Of a DNA stretch of 64,000 nt, positions 1-64,000 are shown one piece after another. Under the pieces are notes generated by a model. It ran no database searches and had not been told where the DNA came from. It worked only from the letters and a program-made list of their open reading frames with translations. Every line of letters starts with the position of its first letter. Positions within the stretch are counted from its first letter, which is position 1. This DNA is from Arenicellales bacterium (GTDB lineage: Bacteria > Pseudomonadota > Gammaproteobacteria > Arenicellales > JAJDZL01). The stretch lies in NCBI GenBank assembly GCA_951813075.1, contig OX638343.1, positions 1,048,149-1,112,148 of the forward strand. The letters run 5' to 3'. The position numbers were made by a program, and so were the translations under genes.

Positions 1-346
1 GACCATATCGGTCAGCGATTGAACGAAGCTTGTTTGCTATATAGGAATAAGCTTCATCCCAGGAGATTCGCTGGAATTGTCCAGGCTCTCCCTTCGGGTT
101 GGTCCGAAGCATCGGATACTTCAGACGATCGGGATCTCGGGTCACATACCAGCTGGCCATACCCTTGGCACATCTTGAACCGATGTTGTTCGGTGATTCA
201 GGATTACCTTTGTGATAGACAATTTTTCCGTCTCGAACAAACACTTCGGTGGGACATTGCCAAGGACAGGTATAACAGAAGCTTTTTATAACTTCTGCGC
301 CTTTTATCGCCGCAAGGCGTGAGCCCAAGTCATTCTTAGTACTCAT
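1..346 (-). CDS. Molybdopterin-dependent oxidoreductase, N-terminal fragment (runs off left edge)
   Basis: The minus strand is open from an ATG at 346-344 to the window edge (115 codons). A purine-rich GGAGAG lies about 10 bases upstream of the start. The peptide has CYTCPWQC near residues 24-31 and a fourth cysteine in SRCAKG about 27 residues later. This is the CxxCxxxC...C arrangement of the N-terminal [4Fe-4S] domain of DMSO-reductase-family enzymes. It is followed by the typical DPDRLKYPM and ISWDEA stretches. Such enzymes use a bis-MGD molybdenum or tungsten cofactor; the substrate cannot be told from this fragment. No twin-arginine signal is visible, so a cytoplasmic enzyme is likely. 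Confidence 0.88.
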   Translation of the reverse strand, partial: MSTKNDLGSRLAAIKGAEVIKSFCYTCPWQCPTEVFVRDGKIVYHKGNPESPNNIGSRCAKGMASWYVTRDPDRLKYPMLRTNPKGEPGQFQRISWDEAYSYIANKLRSIADRYG

Positions 347-539
347 AAATCGCTATCTCTCCTCTCGCACTCATGACTGTCAAACTCAATCTATTTGATT
401 GAATTTATTTTGTAGTTATTTCTGAAATTTTATAAATTCTACTGTATGTTATTCAACAAAGTAAAATCTATATATCATCAATATATTATTTCAGCCATTG
501 CCGCTGGCTGATCACGCAATCTACCGGCAAACTCATTGA

Positions 540-1175
540 ATGAGCATACCATCTTTTCACATTTCCGCACAACATATGAAAGGCGCGATCCAAATGCTCC
601 ATCACATTCGCGCGGTTTCGGTACCCATTCTGACCGATGACTTCCGACAGGAACTTCTGGAAGAAGCACAGAGCTACCCGCTGCGCTACATCAACAATTC
701 AATGGGAAGCGGCGAGAATGAAGTGAAACAAGAGATGTATCTACAAAATCAACTACATATGGGCGATGCTTTTGGCGAACTTTTGCGTGATTTTCAGACA
801 CTGTTCAACGATAGTATCTCAGGGTGTGGATTTTTTGATGCCGAAGTCGTATTCAATGACTGGATCATACAAAAATACGAGCCCGGATACATCGGGATCA
901 CACCGCATCGGGACCGAACAGATTATCGGCATATGATTTGTTTGTTCGTGCTCTCAGGGCACGGTCGATTCTATATCAGCAAAGACAGGGCAAAACGCGA
1001 TTCAATGGAGATTGCAAATTTACCTGGCGATGTCATTCTGATGCCAGGTCCTGGATTCAGAGGAATGCATCATAGACCTTTCCACTATCTTGAAGACATT
1101 ACGACGGGTCGTTGGATATTCGGTTTGCGTCATGACGAAACCAAACTGAATGGCGAACGTGACAATTCTGACTAG
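540..1175 (+). CDS. 2OG-Fe(II) dioxygenase-like protein
   Basis: A 211-residue protein. The second half carries PHRDRTD (an HxD pair), then a glycine-rich strand region and MHHRPFHYLED followed by GRWIFGLRHD. This resembles the HxD...H...R iron and 2-oxoglutarate ligands of the double-stranded beta-helix dioxygenases. The assignment rests on that pattern only; the substrate is unknown. The start is uncertain: ATG at 540, 576 or 594 are all possible and none has a clear ribosome binding site. Its stop overlaps the stop of the convergent metZ gene by 3 bases. Confidence 0.6.
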   Translation: MSIPSFHISAQHMKGAIQMLHHIRAVSVPILTDDFRQELLEEAQSYPLRYINNSMGSGENEVKQEMYLQNQLHMGDAFGELLRDFQTLFNDSISGCGFFDAEVVFNDWIIQKYEPGYIGITPHRDRTDYRHMICLFVLSGHGRFYISKDRAKRDSMEIANLPGDVILMPGPGFRGMHHRPFHYLEDITTGRWIFGLRHDETKLNGERDNSD

Positions 1176-2344
1176 CTGAGATTTGCTCGCAAGTCCGCGA
1201 TAAGATCATCTGTATCCTCGAGTCCAATTGACAATCGAATCAAGCCATCGGTAATACCAGCTCGTTCTCGGTCCTCAGGTTTGATGCGTGCATGCGTAGT
1301 TGATGCTGAGTGGCTCACCGTGCTTTTCGCATCACCTAGATTTGCCGTAATAGAGAAAACCTGCAAGGAATCAATGAGTTTCCACGCAGCATGTTGGCCA
1401 CCGGCAAGTTCAAACGAGAGGATCGCTCCAAAGTCATTTTGTTGCTTTTTGGCAAGTTCATGACCCGGATGATTGGCGAGACCAGGATAGTGCACCCGCG
1501 TTACTTTCGGCTGGTCATTCAGCCAGTGTGCAATTTTCGATGCATTGGTACAAGACTCGGACATTCTAATCGCAAGCGTTTCCAATCCCTTGAGGAAAAT
1601 CCACGCGTTGAACGGGCTCATACACGGTCCCGCGGTACGCAAAAAACCAACAATACTGTCTGCAATATCTGGATCGCTGGTTACTACTGCGCCTCCAACG
1701 CCCCTGCCCTGTCCATCGAGGAATTTGGTGGCGGAATGCACAACGACATCCGCACCCAGTTCCAGTGGTTGCTGCAGTGCCGGGGTGCATATGGCATTGT
1801 CGACTACCAGAATGCAATCGCCCTTTTCGTGTGCGACATTTGCTAATTCGGCTATATTAACTATCTCACAAAGTGGATTTGAAGGCGATTCGACGAATAT
1901 CAATTTGGTATTGCCACGCAATTTCCCTCGCCAATCATCGACGTCGGTCGGAGAGATGAATGTGGTTTCAATATCGAATCTGCTAAGAATATTGCAAAAT
2001 AGATTGGTTGTTGAACCAAACAAGCCACGACCCGCAAGAATGTGGTCGCCCGCTTTCAAAGTGGTCATGCACACAGCGAGAATAGCGGCCATCCCAGACG
2101 CGGTACCGCTGCAAAATTTGGCGTTTTCCAGAATCGATAATCGGTTCTCGAATGCTCGAGTAGTTGGATTGGTGAATCTGGAGTAGATGTTGCCTGATTC
2201 TGTTTCGGCGAAACGTCTGGCAGCTTCAGCCGAGTCACGGAATACGAAACTTGATGTCGCAAAAATTGGGTCGTTATGCTCGTTCTCTTCGGTTCTGCAC
2301 TGACCCGCCCTGACTGCTTTCGTTTTAAACCCTTTACCGTCCAT
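1172..2344 (-). CDS. metZ: O-succinylhomoserine sulfhydrylase
   Basis: A PLP enzyme of the Cys/Met metabolism family that makes homocysteine from O-succinylhomoserine and sulfide in the cytoplasm. Seen: YSRFTNPT near residues 54-61, the substrate and PLP-phosphate region GTASGMAA near 80-87, VVDNA, and SATKFLDGQGR with the Schiff-base lysine near residue 207. The frame is open back to 2509, but the start was placed at 2344. A good GAGGAA site precedes that ATG, the resulting 390 residues fit the family, and the upstream codons coincide with a SAM-II-like riboswitch. The neighbouring methionine genes are not in the window. Expression is probably repressed by S-adenosylmethionine. Confidence 0.9.
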   Translation of the reverse strand: MDGKGFKTKAVRAGQCRTEENEHNDPIFATSSFVFRDSAEAARRFAETESGNIYSRFTNPTTRAFENRLSILENAKFCSGTASGMAAILAVCMTTLKAGDHILAGRGLFGSTTNLFCNILSRFDIETTFISPTDVDDWRGKLRGNTKLIFVESPSNPLCEIVNIAELANVAHEKGDCILVVDNAICTPALQQPLELGADVVVHSATKFLDGQGRGVGGAVVTSDPDIADSIVGFLRTAGPCMSPFNAWIFLKGLETLAIRMSESCTNASKIAHWLNDQPKVTRVHYPGLANHPGHELAKKQQNDFGAILSFELAGGQHAAWKLIDSLQVFSITANLGDAKSTVSHSASTTHARIKPEDRERAGITDGLIRLSIGLEDTDDLIADLRANLS

Positions 2345-2396
2345 TACAAATTCCTCGTTTGGCGCTTGAAAGGGAATCGAAAGGTGAGCACGAAGT

Positions 2397-2453
2397 ACCG
2401 CTTTAGCCCTTAAATTATTCGCGCCGGCAAGCTGATCATCAAATCTACGCGAT
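2397..2453 (-). promoter_or_regulatory. SAM-II-like riboswitch in the metZ leader
   Basis: Read on the minus strand, the metZ leader has CGCG at 2451-2448, GATTTG at 2445-2440, GCTTGC at 2432-2427, a second CGCG at 2423-2420, AATAATTT, and GCTAAA at 2407-2402. The two CGCG blocks can form stem P1. The loop and tail words match, in order and spacing, the conserved words of the SAM-II (metA-type) riboswitch as I recall it. The element ends about 50 bases before the metZ ATG. SAM-II elements are known mainly upstream of methionine genes such as metA and metZ. No covariance model was run. Confidence 0.72.
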
Positions 2454-2509
2454 GAACTTTTTAGAATCCTGTAGATAGAACATGACTCTAATTCGGCGAT
2501 TCGGTGCAA

Positions 2510-3805
2510 AATCGATCTGATCTCGCTCGCACCAATTCGCTACGGCCCAAACTCCGCGGACCGCACAAACAACTACTGCTGAGTGCGGGGTATTGTACCT
2601 GATTTTATGAATCTCGTCTGTGATTCCTGACCTCACATAGAACAACAGAACTCTCCTCTGAACGAACCAGTTTAGTTTGAGTTGCAAGCTCATTGCGTCG
2701 GATAACTTTCATCGTGCAATTGACTGCGAAAACCAATTTTTCCCTATTTTTCATTGGATAACGAGAAATTTGTTTTGAACAACCAATAAGAAGTTTTAAC
2801 TCTCAAGAGTTTGGAGATGATGCCAAACGGTTATAGAATGCCGGAATTCGACGTGTAATTATGTATGTAACAAGATATTCGGTTTTTCAGGGAGAGTGAA
2901 AAATTCAACGCTTGTGCAAGTTTAGATTAACTTGTTGCCGAATTTAGTTGTAGGGTTTTGTTGATCGATACTGGTCATTAAACATCTTTGAGCACCTACT
3001 ATCTCTAAACCGTTCAATCGGATTACGGCGAAACTAAAAAAATTCTCTCACGTTGCGATTAAAATTCCATTAGCAAAACTAACGTCGTACGGCTCGATAT
3101 CGCGATATTTGACGATTCAGAAAGACTGAATGACGGAGGAATTAAACGTCTACGCATCAGGAAGACTCGCATGTGTGTTGAGTTTCTTGAGCTGAAAGGA
3201 TTCAACCTTATAAATCCACTTGAAACAGTCTTTTGTGATTTCATGAATCTACTGAAGAAGAGCGTATCGTTACGCATCGAGTAGATTCGCTTCCAATGTT
3301 AGTAAGTTAAAGGAGCGTAAAACATCAAACGATCACCTAGTAAATTACAGCCATTTTGATTTTCTGCAGAAATCATACATCTTTGGTCTGATTAAAGCAT
3401 AGTTGCAGAATAATCAAGTCGAAGGCATTTATCGATTCATAATCCTAACTCAACAAAAACATTTCGCCGGGACGATTATGAAAAATATTTTTTACAAACA
3501 AGAGGTAACTTAGACCTACAGGCGAAATGTTCGTTCAGCATCTGGTATGATTCATCTCGAAATCTGTTAAAATCCAAATTCTCGCTTGCTAGTCGATGGC
3601 ATTACTCCGCATCCTTTTTTATAAGTTCTTATGGATAGTGATCGGGGCATAATTCTCAACAGCCACGTCGTCGGTTACATTTTCCAGTTGTAACCAAAGT
3701 CCATCAATCGTTTGATTAAGGTTCGGAAACTTAGACTTCTATCAGTGTGTAAATTGAGCAACCAATTTCCGCCATTTGTACAAATTTACGCCACAAAATT
3801 TGCTA
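2510..3805. other. Gene-poor AT-rich stretch
   Basis: No credible gene was found. A short open plus-strand frame at about 3063-3284 looks weakly coding. It has no good start, no ribosome binding site and no family that I recognise, so it may be a gene relic. The rest is broken by stops in all frames. Confidence 0.6.
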
Positions 3806-3919
3806 GAGCTTTCAAAATCAATACATGTTGTTGATAGGCACACTCTACCCACCGTAGTTCATTCAATAGACTACGGTGAAAACAGCGTACTTTGTAGTAT
3901 TAATTGATAGATTCAGTTA
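3806..3919. repeat. 114-bp direct repeat, copy A, with hairpin
   Basis: This block recurs at 4094-4207 with an exact offset of 288 bases and only about 10 substitutions, no gaps seen. It contains a perfect 9-bp inverted repeat, CACCGTAGT at 3850-3858 and ACTACGGTG at 3870-3878, with an 11-base loop. It encodes no convincing protein. Confidence 0.9.
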
Positions 3920-4093
3920 TGAGGCGCTACATTGCCCTGTTTGAGAAGTCAACGCTGAAGAGAAACTCGGCGCAACCGAATGGGATACACGAATAAGTCA
4001 AATAAACAACGACTTGCAGTCACAATAAAAAAATCAACCGATGCGACTGTGTTAGAAAATCGCGCTATTCGACTTGAATTTGTGGGAAGTCAA

Positions 4094-4207
4094 GAGCTTT
4101 CAAGATCAATACATGTTGTTAAGTGGCACACTCTACCCACCGTAGTTCACTCAGTAGACTACGGTGAAAACAGCGTACTTTGTAGTATTAATTGATGGAT
4201 TCAGTTA
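4094..4207. repeat. 114-bp direct repeat, copy B, with hairpin
   Basis: Second copy of the block at 3806-3919. The hairpin stem is kept (4138-4146 with 4158-4166), while the loop differs at two places (tcactcagtag here, tcattcaatag in copy A). Changes that fall in the loop but not the stem hint that the fold mattered, although two copies are too few to prove it. Confidence 0.9.
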
Positions 4208-4784
4208 CTAACACTACGACGAGGGGGTAAATTGAGAGTTTTCTAGGTATTGTCTCAGAAAACTGACATCAATTGCGGTATAAACGCAACAGAGGATTTT
4301 GCGTTGCAGCATGCGAAAGCTAAGACGCAAAGCGGTTTAGGTCTGGTGTTTTGCTGTGGCTATTTGACTGAGCGACGGATTTAGACCGAGACCAGGCTGG
4401 TGTGGCATTGAACATTAACTCGAAAATCGGGAGCCGGTGGCATTTCGTTTGATGCTAATTGCGCGTATGTTAGTAGTTGGGCAAAGTAATTGAAGGGGTA
4501 AATTCAAAGAAAGAATTGAGATGATGCAGTTAAACGATCAGGCCTCCGCTTAACAGGCTCAAAACTGTGACGCGCTCCACTATGCAATAACACAACAAAA
4601 CTCGGAGAAGCAAGAGTTTCATCATTTACTTGACGAACCTGGAAACAAAGAATTCGTATCTTTTCGGAGCGATTATTTCAAATCACACTCGGCAGTGAAA
4701 AACCACATTTTTCATATATCCATTTGATTAATTTGGTATTAGGATGATATGTTGGCTGGCATTCGACCAGAAAGTTCGGAGAAA
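4208..4784. other. Gene-poor stretch with possible relic reading frame
   Basis: No intact gene. Around 4522-4730 a plus-strand frame reads as plausible protein after one in-frame TAA (it includes LHYAITQQNSEKQEF), but it has no recognisable family. It is noted as a possible pseudogene relic only. Confidence 0.4.
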
Positions 4785-5290
4785 TTAATATTCAAGAATC
4801 TTCTTGACTGCTTCTGTTGTTATTGTGTAAGTAAATTTTTAATTACGGCAGTTGAAGCTTCGCCAATCTTACCTACTAATTTCTTATATCGGACAACCGC
4901 TTATTATGTCCGAGGGCTATCCACAGCTAGATGCGGAATCGACTGTTTTAATACCTGAATTTCGATTTCTGTTAAGTTGTCTTGCCCTTATGCCAAGGAT
5001 TGAGCTATTTTCAGTCTCGTTTCGACCCAAAAATACGGCTTGCCACGATCATGGCAGAATTCTGGCAGAGTCCGAACAAACTCAACAGCCACAACGCCTG
5101 GCGCTCCGTAACCTCCTCGGATGTTCGCGGAACAACAATGGCACTTAGCAATCGTTTTTTCACCGCATATCGAGCAATAATTGCTATATTTCTCGGGGCT
5201 GACTTCAACTCTGGCGGTTGCGTAGTGCCTATTTGACAAAAATGGGCTGTGTAGTAGTTTCCCGTTACAACCTCAGAATTTATTCTCCAC
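4785..5290 (-). pseudogene. Degenerate DUF2321-like zinc-ribbon protein gene
   Basis: Pieced together on the minus strand, the translation gives a whole small protein. It starts with GNYYTAHFCQ in one frame, then shifts to YCSICGEKTIAKCHCC, IRGGYGAPG, LPEFCHDRGKPYFW and RLKIAQSLA. This order of paired cysteines and the IRG and GKPYFW words resembles the DUF2321 family as I remember it. After an in-frame TAA at 4990-4988 the same frame continues with LTEIEIQVLKQSIPHL and DSPRT. Two adjacent TAA codons follow (4906-4901), then AVVRYKKLVGKIGEAS. A last shift near 4823 leads to TTEAVKKILEY and a stop at 4787-4785. The gene has at least two frameshifts and three nonsense codons, so it is dead. The function of the family is unknown to me. 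Confidence 0.6.
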
Positions 5291-6057
5291 ATTTTTTTCG
5301 ATAATTTTTCAACTATATTAAGACGGCTGCTACTAACCGAATGGAGTGGCTCAATTTTAATTTAATTTCCAAAATCTACAAGCATTTCGACCCGCGTCAC
5401 CTCTTGGATATAAACAAATCTTTTTGACGAATGCGGCATCGATGGCGTGACCGAATTTAGTCTAGCGTATCGTACCATGCTGCATAGTTCGATAGTTGAT
5501 AGTTGGTTTTCTACAAAAAAACCTATATTCATTTAGAGAATGTTGCCGACTAAGCAAGACGGTACAATAGTTAAAGTGGAATTCAGAATTTGAACCTACA
5601 CCAATATTTATTCCATTCAGACAAGATCGGTTTTATGTTGTATTTGTGAAATAAAGCGTCCATACACTTGAGCACTACCTCAAAACGTAATAATTTCCGA
5701 ATCTGAATTGATTTTACGAAATTTCGCCTTTTATTCTTAGATTATTGATTCCCAAATAAAACCGAATTCTAGTGAGGTATGTTAACATGGCGCCAATTGC
5801 GAAAATAGCAGGAATCTAACTAAGTTGGTTTGACAAATTTTGGTGTAATGCTGAATTTTGAACTTATTATTATGCCTATGAGGAATTTCCGAGTGGTAGT
5901 GTGAATCATACTAGACTATGCTCAATTCGCACATCGAGATCAAATGGAGTTTTAATTGTGGACGTTCCAGAAATATTTATTGTTGTTCATAGTTTCTTGC
6001 AGATTACAGTCCACCTTGATTAAATTGGGAAACTTGGACAAAACGAATAGCATCGTC
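5291..6057. other. AT-rich non-coding stretch before the kinase-like operon
   Basis: No gene seen. The promoter of the operon starting at 6058 presumably lies here, but no clear -35/-10 pair could be picked out. An in-frame TTG at 5956 extends the next gene by 34 codons; it was rejected as the start because those residues do not look like part of the fold. Confidence 0.5.
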
Positions 6058-8238
6058 ATGGAAATGGAACAGTCTGATAGAAAAAATATTGCTAAGAATA
6101 CGCCTCTAGATAGTGGAAATTCTCACCAAATTACTCAGCCGTTTCGACCGCGGGCAAGGCTACTACAACTACTTGGCGACGAATTGATTGGAAACCATCG
6201 GCTGGCTATTTTTGAGTTAGTCAAGAACGCATACGACGCTGATGCTACTAATGTATTCGTAAACATTCATATCAATTCTTATGATGAATCTACGATAACT
6301 ATCACTGACGACGGTGAAGGCATGACACTTGATGTTCTCGAATCAGTGTGGCTGGTGCCTGGAGACGACCATCGTAAGGCACAGCGAAATGAAGGTCGGA
6401 GGACAGCTAGATACGGTCGCCTTCCGCTAGGCGAAAAGGGATTAGGTAGATTTGCGGTCCATAAACTGGGCAACTGCATCGAACTAATAACTAGAGCACA
6501 AGGTTCTGATGAATGCGTCGTAGACATCGACTGGAGGGAATTAATTGCAGAATCCTATCTCGATCAAGCAAATGTTGTAATAAACGTCCGTAAACCAAAG
6601 CTATATTCCGAAGACAAAACAGGGACTCAAATCACAATTCGGAATTTACGCACTGGTTGGTCGCGAGGGGAAGTGCGGCGACTTTACAACCAGATGACTT
6701 CAATCTGTTCGCCGTTTGAAGAACCAAGTGACTTTCATACCAAGTTAATAGTACCTGGTTACGAAAGCTGGATTGAGGACTTACCAGATGTATCCGAAAT
6801 TCTCAATCGCGCAATGTGGAAATTTACATTTAACGCTGACAGCGATGGGTTCGATTGGAGTTACGAGTTCTGCAAGCAACCAGGACTCAACATCGAGGGT
6901 CGAAAATTGGAGAAATCAAACGATATTTTGAAAATTCCAGTTTTAATCGAGAAAACCAATAGAACTAAGACTGTCGCCGACCAATCCAATTTCGCAGAAA
7001 TTGGACCTGTTAGGGGAAAGTTCTATGTCTATGACCGAGATCGTGAAATTCGACAGTATGTGCCAAATATTTCAATTGTTGAAAGCTATCTGAATGAATC
7101 GGGAGGAATCCGGGTCTACAGGGATGGTATTCGAGTGTACAACTACGGCGAACGCGGTGACGACTGGTTGGGACTCGACCTCCGCCGAGTAAATCTACCA
7201 ACGCTTCGGATAAGCAACAATATCATCTTGGGTGAAATCCACCTCTCTTTGGATGAGTCGAAAGGGCTTAATGAAAAAACCAATCGAGAGGGCTTTGTTG
7301 AAAACGATGTGTACACGGAGTTCCGTCGAATTGTATTGGGAGTTCTCGCAACTCTAGAAACCGAACGCCAAATTGACAAAACCCGAATTCGAAAACTAAT
7401 GAAACCAGACGAATCTTCGGTGGGTATGGGAATCGCGAAACCAATTCAAGAATTACGGAAAGCACTTGATCAACAAGGAATTAGGGATAAATTTGAACAG
7501 TACATTGTCCGTATTGAAGAACACTACCGAGATAGGCAAGAAACTCTGCTTGCAGCTGGTATTTCGGGACTCAATCTTGCAATAATTTTCCATGAAGTTG
7601 AGCGCGGAGTTCGATCACTTCATCGTGCAATCATTCAAGGTGTAGATACCGAAACAGCCGTCATTCAAGCACGTGATCTGGTTCATCTTCTAGATGGATT
7701 CGCATCTCTACTCAGACGGAACAGTAGGCAGGGGAATAGCGGAAAAAAACTCATCCGCGCTGCACACCAAATGAATCTTCTGCGATTCCGACATCACTCT
7801 ATTAGATTTGTTTGTCCTCCGCTTGAACGAGACGACTTGGATTTCCAATCCAATTTTGCCTTCAATCTAGTTCTCGGCGCACTAAACAATTTAATTGATA
7901 ATTCCCTGTACTGGTTGAGCATTAGATGGCCAAATCAACACGATCAGAATGCTACGCCAGAAAAAAAATTGTACATTGATATATTGCCTGATTTTCATGG
8001 AGGACCGGCGATCATTGTTGCTGATAATGGAATCGGATATCGAGGAGATGATCCCGAAAATCTAATTCGACCATTTTTCACGCGTAAACCCGAAGGTATG
8101 GGATTAGGTTTGTTTTACACCAATATGGTAATGGAGTTAAACGAAGGAGATCTCGTGTTTCCACAACCAGTAGAGGTAGAAATTCCCGAAGAATTTGATG
8201 GAGCGGTATCGGTTCTTATCTTCACAGGAATGAATTGA
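6058..8238 (+). CDS. Double-GHKL histidine-kinase-like ATPase
   Basis: About 726 residues from the chosen ATG (start uncertain). It has two Bergerat ATP-binding folds. The first is MutL/Hsp90-like, with ELVKNAYDAD near 53-62, DDGEGM near 84-89 and GEKGLGRFA near 125-133. The second is kinase-like, with NNLIDNS at 610-616, DNGIGY at 656-661 and GMGLGL at 680-685. Between them, IIFHEVERG holds a histidine at about 512, placed like the phospho-acceptor of a dimerisation/H-box. No membrane segment or sensor domain is visible, so the protein should be cytosolic. The gene is followed after 1 base by the receiver-domain gene, so a phosphorelay is plausible. Two GHKL modules in one protein beside a DNA methyltransferase recall the MORC/MutL-type ATPases of some restriction systems. 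The biochemical role is inferred. Confidence 0.8.
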   Translation: MEMEQSDRKNIAKNTPLDSGNSHQITQPFRPRARLLQLLGDELIGNHRLAIFELVKNAYDADATNVFVNIHINSYDESTITITDDGEGMTLDVLESVWLVPGDDHRKAQRNEGRRTARYGRLPLGEKGLGRFAVHKLGNCIELITRAQGSDECVVDIDWRELIAESYLDQANVVINVRKPKLYSEDKTGTQITIRNLRTGWSRGEVRRLYNQMTSICSPFEEPSDFHTKLIVPGYESWIEDLPDVSEILNRAMWKFTFNADSDGFDWSYEFCKQPGLNIEGRKLEKSNDILKIPVLIEKTNRTKTVADQSNFAEIGPVRGKFYVYDRDREIRQYVPNISIVESYLNESGGIRVYRDGIRVYNYGERGDDWLGLDLRRVNLPTLRISNNIILGEIHLSLDESKGLNEKTNREGFVENDVYTEFRRIVLGVLATLETERQIDKTRIRKLMKPDESSVGMGIAKPIQELRKALDQQGIRDKFEQYIVRIEEHYRDRQETLLAAGISGLNLAIIFHEVERGVRSLHRAIIQGVDTETAVIQARDLVHLLDGFASLLRRNSRQGNSGKKLIRAAHQMNLLRFRHHSIRFVCPPLERDDLDFQSNFAFNLVLGALNNLIDNSLYWLSIRWPNQHDQNATPEKKLYIDILPDFHGGPAIIVADNGIGYRGDDPENLIRPFFTRKPEGMGLGLFYTNMVMELNEGDLVFPQPVEVEIPEEFDGAVSVLIFTGMN

Positions 8239-8239
8239 A

Positions 8240-9535
8240 GTGCTACCTACGCCGAGAATTGTTGTAATAGATGACGAGATTAAACATCTTGAAGGGCTCA
8301 CTCGAGGTCTCAACAAGTTCGGCTATGCCTGCCTACCGATCCTTTATCCCGGTCAATTGGTTACTGAATCAAATTGCCCATACGTAAGAATTATTTTTAC
8401 CGATTTACATATCGTAGGCGGACCTATAAGTAATTTTATTAGCGACTTTGCTGCAATTGGTGGACTTATTGAAAACCAAATTAAACCTTCGGGGCCTTAC
8501 CTTATTATTCTTTGGACGGAACATCCGGAGCAAGAGCAAGAATTTCAGAATTACTTAACGAGAAATTTAATGAATGTAGCAAAACCATTTGCTGTTATAG
8601 CTTTAAGTAAAGCGGAACATCTAGACTCTACCAACAGGAACATAAGTGATCCAAATTCACTGATTTTCGAGATTCGGAAAATTATAGAGGCACAACCCCA
8701 AGTTGCAGCACTTCTTGATTGGGAGCGCGCTGCGCAAAATTCTGTCGCGGAGACCGTGTCATCTTTGTCAGAATTGGCAAACTTTGAACCGAAAGAATTG
8801 AGCAAACTACTCAACAAATTAGCTGCCGCGGCTGTTGGGGCGAAAAATTTTCCCGATGATATCTTTGCTGCAGTGAACGAAGCACTTTTGCCTATTTTGG
8901 CTGATCGGGTGGCTTACATGGGGTCTCAAGACAGTAATGTTGGCCTATGGCAAAAAGCACTTTGTCAGCATAACATTACAGGAACGTTAGATTGCGACAT
9001 TGTTGCCAAACTCAATAGTTTGGTACATCTTGAAGTGCTCAAGTATGAAAAACCGACAAACTGGCAAAAACGCGGTGCTGTAGTTCCGTTGCCGAAGAGA
9101 TTTTCCGAAAGTAAATTCAAAAGCACATTTGGGCTTACTCAAAATGACATAGCGGAAAAATCGTTTTTCTGTAAAAATTTCGAAGAAAACAAAGATAAAA
9201 CCAGTTGGGTGTTGGTGCAAACTCAACCTGCATGTGACTATGCTCAGAATCGACCGGGGACCTTGCCATTCAATCTCGGTTTATATTTGCATTCCGAACT
9301 CGTACGGAGGAACGCTAAACCTCCTGAGTCTCTTTGGTGCAGTCCACCTTTCTGGGTAGAGAATGTAACATTCAAATTTCATATTAATGCAACCTATCAG
9401 GTTTCGTTACCACCACACGCTCGCAACATAGATTTCCCGAAATTCCGGTTACGTGAACAGATACTCAATGAATTGATATACCGGATACACAGCTACGGTG
9501 CACGTCCGGGCTCAATTTCGTTTCGTAATAATTGA
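8240..9535 (+). CDS. Receiver-domain protein with unknown C-terminal domain
   Basis: 431 residues starting at a GTG one base after the kinase-like gene. Residues 1-125 follow the receiver pattern: the acidic pair D11-D12 in VIDDE, D55 in IIFTDLH as likely phospho-acceptor, T93 in LIILWTEH, and a lysine near 124. The remaining 300 residues match no output domain that I recognise. There is no helix-turn-helix, and the part around WVLVQTQPACDYAQN and SPPFWVENVTFKFH looks like a folded globular domain. Context suggests it is the partner of the upstream ATPase. It could be an effector or a decoy rather than a transcription factor. Confidence 0.72.
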   Translation: MLPTPRIVVIDDEIKHLEGLTRGLNKFGYACLPILYPGQLVTESNCPYVRIIFTDLHIVGGPISNFISDFAAIGGLIENQIKPSGPYLIILWTEHPEQEQEFQNYLTRNLMNVAKPFAVIALSKAEHLDSTNRNISDPNSLIFEIRKIIEAQPQVAALLDWERAAQNSVAETVSSLSELANFEPKELSKLLNKLAAAAVGAKNFPDDIFAAVNEALLPILADRVAYMGSQDSNVGLWQKALCQHNITGTLDCDIVAKLNSLVHLEVLKYEKPTNWQKRGAVVPLPKRFSESKFKSTFGLTQNDIAEKSFFCKNFEENKDKTSWVLVQTQPACDYAQNRPGTLPFNLGLYLHSELVRRNAKPPESLWCSPPFWVENVTFKFHINATYQVSLPPHARNIDFPKFRLREQILNELIYRIHSYGARPGSISFRNN

Positions 9536-9693
9536 ATGTCAAGTACAGAAAGCCGTAGTCTAAGCTTCGACAAACGTATTTGGGATTGGAATTTATACTC
9601 CATTCATCTAAAGTTGGAATTGCTGCACAATTAGTTTATAGGGTGATTTATTCCCTATCTATTCCTCCAAGCCCAACCAAATTTAATGAATAA
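9536..9693 (+). pseudogene. Possible small ORF with frameshift between receiver gene and methyltransferase gene
   Basis: An ATG directly abuts the receiver-gene stop and encodes MSSTESRSLSFDKRIWDW and on to a TAG after 32 codons. If one base is skipped near 9630, the frame continues with AQLVYRVIYSLSIPPSP. It then ends at a TAA at 9691-9693, overlapping the methyltransferase ATG. The abutting start and overlapping stop are what an operon gene of about 52 codons would show. It could equally be a chance spacer. No family recognised. Confidence 0.25.
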
Positions 9694-11281
9694 TCCGGTA
9701 CCTGTGATTGATCTTTTCTCCGGTCCAGGCGGTCTTGCAGAGGGATTTTCTCCTTGTAATAGCCCAATATATAGCCGTCGATATAAAATCGTTTTATCCG
9801 TCGAAAAAGAAAAATATGCTTACGATACACTTATTCTCCGAGCGTTTCTTCGGCAATTCAATGGTGAATTCCCAACCGAATATTACGACTTACTGAACCA
9901 CTCTACTCCCGAGCCGGATTGGGAGAAATTGTACCCAAACCAATGGCAAACCGCGAAAAAGGAAACAAAGATGTTGGAAATTGGTACTTCGACATGGAAG
10001 TTCACCCTTCAAAAATGTATCGAAGAAATTAAGGCAAAGTATGGTGAGCGCGTGGTATTGATGGGCGGTCCCCCTTGTCAAGCGTATTCCCTTGCGGGAA
10101 GAGCGCGCACTGCTGGAATGGAACATTACGACCCTGCCAAAGACCCTCGGATTTATCACTATCAAAATTTTTTAAAAATTGTCTCAAAGTTAAAACCAGT
10201 TATTACGTTGATGGAGAATGTCAAGGGGATTATTTCCTCATCTGTCGATCGGCAAGGAATATTTCAAAACATCATGAACGGTGTACAAAGCGCATGTGGA
10301 CGGGATAGTTACCAGTTATGCGCTCTTTCACCGTCCATGGACGGAATTTTGTTCGATAATTTATCGAATAAACCCAAAGAATTTATTGTTCGTACCGAAG
10401 AATTTGGAATTCCGCAAGCTCGACACCGAGTGTTCATTGTCGGAATTAGGTCCGATATCGCACAGAGATTGCCAGCAAACTACTTTCCCAAACTTATAAA
10501 AATTAAAAACAGAATATCCGTTGAAAGCGTAATAGGCACGATACCCAAATTACGAAGTGGGCTTAGCCGGTCGGATAGTTCTATGGCTTGGGGGGAAGCG
10601 GTATCACTCGCTTGCGACGATATTGGACAATACGTGCTAAGTTTGAAGCGACATGAGCAAGATAAATTCCTTGCGGCAATAGAATTAGCGAGATGTTCCG
10701 CTGATGGAGGATTTCTTGATCGTTCGGCAGGTGGAAATCCACCGCTTTCTGAAAATTGTCCTCAAGATCTTCGTAACTGGCTCTACGACGTCAATTTATC
10801 TCAACTACCAAACCACGAATCGCGAGGACATATGTCTTCGGACTTGAAACGCTATCTTTTTGCAGCCTCTTTCGCGAGAACTTTTAACTGCTCCCCCAAA
10901 ACCGACGACTTCCCGCATTTCCTAGCGGCAAACCACAAAAGTTGGAATACGAAAAAGTTCGCGGACCGATTCCGGGTTCAACTCGCGAATCATCCTGCGA
11001 AGACCATTACGAGCCATATCGCAAAGGACGGACACTATTTCATTCACCCTGATCCAAGCCAGTGTCGCAGCATTACCGTGAGAGAAGCTGCCCGCCTTCA
11101 AACATTTCCTGACAACTATCTGTTTAAAGGTAATCGTACGGAGCAGTATGTACAGGTAGGCAACGCCGTTCCGCCTTTTCTTGCACATCAAATTGCGAAT
11201 TGCCTTTGGAATATTCTCAACTATTGCGACCAACAATCACTTTTCGTAAAACACGAAAATACATCAAAGTTAATAATCTAA
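9686..11281 (+). CDS. DNA (cytosine-5-)-methyltransferase
   Basis: 531 residues with the ordered C5-methyltransferase motifs. Motif I is DLFSGPGGL near residues 9-17. The catalytic PPCQ is at 129-132, with the nucleophilic cysteine at 131. ENVKG follows near 177, QARHRVFIVG near 244, ITVREAARLQTFP near the end, and QVGNAVPP last. All key residues are present, so it should be active and transfer a methyl group from SAM to cytosine in a specific DNA site. The roughly 280-residue variable region would set specificity. It is the last gene of the kinase-receiver-methyltransferase operon. No restriction endonuclease is adjacent, so the upstream pair may supply the other half of the system. Confidence 0.93.
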   Translation: MNNPVPVIDLFSGPGGLAEGFSPCNSPIYSRRYKIVLSVEKEKYAYDTLILRAFLRQFNGEFPTEYYDLLNHSTPEPDWEKLYPNQWQTAKKETKMLEIGTSTWKFTLQKCIEEIKAKYGERVVLMGGPPCQAYSLAGRARTAGMEHYDPAKDPRIYHYQNFLKIVSKLKPVITLMENVKGIISSSVDRQGIFQNIMNGVQSACGRDSYQLCALSPSMDGILFDNLSNKPKEFIVRTEEFGIPQARHRVFIVGIRSDIAQRLPANYFPKLIKIKNRISVESVIGTIPKLRSGLSRSDSSMAWGEAVSLACDDIGQYVLSLKRHEQDKFLAAIELARCSADGGFLDRSAGGNPPLSENCPQDLRNWLYDVNLSQLPNHESRGHMSSDLKRYLFAASFARTFNCSPKTDDFPHFLAANHKSWNTKKFADRFRVQLANHPAKTITSHIAKDGHYFIHPDPSQCRSITVREAARLQTFPDNYLFKGNRTEQYVQVGNAVPPFLAHQIANCLWNILNYCDQQSLFVKHENTSKLII

Positions 11282-11335
11282 GTCTCTACTTCCTCAATGT
11301 TCATTTATTAGTCGATTCAATATATTGCTATGAGA

Positions 11336-11372
11336 TTTATAAACTTGGGTTAACAATTTGTTTTTCTAGAAT
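11336..11372 (+). repeat. Left inverted end of the outer transposon
   Basis: It shares the 15 bases TTATAAACTTGGGTT and the inner words ATTTGT and TCTAGAAT, inverted, with 16845-16885. It lies 70 bases before the transposase start, as expected for a transposon end. Confidence 0.7.
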
Positions 11373-11406
11373 CTACTTTCTATTGTAGAAAATTCGCATA
11401 GAAGGT

Positions 11407-12378
11407 ATGAAAAAGATGACAAATAAGGTACGTGGAGAGTCTGAAAGAGACGGAATATCTCTAATTGAACTGGCTGAAAAATTCCCCGATGAAGAATCTG
11501 CAAGACTTTGGCTGGCGAGCATCATCTGGTCGAAGGGAAGATTCTGTCCCAAATGTAATAGTAAAAGCATGCATGAATGTTCACATGCGAAGATACCTTA
11601 TCGGTGTCGGAACTGTCGCAGGTATTTCAGTATCCAAACAGGGACAGTTATGTCGGGTTCTCCTATCCCGTTGCTGAAATGGGTGTATGCGATTTTTCTA
11701 GATCTAACTTCCCTCAAAGGTGTTACAAGCATGAAACTGCATCGCGACCTTGATATCAGTCAAAACTCTGCTTGGTTTATGCAACAAAGAATTCGTGAAG
11801 CTTTCACAGTAAGAGGTAAAGATACGATGCTGTCAGGAACTGTTGAAGTGGATGAAACATTTATAGGTGGATAAGAAAAGAACAAACACGAATCTAGAAA
11901 ACTTCATGCGGGAAGGGGTGGAACAGGCAAGTCGAATGTGGTTGGCTTTAAAGAGCGAAAGAGGAAGAAGGTGAAAGTGAAAGTCATCGACAATACAAAG
12001 AAAACGACTCTCCATAATTTCATTCACGAAAATGTAGAAGAATGTTCAAAAGTCTATACGGATGATTTCAAGTCGTATCAAAATCTGGAAGGATTTGAAC
12101 ACGAATTTGTAAGGCATTCGGTTGGCGAGCATGTTCAAGAGATGGCACACATTAACGGATTCGAGTCATTTTGATCGATACTGAAACGCGCGCATAAGGG
12201 GAAATTTCATAAAATCAACAAGAAACATTTACATAGGTAAATCTACGAATTTTCAGGTCGGCAAAATATCCGTGAATTGGATACTATTGACCAGATGAAA
12301 TCGCTTGTAATCGGGATGGTCGGAAAGCGACTTCTGAGAAAAGAACTCATGTCGGGTATAGATGGGCGAATCAATTGA
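11407..12378 (+). pseudogene. IS1595-family transposase 1 (three in-frame stops)
   Basis: The reading frame is continuous over 324 codons without any frameshift. It is cut by TAA at 11872, TGA at 12172 and TAA at 12238. The N-terminus holds a zinc ribbon (CPKC...CRNC near residues 50-75), then the ISXO2-like DDE domain. That domain has VEVDETFIGG, YTDDF and HSVGEHVQEMAHINGFESF, where the next codon, normally Trp, is TGA. Residues downstream of each stop still match the family, so decay is recent. The gene cannot give full-length transposase. Its terminal TGA overlaps the next ATG, which suggests translational coupling to the passenger methyltransferase. Confidence 0.9.
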
Positions 12379-12885
12379 TGGAGAAGATTATGAATAGAGT
12401 CTTATATGCTGATGATTGTCTGAATGTTTTGAATGACGAAGTTGCATTGCCGGCCGGGAGTGTAGATTTGATATATCTTGATCCTCCGTTCAATTCTAAG
12501 AGCGATTACAACTTACCTTTCAAAGGGAAATTCAAGCATCTGAAACCAGTTGAAGCGTTCAAAGATACTTGGATATGGAGTGAGAAAGAGGAGGAACATT
12601 TGGAACGTCTTGAGTCGGGTCCTTCAACTAAGTCTTTGGCCAGCATCGTCAGGTTGTCTCAAGACCTCACTAGAAATTTCGGGGGCAGCAACATAAAACA
12701 TAAGTACTCCTGCCTATTTGATCAACATGGCAGTGCGATTGATTCCGATGAAACGAGTACTCAAAGATACAGGGAGTCTATATCTCCATTGCGACCCCAC
12801 TGCCAATTATTTCTTGAGACTAATCTTGGATGCAATATTTGGGAACAAAAGTTACAGAAATGAAATTGTATGGTGTTACAGAAAA

Positions 12886-13828
12886 ATGTCAAAACCGAAG
12901 AGAGAAAAAATCAGTCTTTACCAGTTCTTACAGATGTTTCCCGACAATGAAGCCGCCGAGAAATTCTTTGAGGATGAGAGGTGGGGAAAGTCTGGTAGAT
13001 ATTGCCCGCACTGCGGAAGCATGAGGACGGTAGAGAGAGCAAACAGAAAACCCTTACCCTATCGCTGTAAGGATTGTCGCAAGGACTTCAGTATCAGGAA
13101 CGGCTCAATTATGTGGAGGTCTCATGTTCCGCTTCACAAATGGCTTATGGCAATGTATTTCCTTTCAAAATCCCTCAAGGGAATCTCAAGTCGCAAACTG
13201 GCAAGCGTCCTCGGTATTAAACAAGACACGGCTTGGCTTTTGGCTCATAAGATACGGTCGGCAATGGAGCAGGGGAACGGGTTTTTCACAAATCCCGTAG
13301 AAGCGGACGAAACTTACATCGGCGGGCTTGAGAAAAACAAACACGCAGACAAGAAAAGGCACGATGGACGGGGAACTAAAGGCAAATTTGCCGTTTTGGG
13401 TGTGAAGGAAAGGGAGAGTAAAAAGGTTAGGGTGAAGGTAGCAACGGATACAACAGGCAAGACCCTTTGAGGCTTCATAGGAAGCCACGTGGAGGCAGGA
13501 AACACCGTTTACACGGATGAGCACAAGGGTTATAATCTTATTGCCGTTGAATATGATCAAAAGAAGGTGAAACACAGTCTCGGTAAGTATGTTGACGGTC
13601 AGATACATACAAACGGGGATGGAGTCGTTCTAGTCTATGCTCAAAAGGGGTTACATCGGAACTTATCACCGTCTTTCCGAGAAGCACTTGCAGAGATACG
13701 CCGATGAGTTTGCTACTCGGCATAATGCAAGTCAGAAACCGACTATTGAGCAGATTTAAGCAGTTGCCAACGGGATGAAGGGCAAGAAACTGACTTACAG
13801 GGAACTTACAGATGTCACCACGCACTGA
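12886..13828 (+). pseudogene. IS1595-family transposase 2 (fused in frame to methyltransferase remnant, decayed)
   Basis: From MSKPKREKISLYQF it reads through a zinc ribbon (CPHC...CKDC), a helical N-terminal domain and VEADETYIGGLEKNKH to a TGA at 13468. It then continues with SHVEAGNTVYTDEHKG and KHSLGKYVDGQIHTNG and shifts frame near 13617. MESF and a TAG at 13631, where Trp is expected, come next, then SMLKRGYIGTYHRLSEKHLQRY, a TAA at 13757 and a final TGA at 13826. Because no stop separates it from the upstream methyltransferase frame, a chimeric protein from 12718 to 13470 could be made. It is clearly non-functional as a transposase and is distinct in sequence from transposase 1. Confidence 0.9.
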
Positions 13829-14663
13829 AAAGATAATCCCTCCGATAAAAGGCTCACTAAGCGAAATCGCCAGCAGTCTTTTTGAACCACAACCTAAGTT
13901 GACTACTCGGTCGCCCTTGCGATATCCGGGGGGTAAAACCCGGGCGGTGTCCGTTATCCTTCCACTGATACCCGAAGGGACAGAAAAAGTTTGCTCTCCT
14001 TTTTTCGGCGGCGGATCGGTAGAACTCAATTTGATGGGTAAAGGGGTTGCGGTACTTGGTTCTGATATTTTTTCCCCACTTGTGGACTTCTGGCAAGAGA
14101 CAATCAGAGACTCACAAGAACTTTCAGAGAGGGTTCAAAAATACCTCCCTCTCTCCCGAACCAAGTTTTACAGCCTTCAAAAACGCTATATGAATTTGTC
14201 GGATAAACTTGAGCGGGCGGCGGTGTTTTTTGTGCTTAATCGCTCTTCCTATTCTGGCACTACTCTTTCAGGGGGAATGTCCCCTGGGCATCCCCGCTTT
14301 ACCCAGTCGGCAATAGACAGGCTTAGGAACTTTCGCTCCGCAGGTCTTAAAATGAGAAAAGTTGATTATAAGGTTGCCTTGAGAGAAAATCCTAATATGA
14401 TGGCCTACCTTGACCCGCCCTATCTGATTTCAAGCGACAACCTTTATGGAGCAAGGGGGGACGCTCACAAAGGTTTTAATCATGAAGAACTAGCGTCTAT
14501 ATTGTGGAATCGAGACAAATGGGTGCTTTCTTATAATGATTGCCCGAAAATCAGAGAACTTTACAAACATGCCCGAATACTTGAACCTAAATGGGCGTAT
14601 GGAATGTCTAATGGCAAGAAATCAGAGGAACTTTTGATTATTAGCCCAGAACTCCCCGAATGA
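13812..14663 (+). CDS. D12-class (Dam-like) N6-adenine DNA methyltransferase
   Basis: 283 residues. SPLRYPGGK near 34-42 and PFFGGGSVEL near 63-72 form the SAM site, and DPPY at 201-204 is the catalytic motif. This order (SAM site first) is that of the alpha-class Dam/M.DpnII-type enzymes. The frame is clean. The ATG lies inside the last codons of the dead transposase (17-base overlap) behind an AGGGA site, and the stop overlaps the endonuclease ATG (ATGA). It should methylate adenine in the site cut by the next gene product and so protect the host. Its intactness inside a decayed element suggests selection for the restriction-modification pair. Confidence 0.92.
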   Translation: MSPRTEKIIPPIKGSLSEIASSLFEPQPKLTTRSPLRYPGGKTRAVSVILPLIPEGTEKVCSPFFGGGSVELNLMGKGVAVLGSDIFSPLVDFWQETIRDSQELSERVQKYLPLSRTKFYSLQKRYMNLSDKLERAAVFFVLNRSSYSGTTLSGGMSPGHPRFTQSAIDRLRNFRSAGLKMRKVDYKVALRENPNMMAYLDPPYLISSDNLYGARGDAHKGFNHEELASILWNRDKWVLSYNDCPKIRELYKHARILEPKWAYGMSNGKKSEELLIISPELPE

Positions 14664-15541
14664 AAAGCCAAACAGAATCGGGCAATGCTTTTGAGTATGC
14701 AATAGCGAATCAGGTCGCCGTTGTGTTTGATGTGAGAATAACGCCTGCAGACAGGTTTGACTCTTTGCATAGGGCATTTCTCAATCAGCCAAGAGCGGAG
14801 CAACGTAAATGTATAAGGGCCGCAGATGAGGCTCTAACATTCTTAATCGCTCACGATGAGCGGTTTGAGGAAACTACCGGAGTCCACCTCCAATCTTCTA
14901 GTTTAGGAAAAGAAGGAGATGTAAGAGATGTTGTTATCGAAAATAAAGACGGAAAAGAGATTGGAATATCCGCAAAGAACAGACATAGCGCCGTAAAGCA
15001 TTCCCGACTCTCTCCTAGTATAGATTTCGGCAAGGAGTGGCTGGATGTTCCGTGTTCAACGGTTTACTGGCGGGATACAGAACCGGTGTTTGACGAGCTT
15101 GAGAGACGCAGAGGCGGACTGTGGAGAGACCTTGAAAGCAAGCATGACCGTTTCTATGTTCCGCTTTTGAACGCCTTTATTGATGAGCTTAAAGCATTGC
15201 ACACAAGAGACCCAGAGACAATATCCGAAAGTCTTTTGCGTTACTTGCTGGGCAAGCATGACTTTTACAAGGTGGTAAAGGAAAACGGAGAGGTGTCTAT
15301 TAAATCCTACAACTTTGCAGGCACGCTTGACTGGGGAACAAGAACAAAACTTTCAGGTCAGATTGCCCGGGCGGGATTAAAGGGAAGGAGCAAAACTACT
15401 GCTGAGGTCATTTTTGATAACGGATGGCAATTGTCTTTCAGAATTCACAATGCGGAGAGCAGGATAATCCCCTCCCTGAAGTTCGATGTTCAGATAATCG
15501 GATCACCGGAAGTAAGAAGTCATATAATTAAACTTGGGTAG
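14660..15541 (+). CDS. Putative type II restriction endonuclease (HaeIII-like by recall)
   Basis: 293 residues, no frameshift or internal stop. GKEGDVRDVVI near 83-93 followed by GISAKNRHSAVKHSRLS near 102-118 has the acidic residue...xAK spacing of a PD-(D/E)xK nuclease core. The NRHSAVKHSRL word is what I recall from HaeIII-family endonucleases. Overlap with the methyltransferase stop by 4 bases marks a coupled restriction-modification pair. HaeIII itself cuts GGCC and is paired with a cytosine methyltransferase, whereas this partner methylates adenine. Either the site differs or the family label is loose. Function as a nuclease is inferred. Confidence 0.62.
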   Translation: MKSQTESGNAFEYAIANQVAVVFDVRITPADRFDSLHRAFLNQPRAEQRKCIRAADEALTFLIAHDERFEETTGVHLQSSSLGKEGDVRDVVIENKDGKEIGISAKNRHSAVKHSRLSPSIDFGKEWLDVPCSTVYWRDTEPVFDELERRRGGLWRDLESKHDRFYVPLLNAFIDELKALHTRDPETISESLLRYLLGKHDFYKVVKENGEVSIKSYNFAGTLDWGTRTKLSGQIARAGLKGRSKTTAEVIFDNGWQLSFRIHNAESRIIPSLKFDVQIIGSPEVRSHIIKLG

Positions 15542-16642
15542 TTAAACGGATATTTCCCAAAATTAAAGGGTTTCAAAAGAATCATGATGTAATTTTCTTA
15601 TATACGAAGTCGGAAAAATTTCAATTTAACTTACTTCAAGGTGAAATGGCACAGGGGTCTAAACGTACGTTCGAGAGTGCCGCTAAACGAGGTTACAACG
15701 CGAACAATTCAAAGAAAATGGTAACTGTATTTGATTGGGAACAGTACCAGAGAGCTCTCTCAGAAGGGAATATTCTCAATGACTTAAAGCCAACTGAGTT
15801 TAAGGGCGGCAGACCACCATTAAAGGACTGGTAGTCGGACCTAAAGAATTTTGGCGGCCCTCACAACAAACAACGTTTAGATTATCCAACTCAAAAACCG
15901 ATTTCTCTGTTGGAACGAATTATTGAAGCCTCTTCAAATGAATGAGCTTTGGTTCTAGACCCCTTTTGCGGGTGTGGAACTACGATTCACGCCGCAGAGA
16001 AGCTAAACAGAAATTGGATTGGAATTGACATTTCAACGTTTTCGGTCGGGTTAATAAAAGAACGCATACTTAACAATTTACCGATTTTGAATCCGAAAGA
16101 CATAGAAACTCGCGGCACGCTACGCGATTTAGGTATGGCTCGAAAGCTCGCAAAGAAAAACCCCTTCGAATTTGAAAAATGGGGTTGTGGTGCGATAGGT
16201 GCTCAGGGTATGTACCACAATCCGGGCGATAGAGGTAGAGATAGCGGAGTGGACGGAGACATTAATTTTGCACTGTTCACGGAGCTTGAAGAAAAATTGG
16301 AAAAGCATCATGCAATCGTTCAAGTCAAAGGTGAGGAGTAACACCCAACAATGTTAGAGCGTTAACTCATTTCGTCGACGAATTTGGTGCCTTCGCAGGA
16401 ATTATGGTCTGCTTTGATGAATATATGATTACTGTCGAAAACAATCGAAAGAAGGCAACTTATTCGGATTTGACAGGTGCTTATCCAGTCATCCAAGGAT
16501 TCAGTGTTGAAAATATTTTGAATAGCGAAAGGCCGAATTTACCGCCAGTTGTCATACGTCAAGATGTAAAAATACAAGACGATATATGGCATGAAGCTAC
16601 ACAGGCAACCCCCGGTGAACTTGATTTTGGATAGTACGAAAG

Positions 16643-16828
16643 ATGGCTGGATCGAAAAAGAAATCAACGCACAATTTTGTGGAGCGTCCCCTACTACCGA
16701 ACGAAAAATCTGAAACAGATCAGAAAATATCTCGCAAATCTAGTCGAAAGATTTACAACAAGGCAGACTACGGGGACGCTGCGCCTGAAGAAGTCGCAAA
16801 GGCGATCCTAACCTACCGACGCAAATAA
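16643..16828 (+). CDS. Small basic protein, passenger of the outer transposon
   Basis: 61 residues, 8 bases after the end of the methyltransferase-nuclease relic and inside the right transposon end. It begins MAGSKKKSTHNFVERPLLPN and is rich in Lys, Arg and Ser, with a more ordered tail (APEEVAKAILTYRRK). Small lysine-rich genes behind such fusion methyltransferases seem familiar, but I cannot name the family. Unlike its neighbour it has no visible damage. It could be a regulator or accessory DNA-binding subunit, or a fortuitous frame. Confidence 0.45.
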   Translation: MAGSKKKSTHNFVERPLLPNEKSETDQKISRKSSRKIYNKADYGDAAPEEVAKAILTYRRK

Positions 16829-16844
16829 ATTCGTTTATTGATGA

Positions 16845-16885
16845 ATTCTAGAACAAATTTACAGTCATCAACCCAAGTTTATAAG
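16845..16885 (-). repeat. Right inverted end of the outer transposon
   Basis: On the plus strand ATTCTAGAACAAATTT is followed by AACCCAAGTTTATAA at 16870-16884. This is the inverse of the left end at 11336-11372, with a slightly longer inner spacer. Confidence 0.7.
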
Positions 16886-17008
16886 CCCCATTATTATTCC
16901 AAAATGCCTACCGACTATAGGATTTGACAGGACTCACTCAGTAATAACCAGAAATCAATTTGAGTTGATTCAGTAGCGAATTCAAAAATTTTTCCTAATT
17001 GCCGCCCT

Positions 17009-17498
17009 TCATAAGCTGTGTTTCAAGAGTTTTTTAGACATGGGCGGCGTTCTCAAGGCGACATAGGCGAATCTTAAAATCAGGACCGGCCAGCTGTTTC
17101 GGCGATTGAATCGATATTCGAATTCTGCCGGGTAACTGCTGCGCAGGGCTGTCTTGAAATTGCCCAGCACCGTATTGACCCAGTAAAATTCCGATTTTTA
17201 CAATGCGGTACGACCGCCACCGCTGATGATCGCCTCATGCGCATATCCGGCTTCTCTGACGGCATCGAAACAATTCAGGCTGTCCGAGACTACATGAGTG
17301 TCGGCGGCCAGATGCTGCTCCGCCCATCGGGCAATGACCCGTTTGCGAAAACCGTCGACCACGGAGAACTTGATGCGTTGCAAATAACCTTCATCATTGG
17401 TCTGCACGGCGGCCACAAAGGGTATCTTACCACCGTCCGCGCTTGCCGTCACCTCGCTCACCACCCAGATAGGCGTCATCCATTTGTGCCAGACCCTG
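17009..17498 (-). pseudogene. ISXO2/IS1595-type transposase, C-terminal fragment
   Basis: Minus-strand pieces read MDDAYLGGERGDGKRGR, a frameshift, then KIPFVAAVQTNDEGYLQRI, KFSVVDGF, WAEQHLAADTHVVSDSLNCF and AIISGGGRTAL. A TAA follows, then FYWVNTVLGNFKTALRSSYPAEFEYRFNRR to a stop at 17009. The end region lacks the residues that normally separate the Tyr and AEF words, so there is also an internal deletion. It is a different subgroup from the two transposases upstream. GC content is higher than in the surrounding DNA, a sign of separate origin. Confidence 0.82.
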
Positions 17499-17499
17499 T

Positions 17500-17825
17500 C
17501 ATGCAACAGAACCTTCTTTAACATAATTGTCAGCATCTACAACCCCATTTAGATTTTGATCGTTATCTTCAATTGAATTTCGAAGACAATGTGCCAAGTG
17601 CCATACAGTTTTCTGTGTAATGCTCAAATCCCAATTCGGTTTCATGCTGGATTCACTTTTCGGACTAGTTCCTACAAGGTAGGCAGCAATCGCCCAAATT
17701 CGATAACCGAGTTCGGATGATTCCGTAATGATTTTCACCTTGACACTGAACCGTTTGTCGCACAGTCTATTCCTGCGCCGAAACGGCATAGAATTGTGTT
17801 TTGACTCCCTTCTGACATCGATCAA
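17500..17825 (-). pseudogene. IS1595-type transposase, middle fragment of another element
   Basis: On the minus strand RLCDKRFSVKVK, YRIWAIAAYLVGTSPKSESSMK, SITQKTVWHLAHCLRNS and NGVVDADNYVKEG match the middle of an IS1595-type transposase up to the first catalytic Asp. It then ends in a stop directly beside the ISXO2-type fragment. Neither end of the gene is present. The juxtaposition of two unlike fragments suggests recombination or successive insertion and deletion. Confidence 0.75.
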
Positions 17826-18270
17826 CTCGTATGCGGGAAGTGTACTCCGTCCGGCCAGCGTACACCAACAAACCCTTGTTCAGCAACTCAATCAAGAAGG
17901 TACATTTGCAAGATATAAAACTGTGAAAGTCCACATTGCGGTAGTTACCTGCCTAGTGTTTTATATGTCATTTGGAAGCGCTTTTATATAAACCTGCCTA
18001 ATTTAGTGTATACATAACTTTCCGACAATATCAACGCTTATCAAATTGAATCGCATATATTTGAATCTAGCCACTTGCAAAATGAAATTCGTGATTCTCG
18101 TAAGCGGTCGAATTTTTCACTATCTGGAAGTAACATATTCAACGCCAAATCGACAGCAAATCAGCCGAAGTTTCTAGCTGAATCGCCCCACTGTTACCTC
18201 GAACAATCAAATATACTAATGCACTTCCATCTACGTCATGCACACACCGAGCGAGTATTGACATCATCAA
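17826..18270. other. AT-rich intergenic region upstream of the TerC-like gene
   Basis: No gene recognised. It marks the right boundary of the mobile-element cluster and must contain the promoter of the next gene; no clear consensus was picked out. Confidence 0.5.
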
Positions 18271-18867
18271 ATGTCTGAATTAAGTGTTTTTTTACAAGTT
18301 GTACTAGTGGATATTTTGTTCGCTGGAGACAACGCGATTGCTGTTGGTCTGGTTGCAGCGGGATTGCCGAAAGAGCAACGAACAAGAGTGATAGCTGTCG
18401 GAGTAGGTCTAGCCGTAGTATTGCGAGTCTTCTTCGCCACGATCACCGTTCAATTACTGAAGATTCCTGGATTGTTAGTGATCGGTGGCTTACTTCTGCT
18501 ATGGGTTTCCTGGCGTCTGTATGTCGATATGAATCGTCACAACGAAACAGACTCTTCTACAAACTCTGGTGAGCAAGTCCAATCACTCAGCTTTAAGCAA
18601 GCACTATTTCAGATTCTCGCGGCTGATGTTTCCATGTCACTGGATAACGTTCTGGCCGTCGCCGGAATTGCCCGCGACCATCTGACGATACTAATTTTCG
18701 GCCTTGTACTCTCGGTCGTACTCATGCTCGTCGCGGCGACATATATCGCCAATTTACTCCAAAAGCATCGCTGGCTAGCATATGTAGGGATTATTATCAT
18801 ATTTATTGTCGCTATCACCATGCTCTGGGAAGGTTCACATGACATCTTCAAGTTTTTCTCGGTATAA
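18271..18867 (+). CDS. TerC/YjbE-family integral membrane protein
   Basis: 198 residues with about six hydrophobic segments and the two family motifs. VDILFAGDNAIAVG lies near residues 13-26 and ADVSMSLDNVLAVAG near 119-133; their acidic residues sit in membrane helices. TerC-family proteins are inner-membrane proteins linked to tellurite resistance or metal ion handling, particularly manganese export in some members. Which ion is moved here cannot be told. A solitary gene, followed 61 bases later by an ABC ATPase on the same strand. Confidence 0.88.
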   Translation: MSELSVFLQVVLVDILFAGDNAIAVGLVAAGLPKEQRTRVIAVGVGLAVVLRVFFATITVQLLKIPGLLVIGGLLLLWVSWRLYVDMNRHNETDSSTNSGEQVQSLSFKQALFQILAADVSMSLDNVLAVAGIARDHLTILIFGLVLSVVLMLVAATYIANLLQKHRWLAYVGIIIIFIVAITMLWEGSHDIFKFFSV

Positions 18868-18928
18868 AATTAATGATCAATACTCTATACTAACTCGGAT
18901 GAGGAGTTTGACCACATAGGTGCGTTCT

Positions 18929-20032
18929 ATGACCAACAAAGAATCATATGTCCAATTTGTTGATGTGCAAAAGAGCTATGATGGCGAAACACTAGTTGTA
19001 AAAAACTTGAATCTTACTGTAGCCCAAGGGGAGTTTGTTACGTTATTAGGCCCTTCTGGATCTGGAAAAACAACATGCCTAATGATGCTTGCCGGGTTTG
19101 AAACCGCAACACATGGTGAGATCATTCTCGATGGAAATCCGATTAATAACGTCTCTCCTCATAAACGTGATATCGGGATGGTATTCCAGAATTACGCCCT
19201 CTTCCCACATATGACGGTGAGTGAGAATCTATCCTTTCCACTCCGCGTCAGAAAAATATCCGCATCAGAAATAGAAGATCGGGTTAACAAAGCACTGAAT
19301 ATGGTTCAGTTGGGTGAGTTCGGAGCGAGACTGCCAGGGCAACTTTCCGGTGGACAACAGCAAAGAGTTGCAGTGGCGCGGGCACTAGTGTTTGAACCGA
19401 AGTTGGTGTTGATGGACGAACCGCTAGGCGCACTTGATAAGCAACTTCGTGAGCAGATGCAATACGAAATTAAACATATTCACGAAAGTTTGGATGTCAC
19501 GGTCATATACGTCACTCACGATCAAGGTGAAGCTTTGACCATGTCGAATCGAATTGCCGTTTTCAATGATGGAATTATTCAGCAATTGGCTCGGCCTGAT
19601 GATCTTTATGAAGAACCGGAAAATGCGTTTGTCGCGCAGTTCATCGGAGAAAATAATGTTTTATTCGGAACTGTCAAGCAAATTTCCAACGGCTTGTGCG
19701 ATGTTGAGGTTTCAGACGGAAATACAGTCAAGGCAAAGGTTGTCAATATTGAAAGTGAAAATTCGCGTACTACCCTCTCTCTAAGACCTGAGCGGGTCGT
19801 GGTCCAACCGGAACCTGGAACTTGTGCAAATGTCGTCCCAGCCAAAGTTCAGGAAGTGATTTACCTAGGTGATCATGTGCGCACTCGCGTCAGTCTTTGC
19901 GGTCAAAGTGATTTCATTGTCAAGATTCCAAATTCACACGGCCATGTAAATTTGGAGTATGGGCAAGAAATCTCAATCGGGTGGCAATCTGAAGATTGTC
20001 GTGCACTTGACGCAATCCAAACCTCGGGCTAG
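18929..20032 (+). CDS. ABC transporter ATP-binding protein, PotA/spermidine-putrescine type
   Basis: About 367 residues from an ATG with an AGGTG site upstream (a GTG at 18920 is the alternative). Walker A GPSGSGKT lies near 42-49, then the Q-loop VFQNYALFPH, the signature LSGGQQQR, Walker B LVLMDEPLGALD and the switch HDQGEA. The C-terminal 110 residues look like the TOBE domain of polyamine, iron or molybdate importers. No permease or binding-protein gene is beside it, so its transporter partners must be elsewhere. The substrate is unknown. Confidence 0.92.
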   Translation: MTNKESYVQFVDVQKSYDGETLVVKNLNLTVAQGEFVTLLGPSGSGKTTCLMMLAGFETATHGEIILDGNPINNVSPHKRDIGMVFQNYALFPHMTVSENLSFPLRVRKISASEIEDRVNKALNMVQLGEFGARLPGQLSGGQQQRVAVARALVFEPKLVLMDEPLGALDKQLREQMQYEIKHIHESLDVTVIYVTHDQGEALTMSNRIAVFNDGIIQQLARPDDLYEEPENAFVAQFIGENNVLFGTVKQISNGLCDVEVSDGNTVKAKVVNIESENSRTTLSLRPERVVVQPEPGTCANVVPAKVQEVIYLGDHVRTRVSLCGQSDFIVKIPNSHGHVNLEYGQEISIGWQSEDCRALDAIQTSG

Positions 20033-20048
20033 TCAAATGTAGAAAGTT

Positions 20049-20264
20049 TTATTGACGTGCTAATTCTCTTGCACGTCGCATAACTTCTCTGTAAATTGCT
20101 AAAACCTCTCTCCAGCATATGACAAGATACATCCCGGTCATTTCGGGGATGAACTGACCACCGAATTTTTCCAGCTGCCAGGCTAGTTTAATCGCAGTTC
20201 TGTGATATTGAGAGTTGGCGAATTCAAGTGACTGGGGACTTTCGGCCGAACCGATGTAGCTCAT
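20049..20264 (-). CDS. Small hypothetical protein behind argD
   Basis: 71 residues whose ATG overlaps the argD stop by 4 bases, the spacing of a coupled operon gene. It has a mixed helical composition ending EVLAIYREVMRRARELARQ and no recognised motif. It may be real because of the overlap, but there is no family support. Confidence 0.4.
   Translation of the reverse strand: MSYIGSAESPQSLEFANSQYHRTAIKLAWQLEKFGGQFIPEMTGMYLVICWREVLAIYREVMRRARELARQ
20054..20077. terminator. Hairpin between convergent ABC ATPase and argD operon
   Basis: GACGTGC at 20054-20060 pairs with GCACGTC at 20071-20077 around a 10-base loop. On the minus strand an A/T-rich tract follows. It lies in the last codons of the small gene, between two convergent transcription units, so it may end transcription from either side. 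Confidence 0.45.
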
Positions 20265-21484
20265 ACGTGCTTCTTTAGTGCTTTACCGATTAATTCTATG
20301 CCACTGCGAATTTCATCTTCACTAATTGTCAATGCGGGTAACAGCCGGATGACATTAGACCCTGATTGGAGGACTAAAAGACCTTCCAGCAAGCAACTAT
20401 GCATGACTTGAGCGGCTATATCTCCATATTTTTTGTGAATTTGCATACCAATCATCAATCCCTTACCGCGAATTTCCTCAAAAAAACCCATGCGCTCATT
20501 CAATTCGGTCAACTGGGCTCGCAGATATTCGCCTTTTGCGCAGATATTCGACAGAAATTCGGTACTGCTTAGTTTTTTGAATACGACATTCGCTACCGCA
20601 CAACACACCGGATTACCACCGAAAGTCGATCCATGACTTCCAAGACTCAACGTGTTTTGGAGCTTGCCACTGAGCAATGTCGCCCCAATCGGAAGCCCGC
20701 CTCCAAGTGCCTTGGCAATTGTAACAATATCAGGTTCGACATCTTGCGCCCACTCATAGGCAAAGAGCTTCCCCGTTCGTCCCATACCACACTGAATTTC
20801 ATCGAAAATCAGTAATGACTCATTCTCATCGCACAGTTTTCGGACTTCAATCAGAAATTCCTCGGAAAACGGGCGTATACCTCCTTCACCCTGAATCGGT
20901 TCAAGCAGAACAGCGCAAACATCTTCTTTCAACGCTTCCTTGAAACTATTCAGATCATTGAAAGGACAATATCGAAACCCGCCAGGTAATGGACCGAATC
21001 CTTCATGATATTTTGGCTGAGCGGTCGCCGCGACTGATCCGATTGTTCGACCGTGAAATGACCCTTCGAACGTTACGATGACTCGCTTGATCGGAGCGTA
21101 ATTCTCGTGTGCGAACTTGCGTGCTACCTTTATTGCCGCCTCATTAGCCTCCGCGCCGGAATTACAGAAGAATATTTTTTCCGCGAATGTCTTGTCGATT
21201 ATTTCGGCGGCCAAACGAACGGGTGGTTCGGAGAAATAAATGTTACTAGTATGCCAAAGTCGCGATGCCTGTTCATTCAAAGCCTCTACAATGTCCGGAT
21301 GACGATGACCCAAACAGTTGACACCAATTCCCGACCCTAGATCAAGGTATTCGTTTCCATCCAAGTCTCGCAGATAGCTGCCACGTCCAGAATGAAATAC
21401 GATATCGCGAGGTTTGTAATTTGGCGTGTACGACTTATGTCCTAGATCAACAATAGTCGCCTGGTTCGATTCACTCAATCCCAT
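20261..21484 (-). CDS. argD: Acetylornithine/succinyldiaminopimelate aminotransferase
   Basis: 407 residues, class III PLP aminotransferase. Seen: LDLGSGIGVNCLGHRHP, FFCNSGAEANEAAIKVAR, EPIQGEGG, LLIFDEIQCGMGRTG and TIAKALGGGLPIGA with the PLP lysine. Length fits ArgD. ArgD makes N-acetylornithine in arginine synthesis and often also serves as the DapC transaminase in lysine/diaminopimelate synthesis. Here its start overlaps the dapE stop by 10 bases, so coupling to dapE favours a diaminopimelate role, alone or with the arginine role. Confidence 0.9.
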   Translation of the reverse strand: MGLSESNQATIVDLGHKSYTPNYKPRDIVFHSGRGSYLRDLDGNEYLDLGSGIGVNCLGHRHPDIVEALNEQASRLWHTSNIYFSEPPVRLAAEIIDKTFAEKIFFCNSGAEANEAAIKVARKFAHENYAPIKRVIVTFEGSFHGRTIGSVAATAQPKYHEGFGPLPGGFRYCPFNDLNSFKEALKEDVCAVLLEPIQGEGGIRPFSEEFLIEVRKLCDENESLLIFDEIQCGMGRTGKLFAYEWAQDVEPDIVTIAKALGGGLPIGATLLSGKLQNTLSLGSHGSTFGGNPVCCAVANVVFKKLSSTEFLSNICAKGEYLRAQLTELNERMGFFEEIRGKGLMIGMQIHKKYGDIAAQVMHSCLLEGLLVLQSGSNVIRLLPALTISEDEIRSGIELIGKALKKHV

Positions 21485-22629
21485 GTCGATTTTCCAATGA
21501 GCACCATCTCCATGATTTGCTCGTAGACTTGTGAAAGCAAATCCAGATCAGACGTTTTTACACACTCGTTGACTTTGTGGATTGTCGAATTCAATGGTCC
21601 CAACTCAATAACCTGGGCACCAGTACCAGCAACAAATCGACCGTCAGATGTGCCTCCGTCGGTAGATAGTTTTGGTTTTCGATTCAACACCCGGCTCACG
21701 GCATCGACGACTAGATTGGCAAAGTGCGTTTCGCTTGTATAGTAAGGATCGGCTGAATGATTCCAGTTTACCTCATAGTCCAAATCCAGGCTCCTACAAA
21801 GTGATTCCACATCATTGATCAGGGTGGCTACTTCAGTAGCTGGAGAATATCGAAAATTCATTGACAAATTCAATCGACCTGGAATCACATTTCCAGCACC
21901 AACTCCTGCGTTGATATTAGAGATCTGCAAAGTAGTATCCGGAAAGTTCAGACCTCCGTCATGCCAACTCATTTCAGCAAGTTCAGCGATCAGTTTGCCG
22001 GCTCGGTGAATAGGATTATCGGCGAGATGCGGGTAAGCAACGTGCCCTTGCTTACCCTTGACAACAAGTTCGCAGCAAAGCGAACCGCGACGACCGATTT
22101 TGATCGTATCTCCTAGTACAGATACCGATGTGGGTTCTCCTACAAGACAATAGTCTATCGTCTCGGTTCTCGCTTCCAGTTTCTCCAGAACGCGGCGGGT
22201 TCCGTCTACTGCAATACCCTCTTCATCACTTGTAATCAATAATGACATCGATCCCGAAAACGATTCGTAGCGGGAATGAAATCTTTGGCAGGCCGTCACC
22301 ATCGCAGCAATACTACCTTTCATGTCTGCTGCACCGCGACCATAAAGCACTCCATCGATTTCCGTCGCAGAAAATGGCGGATAAATCCACTCCGACTCAT
22401 TTCCAACAGGAACAACATCGGTATGTCCGACAAATACCAAATTCGGGTACTCGTCACCTTTTCTCGCCCAGAGATTGGATACTGAACCAACGTCCACATG
22501 TTCGACTCGATAACCCAAGGTATCCAATAATTTGGCCAAGATAATTTGACAGCCGGCATCTTCGGGAGTAATCGAAGGTCTTTGAATCAATTCTTTTGCA
22601 AGTGCCGTCGTGGTACTTTCGTAACTCAT
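21475..22629 (-). CDS. dapE: Succinyl-diaminopimelate desuccinylase
   Basis: 384 residues of the M20 zinc hydrolase family. VFVGHTDVVPVG has the first metal His, GRGAADMKG the bridging Asp, and TSDEEG the catalytic Glu pair. GEPTS, RRGSLCCELVVKGKQGHVAYPHLADNP (dimerisation-domain entry) and the final LGPLNSTIHKVNE with a metal His follow. It cleaves N-succinyl-LL-2,6-diaminopimelate, a cytoplasmic step towards lysine and cell wall. First gene of the dapE-argD-small ORF unit. Confidence 0.92.
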   Translation of the reverse strand: MSYESTTTALAKELIQRPSITPEDAGCQIILAKLLDTLGYRVEHVDVGSVSNLWARKGDEYPNLVFVGHTDVVPVGNESEWIYPPFSATEIDGVLYGRGAADMKGSIAAMVTACQRFHSRYESFSGSMSLLITSDEEGIAVDGTRRVLEKLEARTETIDYCLVGEPTSVSVLGDTIKIGRRGSLCCELVVKGKQGHVAYPHLADNPIHRAGKLIAELAEMSWHDGGLNFPDTTLQISNINAGVGAGNVIPGRLNLSMNFRYSPATEVATLINDVESLCRSLDLDYEVNWNHSADPYYTSETHFANLVVDAVSRVLNRKPKLSTDGGTSDGRFVAGTGAQVIELGPLNSTIHKVNECVKTSDLDLLSQVYEQIMEMVLIGKSTWD

Positions 22630-22943
22630 TGGGATGATTTGAAACTCATGTTAAATCCGAATTTTCATGCCATTATAGTAATGGAATCGAGGGGATTATA
22701 TAGTTGACCATGCTGTTCCATATACTGTCGGTGTCAACGTCATCACAAGTTAGATTCGCTGATCTGAGATGCCCGCCCCTACCGGGACAATTCCCTTCCT
22801 TCACTCTCTTTTTCTGTTTTTTCGAATAGTCAATGATCGGACCAATATTTCAAGCCCATTCGAGTATTCAGTGGGTAATTCAAAATATCCGCGAATCGCA
22901 ATAAGCTTTATCAATATCGCAATTTCAAGTCTTCGTTTAGAAT
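22630..22943. other. Intergenic region between dapE and the conjugative-element remnant
   Basis: No gene seen. It must hold the dapE promoter (minus) and the left boundary of the integrated element. No tRNA gene or direct repeat that could mark an attachment site was found. Confidence 0.5.
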
Positions 22944-24293
22944 TTGCGGGAAATTCGACAAGATGCTCTATTCACAACCTTGAAATCCCTGACACAAAAT
23001 CACCACATTCGGCAATTGGTCGGAGTATTTTCGCTCAGTCTATTCGTAATTGGTATTGACCTTGCCAGAGGTGAGGATTCAATCACAAATTCTCCACTCT
23101 ACTACTCGCTGGGTGGAACAAAAGCGATAAGCACTCCGGCTTCTGTTGAATCCAGTCTCAACTGGCTGCGTACCAAATCAAATTTGACAAGTGGAGTTTG
23201 CGGTAGCTTTAGCCCTTCAATTGATATCCAAGACATGCTATCGAATCAACTGAATGACACACTGACATCTCTGGGTGCGATTCCGCAAACCGTTACAAGC
23301 GCTTTACCCGGATACATTTTTTGCCGTGCCAAGCCGGGAATGTGTCAGCTTCTTCAACACTATGTGGTTCGGGCCGAGAAAAAGTGGGATATTTCGGTGA
23401 AATCCTGTGAGGAGTCGATGGAGCAACTCGCGCAAGGGAATGATCCATTTCACGATCTGATGAAAATCTCCAGAGTTCAGGCATGGCGGGAGCAGGCTAC
23501 ACTCGGTTCAAGTGCTACAGTCGCAAAACGTCATGCGGATAAAGCAGATGGATGCATTGACTGGATCGCAGGGAAAAAATCAGGGTGCAAGGGTTCTGAT
23601 CCCATATGGCTTTTGACCGACACTAGCGAAGCTGGCTGGTGTCTTCTGTTGAAACAAAATCCCGGTTGCAAGGGCGCGTCAAACCAGGGCTCGCTGGACG
23701 GTCAGTCGTATCTTCAGCAACTATGGCAGACACCTGGTTCAGCAAGCCGATGGATTACCGACGTTCTTGGAGACTACCGGATGCAGTCCGGTGAGAGTTC
23801 TTCCACAGTTTCCGGAACTGGCCTTCTTCCCAAGGTCAACAAAGAAACCGATCTCGTTCAAGTTAAATTGGCGGAAGTCGTATATTCGGGAACGGCACCG
23901 ACAAACGCTGAAATGGAAATTCTGCGAAGCAATCGTATTTCATTATCGCCGGAATTGATTGCGGCACTCCGAGATCTTCCGGATCGGGATTTCCTCATTA
24001 CTCGCCTGGCGAGCGAAATTGCATTGGCGCGTGTCATCGAAAGAGCGTTTTTGGCCCGTAGATTACTGCTCAGTGGCCTAATGGAACCCAATATTCAAAG
24101 TTCCGGTACCGTGTCCGAGACCATCCACAAGCAAATCGAAATTCTCGAACGGGAAATCGAAAGATTGACATTCGAGATGCATATCAGAAAACGATTGGTG
24201 TCTGACACGATTCTCAGCGTACTCGCAGCGCATCGCACCTTCACGACACCCGGGCTATCTGCAACAACCACTCGAGAAATGCTACTGCAATAA
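22944..24293 (+). CDS. Integrating conjugative element protein, PFL_4711-type
   Basis: 449 residues starting at a TTG (a TTG at 22980 is the alternative). A hydrophobic signal-like segment (LVGVFSLSLFVIGIDLA) is followed by a cysteine-containing secreted domain (GVCGSF, FCRAKPGMC, KSCEES, DGCIDW, GCKG). The C-terminal region is helical and charged. The pattern YYSLGGTKAIS...SSLNWLRTKSNLTSGVCGSF is typical of the PFL_4711 family found in PFGI-1-like integrative conjugative elements. Its exact job in the type IV-like transfer channel is unknown. The usual upstream transfer genes are missing. Confidence 0.82.
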   Translation: MREIRQDALFTTLKSLTQNHHIRQLVGVFSLSLFVIGIDLARGEDSITNSPLYYSLGGTKAISTPASVESSLNWLRTKSNLTSGVCGSFSPSIDIQDMLSNQLNDTLTSLGAIPQTVTSALPGYIFCRAKPGMCQLLQHYVVRAEKKWDISVKSCEESMEQLAQGNDPFHDLMKISRVQAWREQATLGSSATVAKRHADKADGCIDWIAGKKSGCKGSDPIWLLTDTSEAGWCLLLKQNPGCKGASNQGSLDGQSYLQQLWQTPGSASRWITDVLGDYRMQSGESSSTVSGTGLLPKVNKETDLVQVKLAEVVYSGTAPTNAEMEILRSNRISLSPELIAALRDLPDRDFLITRLASEIALARVIERAFLARRLLLSGLMEPNIQSSGTVSETIHKQIEILEREIERLTFEMHIRKRLVSDTILSVLAAHRTFTTPGLSATTTREMLLQ

Positions 24294-24307
24294 TCGCCGC
24301 GTCGGCC

Positions 24308-25858
24308 ATGAGTGTGCATTCCTATTTCGAATTGGCAACAACTTTGATAGGCTGGCGGATCGGAAACAGCATCGCATACATATTGGCAGCCTCCGGGCTA
24401 ATATATGTGCCATTCGCAATCGCGATTTATCGAAATTGGTCTGAACCCATGAAAAGTCAAGAGTCGAAAAGCGCGGCACCTGTCTCTTTACGACGAATGG
24501 AGCATGACATCTACATCGCTATTGTAATAATGATCTTCTGTTTTTTACCCGCGGTACCTATTGATCCGAGTGAGATAGAGTACCAAGACAGACAGCAGCA
24601 AAAAACGGTGACGGCTGGTGACCCGGAAGCCCCATATATGCGTTCGACCTATAGCGTAGGAGAAATCAGGATTCCAATCCTTTGGTGGCTGGTCTATCAG
24701 GCATCCTCAATTCTGACCAACGCGGCGTCCAATGCGGTAACACTTCTGGGTGACCCTGGATCGATGCGACCCATGCTGATGCGTATATCCAGAGTAAGTA
24801 TTCAGAGCGAATCCTTGATTCGGGAATTGCGAGATTTTCGCGCAGATTGCTACGAACCGGCCTTGGCCAAATATCAAAACAGTGACAATCCGCCGCAACC
24901 TGTAAATCTGCAGGAGTCGGTCGACTGGCTGGGATCGCATTTATTTCTGAGCACGCCTGGGTTCTATAAGCAGTGTACAAACGTACAGGTCTGCGGAACA
25001 AGCTACAGCTCAACCACTTTCAAACCCAGCTGGGCTTCTGTCGGCTCCGCTCACAATTTCCAACCCGGTAAACCTTACTGCGATTCCTGGTGGTCACACC
25101 CAGACCTGGGCCTTCGGTCTAAATTAATTGCGGAACTTCATAGATTGGCACCGTGGATGCAGGGGCATCTCGACAGAATCAGCAGTCGATATGACGACAC
25201 GGATCCTCTGTATGGACAGCGCAAGATTACTGACCATGAGGACCGCTTTCTACGTCGCGTCATCAACAGCGCACCGAGAGTGATGGTCGACCGCGCGGAC
25301 AATGGCAGAACCTTTGACTGGTTCTCGATTGAAATTTTCAGCATCGACGGGCTGCAACAGATCTTGGGGGTACTCGGTGCGCTCGTGGCATCGGCTATCT
25401 TTCATGTGATCATGGAACTCGTGGTAATCGGGCTACCGATGGCACAGGCTCTGATGCTGATGCTGGTCTACATCTCGATTCCACTCGTTGTTCCATACTC
25501 GATAACCAATCCCTCAATCATCGCAAGGACAACGGTAATTCTCTTCTCACTAAAATTCTTGTCAGCTCTATGGGGAGTAGCCGCGTTTCTTGATGAGAAA
25601 TTAATTGACACAATGTATCCGGACGCATCCGCGGTTGAGTTTGGTGGAAGTGGGACGCCGGAGGATGTTGTGCTGGGCTTGATCACATTGTTTTCCTATC
25701 TTTCGCTACCTATCGCGTGGTTCCTGCTCGTGAGTTCAGTCAGCTCAAGTGCTGTCAGTTCGCTGGTTCATGGCTGGGGTAATATCAATCAGAGCATTCA
25801 GGTTGCCACGTCAACTGGACTGCAAAGTTCGCAAAAATTCAAAATTGGTACAAAATAG
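24308..25858 (+). CDS. TraG-N-like conjugative transfer membrane protein
   Basis: 516 residues, 14 bases after the PFL_4711-type gene. Hydrophobic segments near residues 15-35, 65-85 and 115-130, and several from 350 on, flank a soluble central region with a CYEPAL, CTNVQVCGTS and KPYC cysteine set. This layout fits the TraG N-terminal domain family used in mating-pair stabilisation by F-like systems and ICEs. Intact frame. Isolated from the rest of a transfer apparatus, it cannot support conjugation by itself. Confidence 0.8.
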   Translation: MSVHSYFELATTLIGWRIGNSIAYILAASGLIYVPFAIAIYRNWSEPMKSQESKSAAPVSLRRMEHDIYIAIVIMIFCFLPAVPIDPSEIEYQDRQQQKTVTAGDPEAPYMRSTYSVGEIRIPILWWLVYQASSILTNAASNAVTLLGDPGSMRPMLMRISRVSIQSESLIRELRDFRADCYEPALAKYQNSDNPPQPVNLQESVDWLGSHLFLSTPGFYKQCTNVQVCGTSYSSTTFKPSWASVGSAHNFQPGKPYCDSWWSHPDLGLRSKLIAELHRLAPWMQGHLDRISSRYDDTDPLYGQRKITDHEDRFLRRVINSAPRVMVDRADNGRTFDWFSIEIFSIDGLQQILGVLGALVASAIFHVIMELVVIGLPMAQALMLMLVYISIPLVVPYSITNPSIIARTTVILFSLKFLSALWGVAAFLDEKLIDTMYPDASAVEFGGSGTPEDVVLGLITLFSYLSLPIAWFLLVSSVSSSAVSSLVHGWGNINQSIQVATSTGLQSSQKFKIGTK

Positions 25859-25903
25859 TCGTTTCACCGATTCTATTTCTTAATTTTGAGAGAGAATGCA
25901 ACT

Positions 25904-26818
25904 ATGAAGACAGTATCAAAGGTAGCCAAAGATTATGGCCACGAGCGATATTTGGCAAAACAGAGCCGAATCAATTGCGAGTTTATCGCACAACTTTACG
26001 AAAAAGAGATGAAAATCTCCAAAATCAGTCAAGTGACTGGAGAGAGTCTCGTGGCGTGGCGCGAAAAACTGAAGAAAAGAGGTACGAGCCCCAGCACCTG
26101 GAACAGTTATTTGAGGCATATTGGAATCCTCGTGAAATATGCGGTAGTAAAAGGATATATCAAAGATCCGGAAGACTACTTCATACCCTATGCTCAAGTC
26201 CCTCATGAGAGACCGAAAACTGTGTCATTGGACAACATCAGGAAAGTCGTCAAATATTTGGAGTGTGTGGATTGTCCGTTCAAGCCGAACTGGTTTTGGT
26301 CTTTGCTTGTACGGGTACTGTTCTATACGGGAATGCGGCGCACGCAAGTTTGTGGTCTGATGTGGCGCGATATAGATTTTGATCTTGAGATCATTGAACT
26401 GAGGGCAGAATACAGTAAAACCAATCGGTCCTGGCAAATTCCGTTGCCGGATCCAGTGGTCAATGACCTGATGTATGTGAAAGCGTGTACGCTCGAATTG
26501 ATAGGCGACAGTCAAAATGCCGAAGATCGATTTGTCTTTGACATCGGTTTGTTCAACCCGCGGTACAAGTGTAAAGGAAGACTTCAACCGATGACAGTCT
26601 CAAACTTTTTCAAAAGGGTAGGCAGCGCGACCGGAGTCGAGATTTCAGCACATCGGCTGCGCCATACCATGGCGACAGAACTTGCCGCAGAAGGCAAATA
26701 CAAAGAGTTGCAGCAGTTGCTTGGGCACACAAACGTGCGTACCACCATGAAGTATATCCATCCGGAGGTGTCGCGGATGAAGGTACTGGTGGACACACTG
26801 AGCAGCACAGAAATCTGA
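25904..26818 (+). CDS. Tyrosine recombinase (integrase) A
   Basis: 304 residues from the ATG at 25904 behind a GAGAGA site; a TTG at 25886 would add six codons. The N-terminal SAM-like core-binding domain (SPSTWNSYLRHIGILVKYAVVKGYI) is followed by the catalytic domain. That domain has GMRRTQVCGLMWRDID (first Arg), a Lys hairpin, HRLRH (HxxR), LGHTNVRTTMKYIHP (His and nucleophile Tyr). All catalytic residues are present. It probably mobilised the element containing the two transfer genes upstream. Confidence 0.9.
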   Translation: MKTVSKVAKDYGHERYLAKQSRINCEFIAQLYEKEMKISKISQVTGESLVAWREKLKKRGTSPSTWNSYLRHIGILVKYAVVKGYIKDPEDYFIPYAQVPHERPKTVSLDNIRKVVKYLECVDCPFKPNWFWSLLVRVLFYTGMRRTQVCGLMWRDIDFDLEIIELRAEYSKTNRSWQIPLPDPVVNDLMYVKACTLELIGDSQNAEDRFVFDIGLFNPRYKCKGRLQPMTVSNFFKRVGSATGVEISAHRLRHTMATELAAEGKYKELQQLLGHTNVRTTMKYIHPEVSRMKVLVDTLSSTEI

Positions 26819-26837
26819 ACGTCTGAGGCGTCTGAGC

Positions 26838-26911
26838 AACGCCTGAATCCGAGATTCTTGCCAGGTGCCGCGCGCACTGCGACAGAGTACCTGGCAAGCA
26901 ATCTCGGGCGT
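26838..26911. repeat. Long imperfect palindrome between two recombinase genes
   Basis: CCGAGATTCTTGCCAGGT at 26849-26866 pairs with ACCTGGCAAGCAATCTCGG at 26889-26907, with one bulged C and a 22-base loop. An outer AACGCC/GGCGTT pair (26838-26843 and 26906-26911) extends it. There is no T-tract. It lies between convergent recombinase genes and may be a terminator or a pair of inverted recombinase binding sites. Confidence 0.7.
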
Positions 26912-26945
26912 TACGCGTTGTTGTAAAGATGAGCATTCGGATTCA

Positions 26946-27533
26946 CTACCACATTTTTTGTAGCAGGTCCCTCGCCTCCTTGCCGATCGCAGTTGTATAG
27001 ATCGCGGTTGTTGTTATGCTGGAATGCCCCAGCACCGCTGCGATGGTTGGCAACGGCACACCTGCCTCGACCGCGGCTATGCCAAACCCATGGCGAAGAC
27101 CCTTGGGGCTGGCTTGAGTGCCCTTCACGTTCGCCACTTCCATCAGACCGGTGATTTTTCGATATGCAGTGGAACGTGAAAACTTCCACAACCGGGTGAT
27201 TCGAGTGCGTGTGGCTGCCTGCTGTCTGCGCAACTGATGAGTCAATTCCAGCTCTCTTGCAAATTCACTCGGGATGGGTACCTCTCGCCAGACTTCCGTG
27301 CGTCGTTTCAGGGATTGGATATTGACCAGCGAGCGGTACAGATCCACATCGCACATTCTGACTGCGAGTGCCTCGGAAATCCGGCAGCCTGTATAGGTGA
27401 GCATGAGGGCTAGAGTCTGCACCTCTGGATGATCGGCCGTACGAGCGGCCTGGATAAAGGACTGACGTTCAGCGGCGGTGAGATATTTGCGCCCCTTTCT
27501 GTCAACCAGTGTAAGTTTGTTGTCAAAAGGCAA
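26946..27533 (-). CDS. Short tyrosine recombinase (integrase) B
   Basis: 195 residues, TTG start, with only the catalytic domain. It has LTYTGCRISEALAVRMCDVDL (first Arg), LKRRTEVWREVPIP, PKGLRHGFG (HxxR variant LRHGFG), LGHSSITTTAIYTTAIG (His and Tyr). It lacks a DNA-arm-binding region. Short recombinases of this kind are common in mobile elements and may resolve or integrate them. It is oriented towards recombinase A, which is unlike it in sequence. Confidence 0.85.
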   Translation of the reverse strand: MPFDNKLTLVDRKGRKYLTAAERQSFIQAARTADHPEVQTLALMLTYTGCRISEALAVRMCDVDLYRSLVNIQSLKRRTEVWREVPIPSEFARELELTHQLRRQQAATRTRITRLWKFSRSTAYRKITGLMEVANVKGTQASPKGLRHGFGIAAVEAGVPLPTIAAVLGHSSITTTAIYTTAIGKEARDLLQKMW

Positions 27534-28517
27534 TTGTCATATCTCAGTTGGCACAGTATACGTGCGGTATTGTTGCATGGATCATGGGAAGACCTGTGAC
27601 CGATGTACGGAATTTGTGTGGAATAAGGGGTCGAGAGGCGATGAGCGGCGACTCGGTTGCAACAAAATTGTCATTCTGTGTCAAATCGGACGAGATTTCC
27701 AAGCTGATGCAGCGCTGAATTCCGGTGAGCGAAAACAGGATTCATTGCTTGACGCATAGCGAAAACCCCCGCCATTCCAAAAGTCCTTTGGTATCTTCAT
27801 GATCAAATTCCGATTTTGGGAAAATCGCTACGCCGCGTTTCTCATCTGTTCGATGAGCTCGCTATTCGAGGCGGGCAAACAAGCCGCACGACTCAGGCTG
27901 AAGTACTGTTTTCCGGGTTCCGACTGCAGGCAAAATCATGATTTTCGATTATTGCAGAAAAGTGGCTGTCCTAACCGGGAATTAGAAAACTGATCGCACT
28001 TAATAATTCAATTGTTTGAAAATTCAATTGTTATAATTATTGTTACTGGGTTTTACTTGACATGCAGTTCCCATTCGTTTAGTGTAATTTTCAATCAAAG
28101 ATCATTGAGCAGAACGGTAGTTGATTCTTGATGATTTTATGTCTTGACGGGATTGAAAATCCAGGCAAGAAAAACCTGAAAAAACGGCATTTGGGGGTCG
28201 AAAATTAGTACAATTTATTGGCCCTAAGTTGTACTTACTCTGTAACTTATTGATATAAAAGAAGAAATTTTTGACACTTGGAGTTACTTTCGCTGAGCGT
28301 CGATTAATTTTTCCCACCCATAATCGCCGCAATTTTCATTTCTGCGCATCCTTTCTATCGCTAGGAAGGTTTTGTTCGGCATACCATTCACTGCCAGATC
28401 AGAATCTGAATTTTCCGAACACTCAGTACTGAAATACGGTCAATTCCGTCGATATATAATTGTCGGCTTGCAACCTCCCAATCACCACATTTTCGTGATC
28501 AAATAACTGGAATAATT
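27534..28517. other. Intergenic region, 1 kb, right of the mobile-element remnant
   Basis: No gene or RNA recognised. It contains a tandem AATTCAATTGTT pair at about 28006-28032 and an AT-rich stretch beyond it that may hold the sixA promoter; TTGACA at about 28057 is a possible -35. No attachment-site duplication was found. Confidence 0.5.
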
Positions 28518-29036
28518 ATGCGGTTAGTACTACTTCGACATGCAATTGCGGAAGATCGTTATGTTTTTCATATGAGCAGCAACGGCGCACCAGATTCCCA
28601 GCGCCCGCTGACTCAGGATGGAATCAATAAAATGAAACAATCGGCCTTCGGGTTGTACAAACTCCTTGATGAGAATGTGCAGCGAGTGGTATCCAGTCCA
28701 TATCTGCGAGCCAAGCAAACTGCAGAACTGTTCTTGGAGGCGATTCCACAGAGTGAACGTCCTGAACTAGAAATTTCGGATCTTCTGACGCCGGGGTGTA
28801 GTTTCCATACGCTTCAGTACTGGCTCAATAATGAAACAGGAACCATGGTACTGGTCGGACACGAACCCGATATGAGCTGGCTGATGCAACAGTTCACCCG
28901 TAGTCACACACAAAGCGTGAAATTTGGAAAAGCCGGCGCCTGCATGATCTCATTCGAAGGCAACCCTGCCAACTCTTTTGGAACCCTGCGCTGGTTCATG
29001 AGCCCCGCATCCTTGCGCAAGCTGGCTGCCGCGTGA
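28518..29036 (+). CDS. sixA: Phosphohistidine phosphatase SixA
   Basis: 172 residues of the histidine phosphatase family. LRHAIAE at the start holds the nucleophilic His, SSPYLRAKQTAEL the second phosphate-binding Arg, and VLVGHEPDMSWL the second catalytic His. It removes phosphate from histidine phosphotransfer proteins in the cytosol. Its stop overlaps the GTG start of ppx by four bases, a frequent pairing that suggests co-translation. Confidence 0.9.
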   Translation: MRLVLLRHAIAEDRYVFHMSSNGAPDSQRPLTQDGINKMKQSAFGLYKLLDENVQRVVSSPYLRAKQTAELFLEAIPQSERPELEISDLLTPGCSFHTLQYWLNNETGTMVLVGHEPDMSWLMQQFTRSHTQSVKFGKAGACMISFEGNPANSFGTLRWFMSPASLRKLAAA

Positions 29037-30562
29037 GCGAAGCTACAATTTCCAGCCTCAGCGCGACCGAACCACAGTCTGTCGCGGCGGTTGACCTTGG
29101 CTCAAATAGTTTTCATCTCGTTATCGCGCGATTGGAAAATGAAAGACTCATCGTAGTGGACCGAATCAAGGAAATTGTTCGTCTGGGTGGAGGTTTGGAC
29201 GAAAACTCGAATTTGACCGCTGATGCTCAAACTCGCGCCTTGAACTGTCTTGGACAATTCGGCCAAAGGCTTCGGGACATCCCATCATCCAACATTCGCG
29301 CAGTTGGGACGAATACATTTCGTAAAGCACGTAATATTGTCGATTTTCTACCGAAGGCCGAGAAAGCACTGGGACATTCAATTGATGTAATCACAGGCCG
29401 AGAAGAAGCTAGACTGATCTACGAGTCGGTCTGCTATGGATTGTCTGAAAGCAAAAGTAATCGCTTGGTAATTGATATCGGCGGTGGAAGCACTGAAGTA
29501 ATTGTCGGGACCGGGTATGATCCTCATCTTGCGGACAGTCTGTACATCGGCTGTGTGAGCCTTTCCGTCGCTAGATTTCCTGATAATCGAATCAGCGAGA
29601 AAGGAATGCTTCGGGCCGAACTTGACGCTCAACTTGAAATCAGAGCGATTCATCGACAATTCCGTGACCACGGATGGGACAAAGTGCTGGGTTGCTCCGG
29701 CACCATTAAAGCTGTGAGCGAAGCGCTACGCTACTTGCAATGGAGCGACGGTACCATCGACATCGAGTCGCTGCACAGACTTCGGCAGGAAATTCTCCGC
29801 TTGAAACATACTTCCGAGCTGGTAAATCTCGGTTTTGAGCCGACTCGTTGTGAAGTTCTACCAGGAGGTTTGGCCATACTCTGCGCGCTGTTTGAATGGC
29901 TGGAAATCGAACTGATGCAAATTTCAGATTTTGCCCTACGTGAAGGCGTGATGTACGACCTGCTCGGACGCCTGCGAAACGATGATGCCCGACAACGAAC
30001 CGTGATGTCGCTCGCACTTCATTGGTCAATTGACGATGTGCATGCAAAGCGAGTCCGCGAACTTGCGCTCGATATGTACGATCAAGTGGAGGGCGATTGG
30101 TTCGCAAACACGTCTGAAGCGAGAAGTTTGCTGGGTTGGGCGGCAACACTGCACGAAATCGGATTGTCGATAGCACACGCCAAATATCACCAACATGGGG
30201 CATACCTTCTGCAATTTTCAGATATGGCCGGTTTCTCCAAACCCGAACAGTCGGCACTTGCCATACTCGTTGGCAGTCATCGCCGTGATTTTCCTGTGCA
30301 GTTCTCAGCAACAACAACGCATTTGCGAATACGAATATTGAAAAGACTATGTGTCATCCTGAGGCTGGCTGTACTACTTCATCGACCTCGAACCAACCGC
30401 GCTGACTTGTCGGTGCGATGCTCGGCGAAAAAGAAAAAATTCCTGTTGGTATTCCCGATTGACTGGCTGAATCAACATCCACTGACCAAAGCTGATTTGA
30501 GTCGAGAAAAAATGTACCTGCGACAGGCAGGATTCAAGCTTCAGGTATCCATGCCCCACTAA
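29033..30562 (+). CDS. ppx: Exopolyphosphatase / pppGpp phosphohydrolase
   Basis: 509 residues, Ppx/GppA family (ASKHA fold). AAVDLGSNSFHLVIAR is the phosphate-1 loop, AVGTNTFRKARN follows, then DIGGGSTEVIVG (phosphate-2) and GCSGTIKAV. The C-terminal 190 residues form the HD-like helical domain (ATLHEIGLSIAHAKYHQHGAYLL). It releases terminal phosphate from polyphosphate and may act on pppGpp. GTG start overlapping sixA. Confidence 0.92.
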   Translation: MSEATISSLSATEPQSVAAVDLGSNSFHLVIARLENERLIVVDRIKEIVRLGGGLDENSNLTADAQTRALNCLGQFGQRLRDIPSSNIRAVGTNTFRKARNIVDFLPKAEKALGHSIDVITGREEARLIYESVCYGLSESKSNRLVIDIGGGSTEVIVGTGYDPHLADSLYIGCVSLSVARFPDNRISEKGMLRAELDAQLEIRAIHRQFRDHGWDKVLGCSGTIKAVSEALRYLQWSDGTIDIESLHRLRQEILRLKHTSELVNLGFEPTRCEVLPGGLAILCALFEWLEIELMQISDFALREGVMYDLLGRLRNDDARQRTVMSLALHWSIDDVHAKRVRELALDMYDQVEGDWFANTSEARSLLGWAATLHEIGLSIAHAKYHQHGAYLLQFSDMAGFSKPEQSALAILVGSHRRDFPVQFSATTTHLRIRILKRLCVILRLAVLLHRPRTNRADLSVRCSAKKKKFLLVFPIDWLNQHPLTKADLSREKMYLRQAGFKLQVSMPH

Positions 30563-30743
30563 GTATCGTGTATCCTGTGAGTCATTACTCCGAATTTTGG
30601 TTGACAAATGACCGGCAAATAATGCCTGACTGGCGATTTGCGAATTTAAATTTTTTATCCCCAAACAATTCGGAAATTCGTTTTGGTTACCTGCCCGGCA
30701 GTCGTTTTTCTTTTGTTCCGCTTGAACCTATATTCACTGAAAT

Positions 30744-31721
30744 ATGAAAATTCTTGTAACCGGAGCCGCAGGCTTTATTGGATTTTCGACATCCATGGCA
30801 CTACTGAAACGTGGCGACGAAGTGATTGGTCTGGACAATGTCAACGACTACTATGACGTCAGACTGAAGAATGCCCGGTTGTCACAACTCCAAGAATTTG
30901 AGAATTTCAAATTCGAAAAGGCTGACATCAGCAACTTTGAACATCTTGAGAATGTATTCCAGATTCAGGGACCGTTTCCCAAAGTCATCCACCTGGCCGC
31001 CAATGCTGGCGTTCGTTACTCCCAGCAGTTCCCTTTGCAAGTGATCAACAGCAACGTTGTCGGGCATGCGAATATCCTTCAACTGTGTCGCCGAAACGAT
31101 AATTTCGAACACCTGGTTTTTGCGAGTTCAAGCAGTGTTTACTCCCAAAACGATAAATTGCCGTTTTCGGTCGATAACCGCGTAGATCGTCCAGTTTCTA
31201 TCTATGCCGCCACCAAAGCTGCTGACGAATTGATCAGTCATGTATATGCCGACAACTTCGACCTGCCGCAGTCGGCCCTTCGATACTTCACCGTATACGG
31301 ACCATGGGGTCGGCCCGACATGTCATACTACCATTTTACCAATGCAATGATGAATTCCACGCCTATCAGACTGTTCAATTTCGGGAACATGCGTCGTGAC
31401 TTCACCTACATCGACGACATTGTTTCCGGAACAGTGGCGGCATTGGACAACCCGCCAGCCCATAATTTGCAATCCACGCCTATTCGAGCCTTTAACCTTG
31501 GTGCCGGCAACACCGAAGCCTTGGAGAAAATGGTATCCCTACTAGAGCAAAATCTCGGTGTAAAGGCAGAAAGGATTTACGAAGCCGGACCTCGGGGAGA
31601 AATGCCGGAAACATTTGCTGACATCGAATTGACCAGAAATATCCTCGGATATTCGCCTTCTGTATCCCTTGAAGCAGGAATAGAAAAATTCGTTGACTGG
31701 TATCAAGAGTATCACCGTTGA
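30744..31721 (+). CDS. NAD-dependent nucleotide-sugar epimerase (UDP-glucuronate 4-epimerase type)
   Basis: 325 residues, extended short-chain dehydrogenase fold. TGAAGFIG near residues 7-14 binds NAD. GLDNVNDYYDVRLKNARL is characteristic of the UDP-glucuronate 4-epimerase group. SSSSVYS and YAATKAADE hold the catalytic Ser and YxxxK, and FTVYGPWGRPDM is the sugar-binding region. It probably makes UDP-galacturonate for surface polysaccharide. A single gene between ppx and yebC with no other polysaccharide genes near. Confidence 0.85.
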   Translation: MKILVTGAAGFIGFSTSMALLKRGDEVIGLDNVNDYYDVRLKNARLSQLQEFENFKFEKADISNFEHLENVFQIQGPFPKVIHLAANAGVRYSQQFPLQVINSNVVGHANILQLCRRNDNFEHLVFASSSSVYSQNDKLPFSVDNRVDRPVSIYAATKAADELISHVYADNFDLPQSALRYFTVYGPWGRPDMSYYHFTNAMMNSTPIRLFNFGNMRRDFTYIDDIVSGTVAALDNPPAHNLQSTPIRAFNLGAGNTEALEKMVSLLEQNLGVKAERIYEAGPRGEMPETFADIELTRNILGYSPSVSLEAGIEKFVDWYQEYHR

Positions 31722-31862
31722 AACTCTCACCCTAGGGACTGGATTGCCACCTCAATCACGTTGCTGATGTTACCGTCAAATACAGTTTAACCATTGATTT
31801 TGCAGAATTCAACTTGGTAGAAGATGGTAAAATAACTAAGATAAATTCAATGCGAAATTCTA

Positions 31863-32591
31863 ATGGCCGGACATAGCAAATGGGCAAATATCCGGTTTCG
31901 TAAAGCCGCCCAGGACAGTCGTCGCGGGAAACTATTCTCGAAACTCATCAGAGAGATTACAGTTGCCACTCGAACAGGTAATCCCGACCCGGACAGCAAC
32001 CCTCGACTGCGCTCGGCAATCGACAAGGCACTGGCTGCAAATATGGGTCGCGATGTCATTAACCGCGCAGTTCAGCGAGGATCTGGTGAATCAGGTGGCG
32101 ACGGATACCAGGATGTCATATATGAGGGCTACGGGCCTGGCGGCGTGGCAATGCTGATCGAATGCTCGACAGATAATCGCAATCGTACAGTCAGCGAACT
32201 TCGCCACGCACTGACCAAACATGGTGGGAATCTGGGAACGGAAGGTTCGGTATCCTACCTATTCAACCGCGTTGGCTTGATTCAGTTCCTAAGTGGTAGC
32301 GACGAGGAACAGATCATGGATGTGGCAGTATCTGCTGGTGCCGACGATATTGATATCCTGGACGATGGATCGATCATGGTGGCGACTCCGGTCGAAAGTT
32401 TTGTCGATGTTGTAAAAGCTCTTGATGATGCCGAAATAACGTACGAAGAGGCGAGCATCGAGCAACGTGCCTCGGTTTCGCAAGAAATTGGCGAGGAATT
32501 GATGGAGCGAGTGCTCACACTGATCAATGCTATTGAAGATCTTGACGATGTACAGGATGTCTATACCAACGCCGAATTTTTCGCCCAATAG
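31863..32591 (+). CDS. yebC: YebC/TACO1-family protein
   Basis: 242 residues starting AGHSKWANIRFRKAAQDSRRGK, the family hallmark, with VIYEGYGPGGVAMLIE and the GNLGTEGSVSYLF words. YebC-type proteins are cytosolic and act on translation of difficult stretches and/or as regulators; it sits directly upstream of ruvC here, as in many proteobacteria. The spacing to ruvC is 5 bases, so it is the first gene of the yebC-ruvCAB unit. Confidence 0.95.
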   Translation: MAGHSKWANIRFRKAAQDSRRGKLFSKLIREITVATRTGNPDPDSNPRLRSAIDKALAANMGRDVINRAVQRGSGESGGDGYQDVIYEGYGPGGVAMLIECSTDNRNRTVSELRHALTKHGGNLGTEGSVSYLFNRVGLIQFLSGSDEEQIMDVAVSAGADDIDILDDGSIMVATPVESFVDVVKALDDAEITYEEASIEQRASVSQEIGEELMERVLTLINAIEDLDDVQDVYTNAEFFAQ

Positions 32592-32596
32592 AATTT

Positions 32597-33109
32597 ATGA
32601 AAATTTTAGGAATAGATCCAGGTTCAAGAGCAACGGGCTTCGGTGTAATTGAATCCTCTATAGGCAACATCAAATACGTAGCTAGCGGTTGCATCAGAAC
32701 AGTTTCGGGTTCTCTACCCGAGCGATTGGGTGAAATCTACCACGGAATTTCCGATGTGATCAACCTCCATAACCCGGACATTGCGGTTGTGGAACAAGTC
32801 TTCGTTTCTGTCAATCCGAGATCAGCCCTCAAATTGGGACACGCGCGTGGAAGTGCGATTTCTGCATGTGCGGCAAAGATGATCAAACTATACGAGTACA
32901 CACCCCGTGAAATCAAAAAAACCGTTACTGGTAATGGGGCAGCAACCAAGGAGCAGGTCCAGTACATGGTGAGGATGCTATTGGCGCTGGATAGGGAGCT
33001 TGGCGAAGATGAGGCAGACGCTCTGGCCGGTGCTTTGGCTCACTATCAACATGTACCCTTTGAACCTGAGGCAAAAGTAGTTCGCCGGGCGACTGCGACA
33101 AATCATTGA
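32597..33109 (+). CDS. ruvC: Holliday junction endonuclease RuvC
   Basis: 170 residues. ILGIDPGSRATGFGVIE carries the first catalytic Asp, VVEQVFVSVNPRSALKLGHARG the Glu, and GEDEADALAGALAHY the C-terminal acidic residues. It resolves four-way junctions with RuvAB. The next gene, ruvA, starts 16 bases on. Confidence 0.95.
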   Translation: MKILGIDPGSRATGFGVIESSIGNIKYVASGCIRTVSGSLPERLGEIYHGISDVINLHNPDIAVVEQVFVSVNPRSALKLGHARGSAISACAAKMIKLYEYTPREIKKTVTGNGAATKEQVQYMVRMLLALDRELGEDEADALAGALAHYQHVPFEPEAKVVRRATATNH

Positions 33110-33125
33110 TGGAAGGAATGGTGCT

Positions 33126-33728
33126 GTGATTGGTTACTTATCAGGATTGATTCGGCAAATCAATCCTCCTTGTATCCTGTTGAATGTCAATGGAGTCGGT
33201 TACGAAGTGAACATGCCGATGTCCGAATTTCAGAATCTGCCACCGGAAGGTGAGCGCGCGGAAATCTATACACATCTGCATGTCCGCGAGGACACACAGG
33301 CATTGTTCGGATTCAGTCAGATCACGGATCGAGACATGTTCCGAACGCTCATCACTATAAGTAATGTGGGACCGCGGATCGGCCTGGCAATACTCAGCGA
33401 GTTGAAGGTCGCGGAACTGGTGAACTGCGTTCAGCTGAACGATACCAGATCACTCGAAAAGGTTTCAGGAATTGGTGTGAAAACAGCTGAGAAATTGCTG
33501 ATCGAACTGCGCGATAAAGTCAAACAGTTCCCCATTGAAAGTTTGGTTGATGACGATGAAATGACAGTCGGAAATACAGTCCAGGAAGCAACAGAAGCAC
33601 TTGTTGAACTTGGCTATTCAAGAAGAGAAGCAAGGCAAGCCATACTTTCAGCACGCGAGTCAACGGATGCGAATACAACTGAACAGTTGATCCTCGAGGC
33701 GCTGGCATCACTCAGTACGGTTGCATGA
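33126..33728 (+). CDS. ruvA: Holliday junction DNA helicase subunit RuvA
   Basis: 200 residues, GTG start behind GGAAGG. Domain I ([28 protein letters not shown]) is an OB fold. The two helix-hairpin-helix motifs appear in [16 protein letters not shown] and [16 protein letters not shown]. The C-terminal domain III ([16 protein letters not shown]) contacts RuvB. It binds the junction as a tetramer. The stop overlaps the ruvB ATG. Confidence 0.95.
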
Positions 33729-34747
33729 TGAACGACGTCATTCGTACAGTTACACCAGTTGAGATGGATGCTGTCGAAAAAGAATTTGACCGCAGTCTTC
33801 GTCCACGAAGACTTGATGAATTTATTGGACAGAAAAAGACTAAACGACAACTGTCTATATTCATTAAAGCAACGGTGAAACGATCTGAAGCGCTCGATCA
33901 CGTGCTGATTTTCGGTCCGCCCGGGTTGGGAAAAACAACACTGGCCTACATCATTGCAAACGAATTGGAAGTCGACGTCGTTCAAACTTCAGGACCCGCG
34001 CTGGAACATAAAGGGGATGTTGCCGCGCTGTTGACTCGTCTGCAGAAAGGATCGGTTTTGTTCGTGGATGAGATACATCGACTGACCCCCGTTGTAGAAG
34101 AGGTGCTCTACCCTGCAATGGAAGATTATTCGATAGACATCATGATTGGCCAGGGACCGGCCGCGAAATCTATCCAATTAAAACTGCAACCTTTTACTTT
34201 GGTCGGTGCGACGACTAGAACGGGTTTGCTGACGTCGCCTTTGCGCGACCGCTTTGGAATCGTCCATCGACTTGACTACTATGGGATGGACGACATTTCA
34301 AAAGTAATTGAACGCTCAGCGCAAATCCTGCAAATCGAGGCAGACCAGGATGGCATTGCCTCAATTGCGGAACGATCCCGTGGAACCCCCAGAATCGCTA
34401 ACAGGCTTTTAAGGAGAGTACGGGATTTCGCCGAAGTCGAAGGAAGTGGATTAATTGATCGAGTGACTGCGAATGAAGCCCTGGATATGCTGGAAGTGGA
34501 TAATTCAGGATTGGATGTGCTTGATCGAAAATACCTCAAGATATTGATTGAAAATTTTCAGGGCGGTCCAACCGGTGTGGAAACACTTTCCGCCGCGATC
34601 AGCGAAGAACGCAGCACAATTGAAGACACTATCGAACCTTATTTACTTCAACAAGGATTCATTCAGCGTACCTCACGCGGAAGAACCGCCACACCAAAAG
34701 CCAGAATTCATATCGGAGTTTCTGGACAACAGGAATCATTACTGTAG
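33725..34747 (+). CDS. ruvB: Holliday junction branch-migration ATPase RuvB
   Basis: 340 residues of the AAA+ class. [11 protein letters not shown] precedes Walker [18 protein letters not shown] is Walker B, GATTRTG is sensor 1, [13 protein letters not shown] holds the sensor 2 Arg, and a winged-helix end reads [12 protein letters not shown]. It drives branch migration on RuvA-bound junctions. It overlaps ruvA by 4 bases. Confidence 0.96.
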
Positions 34748-34804
34748 ATGTATAGAAAATCTATAATAGAATGAGTAGTATCTGGGTGGGAATGCCTTAG
34801 TTGA

Positions 34805-35209
34805 ATGTCTTGCGCAGATTTTATTTCGAAATTCCGCGTCTATTACGAGGATACGGACGCTGCCGGGGTTGTTTATCACGCAAACTACCTCAAGTTCATG
34901 GAAAGAGCCAGAACCGAGTGGCTTGCAAGTCTTGGTTGTCTGCCTCAACAGCCGACGGATCGATGGGGAGTCATTTTTGCAGTCCGTTCGGTGACCTTGG
35001 ATTTCGTTAAACCCGCCCAATTGGGAAGCATCTTGGAAGTATCTGTTACGCCCAACAAAATTCGTGGCGCGAGCATGGACATCCTGCAGAAAGTTGTAAA
35101 TGATCAACAAACACTCGTTTTTGGGAAATTTCGAATTGCTTGCATAGATTCTGTGCGCTTCAGCGCCTGTAGGATTCCCAAAGATCTGGTGCATAGGTTA
35201 AAAAATTAA
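34805..35209 (+). CDS. ybgC: YbgC-type acyl-CoA thioesterase
   Basis: 134 residues, hot-dog fold. VYYEDTDAAGVVYHANYLKFMERARTEW contains the catalytic Asp and the family signature. The enzyme hydrolyses acyl-CoA or acyl-ACP in the cytosol and is the classic first gene of the tol-pal cluster. Its TAA overlaps the tolQ ATG (TAATG). Confidence 0.92.
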   Translation: MSCADFISKFRVYYEDTDAAGVVYHANYLKFMERARTEWLASLGCLPQQPTDRWGVIFAVRSVTLDFVKPAQLGSILEVSVTPNKIRGASMDILQKVVNDQQTLVFGKFRIACIDSVRFSACRIPKDLVHRLKN

Positions 35210-35913
35210 TGGAAAATTCAATTGAACTGCTACCGACCGGAACCACGCTTTCTTTCATCGATCTGATCACGAACGCAAGTTTGCTGGTACAGATCGTAAT
35301 GGCAGTATTAGTGCTTGCATCGTTGATATCATGGTCGATGATCTTCTACAAATGGTTCACGCTGAAGTATTGGACACAGGCCGCTGACGATTTTGAGGGG
35401 AATTTCTGGTCAGTTGGTGATCTGAGTTCGCTCTACTATGAATGGGACGAACGCAACAAAGACTCTGGTTCGATTGCCGAAGTTTTTATGGAAGGTTACC
35501 GGGAATTGAGCCGACTCCTCACCCGAAGCAATATCGATCGATCCGAAATCGTCGATGGCGTTCAACGTACGATGCGCGTTGCCTTGAACAGGGCTGAAGA
35601 CAAGGTCAATTCCAATCTCTCGTTTCTGGCAACTGTAGGGTCAACCAGTCCCTATATTGGCCTTTTCGGTACGGTTTGGGGAATCATGAATTCCTTCCGT
35701 GCGCTTGGAACTATGCAAACGACGACGATAGCGGCAGTTGCACCGGGTATCGCCGAGGCGCTGATAGCGACCGCAATGGGGCTATTCGCCGCGATTCCTG
35801 CTGTAATCGCTTACAATCGTTTTTCACACGAGGCAGATCGACTACTTTCTCGATATGAAACGTTTACTGACGAATTCTTGAGTATCGTCAATCGACAATA
35901 TGCAATCAAATAA
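35209..35913 (+). CDS. tolQ: Tol-Pal system proton channel subunit TolQ
   Basis: 234 residues with three membrane segments (near residues 20-43, 130-155 and 170-195). The MotA/ExbB-type word ATVGSTSPYIGLFGTVWGIM lies in the second and third helix region, and PGIAEALIATAMGLFAAIPAV in the last helix. With TolR it uses the proton gradient to energise TolA in the inner membrane. Confidence 0.95.
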   Translation: MENSIELLPTGTTLSFIDLITNASLLVQIVMAVLVLASLISWSMIFYKWFTLKYWTQAADDFEGNFWSVGDLSSLYYEWDERNKDSGSIAEVFMEGYRELSRLLTRSNIDRSEIVDGVQRTMRVALNRAEDKVNSNLSFLATVGSTSPYIGLFGTVWGIMNSFRALGTMQTTTIAAVAPGIAEALIATAMGLFAAIPAVIAYNRFSHEADRLLSRYETFTDEFLSIVNRQYAIK

Positions 35914-35921
35914 GTAAAACC

Positions 35922-36350
35922 ATGAGTCCAAAGCAGCGGCAAAACAGATACAAGCAGATGAACGAAATCAATGTTGTTCCGTACATTGATGTGATGCTTG
36001 TTCTGCTGGTCATTTTCATGGTCACTGCCCCGCTGCTCACGGAAGGTGTGAAGGTTGAACTTCCCCAAGCAACAGCCAAGCCGATTGAATCGGAAGATAG
36101 TATTCCGTTCGTTGTTCACGTCAATATCGACGGTGAATACTATGTCAATCAAGATAACGAAAATTCTGTAACTCTGAAAGAGTTGAGTGTGAAGGCAGCT
36201 GCTGTGCGAAGGTCAAATTCCGACACTACTTTCCTGGTGCGCGGTGATGCCAATGTTAATTTTGATGCTGTTGTGCAGGCGATGGTAGCACTGCAGACTG
36301 CCGGTGTAGACGATGTGGGGTTGGTGACCAAGAATCCGCAAAGAAATTGA
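35922..36350 (+). CDS. tolR: Tol-Pal system proton channel subunit TolR
   Basis: 142 residues, one membrane segment near 19-40 with the essential Asp in NVVPYIDVMLVLLVIFMV, then a periplasmic domain ending DDVGLVTKNPQ. Starts 9 bases after tolQ; the stop overlaps the TTG start of tolA. Confidence 0.95.
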   Translation: MSPKQRQNRYKQMNEINVVPYIDVMLVLLVIFMVTAPLLTEGVKVELPQATAKPIESEDSIPFVVHVNIDGEYYVNQDNENSVTLKELSVKAAAVRRSNSDTTFLVRGDANVNFDAVVQAMVALQTAGVDDVGLVTKNPQRN

Positions 36351-37624
36351 ATAAAGTGCCTGATCGAACACACAAGTCATTCGGAATCAAGTCGGCATTT
36401 CTGGCAGTAGGCGTTCATGCCGCTATTGCTTTGGCAGTAGGCGTCAACATAATTTTTGAAAATGTTTTGGATTCAAGCGCCACTTCCAGCTCGGTTCAAC
36501 CGATACAGGCCCGGGCGGTCACAGAAGAAGCAATCAACGCTGAACTTGAGCTGATTCGACAAAGAGAGGAGCAGGAGCGTCTCAGGATTCTTGAACAGAA
36601 TAAGCAACTTGAACAGACTCGCAAGGAACAACAGGAAGCGGAGCAACAACTTGCATTAATTGAAGCGCGTCGCGAAGCCGAGGAAAAGCGTATACGTGAG
36701 GCCGAACAAGCACGTTTAGCGCAGGAAGATGAATTGCGAGCACTGGAGGATGTGAAAAAACGGCAACAGGAAGATTTGGCTGCTATCGAAAAAGAACAAT
36801 CGCTTATTCAAACTGAAATCGAAAAATTAGAACTGGAAAAGCAAGAACGGGCAAAGGCGACTGAAGAACTGGAAAATCTTCAGAAAGAGAAAATCAGACT
36901 GAAACAGGAACTAGAGCAGTTGGAAATAGCGAAACGAGAACGACTGCAAGTTGAAGAATTACGTCGTGAACAGCAGCGAAAAGAAGAGGAAAGAAGATTA
37001 GCAGCCGCTGAATTGGAAAAGAAAGAAAAGGAGAGGTTAGCTGCCGCCAAATTGGAAAAGGAAAGGAAAGAAAAAGAAAGATTAGCCGCTGCCAAATTGG
37101 AAAAGGAAAGGAAAGAAAAAGAGAGATTAGCCGCTGCCAAATTGGAAAAGGAAAGGAAAGAAAAAGAGAGATTAGCCGCTATCGAAAAGAAAAAGCAACA
37201 GGAACGCGAAGCGCAGGAAAAAAAACGAAAGGCCGAACAGGCTAGACTTGCCGAGTTAGCCAAAGCTCAAGAAGTTGAAAGAAAAAAGGAAGAAGAAGTC
37301 CGACAACAACGTATCGCTGAACAGCAACGTAAAAAAGCCATATCAGAATTCAGTGAATATATCCCAGCGATTCGGAATAAGGTGAAAAATGAATGGACGG
37401 TACTGGATGTTTCAGAATCATTCAAGACGACGGTGCTGGTGAAAATTGATGTATCCGGTGAAGTGAAATCTGCGACAGTGACCAATTCAAGCGGTTCAGA
37501 TGAGTTCGACCGTTCAGTTACAATCGCGATTCTAAAGGCATCACCTCTCCCCATTCCGCCCGACCCAGAATTCTATAATTACATACAAGAGTTCCAATTT
37601 TCGTTTTCCAACCCATCAAGTTAG
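36347..37624 (+). CDS. tolA: Tol-Pal system inner-membrane protein TolA
   Basis: 425 residues from a TTG (GTG at 36356 possible). A single N-terminal membrane segment (FLAVGVHAAIALAVGVNIIF) is followed by about 290 residues of Glu/Lys/Arg/Gln/Leu-rich helix, the periplasm-spanning domain II. The end is a small TonB-like domain (VKNEWTV...KIDVSGEVKSATVTNSSG...PLPIPPDP). It contains three near-identical 15-residue units (AKLEKERKEKERLAA). It links the TolQR motor to Pal and TolB. Confidence 0.95.
   Translation: MNKVPDRTHKSFGIKSAFLAVGVHAAIALAVGVNIIFENVLDSSATSSSVQPIQARAVTEEAINAELELIRQREEQERLRILEQNKQLEQTRKEQQEAEQQLALIEARREAEEKRIREAEQARLAQEDELRALEDVKKRQQEDLAAIEKEQSLIQTEIEKLELEKQERAKATEELENLQKEKIRLKQELEQLEIAKRERLQVEELRREQQRKEEERRLAAAELEKKEKERLAAAKLEKERKEKERLAAAKLEKERKEKERLAAAKLEKERKEKERLAAIEKKKQQEREAQEKKRKAEQARLAELAKAQEVERKKEEEVRQQRIAEQQRKKAISEFSEYIPAIRNKVKNEWTVLDVSESFKTTVLVKIDVSGEVKSATVTNSSGSDEFDRSVTIAILKASPLPIPPDPEFYNYIQEFQFSFSNPSS
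37046..37180 (+). repeat. Three tandem 45-bp repeats in tolA
   Basis: Units at 37046-37090, 37091-37135 and 37136-37180 differ by at most one or two bases and encode 15 residues each. Being almost identical at the DNA level, they look like recent slippage copies that would change the length of the TolA helix. Confidence 0.9.
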
Positions 37625-37626
37625 TT

Positions 37627-38925
37627 ATGCCTAACGCTGCAAGTAAAATTCTGTTAATGATCATTCTGTTGCTGGCAGGTGCTCACGTGCACGCTGTAGT
37701 TACGATTGAAATCGACCAAGGCGTCAAGCGCGGAATTCCCATCGCTATCGTTCCGTTTGGGATTTCTGATGATATAGATCAGGAATTGGAACTTGACGAA
37801 GTCATCCGCAGCGATCTTTCAAGAACCGGACGCTTTGACGTATTGAACGTTGATAAATTCTTACAATCTCCTACAAAAGTTGAGGATGTGGATTTTGCTG
37901 ACTGGAAATTGATCAGCGTGGACTATCTGGTTATCGGGTCGATAGAACGAGTCGACGAAAGTAATTTCCGAATTGAAACCCGACTATTCAATGTCTTCAA
38001 TGAAAAACAAATTTTTGGTAGCCAATTTATCGCTACCACCAGCAGTGACAGGAAGGTAATGCACCAAATCGCCAATGAGGTGTACGAAAGGATAACCGGA
38101 ACCAAGAGCTCGTTTCATACAAGAATCGCATATACAGTCGCATCGGTCACCTCAGAAAATAAGACAGAACATAGACTCGTGGTTGCGGACTACGATGGAA
38201 AGAACGCGACCGTTATTCTCAAAACCGATAGTCCAATTCTCTCCCCCAGTTGGTCCCCAGATTCAGAAAAGATAACCTATTCGATATTAGGTCGGGATCA
38301 ATCCAAAATATGGGTTCAGGAAGTTTCAAGCGGCAATAGACAAATCGTAGCTGAATTCAAAGGGCAAAATCGGTCACCAAGCTGGTCGCCTGATGGAACT
38401 AGACTGGCGTTCGCAAATTCCCGTGATGGCAATTCCGACATTTTCATCCTTACCCTTGCCACCAGAGAGATAATCCAATTGACAACAGATCGTCAGATCG
38501 ATACGGAACCGGCATGGTCGCCGGATGCTGATTACATTGTCTTTACCTCAAACCGCGGAAAAGGTGCGCAGATATACAAAGTTCGGGCAAAAGAAAACCA
38601 GCAAATTGAACGATTGACAATCTACGGAAAATCCAATTCTCGAGCGAGTTATTCGCCGACGGGCAAACAACTGATTCTAATCACCGATCAGGGCACAGGT
38701 AATCAAGTCGGAATTTTTGATATCGAAAGTAAATCCATCTCAGTTGTCTCTTCCACCTCGATTGACGATTCAGCAGTTTATTCTCCGAATGGAGAAATGT
38801 TGATGTATGTCGTTGAGGGACGAGACAGACATATAAAGATTCTTTCGCCAGATGGTAGGATACAGTCACGGGTGGAAACTTTAGAAGGAGCGGTGAATCA
38901 AGTTGCTTGGAGTTGGGATAGTTAA
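37627..38925 (+). CDS. tolB: Tol-Pal system periplasmic protein TolB
   Basis: 432 residues. A signal peptide (ILLMIILLLAGAHVHAV) is followed by an N-terminal alpha/beta domain (IPIAIVPFGI, RTGRFDVL, DYLVIGSIE). The beta-propeller comes next, marked by repeated SWSPD, SWSPDGTRLAF, AWSPDADYIVF and YSPTGKQL words. It binds Pal and TolA and positions the complex at the outer membrane. Three bases after tolA. Confidence 0.95.
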   Translation: MPNAASKILLMIILLLAGAHVHAVVTIEIDQGVKRGIPIAIVPFGISDDIDQELELDEVIRSDLSRTGRFDVLNVDKFLQSPTKVEDVDFADWKLISVDYLVIGSIERVDESNFRIETRLFNVFNEKQIFGSQFIATTSSDRKVMHQIANEVYERITGTKSSFHTRIAYTVASVTSENKTEHRLVVADYDGKNATVILKTDSPILSPSWSPDSEKITYSILGRDQSKIWVQEVSSGNRQIVAEFKGQNRSPSWSPDGTRLAFANSRDGNSDIFILTLATREIIQLTTDRQIDTEPAWSPDADYIVFTSNRGKGAQIYKVRAKENQQIERLTIYGKSNSRASYSPTGKQLILITDQGTGNQVGIFDIESKSISVVSSTSIDDSAVYSPNGEMLMYVVEGRDRHIKILSPDGRIQSRVETLEGAVNQVAWSWDS

Positions 38926-38961
38926 AACAGTACGCATGGCTAATTTGGAGTTAATTCAAAA

Positions 38962-39519
38962 ATGATACGAAATCTATTTATCATCGGAATCACAATTTTT
39001 TCATTGGTTTTGCTCGCGGGTTGTGCAAAAGATCTGGAATCGGTCGATATTACCACCGTGGACTCTCCTGAATCTTCTGAAGGCGTGTCAGGCGATGAAG
39101 TCAGCGGTGTTTCTGGAACTGGCGATGCCGTCCAATTCGGCATTGATGGTGAAGACACTACCGGTACAGGCGACACTCAGGCTGTTGACCCGTTAAGTCA
39201 ACGAACCGTTTACTTTGGTTACGATGAATCCATAGTCAGTGACGAGGCTCAGACTATTATTCGCGCACATGCTGAAGTATTGCTTGACAATCCGGACGCG
39301 AATTTGGAGATTTTCGGACATGCAGACGAACGCGGAACACGGGAGTACAATCTCGCACTAGGTGACCAACGTGCCGTTGCAGTCAGTAGTTTCTTTCAGG
39401 AATTTGGAGTCGATGTTTCCAGAATTTCTGCGATTTCTTACGGCGAAGAACTTCCCGCGGTCATCGGTTCGGATGAATCAGCATGGAGTCTGAATCGGCG
39501 TGTCGAATTCGACTACTAG
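38962..39519 (+). CDS. pal: Peptidoglycan-associated lipoprotein Pal
   Basis: 185 residues. The lipobox is LLAGC with the lipidated Cys near 21. An unusually acidic Ser/Gly/Asp/Thr-rich linker of about 55 residues follows, then an OmpA-like domain (VYFGYDES, EIFGHADERGTREYNLALGDQRA, SYGEELP, LNRRVEF). It anchors the outer membrane to peptidoglycan. Confidence 0.95.
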   Translation: MIRNLFIIGITIFSLVLLAGCAKDLESVDITTVDSPESSEGVSGDEVSGVSGTGDAVQFGIDGEDTTGTGDTQAVDPLSQRTVYFGYDESIVSDEAQTIIRAHAEVLLDNPDANLEIFGHADERGTREYNLALGDQRAVAVSSFFQEFGVDVSRISAISYGEELPAVIGSDESAWSLNRRVEFDY

Positions 39520-39535
39520 TCGATAGAAATTAACT

Positions 39536-39578
39536 GGCCAATTTGGCCGCCCGGTCTGTAGTGATGTCCGGCACTACA
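39536..39578. terminator. Two hairpins between pal and cpoB
   Basis: GGCCAATTTGGCC (39536-39548) is a perfect palindrome. TGTAGTG at 39557-39563 pairs with CACTACA at 39572-39578. Neither has a strong T-tract, so they may be RNA-stability or attenuation structures rather than a full terminator. The 195-base gap is the widest in the tol operon. Confidence 0.4.
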
Positions 39579-39714
39579 TCCGGCAAGTAAGGCTTTAAGA
39601 AGGGATTTGATCGGAAATTTGTTAAAGTTTCATAAAAATACCTGCAATGAATTTCGACAAAACCCTTATATAATTGATTTCTTCGAGCATTTTTGGATTG
39701 TTACAAACTAGTCT

Positions 39715-40596
39715 ATGAGCAATCTGCAGACAAATTGGGCCAAGAAAACGTTTGCCGTGTTTACACTGGCATTTCTTGCTTCCGGATGTGAACCAGTTGA
39801 GACGTCATCGACAACTCCAACGACAAACATCACCGTGAGTGATGCCCCGACAAGCCAGTCGACAGACTCTCCGTCAGTACAATTAGTTGCGCAGGTTCAG
39901 CAACTCAATCAGGAAATCGGTGGACTGAGAGACCGCGTGGATATTCTGGAGTTTGAATTGGAAAAAGCCCGTGAGCGTCAGAAACAGTTGTATGACGACC
40001 TTGATCTGAGACTGCGTAAATTTGAACGTCAGCAATCTCGTCCCACAAACCAAACCCGGCAAACTGATACAACCTCCAGTGCTGAATCGCCAGAATCAGA
40101 CACCGCAGCACAACCCGAAACAACCGCAGAGTCACAAGAAGAGTCTGCACCATCTGTGTCTATTGAAATCGCTAACCAACCGGCGTTTACGGAAATTGAT
40201 CTTCAAGCAATGCGGGACGCGTATGATGGTGCTTTCCGCACGCTGAAAACCGGAAATTTTGACGAAGCGAAAACTAAATTTCAGGAATTTATTGAAAGTT
40301 ACCCCTCCAGCGATCTTGTCGACGACGCCTGGTACTGGATTGCTGAATCGAATTACATCACTAAAGAATTCGAACAGGCGATAAAGCTTTATCAGTACGT
40401 TGCCAGACAATATCCCGACTATCAGCGAGCACACGAAGCCCTGCTGAAGATTGGCTATATCTACTATGAGCTAGAAAATTACGAGGAAGCGCAACTGTAT
40501 CTGAATGAGGTACTCGACAAATTTCCCGCCAGTCGCTCCGCGTTTTCCGCGCAACGTCGCCTAAATAAAATGAAACGAGACGGCATTATCCAATAA
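39715..40596 (+). CDS. cpoB: Cell division coordinator CpoB (YbgF)
   Basis: 293 residues. The N-terminus ends in LAFLASGC, a good lipobox, so the protein may be lipid-anchored instead of freely periplasmic. A coiled-coil (VQQLNQEIGGLRDRVDILE) and a Gln/Thr/Ser-rich linker come next. Tetratricopeptide repeats follow (AYDGAFRTLKTGNFDEAKTKFQEF, DDAWYWIAESNY, YEEAQLYLNEVLDKFP). It tunes the Tol system and septal peptidoglycan synthesis. Last gene of the cluster. Confidence 0.92.
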   Translation: MSNLQTNWAKKTFAVFTLAFLASGCEPVETSSTTPTTNITVSDAPTSQSTDSPSVQLVAQVQQLNQEIGGLRDRVDILEFELEKARERQKQLYDDLDLRLRKFERQQSRPTNQTRQTDTTSSAESPESDTAAQPETTAESQEESAPSVSIEIANQPAFTEIDLQAMRDAYDGAFRTLKTGNFDEAKTKFQEFIESYPSSDLVDDAWYWIAESNYITKEFEQAIKLYQYVARQYPDYQRAHEALLKIGYIYYELENYEEAQLYLNEVLDKFPASRSAFSAQRRLNKMKRDGIIQ

Positions 40597-40610
40597 CCCG
40601 CCATCCCCCG

Positions 40611-40635
40611 TAGGCCTATGTGATCGTTAGGCCTA
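40611..40635. terminator. Hairpin between convergent cpoB and livF
   Basis: Two copies of the self-complementary TAGGCCTA (40611-40618, 40628-40635) flank a 9-base spacer. The right copy includes the livF stop. It could serve as a bidirectional terminator. Confidence 0.45.
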
Positions 40636-41337
40636 TCCAAGTCCAATATATCGCAGTTGAAGTTCCTCGTCAGAAGCCAATTGCGCGGAATCGCCCTCCC
40701 ATACAACGTGACCTTTCTCAATAACGTAGTGTCGGTCACCGATTCTCAACAGCGATTCGAGATTTTTGTCGATCAGAAGTATGGACTGCCGATTGTCTTT
40801 GAGTTTTACGATACTACTCCAAATCTGCTTCCGTAACAATGGAGAAAGACCTTCAGTCGCTTCATCCAGCAGCAGTAAATGGGGATTGGTCATCAATGCC
40901 CTGCCGATTGACAACATCTGCTGCTCGCCACCAGAGATCCGATTACCGGCGATCCCTGCTCGCGCCTCCAATGCGGGGAACAATGCGAATATCTTGTCGA
41001 CGGTCCACGGATCAGTGAGTTCGTTTTTGTTGTTTGCAGTCGCAATCAAATTCTCGATTACATTCAAGTTCGGAAAGATTCGTCTGCCCTCGGGTGCGAG
41101 TGCCAATCCGGCTTGAGCTATTCTAAATGCGGGCCAGTTTGTAATCTCCTGATTCTGGAAAAATATGACACCATTGCGAGTTTCATTCAATCCCATTATC
41201 GAACGTATCGTTGTAGTCTTGCCCATCCCATTTCTGCCTAGCAATGTCACTATCTCGCCCGCTTTGACTTCAATGCTCATTTCAAAGAGCACCTGAGTCA
41301 AACCGTAGTAGGAGTTAATTCCTTGAACAGAAAGCAT
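40633..41337 (-). CDS. livF: Branched-chain amino-acid-type ABC transporter ATPase LivF
   Basis: 234 residues. GRNGMGKTT (Walker A), PEGRRIFPNLNVIENL, ISGGEQQMLSIGRAL (signature) and LLLLDEATEGLSP (Walker B) are all typical of LivF. It powers import with LivG at the inner membrane. Last gene of the operon, 2 bases after livG. Confidence 0.93.
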   Translation of the reverse strand: MLSVQGINSYYGLTQVLFEMSIEVKAGEIVTLLGRNGMGKTTTIRSIMGLNETRNGVIFFQNQEITNWPAFRIAQAGLALAPEGRRIFPNLNVIENLIATANNKNELTDPWTVDKIFALFPALEARAGIAGNRISGGEQQMLSIGRALMTNPHLLLLDEATEGLSPLLRKQIWSSIVKLKDNRQSILLIDKNLESLLRIGDRHYVIEKGHVVWEGDSAQLASDEELQLRYIGLG

Positions 41338-41339
41338 TG

Positions 41340-42122
41340 CTAGTCATCATGTCCAAGATAAGCCATCTGGACAAATTCATCTTTACGCACGTTATCCGGC
41401 GTGTCACTTTTTATCAGGCGACCATAAACCATTACTGAAATTCGGTCCGCAAGAGCAAACACGGCATCCATGTCGTGCTCTATCAACAAAATAGTGTACT
41501 TGCGTTTCAGACTCTTTAAAAATTCGAGAATTCTTGCAGAATCGGATCTACCCATGCCCGCCAAGGGCTCATCGAGTACCAGCAATTTGGGCGTCGTCGC
41601 CAAAGCAATCGCAATTTCCAGGTGACGTTGTTCCCCATAAGCGAGATTTCCCGCGATCGTATCTAAATGATTTTGCAATCCGACGGATTGAAGCACATCA
41701 ACAGCCTTATCTTGAATGTCAGCTTCAGAAGACACTCGTTTCCAGAACCGGAAACTGTGCCCATGATGCGCCTGAATTGCAACAGCCACATTTTCCTGAC
41801 ATGTGAAATCCTTTAGAATTGACGTCACCTGAAATGAACGAGCGAGTCCCATCAGCGATCGCGACGGGGCACTGATATCATTGATCTTTCTGCCATCGAA
41901 CTCGATCTCGCCTGAATCACATTCTAGGATCCCTGTTATGAGTGAAATCAATGTCGTCTTACCGGCACCGTTTGGACCGATAAGGGCGTGAAGTTCCCCC
42001 GAAATTATTTCAATATCAATACTATCGGCTGCTTTGACCCCACCAAATTGCTTGCTTAGACTGCGGGTAATAAGTAGATTTTCAGCCACTTCCTGAACCT
42101 CGCTTACCAAGCATTCCATCAA
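41340..42122 (-). CDS. livG: Branched-chain amino-acid-type ABC transporter ATPase LivG
   Basis: 260 residues. GPNGAGKTTL is Walker A, GLARSFQVTSILKDFTCQENV the LivG-type Q-loop, YGEQRHLEIAIAL the signature and LVLDEPLAGM Walker B. Its start overlaps livM by 41 bases; a GTG nearer to ENLLITRSLS would shorten it, so the start is uncertain. Confidence 0.92.
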   Translation of the reverse strand: MMECLVSEVQEVAENLLITRSLSKQFGGVKAADSIDIEIISGELHALIGPNGAGKTTLISLITGILECDSGEIEFDGRKINDISAPSRSLMGLARSFQVTSILKDFTCQENVAVAIQAHHGHSFRFWKRVSSEADIQDKAVDVLQSVGLQNHLDTIAGNLAYGEQRHLEIAIALATTPKLLVLDEPLAGMGRSDSARILEFLKSLKRKYTILLIEHDMDAVFALADRISVMVYGRLIKSDTPDNVRKDEFVQMAYLGHDD

Positions 42123-43047
42123 TTCCGCGTGGCGACAACAAAACTACAAGAATCAAAAATGGGCCAAAAATGATGTGCCAGTGCTCTGTAAATCGAGCGA
42201 GAATCTCAGAAATCAGCCAGAACACCATCGCACCTGTGAGCGGACCCAAGATACTCGCCATTCCGCCCAATACAACCATGAATATCAACTCTCCAGAGCG
42301 AGTCCAGTGCATCACGTCCGGACTGACAAATTTCTCAACGTTGGCGCTCAGCACACCGGCGAGTGTGCACATCACACCGGCAATCATAAAGCACACCAGT
42401 CTATATCGGAATGTCGAGTGCCCGATCACTTCCATTCGCAACTCGTTGGATTTGGCACCGCGTATTACATATCCAAATCTCGAATGAATTAAACGATAGG
42501 TCAGATACAGACAGCCAACCATCACCAGAAAGATGAGGTAGTAGCGATGAAATGGATTGTCAAGATTTATGATATTGGTTCCGAATTCGCTTCTCACGTA
42601 AATGATCAATCCGTCGTCACTGCCATACTCTTCGATACTGATTGACAGATAGTAGATCATTTGCGTAAGCGCCATGGTGATCATGATGAAATACACGCCG
42701 CGCGTGCGCAAGGCGATTCCTCCAAACACAAATGAAATGATTGTCGCTACGCCCAGCGCAATCGGAACTTGAATAAAGATGTTATTGATATCGTAGTACG
42801 AACAAATTCCGACCGCATATGCGCCGATTCCCAAGTACAGCGCATGACCAAAACTGATCAGCCCCCCATAGCCAAGAATCAGATTCAGACTGATGGCTGC
42901 TATCGCCCATATCATCAAACGGGCAAACAGATTCATATAGTAGGGTTCGTCAATCAACGTTGCAATGATCGGCACTAACATGCATGTCCCGACGACCAAG
43001 GTGCCCACCACACCTCGCCGAGTGAATAAAGGTTTCCAATCAATCAT
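42082..43047 (-). CDS. livM: Branched-chain amino-acid-type ABC transporter permease LivM
   Basis: 321 residues with eight to ten hydrophobic segments. AISLNLILGYGGLISFGHALYLGIGAYA is the family signature, and GVLSANVEKFVSP with VMVVLGGMAS-like text near the end is also typical. The membrane part that partners LivH. Substrate class cannot be fixed from the sequence: branched-chain amino acids, amides or urea are all possible for this family. Confidence 0.92.
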   Translation of the reverse strand: MIDWKPLFTRRGVVGTLVVGTCMLVPIIATLIDEPYYMNLFARLMIWAIAAISLNLILGYGGLISFGHALYLGIGAYAVGICSYYDINNIFIQVPIALGVATIISFVFGGIALRTRGVYFIMITMALTQMIYYLSISIEEYGSDDGLIIYVRSEFGTNIINLDNPFHRYYLIFLVMVGCLYLTYRLIHSRFGYVIRGAKSNELRMEVIGHSTFRYRLVCFMIAGVMCTLAGVLSANVEKFVSPDVMHWTRSGELIFMVVLGGMASILGPLTGAMVFWLISEILARFTEHWHIIFGPFLILVVLLSPRGIDGMLGKRGSGSG

Positions 43048-43059
43048 CGTTCAACAGCG

Positions 43060-43983
43060 TCAGTTTGGTTGTTTACCGAAGAGACCTGTCGGCTTGAAGA
43101 ACAGAATACCGGCCATGAATATGTAAATCAGCATGGATGATATCGCTGGCGCAGCCGCTTCCGCCGCATTGATCGGAATGAAAAGTGCCAGGATGACATC
43201 TAAAAATGAGCGTCCCAGCGAATCGATCAATCCTGTAATCAGTGCCGCGATGAAACTACCACGAATTGAGCCAATGCCTCCGATCACAATCACTACAAAT
43301 GCGACGATAATGATCTGTTCGCCCATACCTGAGTTGGCACCCAAGATTGGAGCCATAAGAACTCCAGCCAAAGCACTGAGTGCGGTTCCCAGTCCAAAGA
43401 CTAAAGTAAACAAAAGACGTATGTTGGTCCCGAGCGCGTAAACCATTTCCCGATCCGAAGCACCCGCTCGGATCAGCATACCGAGGCGGGTTCTGGTCAC
43501 AAGCAACCACATACCGATCGCAAGCAGGATTCCTGTACCGATAATCATCAGTCGATAGAGTGAATACTCGATCCCAAATGGCAACGGTACAGTCGAGGAA
43601 AGATACTCGGGAACTGGGACTGTCAGTCCTTCAAGTGGCCAGACGATCTGAACGAGTTCATTGAAAAATAGAATTAATCCGAAAGTTGCCAGCACCTGAT
43701 CCAAATGATGGCGTTGATACAATGTTCTCAGAGTCGTGACTTCGGTGATTATTCCGATCCCAGCAACAATCGGAACAGCGAGAACAAGCGCGAGAATAAA
43801 AGATCCTGTCCAGAGAAAAATAGTCGCTCCGAAGAACGCACCCAGCATATACATGGACCCATGCGCAAGATTGACGAGGTCCATGATACCAAAGGTCAAG
43901 GTTAAACCTGCGGCGAGTAGAAACAGCAGAACACCGAACTGCACACCATTCAGGAATTGTTCAATTAGCAGTGCCCACTCCAA
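43060..43983 (-). CDS. livH: Branched-chain amino-acid-type ABC transporter permease LivH
   Basis: 307 residues, multiple membrane segments. GLTLTFGIMDLVNLAHGSMYMLGAF is the LivH signature; LGTNIRLLFTLVFGLGTALSALAGVL and VIVIGGIGSIRGSFIAALI follow. First permease gene after the binding protein, separated from it by about 200 bases containing a strong hairpin. Confidence 0.93.
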   Translation of the reverse strand: MEWALLIEQFLNGVQFGVLLFLLAAGLTLTFGIMDLVNLAHGSMYMLGAFFGATIFLWTGSFILALVLAVPIVAGIGIITEVTTLRTLYQRHHLDQVLATFGLILFFNELVQIVWPLEGLTVPVPEYLSSTVPLPFGIEYSLYRLMIIGTGILLAIGMWLLVTRTRLGMLIRAGASDREMVYALGTNIRLLFTLVFGLGTALSALAGVLMAPILGANSGMGEQIIIVAFVVIVIGGIGSIRGSFIAALITGLIDSLGRSFLDVILALFIPINAAEAAAPAISSMLIYIFMAGILFFKPTGLFGKQPN

Positions 43984-44069
43984 CTTAATTTACCTGAATA
44001 ACTGCGATTAGTGATGATTTTCGGTCTGTGATTTCCCGATTAAGATCAAAGTCCTTCAGACCTTACAGA

Positions 44070-44102
44070 AACTGCAAGGCTTGAAATTCAAGCCTTGCAG
44101 TT
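44070..44102. terminator. Perfect 16-bp stem-loop between binding-protein and permease genes
   Basis: AACTGCAAGGCTTGAA (44070-44085) and TTCAAGCCTTGCAGTT (44087-44102) are perfectly complementary with one base between them. The position after the binding-protein gene and before livH is where ABC operons often keep a partial terminator or RNA stabiliser. Such a structure gives more binding protein than permease. Confidence 0.75.
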
Positions 44103-44186
44103 GTAGTTACCTAGCTTGTGCAGATGTACGCACACCAACGATTTTAGCAGTTCCAAAATCCCCGGATGAGCACACCTCGAAGAAAC

Positions 44187-45362
44187 TTACATATTACATT
44201 CGCTTGCGTAAACGTCCTGATGCATGGTCAGCACTTCTTCGCGCACTGAAGTTGTCCATACACCGTTTTCGTCTTCAACCACTTCACGGCTATAGAAATT
44301 CTGGATCGGGAAATGATTGGAACCAATCGAAAATTCGCCTCTGACAGAGTCGTAGTCTGCCTTTTCCAGCGCGGCTCTCAAACCATCTACGTTACTCATG
44401 TCACCTCCAACCGCTTCGACCGCACTTTTGATATACATGACCGCGTCATAGCTTTGAGCAGCGTAAAAACTTGGATACTTGCCATACTTTGCTTTGAAAC
44501 CATCGACAAACTTCTTGTTGGCGGCATTGTCTAGATCAGGTGCCCAGAATTGTGTCATCGTAGTCCCCAAGACACCGTTCATACCGGCCGACTGAAATCT
44601 CGGCAAGCTAATTGAGTCAATTGTAAATACGGAATAAAGGTCAACCTTCCCAGCAAGACCCGACTGTTCATACTGCGAAATGAACGCTGGACCATGCCTG
44701 CCCGGATAGAAGATAAATACGGCATCTGGATTTGCAGCCTTAATTTTCGAAAGCTCAGATGACCAGTCAATTTGATCTGGCCACTTTGTCATGTCAATGC
44801 CGACAATCTCACCCTTGTATGTTCGCTCAACACCAGCCACCATATTTTTACCCGCGGCGTATAGCGGCGCGACAACGTACACGGAATTCACGCCACGCTG
44901 ATTTAATACTTCGCCCATCGCCATGGGAGTCTGGTCATTCTGCCATGAGATATTGAAAAAGTTCTCATGACATCCCTTGCCTGCAAGTTGTGAAGGCCCT
45001 GCATTGGCACTGATCAAGATCTTGCCAGCATCCAGTACGGTGGTTGCTGAAGCAAGTAATACGTGAGACCAGATATAGCCAAAAACAATATCCACCTTTT
45101 CTTGAGTCACCAGTCGTTCTGTCGCCTGCTTTCCTTTCTGAGGATTAAACTCATCATCGCCATAGACGATTTCGACGTCAGTCGAACCCATCTTGTTGTC
45201 GATGTGATCTAGCGCCAGTTCCACAGCGTCTCTCATATCGTTCCCTATCACGGCGGCCGGAGTACTGAGTGTCGTAACAAATCCCAGTTTTACCGTTGCC
45301 GAATACGCATTGGGTGCAATCAGAAAAATGCTGACTGCAATCGTAATAAATATTTTTTTCAT
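44187..45362 (-). CDS. ABC transporter substrate-binding protein (branched-chain amino-acid type)
   Basis: 391 residues with a signal peptide (KKIFITIAVSIFLIAPNAYSA) cleaved before TVKLGFVTTLSTPAAVIG. The type I periplasmic-binding fold is seen in ELALDHIDNKMG, EIVYGDDEFNPQKGKQATERLV, ISANAGPSQLAGKGC and AAQSYDAVMYIKSAVEAVGG. It delivers the ligand to LivHMGF. First gene of the operon. Confidence 0.92.
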   Translation of the reverse strand: MKKIFITIAVSIFLIAPNAYSATVKLGFVTTLSTPAAVIGNDMRDAVELALDHIDNKMGSTDVEIVYGDDEFNPQKGKQATERLVTQEKVDIVFGYIWSHVLLASATTVLDAGKILISANAGPSQLAGKGCHENFFNISWQNDQTPMAMGEVLNQRGVNSVYVVAPLYAAGKNMVAGVERTYKGEIVGIDMTKWPDQIDWSSELSKIKAANPDAVFIFYPGRHGPAFISQYEQSGLAGKVDLYSVFTIDSISLPRFQSAGMNGVLGTTMTQFWAPDLDNAANKKFVDGFKAKYGKYPSFYAAQSYDAVMYIKSAVEAVGGDMSNVDGLRAALEKADYDSVRGEFSIGSNHFPIQNFYSREVVEDENGVWTTSVREEVLTMHQDVYASECNM

Positions 45363-45560
45363 GTCGTCTATCCCAAAATTTTTCAGATTCTATCGTTCGT
45401 TTATTTACATTCTTAAATGTAACTCCTCAATCATTCGTCATCCGCCCGCAGACAACTTCATTCCCGAACTGCTTGTACAGCGTCCAATTCCTATTATTCC
45501 ACTACTATTGCATTAGCGCAAATATATTCATTATCCGAGGTTGAATCCAAATCAACAGAC

Positions 45561-46622
45561 CTATGCTGCATGCCTCTCAAGCGCCCAGTTTACATGCTCC
45601 CGTACTATTGATGAAGAGTGGTTTTTTCTTTTTCGCAGTGAATTTATGACTTCCGGTGTTGACTTGGCATTCCCAAGTGCGACGGCAACATTTCTGAGCC
45701 ACATTTGGTAGCCTGCGCGGCGTATAGCAGATCCCTCCGTTTTGTTCAAGAACTCCTGTTCTGTCCAATTGAATACCGCGCACAGCGATGTAGAGTCGAG
45801 TTGATTCCGTACTTGAAATCCGGGTTCATCTGAATCGCTAGAAAATCGATTCCAAGGGCACACCATCTGACAGTCATCACATCCAAATATTCTATTGCCG
45901 ACAAGAGGTCTGAGCTCAAGCGGTATCGATCCTTTGAATTCTATAGTCAGATAGGAAATACACCGTCGGGCATCAACGACATATGGCTCAACGATCGCAT
46001 CGGTCGGACACGCGGATATGCACGAAGTACACGAACCGCAGTGATCGAGTTCGGGAGAATCCACGGGAAGTGGTAAATCGGTGTACAGCTCTCCCAGAAA
46101 AAACCACGATCCGGCACGTCGATTGAGAAGATTTGAATGCTTGCCGATCCAGCCAAGTCCAGCTTTTTGCGCAATCGGTTTTTCCATAACCGGCGCACTG
46201 TCAGCGAACGCCCGATAGCTGAACTGCCCGATTTCATTCTGAATTTGACGAGCTAGCTTTTCGAGCCGTTTACGAATCAATTTGTGATAATCACGCCCTG
46301 TCGCGTATCGGGAGACAAATGCCATTACCGAATCATCCAGAACTTCGCGAATCGCCTTGGATCGCGGTGGGAAATAATCCATGCGAACCGAGATGATTCG
46401 AATCGTTCCACTGATCAACTCTCCCGGCCTGGTTCGTCTTGATCCGTGCCGAACCATGTAATGCAGTTCTCCATGCATTCCTTGATTCAGCCAGTTATTA
46501 AGATGATTCTCAGCTTGAAACAGATCGGTGTCTGTTATACCCACCTGTTGAAAACCGAGTTCCTGACCCCAGCCTTTGATTCTGGCAGCCAGTACATGCA
46601 GATCGGAGTCGGTTAGTGACAT
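45561..46622 (-). CDS. queG: Epoxyqueuosine reductase
   Basis: 353 residues. The N-terminal cobalamin-binding half (AFADSAPVMEKPIAQKAGLGWIGKHSNLL) is typical of QueG. Two [4Fe-4S] sites follow: CGSCTSCISACPTDAI and CDDCQMVCPWN. The C-terminus has a short HEAT-like helical tail. The enzyme performs the last step of queuosine synthesis in tRNA. Confidence 0.94.
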   Translation of the reverse strand: MSLTDSDLHVLAARIKGWGQELGFQQVGITDTDLFQAENHLNNWLNQGMHGELHYMVRHGSRRTRPGELISGTIRIISVRMDYFPPRSKAIREVLDDSVMAFVSRYATGRDYHKLIRKRLEKLARQIQNEIGQFSYRAFADSAPVMEKPIAQKAGLGWIGKHSNLLNRRAGSWFFLGELYTDLPLPVDSPELDHCGSCTSCISACPTDAIVEPYVVDARRCISYLTIEFKGSIPLELRPLVGNRIFGCDDCQMVCPWNRFSSDSDEPGFQVRNQLDSTSLCAVFNWTEQEFLNKTEGSAIRRAGYQMWLRNVAVALGNAKSTPEVINSLRKRKNHSSSIVREHVNWALERHAA

Positions 46623-46711
46623 TCCTGGTTACCAAAGCCCGTCATTTCCATTCTCTAAAGATATAGTCTATGAAATGTGACTGGTTTTCCTGCCACCCAC
46701 CAATTGCCGAT

Positions 46712-47911
46712 CTACGAGTCAGTAACCGTATCGAAACTGATCTCGTTAAGAATTTCATCGTAGTGCTCGTTGAGCAGTGGCGGACGTCTTCGAATCGGTA
46801 AATTTCGACCTGAAATCATCACCGGATGAGCAAATGTCTGGGTTGATCCTGCATTGGGAAGTTCCAAAGGTTGAACCCATCCCTGATCCAATACCTGAGA
46901 GTCCCGCAGCACCTCACCATAGTTGTTGATTGGCGCAGACGGCACACCCGCATCCTTGAAGCGCTTGTACCATGTATCAGCGGAGTCGGATGAAAATTGC
47001 TCCTCGAGAATTTCCGTCAGAGCGGCTTGATTTGTTGCTCTTTCAGCGGTAGTCGTGAATCGTGAATCATCGACCAAGTCAGGACGGCCTATGACACTAC
47101 AGACTATTTCATAGAGTTTTTGATTACCTGCGGCTATCACAAAGTAGCCGTCTGAAGCTTTAAATGCCTGATATGGCGCATTTCGGGGATGTCGAGAACC
47201 CAACCGCTTAGGGTTGTTTCCGGTTCCAAAATACTCACTCACCTGCAGTGGCGCGATACCGAGACTGCAACCCAGCATTGAAGCATCAATATGAACCCCC
47301 TTTCCGGTAGAGCGCCGTTCGAATAAGGCCGAAGAGATATGGAATGCAGCATAAAGACCAGTTGCAAAATCACTTAGCGGAACTCCGCACTTGACCGGCG
47401 GCTCCCCCTCTTCCCCGGTGACGCTCATGATGCCAGATATACCCTGCATGGTTACATCAAACGCACCTTCCTGTGATCGCGGACCGGTTTGACCAAATGC
47501 TGAGATGGAACAGTAAATCAAAGCGGGGTTCAAATCGGCAATTGACGTGTATCCGAGCCCAAGTCGATCCATCACACCAGGTCTATTATTCTCCAATAAA
47601 ACATCCGCCTGAGCAACGAGTTGTAAAGCGATATCCAAGTGCTCTTTTGTTTTCAGATTCAACGCTATCGAGCGTTTATTGCGATTTAGCGATGAGAAAT
47701 TTTCACTGAATCCGTCTGTGATTGGCGGCCACTGCCGCATCGCATCACCGGATGGTGGTTCGATCTTGACGACATCAGCTCCCATATCGCCCAACAGCAT
47801 TCCACAAAAAGGACCGGCTGCAATTTGACAGAATTCTAAAACTCTGATTCCAGAAAGAGCAAGTTCGACTCCATTTTCAGAGTAAGCGCGGCTGGTGGAG
47901 AAAGAAGACAT
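46712..47911 (-). CDS. Class III (CaiB/BaiF-family) CoA-transferase
   Basis: 399 residues. LSGIRVLEFCQIAAGPFCGMLLGDMGADVVKIEPPSGDAMRQWPP is the family's opening. FDVTMQGISGIMSVTGEEGEPPVK holds the catalytic Asp, and KGVHIDASMLG is also typical. It exchanges CoA between carboxylic acids; the acids cannot be named. It stands alone, about 90 bases upstream of queG on the same strand. Confidence 0.9.
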   Translation of the reverse strand: MSSFSTSRAYSENGVELALSGIRVLEFCQIAAGPFCGMLLGDMGADVVKIEPPSGDAMRQWPPITDGFSENFSSLNRNKRSIALNLKTKEHLDIALQLVAQADVLLENNRPGVMDRLGLGYTSIADLNPALIYCSISAFGQTGPRSQEGAFDVTMQGISGIMSVTGEEGEPPVKCGVPLSDFATGLYAAFHISSALFERRSTGKGVHIDASMLGCSLGIAPLQVSEYFGTGNNPKRLGSRHPRNAPYQAFKASDGYFVIAAGNQKLYEIVCSVIGRPDLVDDSRFTTTAERATNQAALTEILEEQFSSDSADTWYKRFKDAGVPSAPINNYGEVLRDSQVLDQGWVQPLELPNAGSTQTFAHPVMISGRNLPIRRRPPLLNEHYDEILNEISFDTVTDS

Positions 47912-48648
47912 TCGCTAGATTCAATCCATTCAATCAAATAAAGTCGCGACTATGGAACAGCAAGCAGAATTTTCAAGAAGCAGCGCATAATTTACTTTGA
48001 ACTTCCAGCAAAGTGGTACCGACACGGTGGTTTACCGCGCCGAAACCTAATATTGAATTATGACAGATATTCTTACAGCGACTGAAGTGCGCACAGGTAT
48101 TTGACTTCATAGGTATCTCCGTAAGTGATATGCTCGCTGCGGATTTTGGACGTATCAATAAAATATTCCCACAAAACGTTTACTATCGGAACAATAACAT
48201 CATCCGGAAGCTCCCATTCATCACGCCTTCATTCTCGATCAGATGCTTCAATTATGGCGGTCAATAGCCTTGTAGTCAGTTACAACGTTATCGTTCGCTG
48301 AAATTGCACAATGTTTGATCACTGCTTGCAGATCGCGGGCCTATTGAAACCGCGTGCATGGCAGTATTTCCCGTACCCAACCCCATTGAAATTTCGCTGG
48401 ATGGTTTTTTCCACTCGCCCATTAACGGCACTGGTAACAAGTGCCTGAACAACTTTTCTCCCGGGCGATTTTTTATCTGTGGCACCTATCACTGTTTATT
48501 ATATAGGCACTGTATAATCCTCCGAATTATCAGTTTTTACATTCAGATTTAGACAACTAAATTTTCCGGCGAATGTGCTGAGTGCTGACGAATAATCTTG
48601 ACGGATTTCATAATCTTGATGGATTTCACTAGCCAACGTGGTGCAGCT
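47912..48648. other. Intergenic region with a possible gene relic
   Basis: On the minus strand about 48071-48220 reads RRDEWELPDDVIVPIVNVLWEYFIDTSKI-type coding-like sequence with a stop at both ends. It has no start and I do not recognise it. The rest shows no gene. The divergent promoters of the CoA-transferase and the AhpD-like gene must be here. Confidence 0.4.
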
Positions 48649-49203
48649 ATGGCAAGAGTACGAAATATTGAAATAGATGAAGTCGCGGATGATTTAAAAC
48701 CAATCTATTCCAAATTTGTTGATGACTACGGCCCGTTTCTCAACCAGGTCAGAGTCTTTGCGCATCGTCCTCCCGCTCTCAAACACATCATGGGCATGTT
48801 ACTTGAATTCGCTGACGAAACTTTGTTACCAAAACGGTACCTTGAAATAGCATTGGTTGTTGTTTCTAAATTAAATGAATGCGATTACTGCGTGGTTCAT
48901 CACACTCCAAAACTAATGAGTGAAGGTTTTTCAGAGGAAACCGCGGTACGTATTCTGGAGCCTGAATGCCCCGGTCTTGATGAAGTTGAACGTCTTGTCC
49001 GAGATTATTCAGTAACCGTAACGCGTCACGCCAATAGAGTGACAGATTCGATGTATGCCGGACTTCGCGAGCACTTCAGTGAGGCGCAAATCGTTGAATT
49101 GACTTTGCGTATCGCTCTTTGTGGATTTTTCAATCGATTCAATGATGCACTAGGAATTGATGCAGAAGAAGATGCAATTGAGTTGATGGAAGCATGTGCA
49201 TAA
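48649..49203 (+). CDS. Carboxymuconolactone decarboxylase / AhpD-like protein
   Basis: 184 residues from the ATG at 48649; a TTG at 48598 would add 17 residues of poor quality. KLNECDYCVVHHTPKL near 87-102 has the CxxC...H active site of AhpD-type proteins (peroxidase or disulfide reductase role) in an all-helical domain. It is 45 bases upstream of a ferredoxin-type reductase, so the two may act together in an oxidative pathway. Confidence 0.82.
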   Translation: MARVRNIEIDEVADDLKPIYSKFVDDYGPFLNQVRVFAHRPPALKHIMGMLLEFADETLLPKRYLEIALVVVSKLNECDYCVVHHTPKLMSEGFSEETAVRILEPECPGLDEVERLVRDYSVTVTRHANRVTDSMYAGLREHFSEAQIVELTLRIALCGFFNRFNDALGIDAEEDAIELMEACA

Positions 49204-49248
49204 CGGATCTCTCTTTTTCTCCATCATTTGAAAATCTGAATTTCCTCT

Positions 49249-50223
49249 ATGTCAGCACTAAAAAAGTTTAAGGTTCAGGTCGATTCGATCAAATCTGAAA
49301 CCGAAGACATACTCAGTTATGTACTAGTGGATCCGAAAGGCAGCGAGTTACCTGAATTTGCAGCTGGAGCACATATCGACTTGCACTTGGACAATGGACT
49401 CATTCGTCAGTATTCGCTTTGCGGACCCACTTGGGAACGACAATCCTATTTGATTGGAGTGTTGCTGGAACATCCCGGGACAGGAGGTTCGCAATTTATT
49501 CATAACAATGTAAAGGTGGGCGATGCTTTGGAAATCTCCGAGCCCAAGCATTTGTTCAAGTTGAATCCGAACGCCCAAAGACATTTGTTGATTGCAGGCG
49601 GAATCGGTGTCGCACCAATATTAGCCATGGCACACACTTTGGAACAATCTGAAGCGGACTATGTCTTTCATTACTGCACAAGATCTCCCAAAGAGACCGC
49701 ATTTTTAGACGAAGTTACAGGATTGGTCAAACAAGGCGGCCTTCATCTGCATTTTGATGGTGGTAATCCGAAAAACGGATTGGACCTGAAAGCGACTCTT
49801 CGTGATTATTCAGAAGGTACACATCTTTATTACTGCGGGCCTGTGGGCATGATGAACGCAATTGCAGATGCTTGCAGTCACTGGCCAAACGGCACAGTTC
49901 ACTATGAACTTTTCTCAACCGAAGGAATCACGTCAACCAAAACCGAACATATCGGTGAGGATGACGAATTTCAGATCAGAATCTCGAGTACCGATGCGGT
50001 TTACTCGGTTCCTTCGTACAAAACTATCGTCGATGTTCTAAGAGAGAACGGCTTTGACATTGACACTTCATGTGAAGATGGATTCTGCGGTACCTGCCTG
50101 ACCCGTTTTTTGGACGGCGAACCCGACCATAGAGACGAGATTCTTGACGACGAAGATCACGAGGAATTTGTGCTGATTTGCTGTTCAAGATCACTTACGC
50201 CAGAGCTAGTTCTTGATCTTTAG
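49249..50223 (+). CDS. PDR/VanB-family oxidoreductase (flavin, NAD(P)H and 2Fe-2S domains)
   Basis: 324 residues. RQYSLCGP near 63-70 binds the flavin, LLIAGGIGVAPILAMAH and YYCGPVGMM bind NAD(P)H, and CEDGFCGTC plus a later Cys (LICCSRS) hold a plant-type [2Fe-2S] cluster. Such proteins pass electrons to an oxygenase or demethylase such as VanA. No oxygenase gene is next to it. Confidence 0.92.
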   Translation: MSALKKFKVQVDSIKSETEDILSYVLVDPKGSELPEFAAGAHIDLHLDNGLIRQYSLCGPTWERQSYLIGVLLEHPGTGGSQFIHNNVKVGDALEISEPKHLFKLNPNAQRHLLIAGGIGVAPILAMAHTLEQSEADYVFHYCTRSPKETAFLDEVTGLVKQGGLHLHFDGGNPKNGLDLKATLRDYSEGTHLYYCGPVGMMNAIADACSHWPNGTVHYELFSTEGITSTKTEHIGEDDEFQIRISSTDAVYSVPSYKTIVDVLRENGFDIDTSCEDGFCGTCLTRFLDGEPDHRDEILDDEDHEEFVLICCSRSLTPELVLDL

Positions 50224-50412
50224 TTCTATTCAGCTGGATCAGTCCGCCTGAATCTTCGCACATGGTCCGACATGCCGAATCGGTGAACGTTCATTGTGGT
50301 CGCGCAGTTCACGGCATCCACTCATCGCTCCACCTACAATCGTCAGAAAGTGATATGCCCGAAACTATAATGCTATGACGATCAAACTGATGACAAGTGG
50401 AAGGAAACGATC

Positions 50413-51294
50413 ATGAATCAACGCAGAACTCCGGACGAAACCCGGCAAGTCACCGTCGACGGATTCAAGGTTGTAACATACAGTTACGGAGAGGGAGATC
50501 ACGTTCTCTTCCTGCTGAATGGAGGGCCTGGGCTTCCTTGCGACTATCTCCGGGATCCGCATATTCCACTCGCAGACGAAGGTTATCGAATCGTAGCATT
50601 CGACCAGTTGGGCTGCGGTAACTCAGATCGGCCTGATGACCCCGCACTGTGGGATATCAGTCGATATGTAGAAGAGGTAGAGACAGTACGAGAAGCCCTG
50701 GGGCTGAAAAATGTGCATTTGCTTGGCCAGTCGTGGGGCGGTTGGCTGAGTATTGAATATGCTCTGACCTATCCTCGGGAAGTCCGCTCTCTGATCCTCG
50801 CGAATACCTGCGGTGATCTGCCGCACCTGACAACCGAACTGAATCGGATGCGCAATGCACTAGGAAGCGAGACCGTTGCGATGATGCTTCACCATGAATC
50901 TTTGGGGAACTTCGACCATCCAGAATATCAGGCAGCGATCACCATCCTAAACTACAGACATGTTTGTCGATTGAAAGAGTGGCCAGATTCTCTTCTCGCT
51001 TCGGTTACGGACTGGAATATGGGACCGTACGGTACCATGCAGGGGCCGAACGAATTTCTCTACATTGGAAATCTTAAAGACTGGAATAGGATTCCAGACA
51101 TGCCCAAGCTGGCAATGCCAACGCTGATCATTACAGGGACTCACGATGAAATAGGTCCCGCTTGCGCCATCCGAATGGACAACGCTTTGCCAAATTCTGA
51201 AGTGGTGGTTCTCCCCAATAGCTCACACGTTCCATTCTATGAGGAACCGGATGCTTATTTTGCAGCACTCAGAGATTTCTTGAGCCAGCACTAA
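50413..51294 (+). CDS. Alpha/beta hydrolase, proline-iminopeptidase-like (S33)
   Basis: 293 residues. LLNGGPGLPCDYL is the HGGPG-like oxyanion motif, LGQSWGGWL the nucleophile elbow (Ser near 112), ITGTHDEIGP carries the Asp, and NSSHVPFYEEP the His. An amide or ester hydrolase of the prolyl aminopeptidase group. A 36-base gap leads to the alcohol dehydrogenase gene, so they may be co-transcribed. Confidence 0.9.
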   Translation: MNQRRTPDETRQVTVDGFKVVTYSYGEGDHVLFLLNGGPGLPCDYLRDPHIPLADEGYRIVAFDQLGCGNSDRPDDPALWDISRYVEEVETVREALGLKNVHLLGQSWGGWLSIEYALTYPREVRSLILANTCGDLPHLTTELNRMRNALGSETVAMMLHHESLGNFDHPEYQAAITILNYRHVCRLKEWPDSLLASVTDWNMGPYGTMQGPNEFLYIGNLKDWNRIPDMPKLAMPTLIITGTHDEIGPACAIRMDNALPNSEVVVLPNSSHVPFYEEPDAYFAALRDFLSQH

Positions 51295-51329
51295 GATTGA
51301 TTCTATTCACTAATCAAAAGATTTGACCC

Positions 51330-52421
51330 ATGGCCAATTGGATGAAAGCAGCGGTTAGCTACGGTTTCGGAAAACCACTGGTAATTGATGAGATCGTCAT
51401 CGACGATCCCAGGGAGAATGAAGTAAAAATCAAGGTAACTGCATGTGCGATCTGCCACAGTGACATTATGTATATGGATGGAGCCTGGGGAGGCAGGCTA
51501 CCGACTGTCTATGGTCATGAGGCATCAGGTATAGTCGATTCATGTGGCGATGGGGTGACCAAAGTGAAGCCAGGAGACAAGGTGATTGTTTCCCTGGTAC
51601 GTCATTGTGGCAATTGTTTTTTCTGCGAACACCACCAACACAACCTCTGCGAACACCAATTTCAGACGGATGAACCGCGACGTTTGCAGGCAAGCAATGG
51701 AATGGATGTTCACAGAGGACTCAGAACCGGCTGTTTTGCAGAATATGCGATCGTTCATCAGTCACAGGTCGTTGCAATTCCGAATGAAATGGACTATGCC
51801 AGCGCTTCGCTACTGGCGTGCGGGGTCATTACTGGATTTGGCGCGGTGGTAAACATTGCGGCAGTCGAACCGGATTCTCATGTCGTAGTGATTGGTGCAG
51901 GGGGTGTCGGTATCAACTGCATTCAAGCCGCTCGCATTGCATCCGCGTCTTCCATCACAGCGATTGACATAAATTCGGATCGTCTCACCACTGCCAAATT
52001 ATTCGGAGCGACCGATACCGTCAATTCCACTGACTCTGACCCGGCAGACTCTATCCGGGAACTCACCGACAATCGTGGTGCGGACTATGTGTTTGTCTCA
52101 ACTGGCCAGCCAGAAGCGACGGCCGGTGTTTTTCGTTTCCTGCGACGAGGCGGTACGCTCGTACTGGTTGGCATGCCGCCAGACGGTGCTGAGTTTTCCA
52201 TGGAGTCGGTCGAATTCATCGACGCAAATCAGTCGATTCTCGGTTGCAAGATGGGTAACCCGGATCTCGAATCTGACATTCCCAAGCTGATCGGATTGTA
52301 TGATTCGGGTGACTTGGAACTGGATGCACTGGTTACAGGGAGATTTTCACTTGAAAACATCAACGATGCGATCGAATCGACCCGCCGGGGAATCGGAATC
52401 CGCAATGTCGTGATGATTTGA
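51330..52421 (+). CDS. Zinc-dependent alcohol dehydrogenase (MDR family)
   Basis: 363 residues. ACAICHSDIMYMDG and YGHEASG supply the catalytic zinc ligands, CGNCFFCEHHQHNLC the structural zinc site, and VVIGAGGVGINCIQAAR the NAD(P) site. It oxidises or reduces an alcohol/aldehyde pair of unknown identity. Its stop directly abuts the stop of the convergent glmM with no spacer. Confidence 0.92.
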   Translation: MANWMKAAVSYGFGKPLVIDEIVIDDPRENEVKIKVTACAICHSDIMYMDGAWGGRLPTVYGHEASGIVDSCGDGVTKVKPGDKVIVSLVRHCGNCFFCEHHQHNLCEHQFQTDEPRRLQASNGMDVHRGLRTGCFAEYAIVHQSQVVAIPNEMDYASASLLACGVITGFGAVVNIAAVEPDSHVVVIGAGGVGINCIQAARIASASSITAIDINSDRLTTAKLFGATDTVNSTDSDPADSIRELTDNRGADYVFVSTGQPEATAGVFRFLRRGGTLVLVGMPPDGAEFSMESVEFIDANQSILGCKMGNPDLESDIPKLIGLYDSGDLELDALVTGRFSLENINDAIESTRRGIGIRNVVMI

Positions 52422-53792
52422 CTACGCTGTCGTGGCGGCTGCAAACTTGGATTCTTGATCGACGACATCCGATAATTGATCCGCTATCTGACTGATTTGA
52501 TCAATGTCATAGCCTTCGACCAGAATTCGAATAGCCGGTTCGGTTCCCGACGCGCGCAACAAAATCCGACCTTGCGTGCTGAGTTCGTTCCTGGCTACAT
52601 CAACTGCCTCAAATGTCTTGGGCCAAACACTGGCTTCAATCCCTTTGATGGGGGAACTCTGGTTTCTCAGATAAACATTTCTGGTCACTTTTGGGACGAG
52701 TTTCAGTTCCTGTGCGAGTTCTTTCAGTGTCTTGCCCGAATTGACCACTTCCGCAAGCACTTCCAGAGCCGCAATCAATCCATCCCCAGGGATTCCTGCT
52801 TCACCGTTTAGTATGTGACCACATTCCTCACCACCCAAATTCCATTTCAGCTCTCCCAAACGCTGCGAAATGAATCGATCTCCAACGTCCACACACTCAA
52901 ACGGAATTTCATTTGCTTGCAGAGTATCTCTCAGACCCATGTTACTGAGATGGGTTCCAACTACGCCACCGCGTAACAGTCCCTTTCGCTTCCTTGCAAT
53001 TGCAATAATGAATAATATCTGATCACCGTTGATCAGGTTACCCGCCGCATCAACCATGACAACCCGATCACCATCACCGTCCAGTGCAATACCAATATCG
53101 GCATGATGCTCCAGTGTAAGTTTCCGAATGTTCCCGGGACTGGTGGAGCCACAATCTAGATTGATATTGAATCCACTCGGTGTGTCCGCTACAGATACGA
53201 CATCTGCGCCGAGTTGGGACAACAACATAGGACCAATCTTGTAACTTGCTCCATTTGCACAGTCTATAACGATTCGTACTCCATCCAGTCGGCTAGGAGC
53301 GTTGGCGGATAGGTAGTGGACATATTGGTCGACAGGATCGTCAATTCGACGAGCTTTGCCAAGTTTATGGGCGTCAACCACTCGAATCGGACTGTTCATT
53401 CTAGCCTCAATTTTTCGTTCGATCGAGGCAGGAATTTTCAATCCGTTGGACAGGAAAACCTTCATTCCATTGTCTTGTACAGGATTGTGTGATGCGCTGA
53501 TGACAACACCGGCGGTTGCTCGGGTCACTCGGCTGAAATAAGAGACTGCAGGTGTGGATACCGGACCCAACAACGCAATATCAACACCCGCGGACAGCAA
53601 ACCGCTTGTAAGTGCTGATTCGAGTACGTAACCAGATACGCGGGTATCCTTACCAACGATGACTTCACAACGGTCGTCGGTCTGCTCCTGTAATACGGAG
53701 CCAAGCGCCCATCCAAGCTTCAATACCGTCTGGGGTGTGATGGGTTCACTACCGAACTTGCCGCGAACACCATCAGTACCAAAGAGTCTCAT
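52422..53792 (-). CDS. glmM: Phosphoglucosamine mutase
   Basis: 456 residues. FGTDGVRGKFG opens the protein, ISASHNPVQDNG holds the phosphorylated Ser, DGDGDRVVMVDAAG binds Mg2+, and GGEECGHI and RASGTEPAIRILVEG complete the four domains. It converts glucosamine-6-P to glucosamine-1-P for UDP-GlcNAc. It lies 79 bases after ftsH; folP, which often lies between them, is absent. Confidence 0.96.
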   Translation of the reverse strand: MRLFGTDGVRGKFGSEPITPQTVLKLGWALGSVLQEQTDDRCEVIVGKDTRVSGYVLESALTSGLLSAGVDIALLGPVSTPAVSYFSRVTRATAGVVISASHNPVQDNGMKVFLSNGLKIPASIERKIEARMNSPIRVVDAHKLGKARRIDDPVDQYVHYLSANAPSRLDGVRIVIDCANGASYKIGPMLLSQLGADVVSVADTPSGFNINLDCGSTSPGNIRKLTLEHHADIGIALDGDGDRVVMVDAAGNLINGDQILFIIAIARKRKGLLRGGVVGTHLSNMGLRDTLQANEIPFECVDVGDRFISQRLGELKWNLGGEECGHILNGEAGIPGDGLIAALEVLAEVVNSGKTLKELAQELKLVPKVTRNVYLRNQSSPIKGIEASVWPKTFEAVDVARNELSTQGRILLRASGTEPAIRILVEGYDIDQISQIADQLSDVVDQESKFAAATTA

Positions 53793-53871
53793 TGATCACT
53801 CCGGTTAGAGTCACAGTGTCAGGTTAACAATTGAGGCTCGTCAATTGTCATGGGTTGAGAGAAATAGAAAC

Positions 53872-55791
53872 TTACGAAGCTTCTCCGCTTGCGGGGCGAT
53901 CCATTTGAGGTTTGACTACTGGCTTCCTTCGTTTGCCGTTAGTACCGTCGTCGGTTGATGAAGAGGAATCATCCGCTTCAGATGTCGGTGGCTGGGGAGC
54001 GTTCCCGGCCATGATGTCATCAATCTGATCAGATTCCAAGGTTTCCCACTCCATCAGAGCATTCGCCATTACCTCGATCTTGTCCTTGTTAGCCTCAATG
54101 ATAGATCGGGCTCGCTTATATTCCTCGTCGATGATGCGGGTGACTTCCTGATCAACCCGTTCAGCGATCGCATCGCTGAGATTCTGATGTGTGGAGACAT
54201 CACGCCCGAGGAATACCTCAGATTGATTATCGCCATAAACTCGTGTTCCCAACGAATCGCTCATACCCCAACGAGACACCATTTTCTGAGCCAGGTCAGT
54301 TGCCTGTTCAAAGTCATTGGAGGCACCTGTGGTCATCTGATCCATGAAGATTTCCTCGGCGATCCGGCCGCCCATCAGTACGGCAATTCTCGCAAGCAGA
54401 TACTCTCGATTGTGGCTGTATCGATCTTCTTCCGGCAATTGCATGGTGACACCGAGCGCTCTACCCCGCGGTATGATCGTAACCTTGTGAACGGGGTCGG
54501 TATGTTCGAGTACCTTGGCAACGACTGTATGCCCTGATTCGTGATATGCGGTGTTCCAGCGCTCCTCCTCCGGCATTACGATTGAACGTCGTTCGGCTCC
54601 CATCAACACCTTGTCTTTCGCCATTTCAAACTGTTCCATTGTTACAGTTTTCAGATTAGCTCTAGCTGCAAACAATGCAGCCTCATTGACAAGATTTGCA
54701 AGATCGGCGCCCGAAAAGCCCGGAGTTCCTCTAGCGATAATACTTGAAACGACATCTTTACCGACGCGCACCTTTTTCATGTGCACATTCAATATCTGCT
54801 CGCGTCCGCGAATATCGGGGAGTGGTACATGTACCTGCCGGTCAAAGCGACCGGGCCTTAGCAGTGCCGGGTCGAGCACATCAGGTCGGTTGGTTGCCGC
54901 TATTACGATAACGCCATCGCTGCCTTCGAAACCATCCATCTCGACCAGTAGCTGATTCAGGGTTTGTTCACGCTCATCGTGACCGCCACCCAGTCCAGCC
55001 CCACGCTGTCGACCAACGGCATCAATCTCATCAATGAAAATGATGCAAGGTGCATTCTTCTTGCCCTGTTCGAACATATCGCGCACACGCGACGCACCGA
55101 CTCCGACAAACATCTCAACAAAATCCGATCCGGATATCGAAAAGAAAGGTACCTTCGCCTCTCCCGCAATCGCCTTCGCCAGCAACGTCTTACCCGTTCC
55201 CGGATTCCCAGTCATCAGAACACCTCGGGGGATACGTCCGCCGAGATTGGTAAACTTGGCAGGTGAACTCAAGAATTCCACAAGTTCGCCAACTTCTTCC
55301 TTGGCCTCCTCGACACCTGCGACATCCTCAAATGTGACACGGTTCTTATCCTCGGTCAGCATGCGTGCCCGACTCTTGCCGAAACTGAGCGCACCTCTGC
55401 CGCCACCGCCTTGCATTTGGCGCATGAAGAAAATCCACAATCCGATAAGTAACAGTAATGGGAACCAGCTGATAAACAATTGCATCAGCAAGGACGGGGA
55501 TTCCTCCTTTTGAGCGACTATCGTCACACCAGCCGAAACCAGATCATCGACGAGTTTGGGGTCATTCGGCGAGTATGTCACAAAAGGTGCACCATTAGAG
55601 AACGTACCGCTGATCGTCCGACCATCAATTACAACTTTGCTCACCCGACCGTTCTTGACATCTGTGAGGAATGTCGAATATTCCAACTCTTTGCGAGATG
55701 TCTCCTCAGACGGTGTGAAATTTTTGAAAATCGCCATCAACACCATCGCGATGACAACCCATAAAATTAGATTTTTCGTTAAATTACCCAA
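53872..55791 (-). CDS. ftsH: ATP-dependent membrane zinc metalloprotease FtsH
   Basis: 639 residues. Two membrane segments (near 5-25 and 105-125) bracket a periplasmic domain. The AAA module has GNPGTGKT (Walker A), [16 protein letters not shown] (Walker B) and the arginine-finger region [16 protein letters not shown] near residue 417 is the zinc site. The C-terminus is Ser/Asp/Pro-rich. It degrades membrane and regulatory proteins at the inner membrane. Confidence 0.97.
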
Positions 55792-55946
55792 ATCTTTTCT
55801 CTTGCTTTCGCTAGTATCGTGATTATTTCAACCCTGTCGACAAGGTAGTGGGGACAACACCGTGAGTTTACAAGCCTCGAATCGACTATTTTCCAGTTTG
55901 GACTTCCAATTTTAGCAAATTTCAAACCTTGTCAATGAATGTTGTT

Positions 55947-57656
55947 TTAAGAACTTACGGAATTCTGTTTATTGACGCGGTGTTGAAACGAGTCACGACG
56001 AAAGCTGTACAGCGCTTCCGGGTCGACTGAAACATCAATTACGACTGGACGATCACGACCGATCGCACTGTGAACAGCGTCGCCGATTTCCTCAACCCTA
56101 TCGACCCGCAAGCCTACCGCGCCATAGAGTTCCGCTATTTTATCAAAAGGCGGGCTGCTCACATCGGTACCGATATAGCGCTCATCAAAAAAATCACGCT
56201 GGTAGGCTTTTTCGGCGCCCCAACACCGATTATTCATAACAATGGTAATTGTATTGATGCTGTAGTCAACCGCCGTACTCAGTTCTGATAACGTCATACC
56301 GAATCCCCCATCACCCATCAGACTGACGACGGTACGATCCGGCATCGCTAGTTTGACTCCGAGACCACAAGCAAATGAAAATCCGACTAGGCCGAAATCT
56401 AAAGGTGTGAACAAGGAACGAGGCATCCGGTAGTTCATCGCGTCAGTAGCTTGAAGACAGAGCGTTCCCGCATCCAGCGTAAACGCGGTATCTTCCGGTA
56501 ACGTGTCGCGCAGTACCTTGAACAACGCGTTTGCCTGGATCGGATTCACATCCAGTGCGGCATCAGCATCCCGTTTTTCAAGATACGCTAGCCTTTCGGT
56601 CTTCGATAGTTCTGTCCAGTTATCTGCCAGTCTCAGCAGTTTCAATTTTTTCAGGCATTCAGTCAACTGTGTCGCTGTGGTGCTCGCATCTGCCCAGATA
56701 CCGAGTGATATAGGGAAATATCGTCCGATTGCCGAGGCTTCCTGTTCTATCTGGATAATTCTCGCCTGTTGATTAATATTGTCATAGGAATAGAATGTCG
56801 AATTGAATCCTAGCCTTGTACCCAGTGCCAAAATCACGTCCGCTTCCCGCACCAGTCTGGAGGCAACCGGATTACCTCGGGGACCCATCTGACCAATGTT
56901 CAAGCGATGACCAAACGGTACTGCGTCGCCGTGTCCCGGAGAAGTCACAATCGGAGCATTCAACAATTCCGCCAACACCAAGGTAGGTTCGCAGTCACCG
57001 GAGTTTTTGATTCCACCTCCTGCCACAATAACCGGTTTTGCCGCTTCAGCGAGAATTTTCGCAGCTTGCGCGATCTGCTCAGCACCAGCGGCAGCCGCAC
57101 TCTCCGAACGATACTGTTCAGGCAATTGAAAGCAATCGAAGTCAGCAGACTTCGCAAGAATATCTCGAGGAATGTTGAGATGTACTGGCCCCCGTCGCGG
57201 CGTCATCGACACACGAAATGCCTCGCGCATCAATTCTGCTACCCGGGATGTTTGAGTGACCGTCCACGTTTTTTTTGTGATGGGAGCGAATAGAGACTGC
57301 TGGTCGACTTCCTGAAATGCGTCTCGATGAATGTGCTCGCTTGACAATGCACCGGCAATCGAAATCACAGGGGAGTACGCGGCCTTGGCTTGCGCCAGGC
57401 CAGTCACCAGATTGGTGGCACCTGGTCCGTTCTGCCCGGCTACGATCACACCCGGCTTACCAGAGGCTCGGGCATATCCGTCCGCTATATGAACGCCTGT
57501 TCTTTCATCGTGTACGCCGATGTAATCGATTTCCGATGCGTCGTACAATGCATCGAACAATTCCATCGCAGCCGAACCAATCAATCCGAAAACATATTCG
57601 ACAGATTCAGCACGAAGACATTCAATCGCAGCCTGCCCTCCAGTCAATCGTGCCAC
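55947..57656 (-). CDS. Thiamine-diphosphate enzyme, acetolactate-synthase-like
   Basis: 569 residues in the three-domain TPP order. YVFGLIGSAAMELFDAL and GHNGPGATN-like text (AGQNGPGATNLVTGLAQA) lie in the PYR domain, and ETRRGPVHLNIPRDIL-like text in the middle. In the PP domain MGDGGFGMTLSELSTAV to MNN is the TPP/Mg motif. The usual catalytic Glu region reads VHDERTGVHIADGYARASG. Related enzymes include sulfoacetaldehyde acetyltransferase, oxalyl-CoA decarboxylase and benzoylformate decarboxylase, so the substrate is open. First of three accessory genes between ftsH and rlmE. Confidence 0.85.
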   Translation of the reverse strand: MARLTGGQAAIECLRAESVEYVFGLIGSAAMELFDALYDASEIDYIGVHDERTGVHIADGYARASGKPGVIVAGQNGPGATNLVTGLAQAKAAYSPVISIAGALSSEHIHRDAFQEVDQQSLFAPITKKTWTVTQTSRVAELMREAFRVSMTPRRGPVHLNIPRDILAKSADFDCFQLPEQYRSESAAAAGAEQIAQAAKILAEAAKPVIVAGGGIKNSGDCEPTLVLAELLNAPIVTSPGHGDAVPFGHRLNIGQMGPRGNPVASRLVREADVILALGTRLGFNSTFYSYDNINQQARIIQIEQEASAIGRYFPISLGIWADASTTATQLTECLKKLKLLRLADNWTELSKTERLAYLEKRDADAALDVNPIQANALFKVLRDTLPEDTAFTLDAGTLCLQATDAMNYRMPRSLFTPLDFGLVGFSFACGLGVKLAMPDRTVVSLMGDGGFGMTLSELSTAVDYSINTITIVMNNRCWGAEKAYQRDFFDERYIGTDVSSPPFDKIAELYGAVGLRVDRVEEIGDAVHSAIGRDRPVVIDVSVDPEALYSFRRDSFQHRVNKQNSVSS

Positions 57657-57701
57657 AGATTGTTCTCCACGGTGTAAATGATTTGTTCCACCGTCGCCAC
57701 G

Positions 57702-58496
57702 TTAGTTCAGGCTGTTGGCGAGAAAGTCTTCTATCGGCGTGAGGAATGCTGCCGGGTCTTCCAATAGTCCAAGATGTTGCAGTTCTGGTATGATCTCAAC
57801 TCGCGAATTGGTTATCTCGGAGGCAATTGCATACGACATTTGTGGCGTACTGCCAGAATCATTTTGGCATGTGATCACCAGCGTCGGTAATGCCAGTGGG
57901 GGTTGTGGTCGAATTAATTCGGTAATGCCTTTGGCCAAGACTTCTCTTGATTGAAAATAACTTACCGGATCATTGTTACAAACCCAAACCCTGACTTCAC
58001 TGATCACAGCCGGCATCCTCGACCTAAAATCGGGCGTGAACCAACGAGCAATCGATTCTTCCAATGTCCCTTTCGCTCCTCTCTCAGCTGTGGTTTTTAT
58101 ACGCTTTTCGATGACTTGTTGTTCATCAGGGCCCCGAACATGTGGAGAATTCAGTATCACCAATGCACTGACGCAGTGTGGGAAATCCATCGCAAAGCGT
58201 CTGTTGATCATACCACCAAGAGAGAAACCGATCACTACACATCTGCTGATTTGAAGTTCATGCAGCAGATCATTCAGTTGCTTGGAAAACAGACTGAGTG
58301 AAATTTCCGACGGCGCGCGGCGACTATCGCCATGGCCGTGTAGATCATATGTCAAGACGCGATAGCGACGAGACAGCGCTGGTACGTAGTCCCGCCACAT
58401 TTGACGATTCATACCCAGTCCGTGGACCAGAACAACCGCAGGATTGCTTGGTATTCCAGCCAGATCGTAGGCCGTTCCGTTTGTTGATTCAGGCAT
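57702..58496 (-). CDS. Alpha/beta hydrolase (PcaD-like)
   Basis: 264 residues. VVLVHGLGMNRQMWRDY is the oxyanion region, VIGFSLGGMINRRFA the nucleophile elbow with Ser near 95, ITCQNDSGS the likely acid, and PELQHLGLLEDP holds His. A soluble hydrolase similar to enol-lactone hydrolases. The gaps to both neighbours are short (45 and 19 bases), so it belongs with the TPP and luciferase-like genes. Confidence 0.85.
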   Translation of the reverse strand: MPESTNGTAYDLAGIPSNPAVVLVHGLGMNRQMWRDYVPALSRRYRVLTYDLHGHGDSRRAPSEISLSLFSKQLNDLLHELQISRCVVIGFSLGGMINRRFAMDFPHCVSALVILNSPHVRGPDEQQVIEKRIKTTAERGAKGTLEESIARWFTPDFRSRMPAVISEVRVWVCNNDPVSYFQSREVLAKGITELIRPQPPLALPTLVITCQNDSGSTPQMSYAIASEITNSRVEIIPELQHLGLLEDPAAFLTPIEDFLANSLN

Positions 58497-58515
58497 TATT
58501 TCTTTCCCACTCAGT

Positions 58516-59553
58516 TCAGATGAACTCAGGAATCACCTCATTGCAGAACAGTTCAAGCGACCGTTTCTGAAGATCGTGCTCCAATCCCATACTTGTCAGA
58601 TATACAAAATCGTCCACGCCCAAGGCCTCATACGTTTTAAGTTTACGGATAATTTCTTCGGGATTTCCAAGCATCAGATTTTGCTCAAGCATGAACGGTT
58701 CGTACTGCTCTTTTCCCGAGAGCTCATCCAGCGGTATCTGCTTTGGAAATCCATTTTTGACATCGCCAAGATTCAAAAAAAGATTCTGAAACATACCCAT
58801 GCTTTTTTGGATTGCGGCTATTGCAGCGTCGCGATGCCCGGAACTGCTGTATACCGAAGTGTGCCGCATCATGGCAAATACAGGACGATGCTCTGCGTTG
58901 GATTTCGCCATAGACTCAACCAATCGTGTCTTGTAAAGTTCCACCTCGGAAAATGGCCGGGTAATCGGCCACGATATGATGTTGCAACCATTGTCCACCG
59001 CATAGTCGAATGTGATTGGCGCTCTGGCGGCCACCCATATGGGCGGGTGAGGAGTCTGGACCGGCTTGGGAACTGAAGTTGATGACGGAAATGACCAGAA
59101 TTCACCATTGTGTTCGTAATCGCCCTGCCACAATTTCTTCAGTACCGGTAGCATTTCGTGGACATATCGGTACGCATCAGATTGTTTAAGACCAGGATGC
59201 ATGCGATCGAACTCTCGCTGATAGGCGCCTGAACCTATACCGAACTCCAAACGACCGTTGCTGATAAGGTCAACCAAAGCCGCTTCGCTTGCGAGATTGA
59301 TTGGATGCCAGTATGCCGCGACCGCGACTGCACTGCCAAGACGAATATCGTTGGTATGGGCAGCCCACCATGTCAAAATCTGAAAGGGATTCGGAGCAAT
59401 GGTCATTTCCAATGCGTGATGCTCTGCGGCCCACACAATTTTGAAGCCACCGCGGTCCGCAATCTGCACCATTTCGAGTGTATGTCGGATGACAGACGGC
59501 ATGTCGATGCTGTTGTCCATCCGTTCCATGTTGATTGCCAGCTGAAATTTCAC
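58516..59553 (-). CDS. LLM-class flavin-dependent monooxygenase (luciferase-like)
   Basis: 345 residues. RGGFKIVWAAEHHALEMTIAPNPFQILTWWAAHT and RLGSAVAVAAYWHPINLASEAALVDLISNGRLEFGIGSGAYQREFDRM are the classic bacterial luciferase-like words. It uses FMNH2 from a separate reductase to oxygenate a small substrate. Probably first gene of the LLM-hydrolase-TPP unit, with 176 bases between it and rlmE. Confidence 0.88.
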   Translation of the reverse strand: MKFQLAINMERMDNSIDMPSVIRHTLEMVQIADRGGFKIVWAAEHHALEMTIAPNPFQILTWWAAHTNDIRLGSAVAVAAYWHPINLASEAALVDLISNGRLEFGIGSGAYQREFDRMHPGLKQSDAYRYVHEMLPVLKKLWQGDYEHNGEFWSFPSSTSVPKPVQTPHPPIWVAARAPITFDYAVDNGCNIISWPITRPFSEVELYKTRLVESMAKSNAEHRPVFAMMRHTSVYSSSGHRDAAIAAIQKSMGMFQNLFLNLGDVKNGFPKQIPLDELSGKEQYEPFMLEQNLMLGNPEEIIRKLKTYEALGVDDFVYLTSMGLEHDLQKRSLELFCNEVIPEFI

Positions 59554-59729
59554 TTTATATGTCTTCCATTTGATTCGCTAGGATTCGGTTTGACTCGTCA
59601 CCCGGCAAGCTATTCCAAGTGGTGTAATTGTGTTGTGTCAAAAACGCCAAATATACACTCCCAAATGCCTTGAACTTCACTCTCTAAAAGGAAATCGGAA
59701 ATACAGCAACTTTGTCTGCATGCTAATCC

Positions 59730-60362
59730 TTATAACGAGTATCGATTCGCAATCATATAGGATTCCTGGCTCCGGGAACGCGAAGCCTTGGGCTTGAAAA
59801 CAGCACAGGTTGCAAATCTTGACTCGCACTCCCGTTTCAGCTTGACGGAGTCCTGGTCCTGAAAAAATTTAAACACCAGCGCCCCTCCTTTCGCAAGTAC
59901 GAGATCGCACACGTCGAATATCGCTTCGTAGAGCTCAGAAAAGTTCTTTGAATCCACGCTTGAAATACCAGTCAGATTTGGTGCCATATCAGAAAGTATC
60001 AGATCAATTTTCTGACTTCCAATCGCTGGCAAGAGATTCTTGCGAGATTGCTGTTCAGTGATATTGGATCGAATGAAGTGAACTTGTTCCAAAGGTTTCA
60101 ATTCAAGGACATCTACCGCGTACACCTTTCCACCCGAACCGATGCGCGAGACGGCATACTGGCACCACCCTCCGGGTGATGCTCCCAAGTCAAGTACCGT
60201 CTGATTCAAACTGAACAGATTGAATCTGAGATCTATCTCCTGAATCTTGAAATACGAACGGGACCTGACACCCAAACGAACCGCTTCGCGTACAAATCCG
60301 TCCGAATCTTGCATTTTTCGCCAACTGGACGATCGCTTTGAATTCCGCGCAGTTTTCGCCAC
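59730..60362 (-). CDS. rlmE: 23S rRNA (uridine-2'-O)-methyltransferase RlmE (FtsJ/RrmJ)
   Basis: 210 residues. RSRSYFKIQEID (catalytic Lys), VLDLGASPGGWCQYA (SAM), DLILSDMAPNLTG (catalytic Asp), GALVFKFFQ (Lys) and RSQESYMIA (Glu) give the K-D-K-E tetrad. It methylates U2552 of 23S rRNA. In gammaproteobacteria rlmE normally lies directly upstream of ftsH; here 3.9 kb of accessory genes intervene. Confidence 0.95.
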   Translation of the reverse strand: MAKTARNSKRSSSWRKMQDSDGFVREAVRLGVRSRSYFKIQEIDLRFNLFSLNQTVLDLGASPGGWCQYAVSRIGSGGKVYAVDVLELKPLEQVHFIRSNITEQQSRKNLLPAIGSQKIDLILSDMAPNLTGISSVDSKNFSELYEAIFDVCDLVLAKGGALVFKFFQDQDSVKLKRECESRFATCAVFKPKASRSRSQESYMIANRYSL

Positions 60363-60427
60363 GAGACAAATCCTAGTGTTGATTCAAGATGGACAGTGAG
60401 AACGTCCGTTTTCCGGACAATGAACGG

Positions 60428-61171
60428 CTAACACAACTGACCGGCGAAAAGAGCACCGAATCCGTTAATCACACATTCGCCGTCGATCAGTTCAATGGCG
60501 TTCCACATTGTCACGCCATTTGCAGTGAAGACAGGAAGTCCTGCCGCATTCTCAAATCGTTCAATAGCGAACAGCGAAGGCATTGCAGTGTCCGGTATCA
60601 GCAGAACCTCTGCGCCGGTGTGCATCGCTTCGGGAATGTTATCGATAATGAATTCAGGTGTAAACAATGCCGCGTCCCAACCTGCCGGAGCGCCCAGCCA
60701 CTTCATTGAAAGCACCTCGATCCCATATTCGTTGAGAAAAGAGACGAAAGTTCGTGAAGCCGACTCAGGATAGGTCGAAAGAACGCTGACTTTTCTAAAT
60801 CCGCATCGCTGCAAAGCCTCAATGAATGCCAGCGAGGTACTCCCTGCAGGTATGCCCAGTGTTGTCTTTAAAACTTCAACCTGCTGCTTGGCATGGTGGC
60901 TTCCCATAACAAAGCTACCGCTGGTACAAGGCCAATACACACAATCCATATTTAGTGTCTCCAACCGCCGAGCCGCTTCTACCAGCCAGTCCAGCCGAGC
61001 TGTCCGCTCTAGTGCCTTGATATCATGGTCGTTGTCTCCGGTGCCACCGACGCGCGTGCAACTGACGTAGAGTCTGACATGATCAGCGGCATGTTCCAGA
61101 AAACCATAAAAATCTTGTTCGGCACCGCCACCAGGCCACACGAATCCAAGTCTCGAAGTTCGCTTACTCAT
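60428..61171 (-). CDS. Asp/Glu-racemase-superfamily protein (maleate isomerase / arylmalonate decarboxylase-like)
   Basis: 247 residues opening RLGFVWPGGGAEQDFYGF. One active-site-like cysteine lies in DCVYWPCTSGSF near residue 82. At the position of the second catalytic cysteine the text reads LLIPDTAMPSL with no Cys. Two-cysteine racemases and isomerases therefore seem unlikely, and a one-cysteine decarboxylase or lyase-like role is possible. Its start overlaps the aminotransferase stop by 8 bases, and it closes the four-gene operon. Confidence 0.78.
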   Translation of the reverse strand: MSKRTSRLGFVWPGGGAEQDFYGFLEHAADHVRLYVSCTRVGGTGDNDHDIKALERTARLDWLVEAARRLETLNMDCVYWPCTSGSFVMGSHHAKQQVEVLKTTLGIPAGSTSLAFIEALQRCGFRKVSVLSTYPESASRTFVSFLNEYGIEVLSMKWLGAPAGWDAALFTPEFIIDNIPEAMHTGAEVLLIPDTAMPSLFAIERFENAAGLPVFTANGVTMWNAIELIDGECVINGFGALFAGQLC

Positions 61172-62480
61172 TTGAGAAAATCCTCATGGCATGTCGCGCA
61201 TGCTCCAAAGTCTGTTCAACATCGTCATTACTATGAGCGGTCGACAGAAACCATGTTCCACGCGCTGTAACCCGGGTGCCGGCAGACTGAAGTCTGGCAT
61301 AGAATCGATTTTTTCTAGCATGGTCTATGCCTGCAAATTCGCGGTAATTCCTGATGGTGCCAGTCGCGGCGAACAGCGGGTGAAAGACGGTTCCCAAGCC
61401 CTGAATCGTCATCGTCTGTCTAAAGTCAGATGCGATCATCCGCAACCCCTCCATCAGGTGCTCACCAAGCGAAGTCATATGTTGGTAAGCCCTACCTTGA
61501 TTTGCCTCCAACTCACCGATGGTCGCTAATCCAGCCGCTACTGCGACGACATTGGCATTATAGGTGCCCCCGTGCATGACTGATGCGGTATGTAGCAGGT
61601 CCATAATCGACTTCTTGCCCGCCAGTACCGCGAGCGGGAAGCCCGCCGCCAATGCCTTGGCAAATATGGCCATATCCGGTGTGACACCAAACAATCCCTG
61701 TGCACCCGCAAGTCCGACACGGAACCCGGTAATTACTTCATCAAAGATCAGCACAGTACCACAATCGGACGTGATTTGTCGCACTCCTTCCAAGTAACCG
61801 GGTAACGGTAACATGGCACCTGTATTGCAATTGATCGGTTCCATCACGACAGCTGCGATCTCATGACCTCGATTTCGCATAACCTCCGCAAACAAGTCGA
61901 GATTATTCCATGGCAGTGTAACCACATCTTCAAGTGCTCGACTGGACTGCCCCGGTGTCTGCGAAACACTGATCGGGTTTGACTCTTCACCGACTTGATC
62001 GAGCGGTGGATTAACGCTGACAAAAATATTGTCAGTCCAACCGTGGTAGTGTCCTTCAAATTTCATGATCTTTGCACGACCCGTGTATGCCCGCGCAAGT
62101 CTGACAGCTGCCTGAATCGTTTCAGTTCCGCTCGAGGCAAAACGAATTCGCTCGGCACAGGGCACAAGATCGCAAATCTTCTTCGCCAGATTTGCTTCCA
62201 GTTCCGTCTGACCGGCGAATAACTGGCCCATCGACAATGTGGAAACGACTTGATCCAGAACAGATTTCGGTGCATGACCGAGTATGATCGGTCCATTCCC
62301 CAACGCGTAGTCGATATACACATTGCCGTCAGCATCCGTAATTCTCGAACCCTCTCCTTTGGTGTAATACAGCGGAACCGGGCTCTCGCCATAACCGCCA
62401 TATCGAAAATTGCTACTGACGCCCCCTGACAGATAGCGGGCACCATATTCAAATAGCTGCTGTGATCGTTCGAATTTCAA
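61164..62480 (-). CDS. Class III aminotransferase, glutamate-1-semialdehyde-aminomutase-like
   Basis: 438 residues. YLSGGVSSNFRYGG, DYALGNGPIILGHAP, RFASSGTETIQAAVRLARAYTGR and FEGHYHGWTDN are typical of the GSA-aminomutase subgroup, and MAIFAKALAAGFPLAVLAG holds the PLP lysine. True HemL is usually a single conserved gene. The placement in a catabolic-looking operon suggests instead an aminotransferase or aminomutase for a special amino acid. Confidence 0.88.
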   Translation of the reverse strand: MKFERSQQLFEYGARYLSGGVSSNFRYGGYGESPVPLYYTKGEGSRITDADGNVYIDYALGNGPIILGHAPKSVLDQVVSTLSMGQLFAGQTELEANLAKKICDLVPCAERIRFASSGTETIQAAVRLARAYTGRAKIMKFEGHYHGWTDNIFVSVNPPLDQVGEESNPISVSQTPGQSSRALEDVVTLPWNNLDLFAEVMRNRGHEIAAVVMEPINCNTGAMLPLPGYLEGVRQITSDCGTVLIFDEVITGFRVGLAGAQGLFGVTPDMAIFAKALAAGFPLAVLAGKKSIMDLLHTASVMHGGTYNANVVAVAAGLATIGELEANQGRAYQHMTSLGEHLMEGLRMIASDFRQTMTIQGLGTVFHPLFAATGTIRNYREFAGIDHARKNRFYARLQSAGTRVTARGTWFLSTAHSNDDVEQTLEHARHAMRIFSNE

Positions 62481-62482
62481 TT

Positions 62483-63646
62483 TTATTCCTCTATTCTGAC
62501 CAGTTCGACCGGCAAAGAACTCAACACTTCGGCTCCATCGTCGGTTACGACAAAAGTTTGACTCAGTCCGACTCCCATCTTACCGTTGACGCGAAGAGTC
62601 ATCGGGATGTGGAATACCATCGCCGCTTTAAGAGGACGGTGATTGTTCACGACAATGGCGAAGCCGGATTCCTCTCCCCATGTCGGCGGAAATCCAATAC
62701 CAACGGGATATCCGTATACTTCGTGGAACAGAATTCTGTCTCGAATAGGGGCTATCCTGGCTTGCGCGACTGAAGCGACTTCAGATGCCAGTACCCCAGG
62801 TCGCACCGCGTCGAGCATAGCGGCGACTATTTCCTGCTCCAACGCCTCGAATTCCGCAACTTCGCTCGGAACATCCCCAAGAACAGCGGTTCGCATCAGC
62901 GGTGCGTGATACCAGTTAAGACTCGGTGAACATTCAATGAATATCGTTTCACCCCGTGAAATTTTATGACCGTTGTTGCTGTTGTGCGGCATGCCAGCCC
63001 GATATCCCGCGGAAACTATCGGATAGACAGAAAAACCGAGGCTGTCGGCTCGGATGAGCTCGCCCGCTACCTGCGCGGCAATCTGAGAATCCGTCACGCC
63101 GGTACGAATTTCGGCAAACCCCGCTGTTATTGCCCTATCGGTAATTACTGCAGCAGCTCGCATGATTTCAAGTTCCGCTTCAGATTTGATGTTGCGAACC
63201 ATGTCGACAATACCCGAGCCATCCACAACGTTGTCAGCGCCCAAGGAGTCCTTGAGCGCATCATGCATTTTGGGAACGAGATAGCGAGTCTGAGTTTCGA
63301 TTCCGATTACACCTGTATGCAATCCGCGTTTGCGTATTGCCTGAACAGTCGCCTCGATTGGGTCTGCGTGAGTACTATAGAGATCGAGGTCGGTGGCTAC
63401 TGCAGTTGCTTCGAATCGACCTCGTTCAAACTGCCACAGCACCATGAACGGTGACCCGCCAATCGGCATTACAAGACACTGATAATCCCACAAATTCAGC
63501 GTATGATGTCCGCTAAGGTACAGAATGTTGGGGGCAGAATGCAGCAATAGCGTGTCTATGCCCTGCACCGCCATCTGATTGCGCACTTTCTGGCGACGTT
63601 GCTCAAATTCCTGCTCCGAAAACACCTCTTCTCGGGGAACACTCAT
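62483..63646 (-). CDS. M24-family protein, creatinase/Xaa-Pro-dipeptidase-like
   Basis: 387 residues with a creatinase N-terminal domain (NQMAVQGIDTLLLHSAPNILYLSGHHT) and a pita-bread domain. At the metal-ligand region the text is IFIECSPSLNWYHAPLMRTAVLG, lacking the two Asp ligands of M24 metallopeptidases. Creatinase itself works without metal, so a creatinase-like amidino or C-N hydrolase is more likely than a peptidase. It is two bases upstream of the aminotransferase gene. Confidence 0.83.
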   Translation of the reverse strand: MSVPREEVFSEQEFEQRRQKVRNQMAVQGIDTLLLHSAPNILYLSGHHTLNLWDYQCLVMPIGGSPFMVLWQFERGRFEATAVATDLDLYSTHADPIEATVQAIRKRGLHTGVIGIETQTRYLVPKMHDALKDSLGADNVVDGSGIVDMVRNIKSEAELEIMRAAAVITDRAITAGFAEIRTGVTDSQIAAQVAGELIRADSLGFSVYPIVSAGYRAGMPHNSNNGHKISRGETIFIECSPSLNWYHAPLMRTAVLGDVPSEVAEFEALEQEIVAAMLDAVRPGVLASEVASVAQARIAPIRDRILFHEVYGYPVGIGFPPTWGEESGFAIVVNNHRPLKAAMVFHIPMTLRVNGKMGVGLSQTFVVTDDGAEVLSSLPVELVRIEE

Positions 63647-63661
63647 TTTGGCTCCTTATAG

Positions 63662-64000
63662 TTATAACAGGGTATAGGTCACTGCAGAGTCCAGCGGAAA
63701 TAGCGGACGATTCATCGCGCGGTAAGACAATCGTCCAGCTCGGGCAGGACATGCACCAGGCGAGTCCACCGAGATCACTTCCTGAGCGATTTCGCCATAT
63801 GCCGCTTTCCAGGCGATCGCCGACTTGACTACAATAATATCCTGTTGTGTCGGCTCAATACCGACGCATCGCAGTTGCTCCGCGTCAAATGGCATGGTAC
63901 GCAAAGATGTCAGTACAATCTGAACATTGCCCGCCTCAACCACCGCGGTCCGTCCCATCTGAGTCACACATCCTGTCATGTATGATCCCTTGTGCACGTA
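63662..64000 (-). CDS. M81-family (MlrC-like) metallopeptidase, C-terminal fragment
   Basis: The minus strand is open from the window edge to a stop at 63662. KGSYMTG, MGRTAVVEAGNVQIVLTSLR, GIEPTQQDIIVVKSAIAWKAAY and the closing PLFPLDS match the C-terminal domain of MlrC-type proteins. A GTG at 63997 would be internal to the family, so the gene extends beyond the window. It precedes the creatinase-like gene by 15 bases, the first visible member of the operon. Confidence 0.82.
   Translation of the reverse strand, partial: YVHKGSYMTGCVTQMGRTAVVEAGNVQIVLTSLRTMPFDAEQLRCVGIEPTQQDIIVVKSAIAWKAAYGEIAQEVISVDSPGACPARAGRLSYRAMNRPLFPLDSAVTYTLL

Follow-up and report, generated by a model that had tools for sequence, protein, structure and literature searches.

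The locus raises two questions: whether the leader of metZ in the stretch of DNA analysed here (64,000 nt, the window) encodes a SAM-II riboswitch, even though Rfam at gathering thresholds returned no match anywhere in the 64-kb window, and by what means such an RNA would act on the gene.

The aptamer and its gene

An earlier note on this DNA had read conserved SAM-II words in order, together with a pairable P1, upstream of metZ. Both are present on the minus strand, with the core words GAUUUGA, CUUGC and GCUAAA in the correct order at 2445-2402, inside an aptamer core at 2397-2451. The window's P1 comprises five pairs, four Watson-Crick and one U.G, between a 5´ strand CGCGU (2447..2451) and a 3´ strand GCGCG (2420..2424) that lies within the word GGCGCG (2425-2420); the assignment of both strands rests on the sequence and on covariation of the homologous P1 columns. 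The innermost P1 pair of the relatives is replaced by A.G in the window. Loop L1, GAUUUGA (2439..2445), whose role as third strand of a triplex is known from other SAM-II RNAs, contains AUUUG, which is invariant in 46/46 aligned sequences, as are GCUUGC and GCUAAA. In the pseudoknot, the P2a 5´ strand AUC (2434..2436) pairs with GGU (2397-2399), in columns that vary on both sides with pairing mostly kept, and the P2b 5´ strand UUGC (2427..2430, within the word CUUGC at 2431-2427) is invariant and complementary to its partner in all 46 sequences. The P2 3´ strand, GCUAAAGCGGU (2397..2407), reads as GCUAAAGC (2407-2400) followed by GGU (2399-2397). All of the P2b and GCUAAA positions are intact in the window.

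The downstream gene (1172..2344, minus strand) encodes a 390-aa O-succinylhomoserine sulfhydrylase, MetZ, which scored 530 bits with TIGR01325 (cut-off 510) and 606 bits with NF006003 (cut-off 522). A 445-aa version beginning at an upstream start was rejected, because the added segment lacks an ATG and its frame is closed in the comparison genome G001. The metZ ATG at 2344 is 57 bases 3´ of GCUAAA and 43 bases beyond the end of the model match described below, such that the aptamer adjoins a methionine gene; in the window and its genus, the aptamer and the start codon are 45-57 bases apart. The earlier note's remark that the ATG, some 50 bases on, lies farther off than is usual for direct ribosome-site masking is fair. 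We also noted a 211-aa protein encoded at 540-1175 on the plus strand, where its gene converges on metZ and shares four bases with the metZ end; no match to this protein was detected in Pfam, NCBIfam or PADLOC.

The earlier note had named the Rfam SAM-II model as the check on its proposal. In a permissive scan of 601 bases (2150-2750), RF00521 (SAM_alpha) aligned over its full length at the site with 16.9 bits (E 0.27), which is below the gathering score of 36 bits and, by the criterion set in the earlier note, would nominally refute the proposal; no other family was listed there at E up to 10. The SAM-V riboswitch, which has the same SAM-binding core and controls translation (Huang and Lilley 2018, PMC6061858), gave no match at the site up to that E-value, and the Shine-Dalgarno sequence (2356-2353) is ~40 nt from P2a, not inside it as in SAM-V. 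When 60 genomes from around the window's genus were searched with RF00521, one genome rose above the cut-off and many matches fell at 25-39 bits; at the loose E-value used, 8 of 14 control genomes also gave matches, none of them above the cut-off. Similarly, three of the 14 loci from the class that were put through Rfam reached 36 bits. The matches fetched from the RF00521 scan share the arrangement GCGCC-GAUUUGA-n-CAGCUUGC-G-GGCGC ... GGCUAAAG. A pattern search caught 19 of the 20 fetched loci (L006 was missed), and in these the element precedes, as judged by eye from sequence and translations, metZ (14) or a metH-like start (five). As most plain relatives also fall under the RF00521 threshold, we read the failure of this model as the limit of an alpha-trained, too narrow model and not as a defining feature of the RNA.

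A first alignment (A1) comprised 46 distinct aptamers that a pattern search had picked out of the fetched loci, and a second (A2) comprised 40 gammaproteobacterial sequences, leaving out the five rows from the window's genus as well as L063, which has an inserted hairpin. The covariance model built from A2, referred to as R2, thus excludes the window's genus. In the 64-kb window, R2 matched 2388..2454 on the minus strand over model positions 1-65 of 65 with 33.2 bits (E 9.5e-8), while the next match had 6.3 bits. In the 3.14-Mb genome from which the window comes, the site ranked first (E 4.6e-6; next match E 0.075), and the top match in six of six genomes of the genus, at 33-41 bits, was always directly before metZ.

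Covariation in A1 is consistent with this assignment. With P1, P2a and P2b drawn as a pseudoknot, 93.0% of cells were paired across the 46 sequences, compared to 38-53% for control structures slid along the alignment, and the covariation score was 0.179 versus 0.081 for shuffled alignments (0 of 500 shuffles as high), a test that kinship among the sequences can inflate. With the genus excluded, 93.2% of cells were paired and covariation was 0.160 versus 0.060 shuffled. The P1 columns were 95.7% paired, and three of their six pairs change on both sides; the P2a columns were 77.9% paired, and all three of their pairs do so; P2b is paired in 46/46 but never varies and is neutral on pairing. Among five distinct leaders of the genus, from genomes of which the other four encode MetZ proteins 64-85% identical to that of the window, 68% of aptamer positions were invariant, in contrast to 2% in the upstream 100 nt, 15% in the spacer and 49% in the first 45 nt of the gene.

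The aptamer is a real, selected and diverged member of the SAM-II class before metZ, as shown by its homology and conserved core, the covariation of P1 and P2a, the signs of selection and its fixed place before the gene. The identity proposed in the earlier note therefore stands, on the strength of the genus-free model, the covariation, the six genomes and the metZ family models, and the gammaproteobacterial setting was also borne out; what did not hold was the Rfam score. The points against are that score, the weakened P1 and the fold of the isolated aptamer (2394-2456), which did not improve on shuffled sequences (z +0.73) and had no P1 in its MFE structure, though P1 does appear when the entire 145-nt leader is folded. 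We put at roughly 0.88 the probability that 2454-2388 (minus) is the aptamer of a SAM-II riboswitch in the metZ leader that lowers metZ when SAM is abundant. The ligand and the OFF direction are inferred from the family: abundant S-adenosylmethionine would bind at the P2b/L1 triplex, binding would lock the H-type pseudoknot formed by P1 and P2, and the locked pseudoknot would cause metZ expression to fall, a feedback brake on methionine synthesis.

SAM-II elements across the Gammaproteobacteria

The SAM-II class was defined by Corbino 2005, whose account of the element includes a few cases in other proteobacteria (PMC1273637). The window's RNA resembles the SAM_alpha/metA element of RF00521, as presented there, in its P1 hairpin, GAUUUGA L1, CUUGC/GCUAAA pseudoknot, P2a and position by a methionine gene. 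The gammaproteobacterial subtype differs from RF00521 in the GCGCC ... GGCGC arrangement given above, with scores mostly of 25-39 bits and mostly under threshold, and the window's genus differs in turn from its gammaproteobacterial relatives in having GCGUN...CCGGCGCG and a weaker P1. The earlier note had found a gammaproteobacterial copy notable. Matches to R2 at E <= 0.001 were however present in 179 of 369 genomes sampled from the class (131 of 272 genera) and in 79 of 109 genomes of the window's order, and Barrick and Breaker 2007 already list SAM-II for Bacteroidetes as well as for alpha- and gamma-Proteobacteria, sporadically in gamma (PMC2258182). The surprise of the host thus goes away when a suitable model is applied to the relatives. 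A literature search that covered few subscription journals returned no description of SAM-II as widespread in Gammaproteobacteria. Together, the counts indicate that regulation by SAM-II is common in this class and is largely missed at the current Rfam threshold, such that methionine regulation is under-annotated in many of these bacteria.

The genomes with SAM-II directly before metZ include records of Solimonas marina, Sinimarinibacterium, Nevskia, Thiotrichaceae and Ectothiorhodospiraceae. In one fetched set, a strict pattern matched 23 of 80 loci. Other downstream genes, identified by eye, were metK (L150, L210), metF (L155), metN (L157) and a metH-like gene, as well as an aspartokinase-like start (L194-L196, L203). 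Leyn 2014 found SAM_alpha in Rhizobiales and Rhodobacterales only (PMC4239095). The same study describes a beta-proteobacterial metXZ element, with a pseudoknot and terminator before metX or metZ and six conserved blocks, and treats it as new with no ligand assigned; going by its description, the metXZ element is probably the same RNA as the gammaproteobacterial SAM-II subtype.

Several arrangements were encountered among the loci fetched from the class. Tandem SAM-II elements, a configuration already known (PMC9481103), were present at L135, L159-L163 and L213, where the first copy is followed by a terminator-like hairpin and the second is not. The genes they precede do not resemble methionine genes and, as contexts for tandem SAM-II, were new to us; a P-loop ATPase, MoxR-like by eye, is downstream at L135 and L213, and an HD_4 protein is encoded one gene further on at L160. 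One genome, G305, had ten R2 matches, of which five were fetched. A variant, CCGCUGAUUUAA...CAACUUGC...GCUAAAGCGUU, was seen at L197, L199, L200 and L202, ~60 nt before a short gene whose product starts MQVST or MQIST, with no obvious terminator. In two class genomes, SAH riboswitches above threshold (L137:172-257 minus and L139:184-260 minus) were located within ~1.3 kb of a SAM-II element. Lastly, sub-cut-off matches to RF02424 (Bp2_287, 'Burkholderia sRNA') at L142:1467-1590 minus and G214:C56:69434-69573 minus fell on the opposite strand of a SAM-II leader and its terminator. In reverse complement, the RF02424 consensus GCAaGCugaaAUCAAAUCGA reads UCGAUUUGAUuucaGCuUGC, and what this family models is probably the antisense strand of a SAM-II leader from beta-proteobacteria; across 274 class genomes, RF02424 gave no match above cut-off and one sub-threshold match at E up to 1e-6.

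Possible expression platforms

Terminators are common in alpha- and beta-proteobacterial SAM-II leaders, according to Barrick and Breaker 2007 (PMC2258182). We scored 72 distinct leaders with a crude rule requiring a hairpin and a T tract. A terminator-like site was found in 58 of 67 leaders outside the window's genus, including 19/19 from the same order, but before the start codon in 0/5 leaders of the genus, and none was detected at 2000-2900 of the window. In a second batch of 20 loci from the order, picked to include weak or odd matches, clear terminators were seen by eye in six (L203, L206, L207, L208, L211 and L213). The idea that the absence is peculiar to the window's genus was weakened by the four loci with the variant described above, which have short spacing, a different gene and, by eye, no obvious terminator. 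In terminator-type leaders, AAAGC of P2 is by eye complementary to the 5´ arm of the terminator, for example AAAGCGAGG with ACCCCGCU, as is standard for antiterminators.

The window's leader has no intrinsic terminator, and the start codon lies 57 bases past the aptamer; by exclusion, the likeliest mode of action of this version is control of translation initiation (or an effect via Rho or RNA stability) in place of the terminator of its relatives. For S. meliloti, Scheuer 2022 describes SAM-II before metZ, with a terminator predicted, and before metA, where translation is controlled at a distance, the start codon being 74 nt off (PMC9373788). The window is like S. meliloti in having SAM-II before metZ but lacks the terminator predicted for the S. 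meliloti metZ copy. The genus of the window is a natural setting in which to ask how a riboswitch could keep working once its terminator is lost. The energy computed for opening the ribosome site in the window was 7.58 kcal/mol with the aptamer free and 7.58 kcal/mol with it sequestered, and no consistent change was seen across the genus; translational gating is therefore not predicted by these computations.

Three helices that might link the aptamer to expression of metZ were compared with shuffles. Pairing of a leader strand with metZ codons 4-10 as a toggle, an idea suggested by folds, was rejected, the duplex energies being no better than those of shuffles (fractions 0.41, 0.73, 0.44, 0.42, 0.29 and 0.036), as was a helix between the P2 3´ strand and the spacer in the genus (0.72, 0.94, 0.63, 0.57, 0.34 and 0.14). 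A third arrangement, which is possible although we consider it unlikely, is a switch through P1. With SAM, P1 and P2 would form, and the segment before the Shine-Dalgarno sequence, left free, could then block the ribosome site; in the absence of SAM, the P1 3´ strand would capture that segment and free the site. The Shine-Dalgarno sequence of metZ, GAGG (2353..2356, minus), which is kept as GAGG in G001 only, is closely preceded by GCGCC (2361..2365, minus), a candidate, suggestive only, for the segment that would pair with the P1 3´ strand in the SAM-free state. Compared with dinucleotide shuffles, the duplex between P1 3´ strand and spacer gave p 0.135 (window), 0.039, 0.041, 0.247 and 0.008 in the five distinct leaders, which combined beat shuffles (Fisher 0.0011, with the near-identical sixth leader, G005, p 0.46, left out), while 51 control leaders had a median p of 0.73 and 3.9% under 0.05. 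The hypothesis is however post hoc, having been formed from folds of those same leaders, which are related; the best duplex in the window uses another stretch (CUUCGUGCU), and the opening energies show no gating. A marginally more doubtful extension is that the genus rebuilt its metZ SAM-II, the terminator being lost and translational control arising via a new helix between the P1 3´ strand, not P2, and the segment before the Shine-Dalgarno sequence. If true, this would be a SAM-II expression platform switching through P1.

Somewhat less probable again is attenuation of transcription, either at a terminator overlooked in the scans or through Rho-dependent termination in early metZ. The prevalence of terminator-like hairpins with T tracts outside the genus would favor it, and the one match of the window to our rule, a weak hairpin followed by AUUUUUGC, lies within the metZ coding region. 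This intragenic hairpin is missing in G001, however, and the gap of just 45-57 bases between aptamer and ATG, like the clean scan of 2000-2900, argues against attenuation. It is very improbable that the RNA is a decaying, non-working relic of a SAM-II riboswitch: its 33.2 bits are near the bottom of the order's matches listed, and both the innermost P1 pair and a terminator are gone, but conservation of the aptamer far above its flanks across the five genomes, at the MetZ divergence given above, and the intact P2b and GCUAAA positions point to a maintained element. A chance run of words with no RNA element, for which the sub-threshold Rfam score might be cited, has next to no probability, being refuted by the genus-free model and the conservation, with covariation also against it.

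Elsewhere in the window, we noted at 5956-9535 on the plus strand a gene for a 760-aa ATPase with two HATPase domains, followed immediately by one for a 431-aa protein with no Pfam match. The ATPase part of the 760-aa protein matched PADLOC models of type II restriction enzymes weakly.
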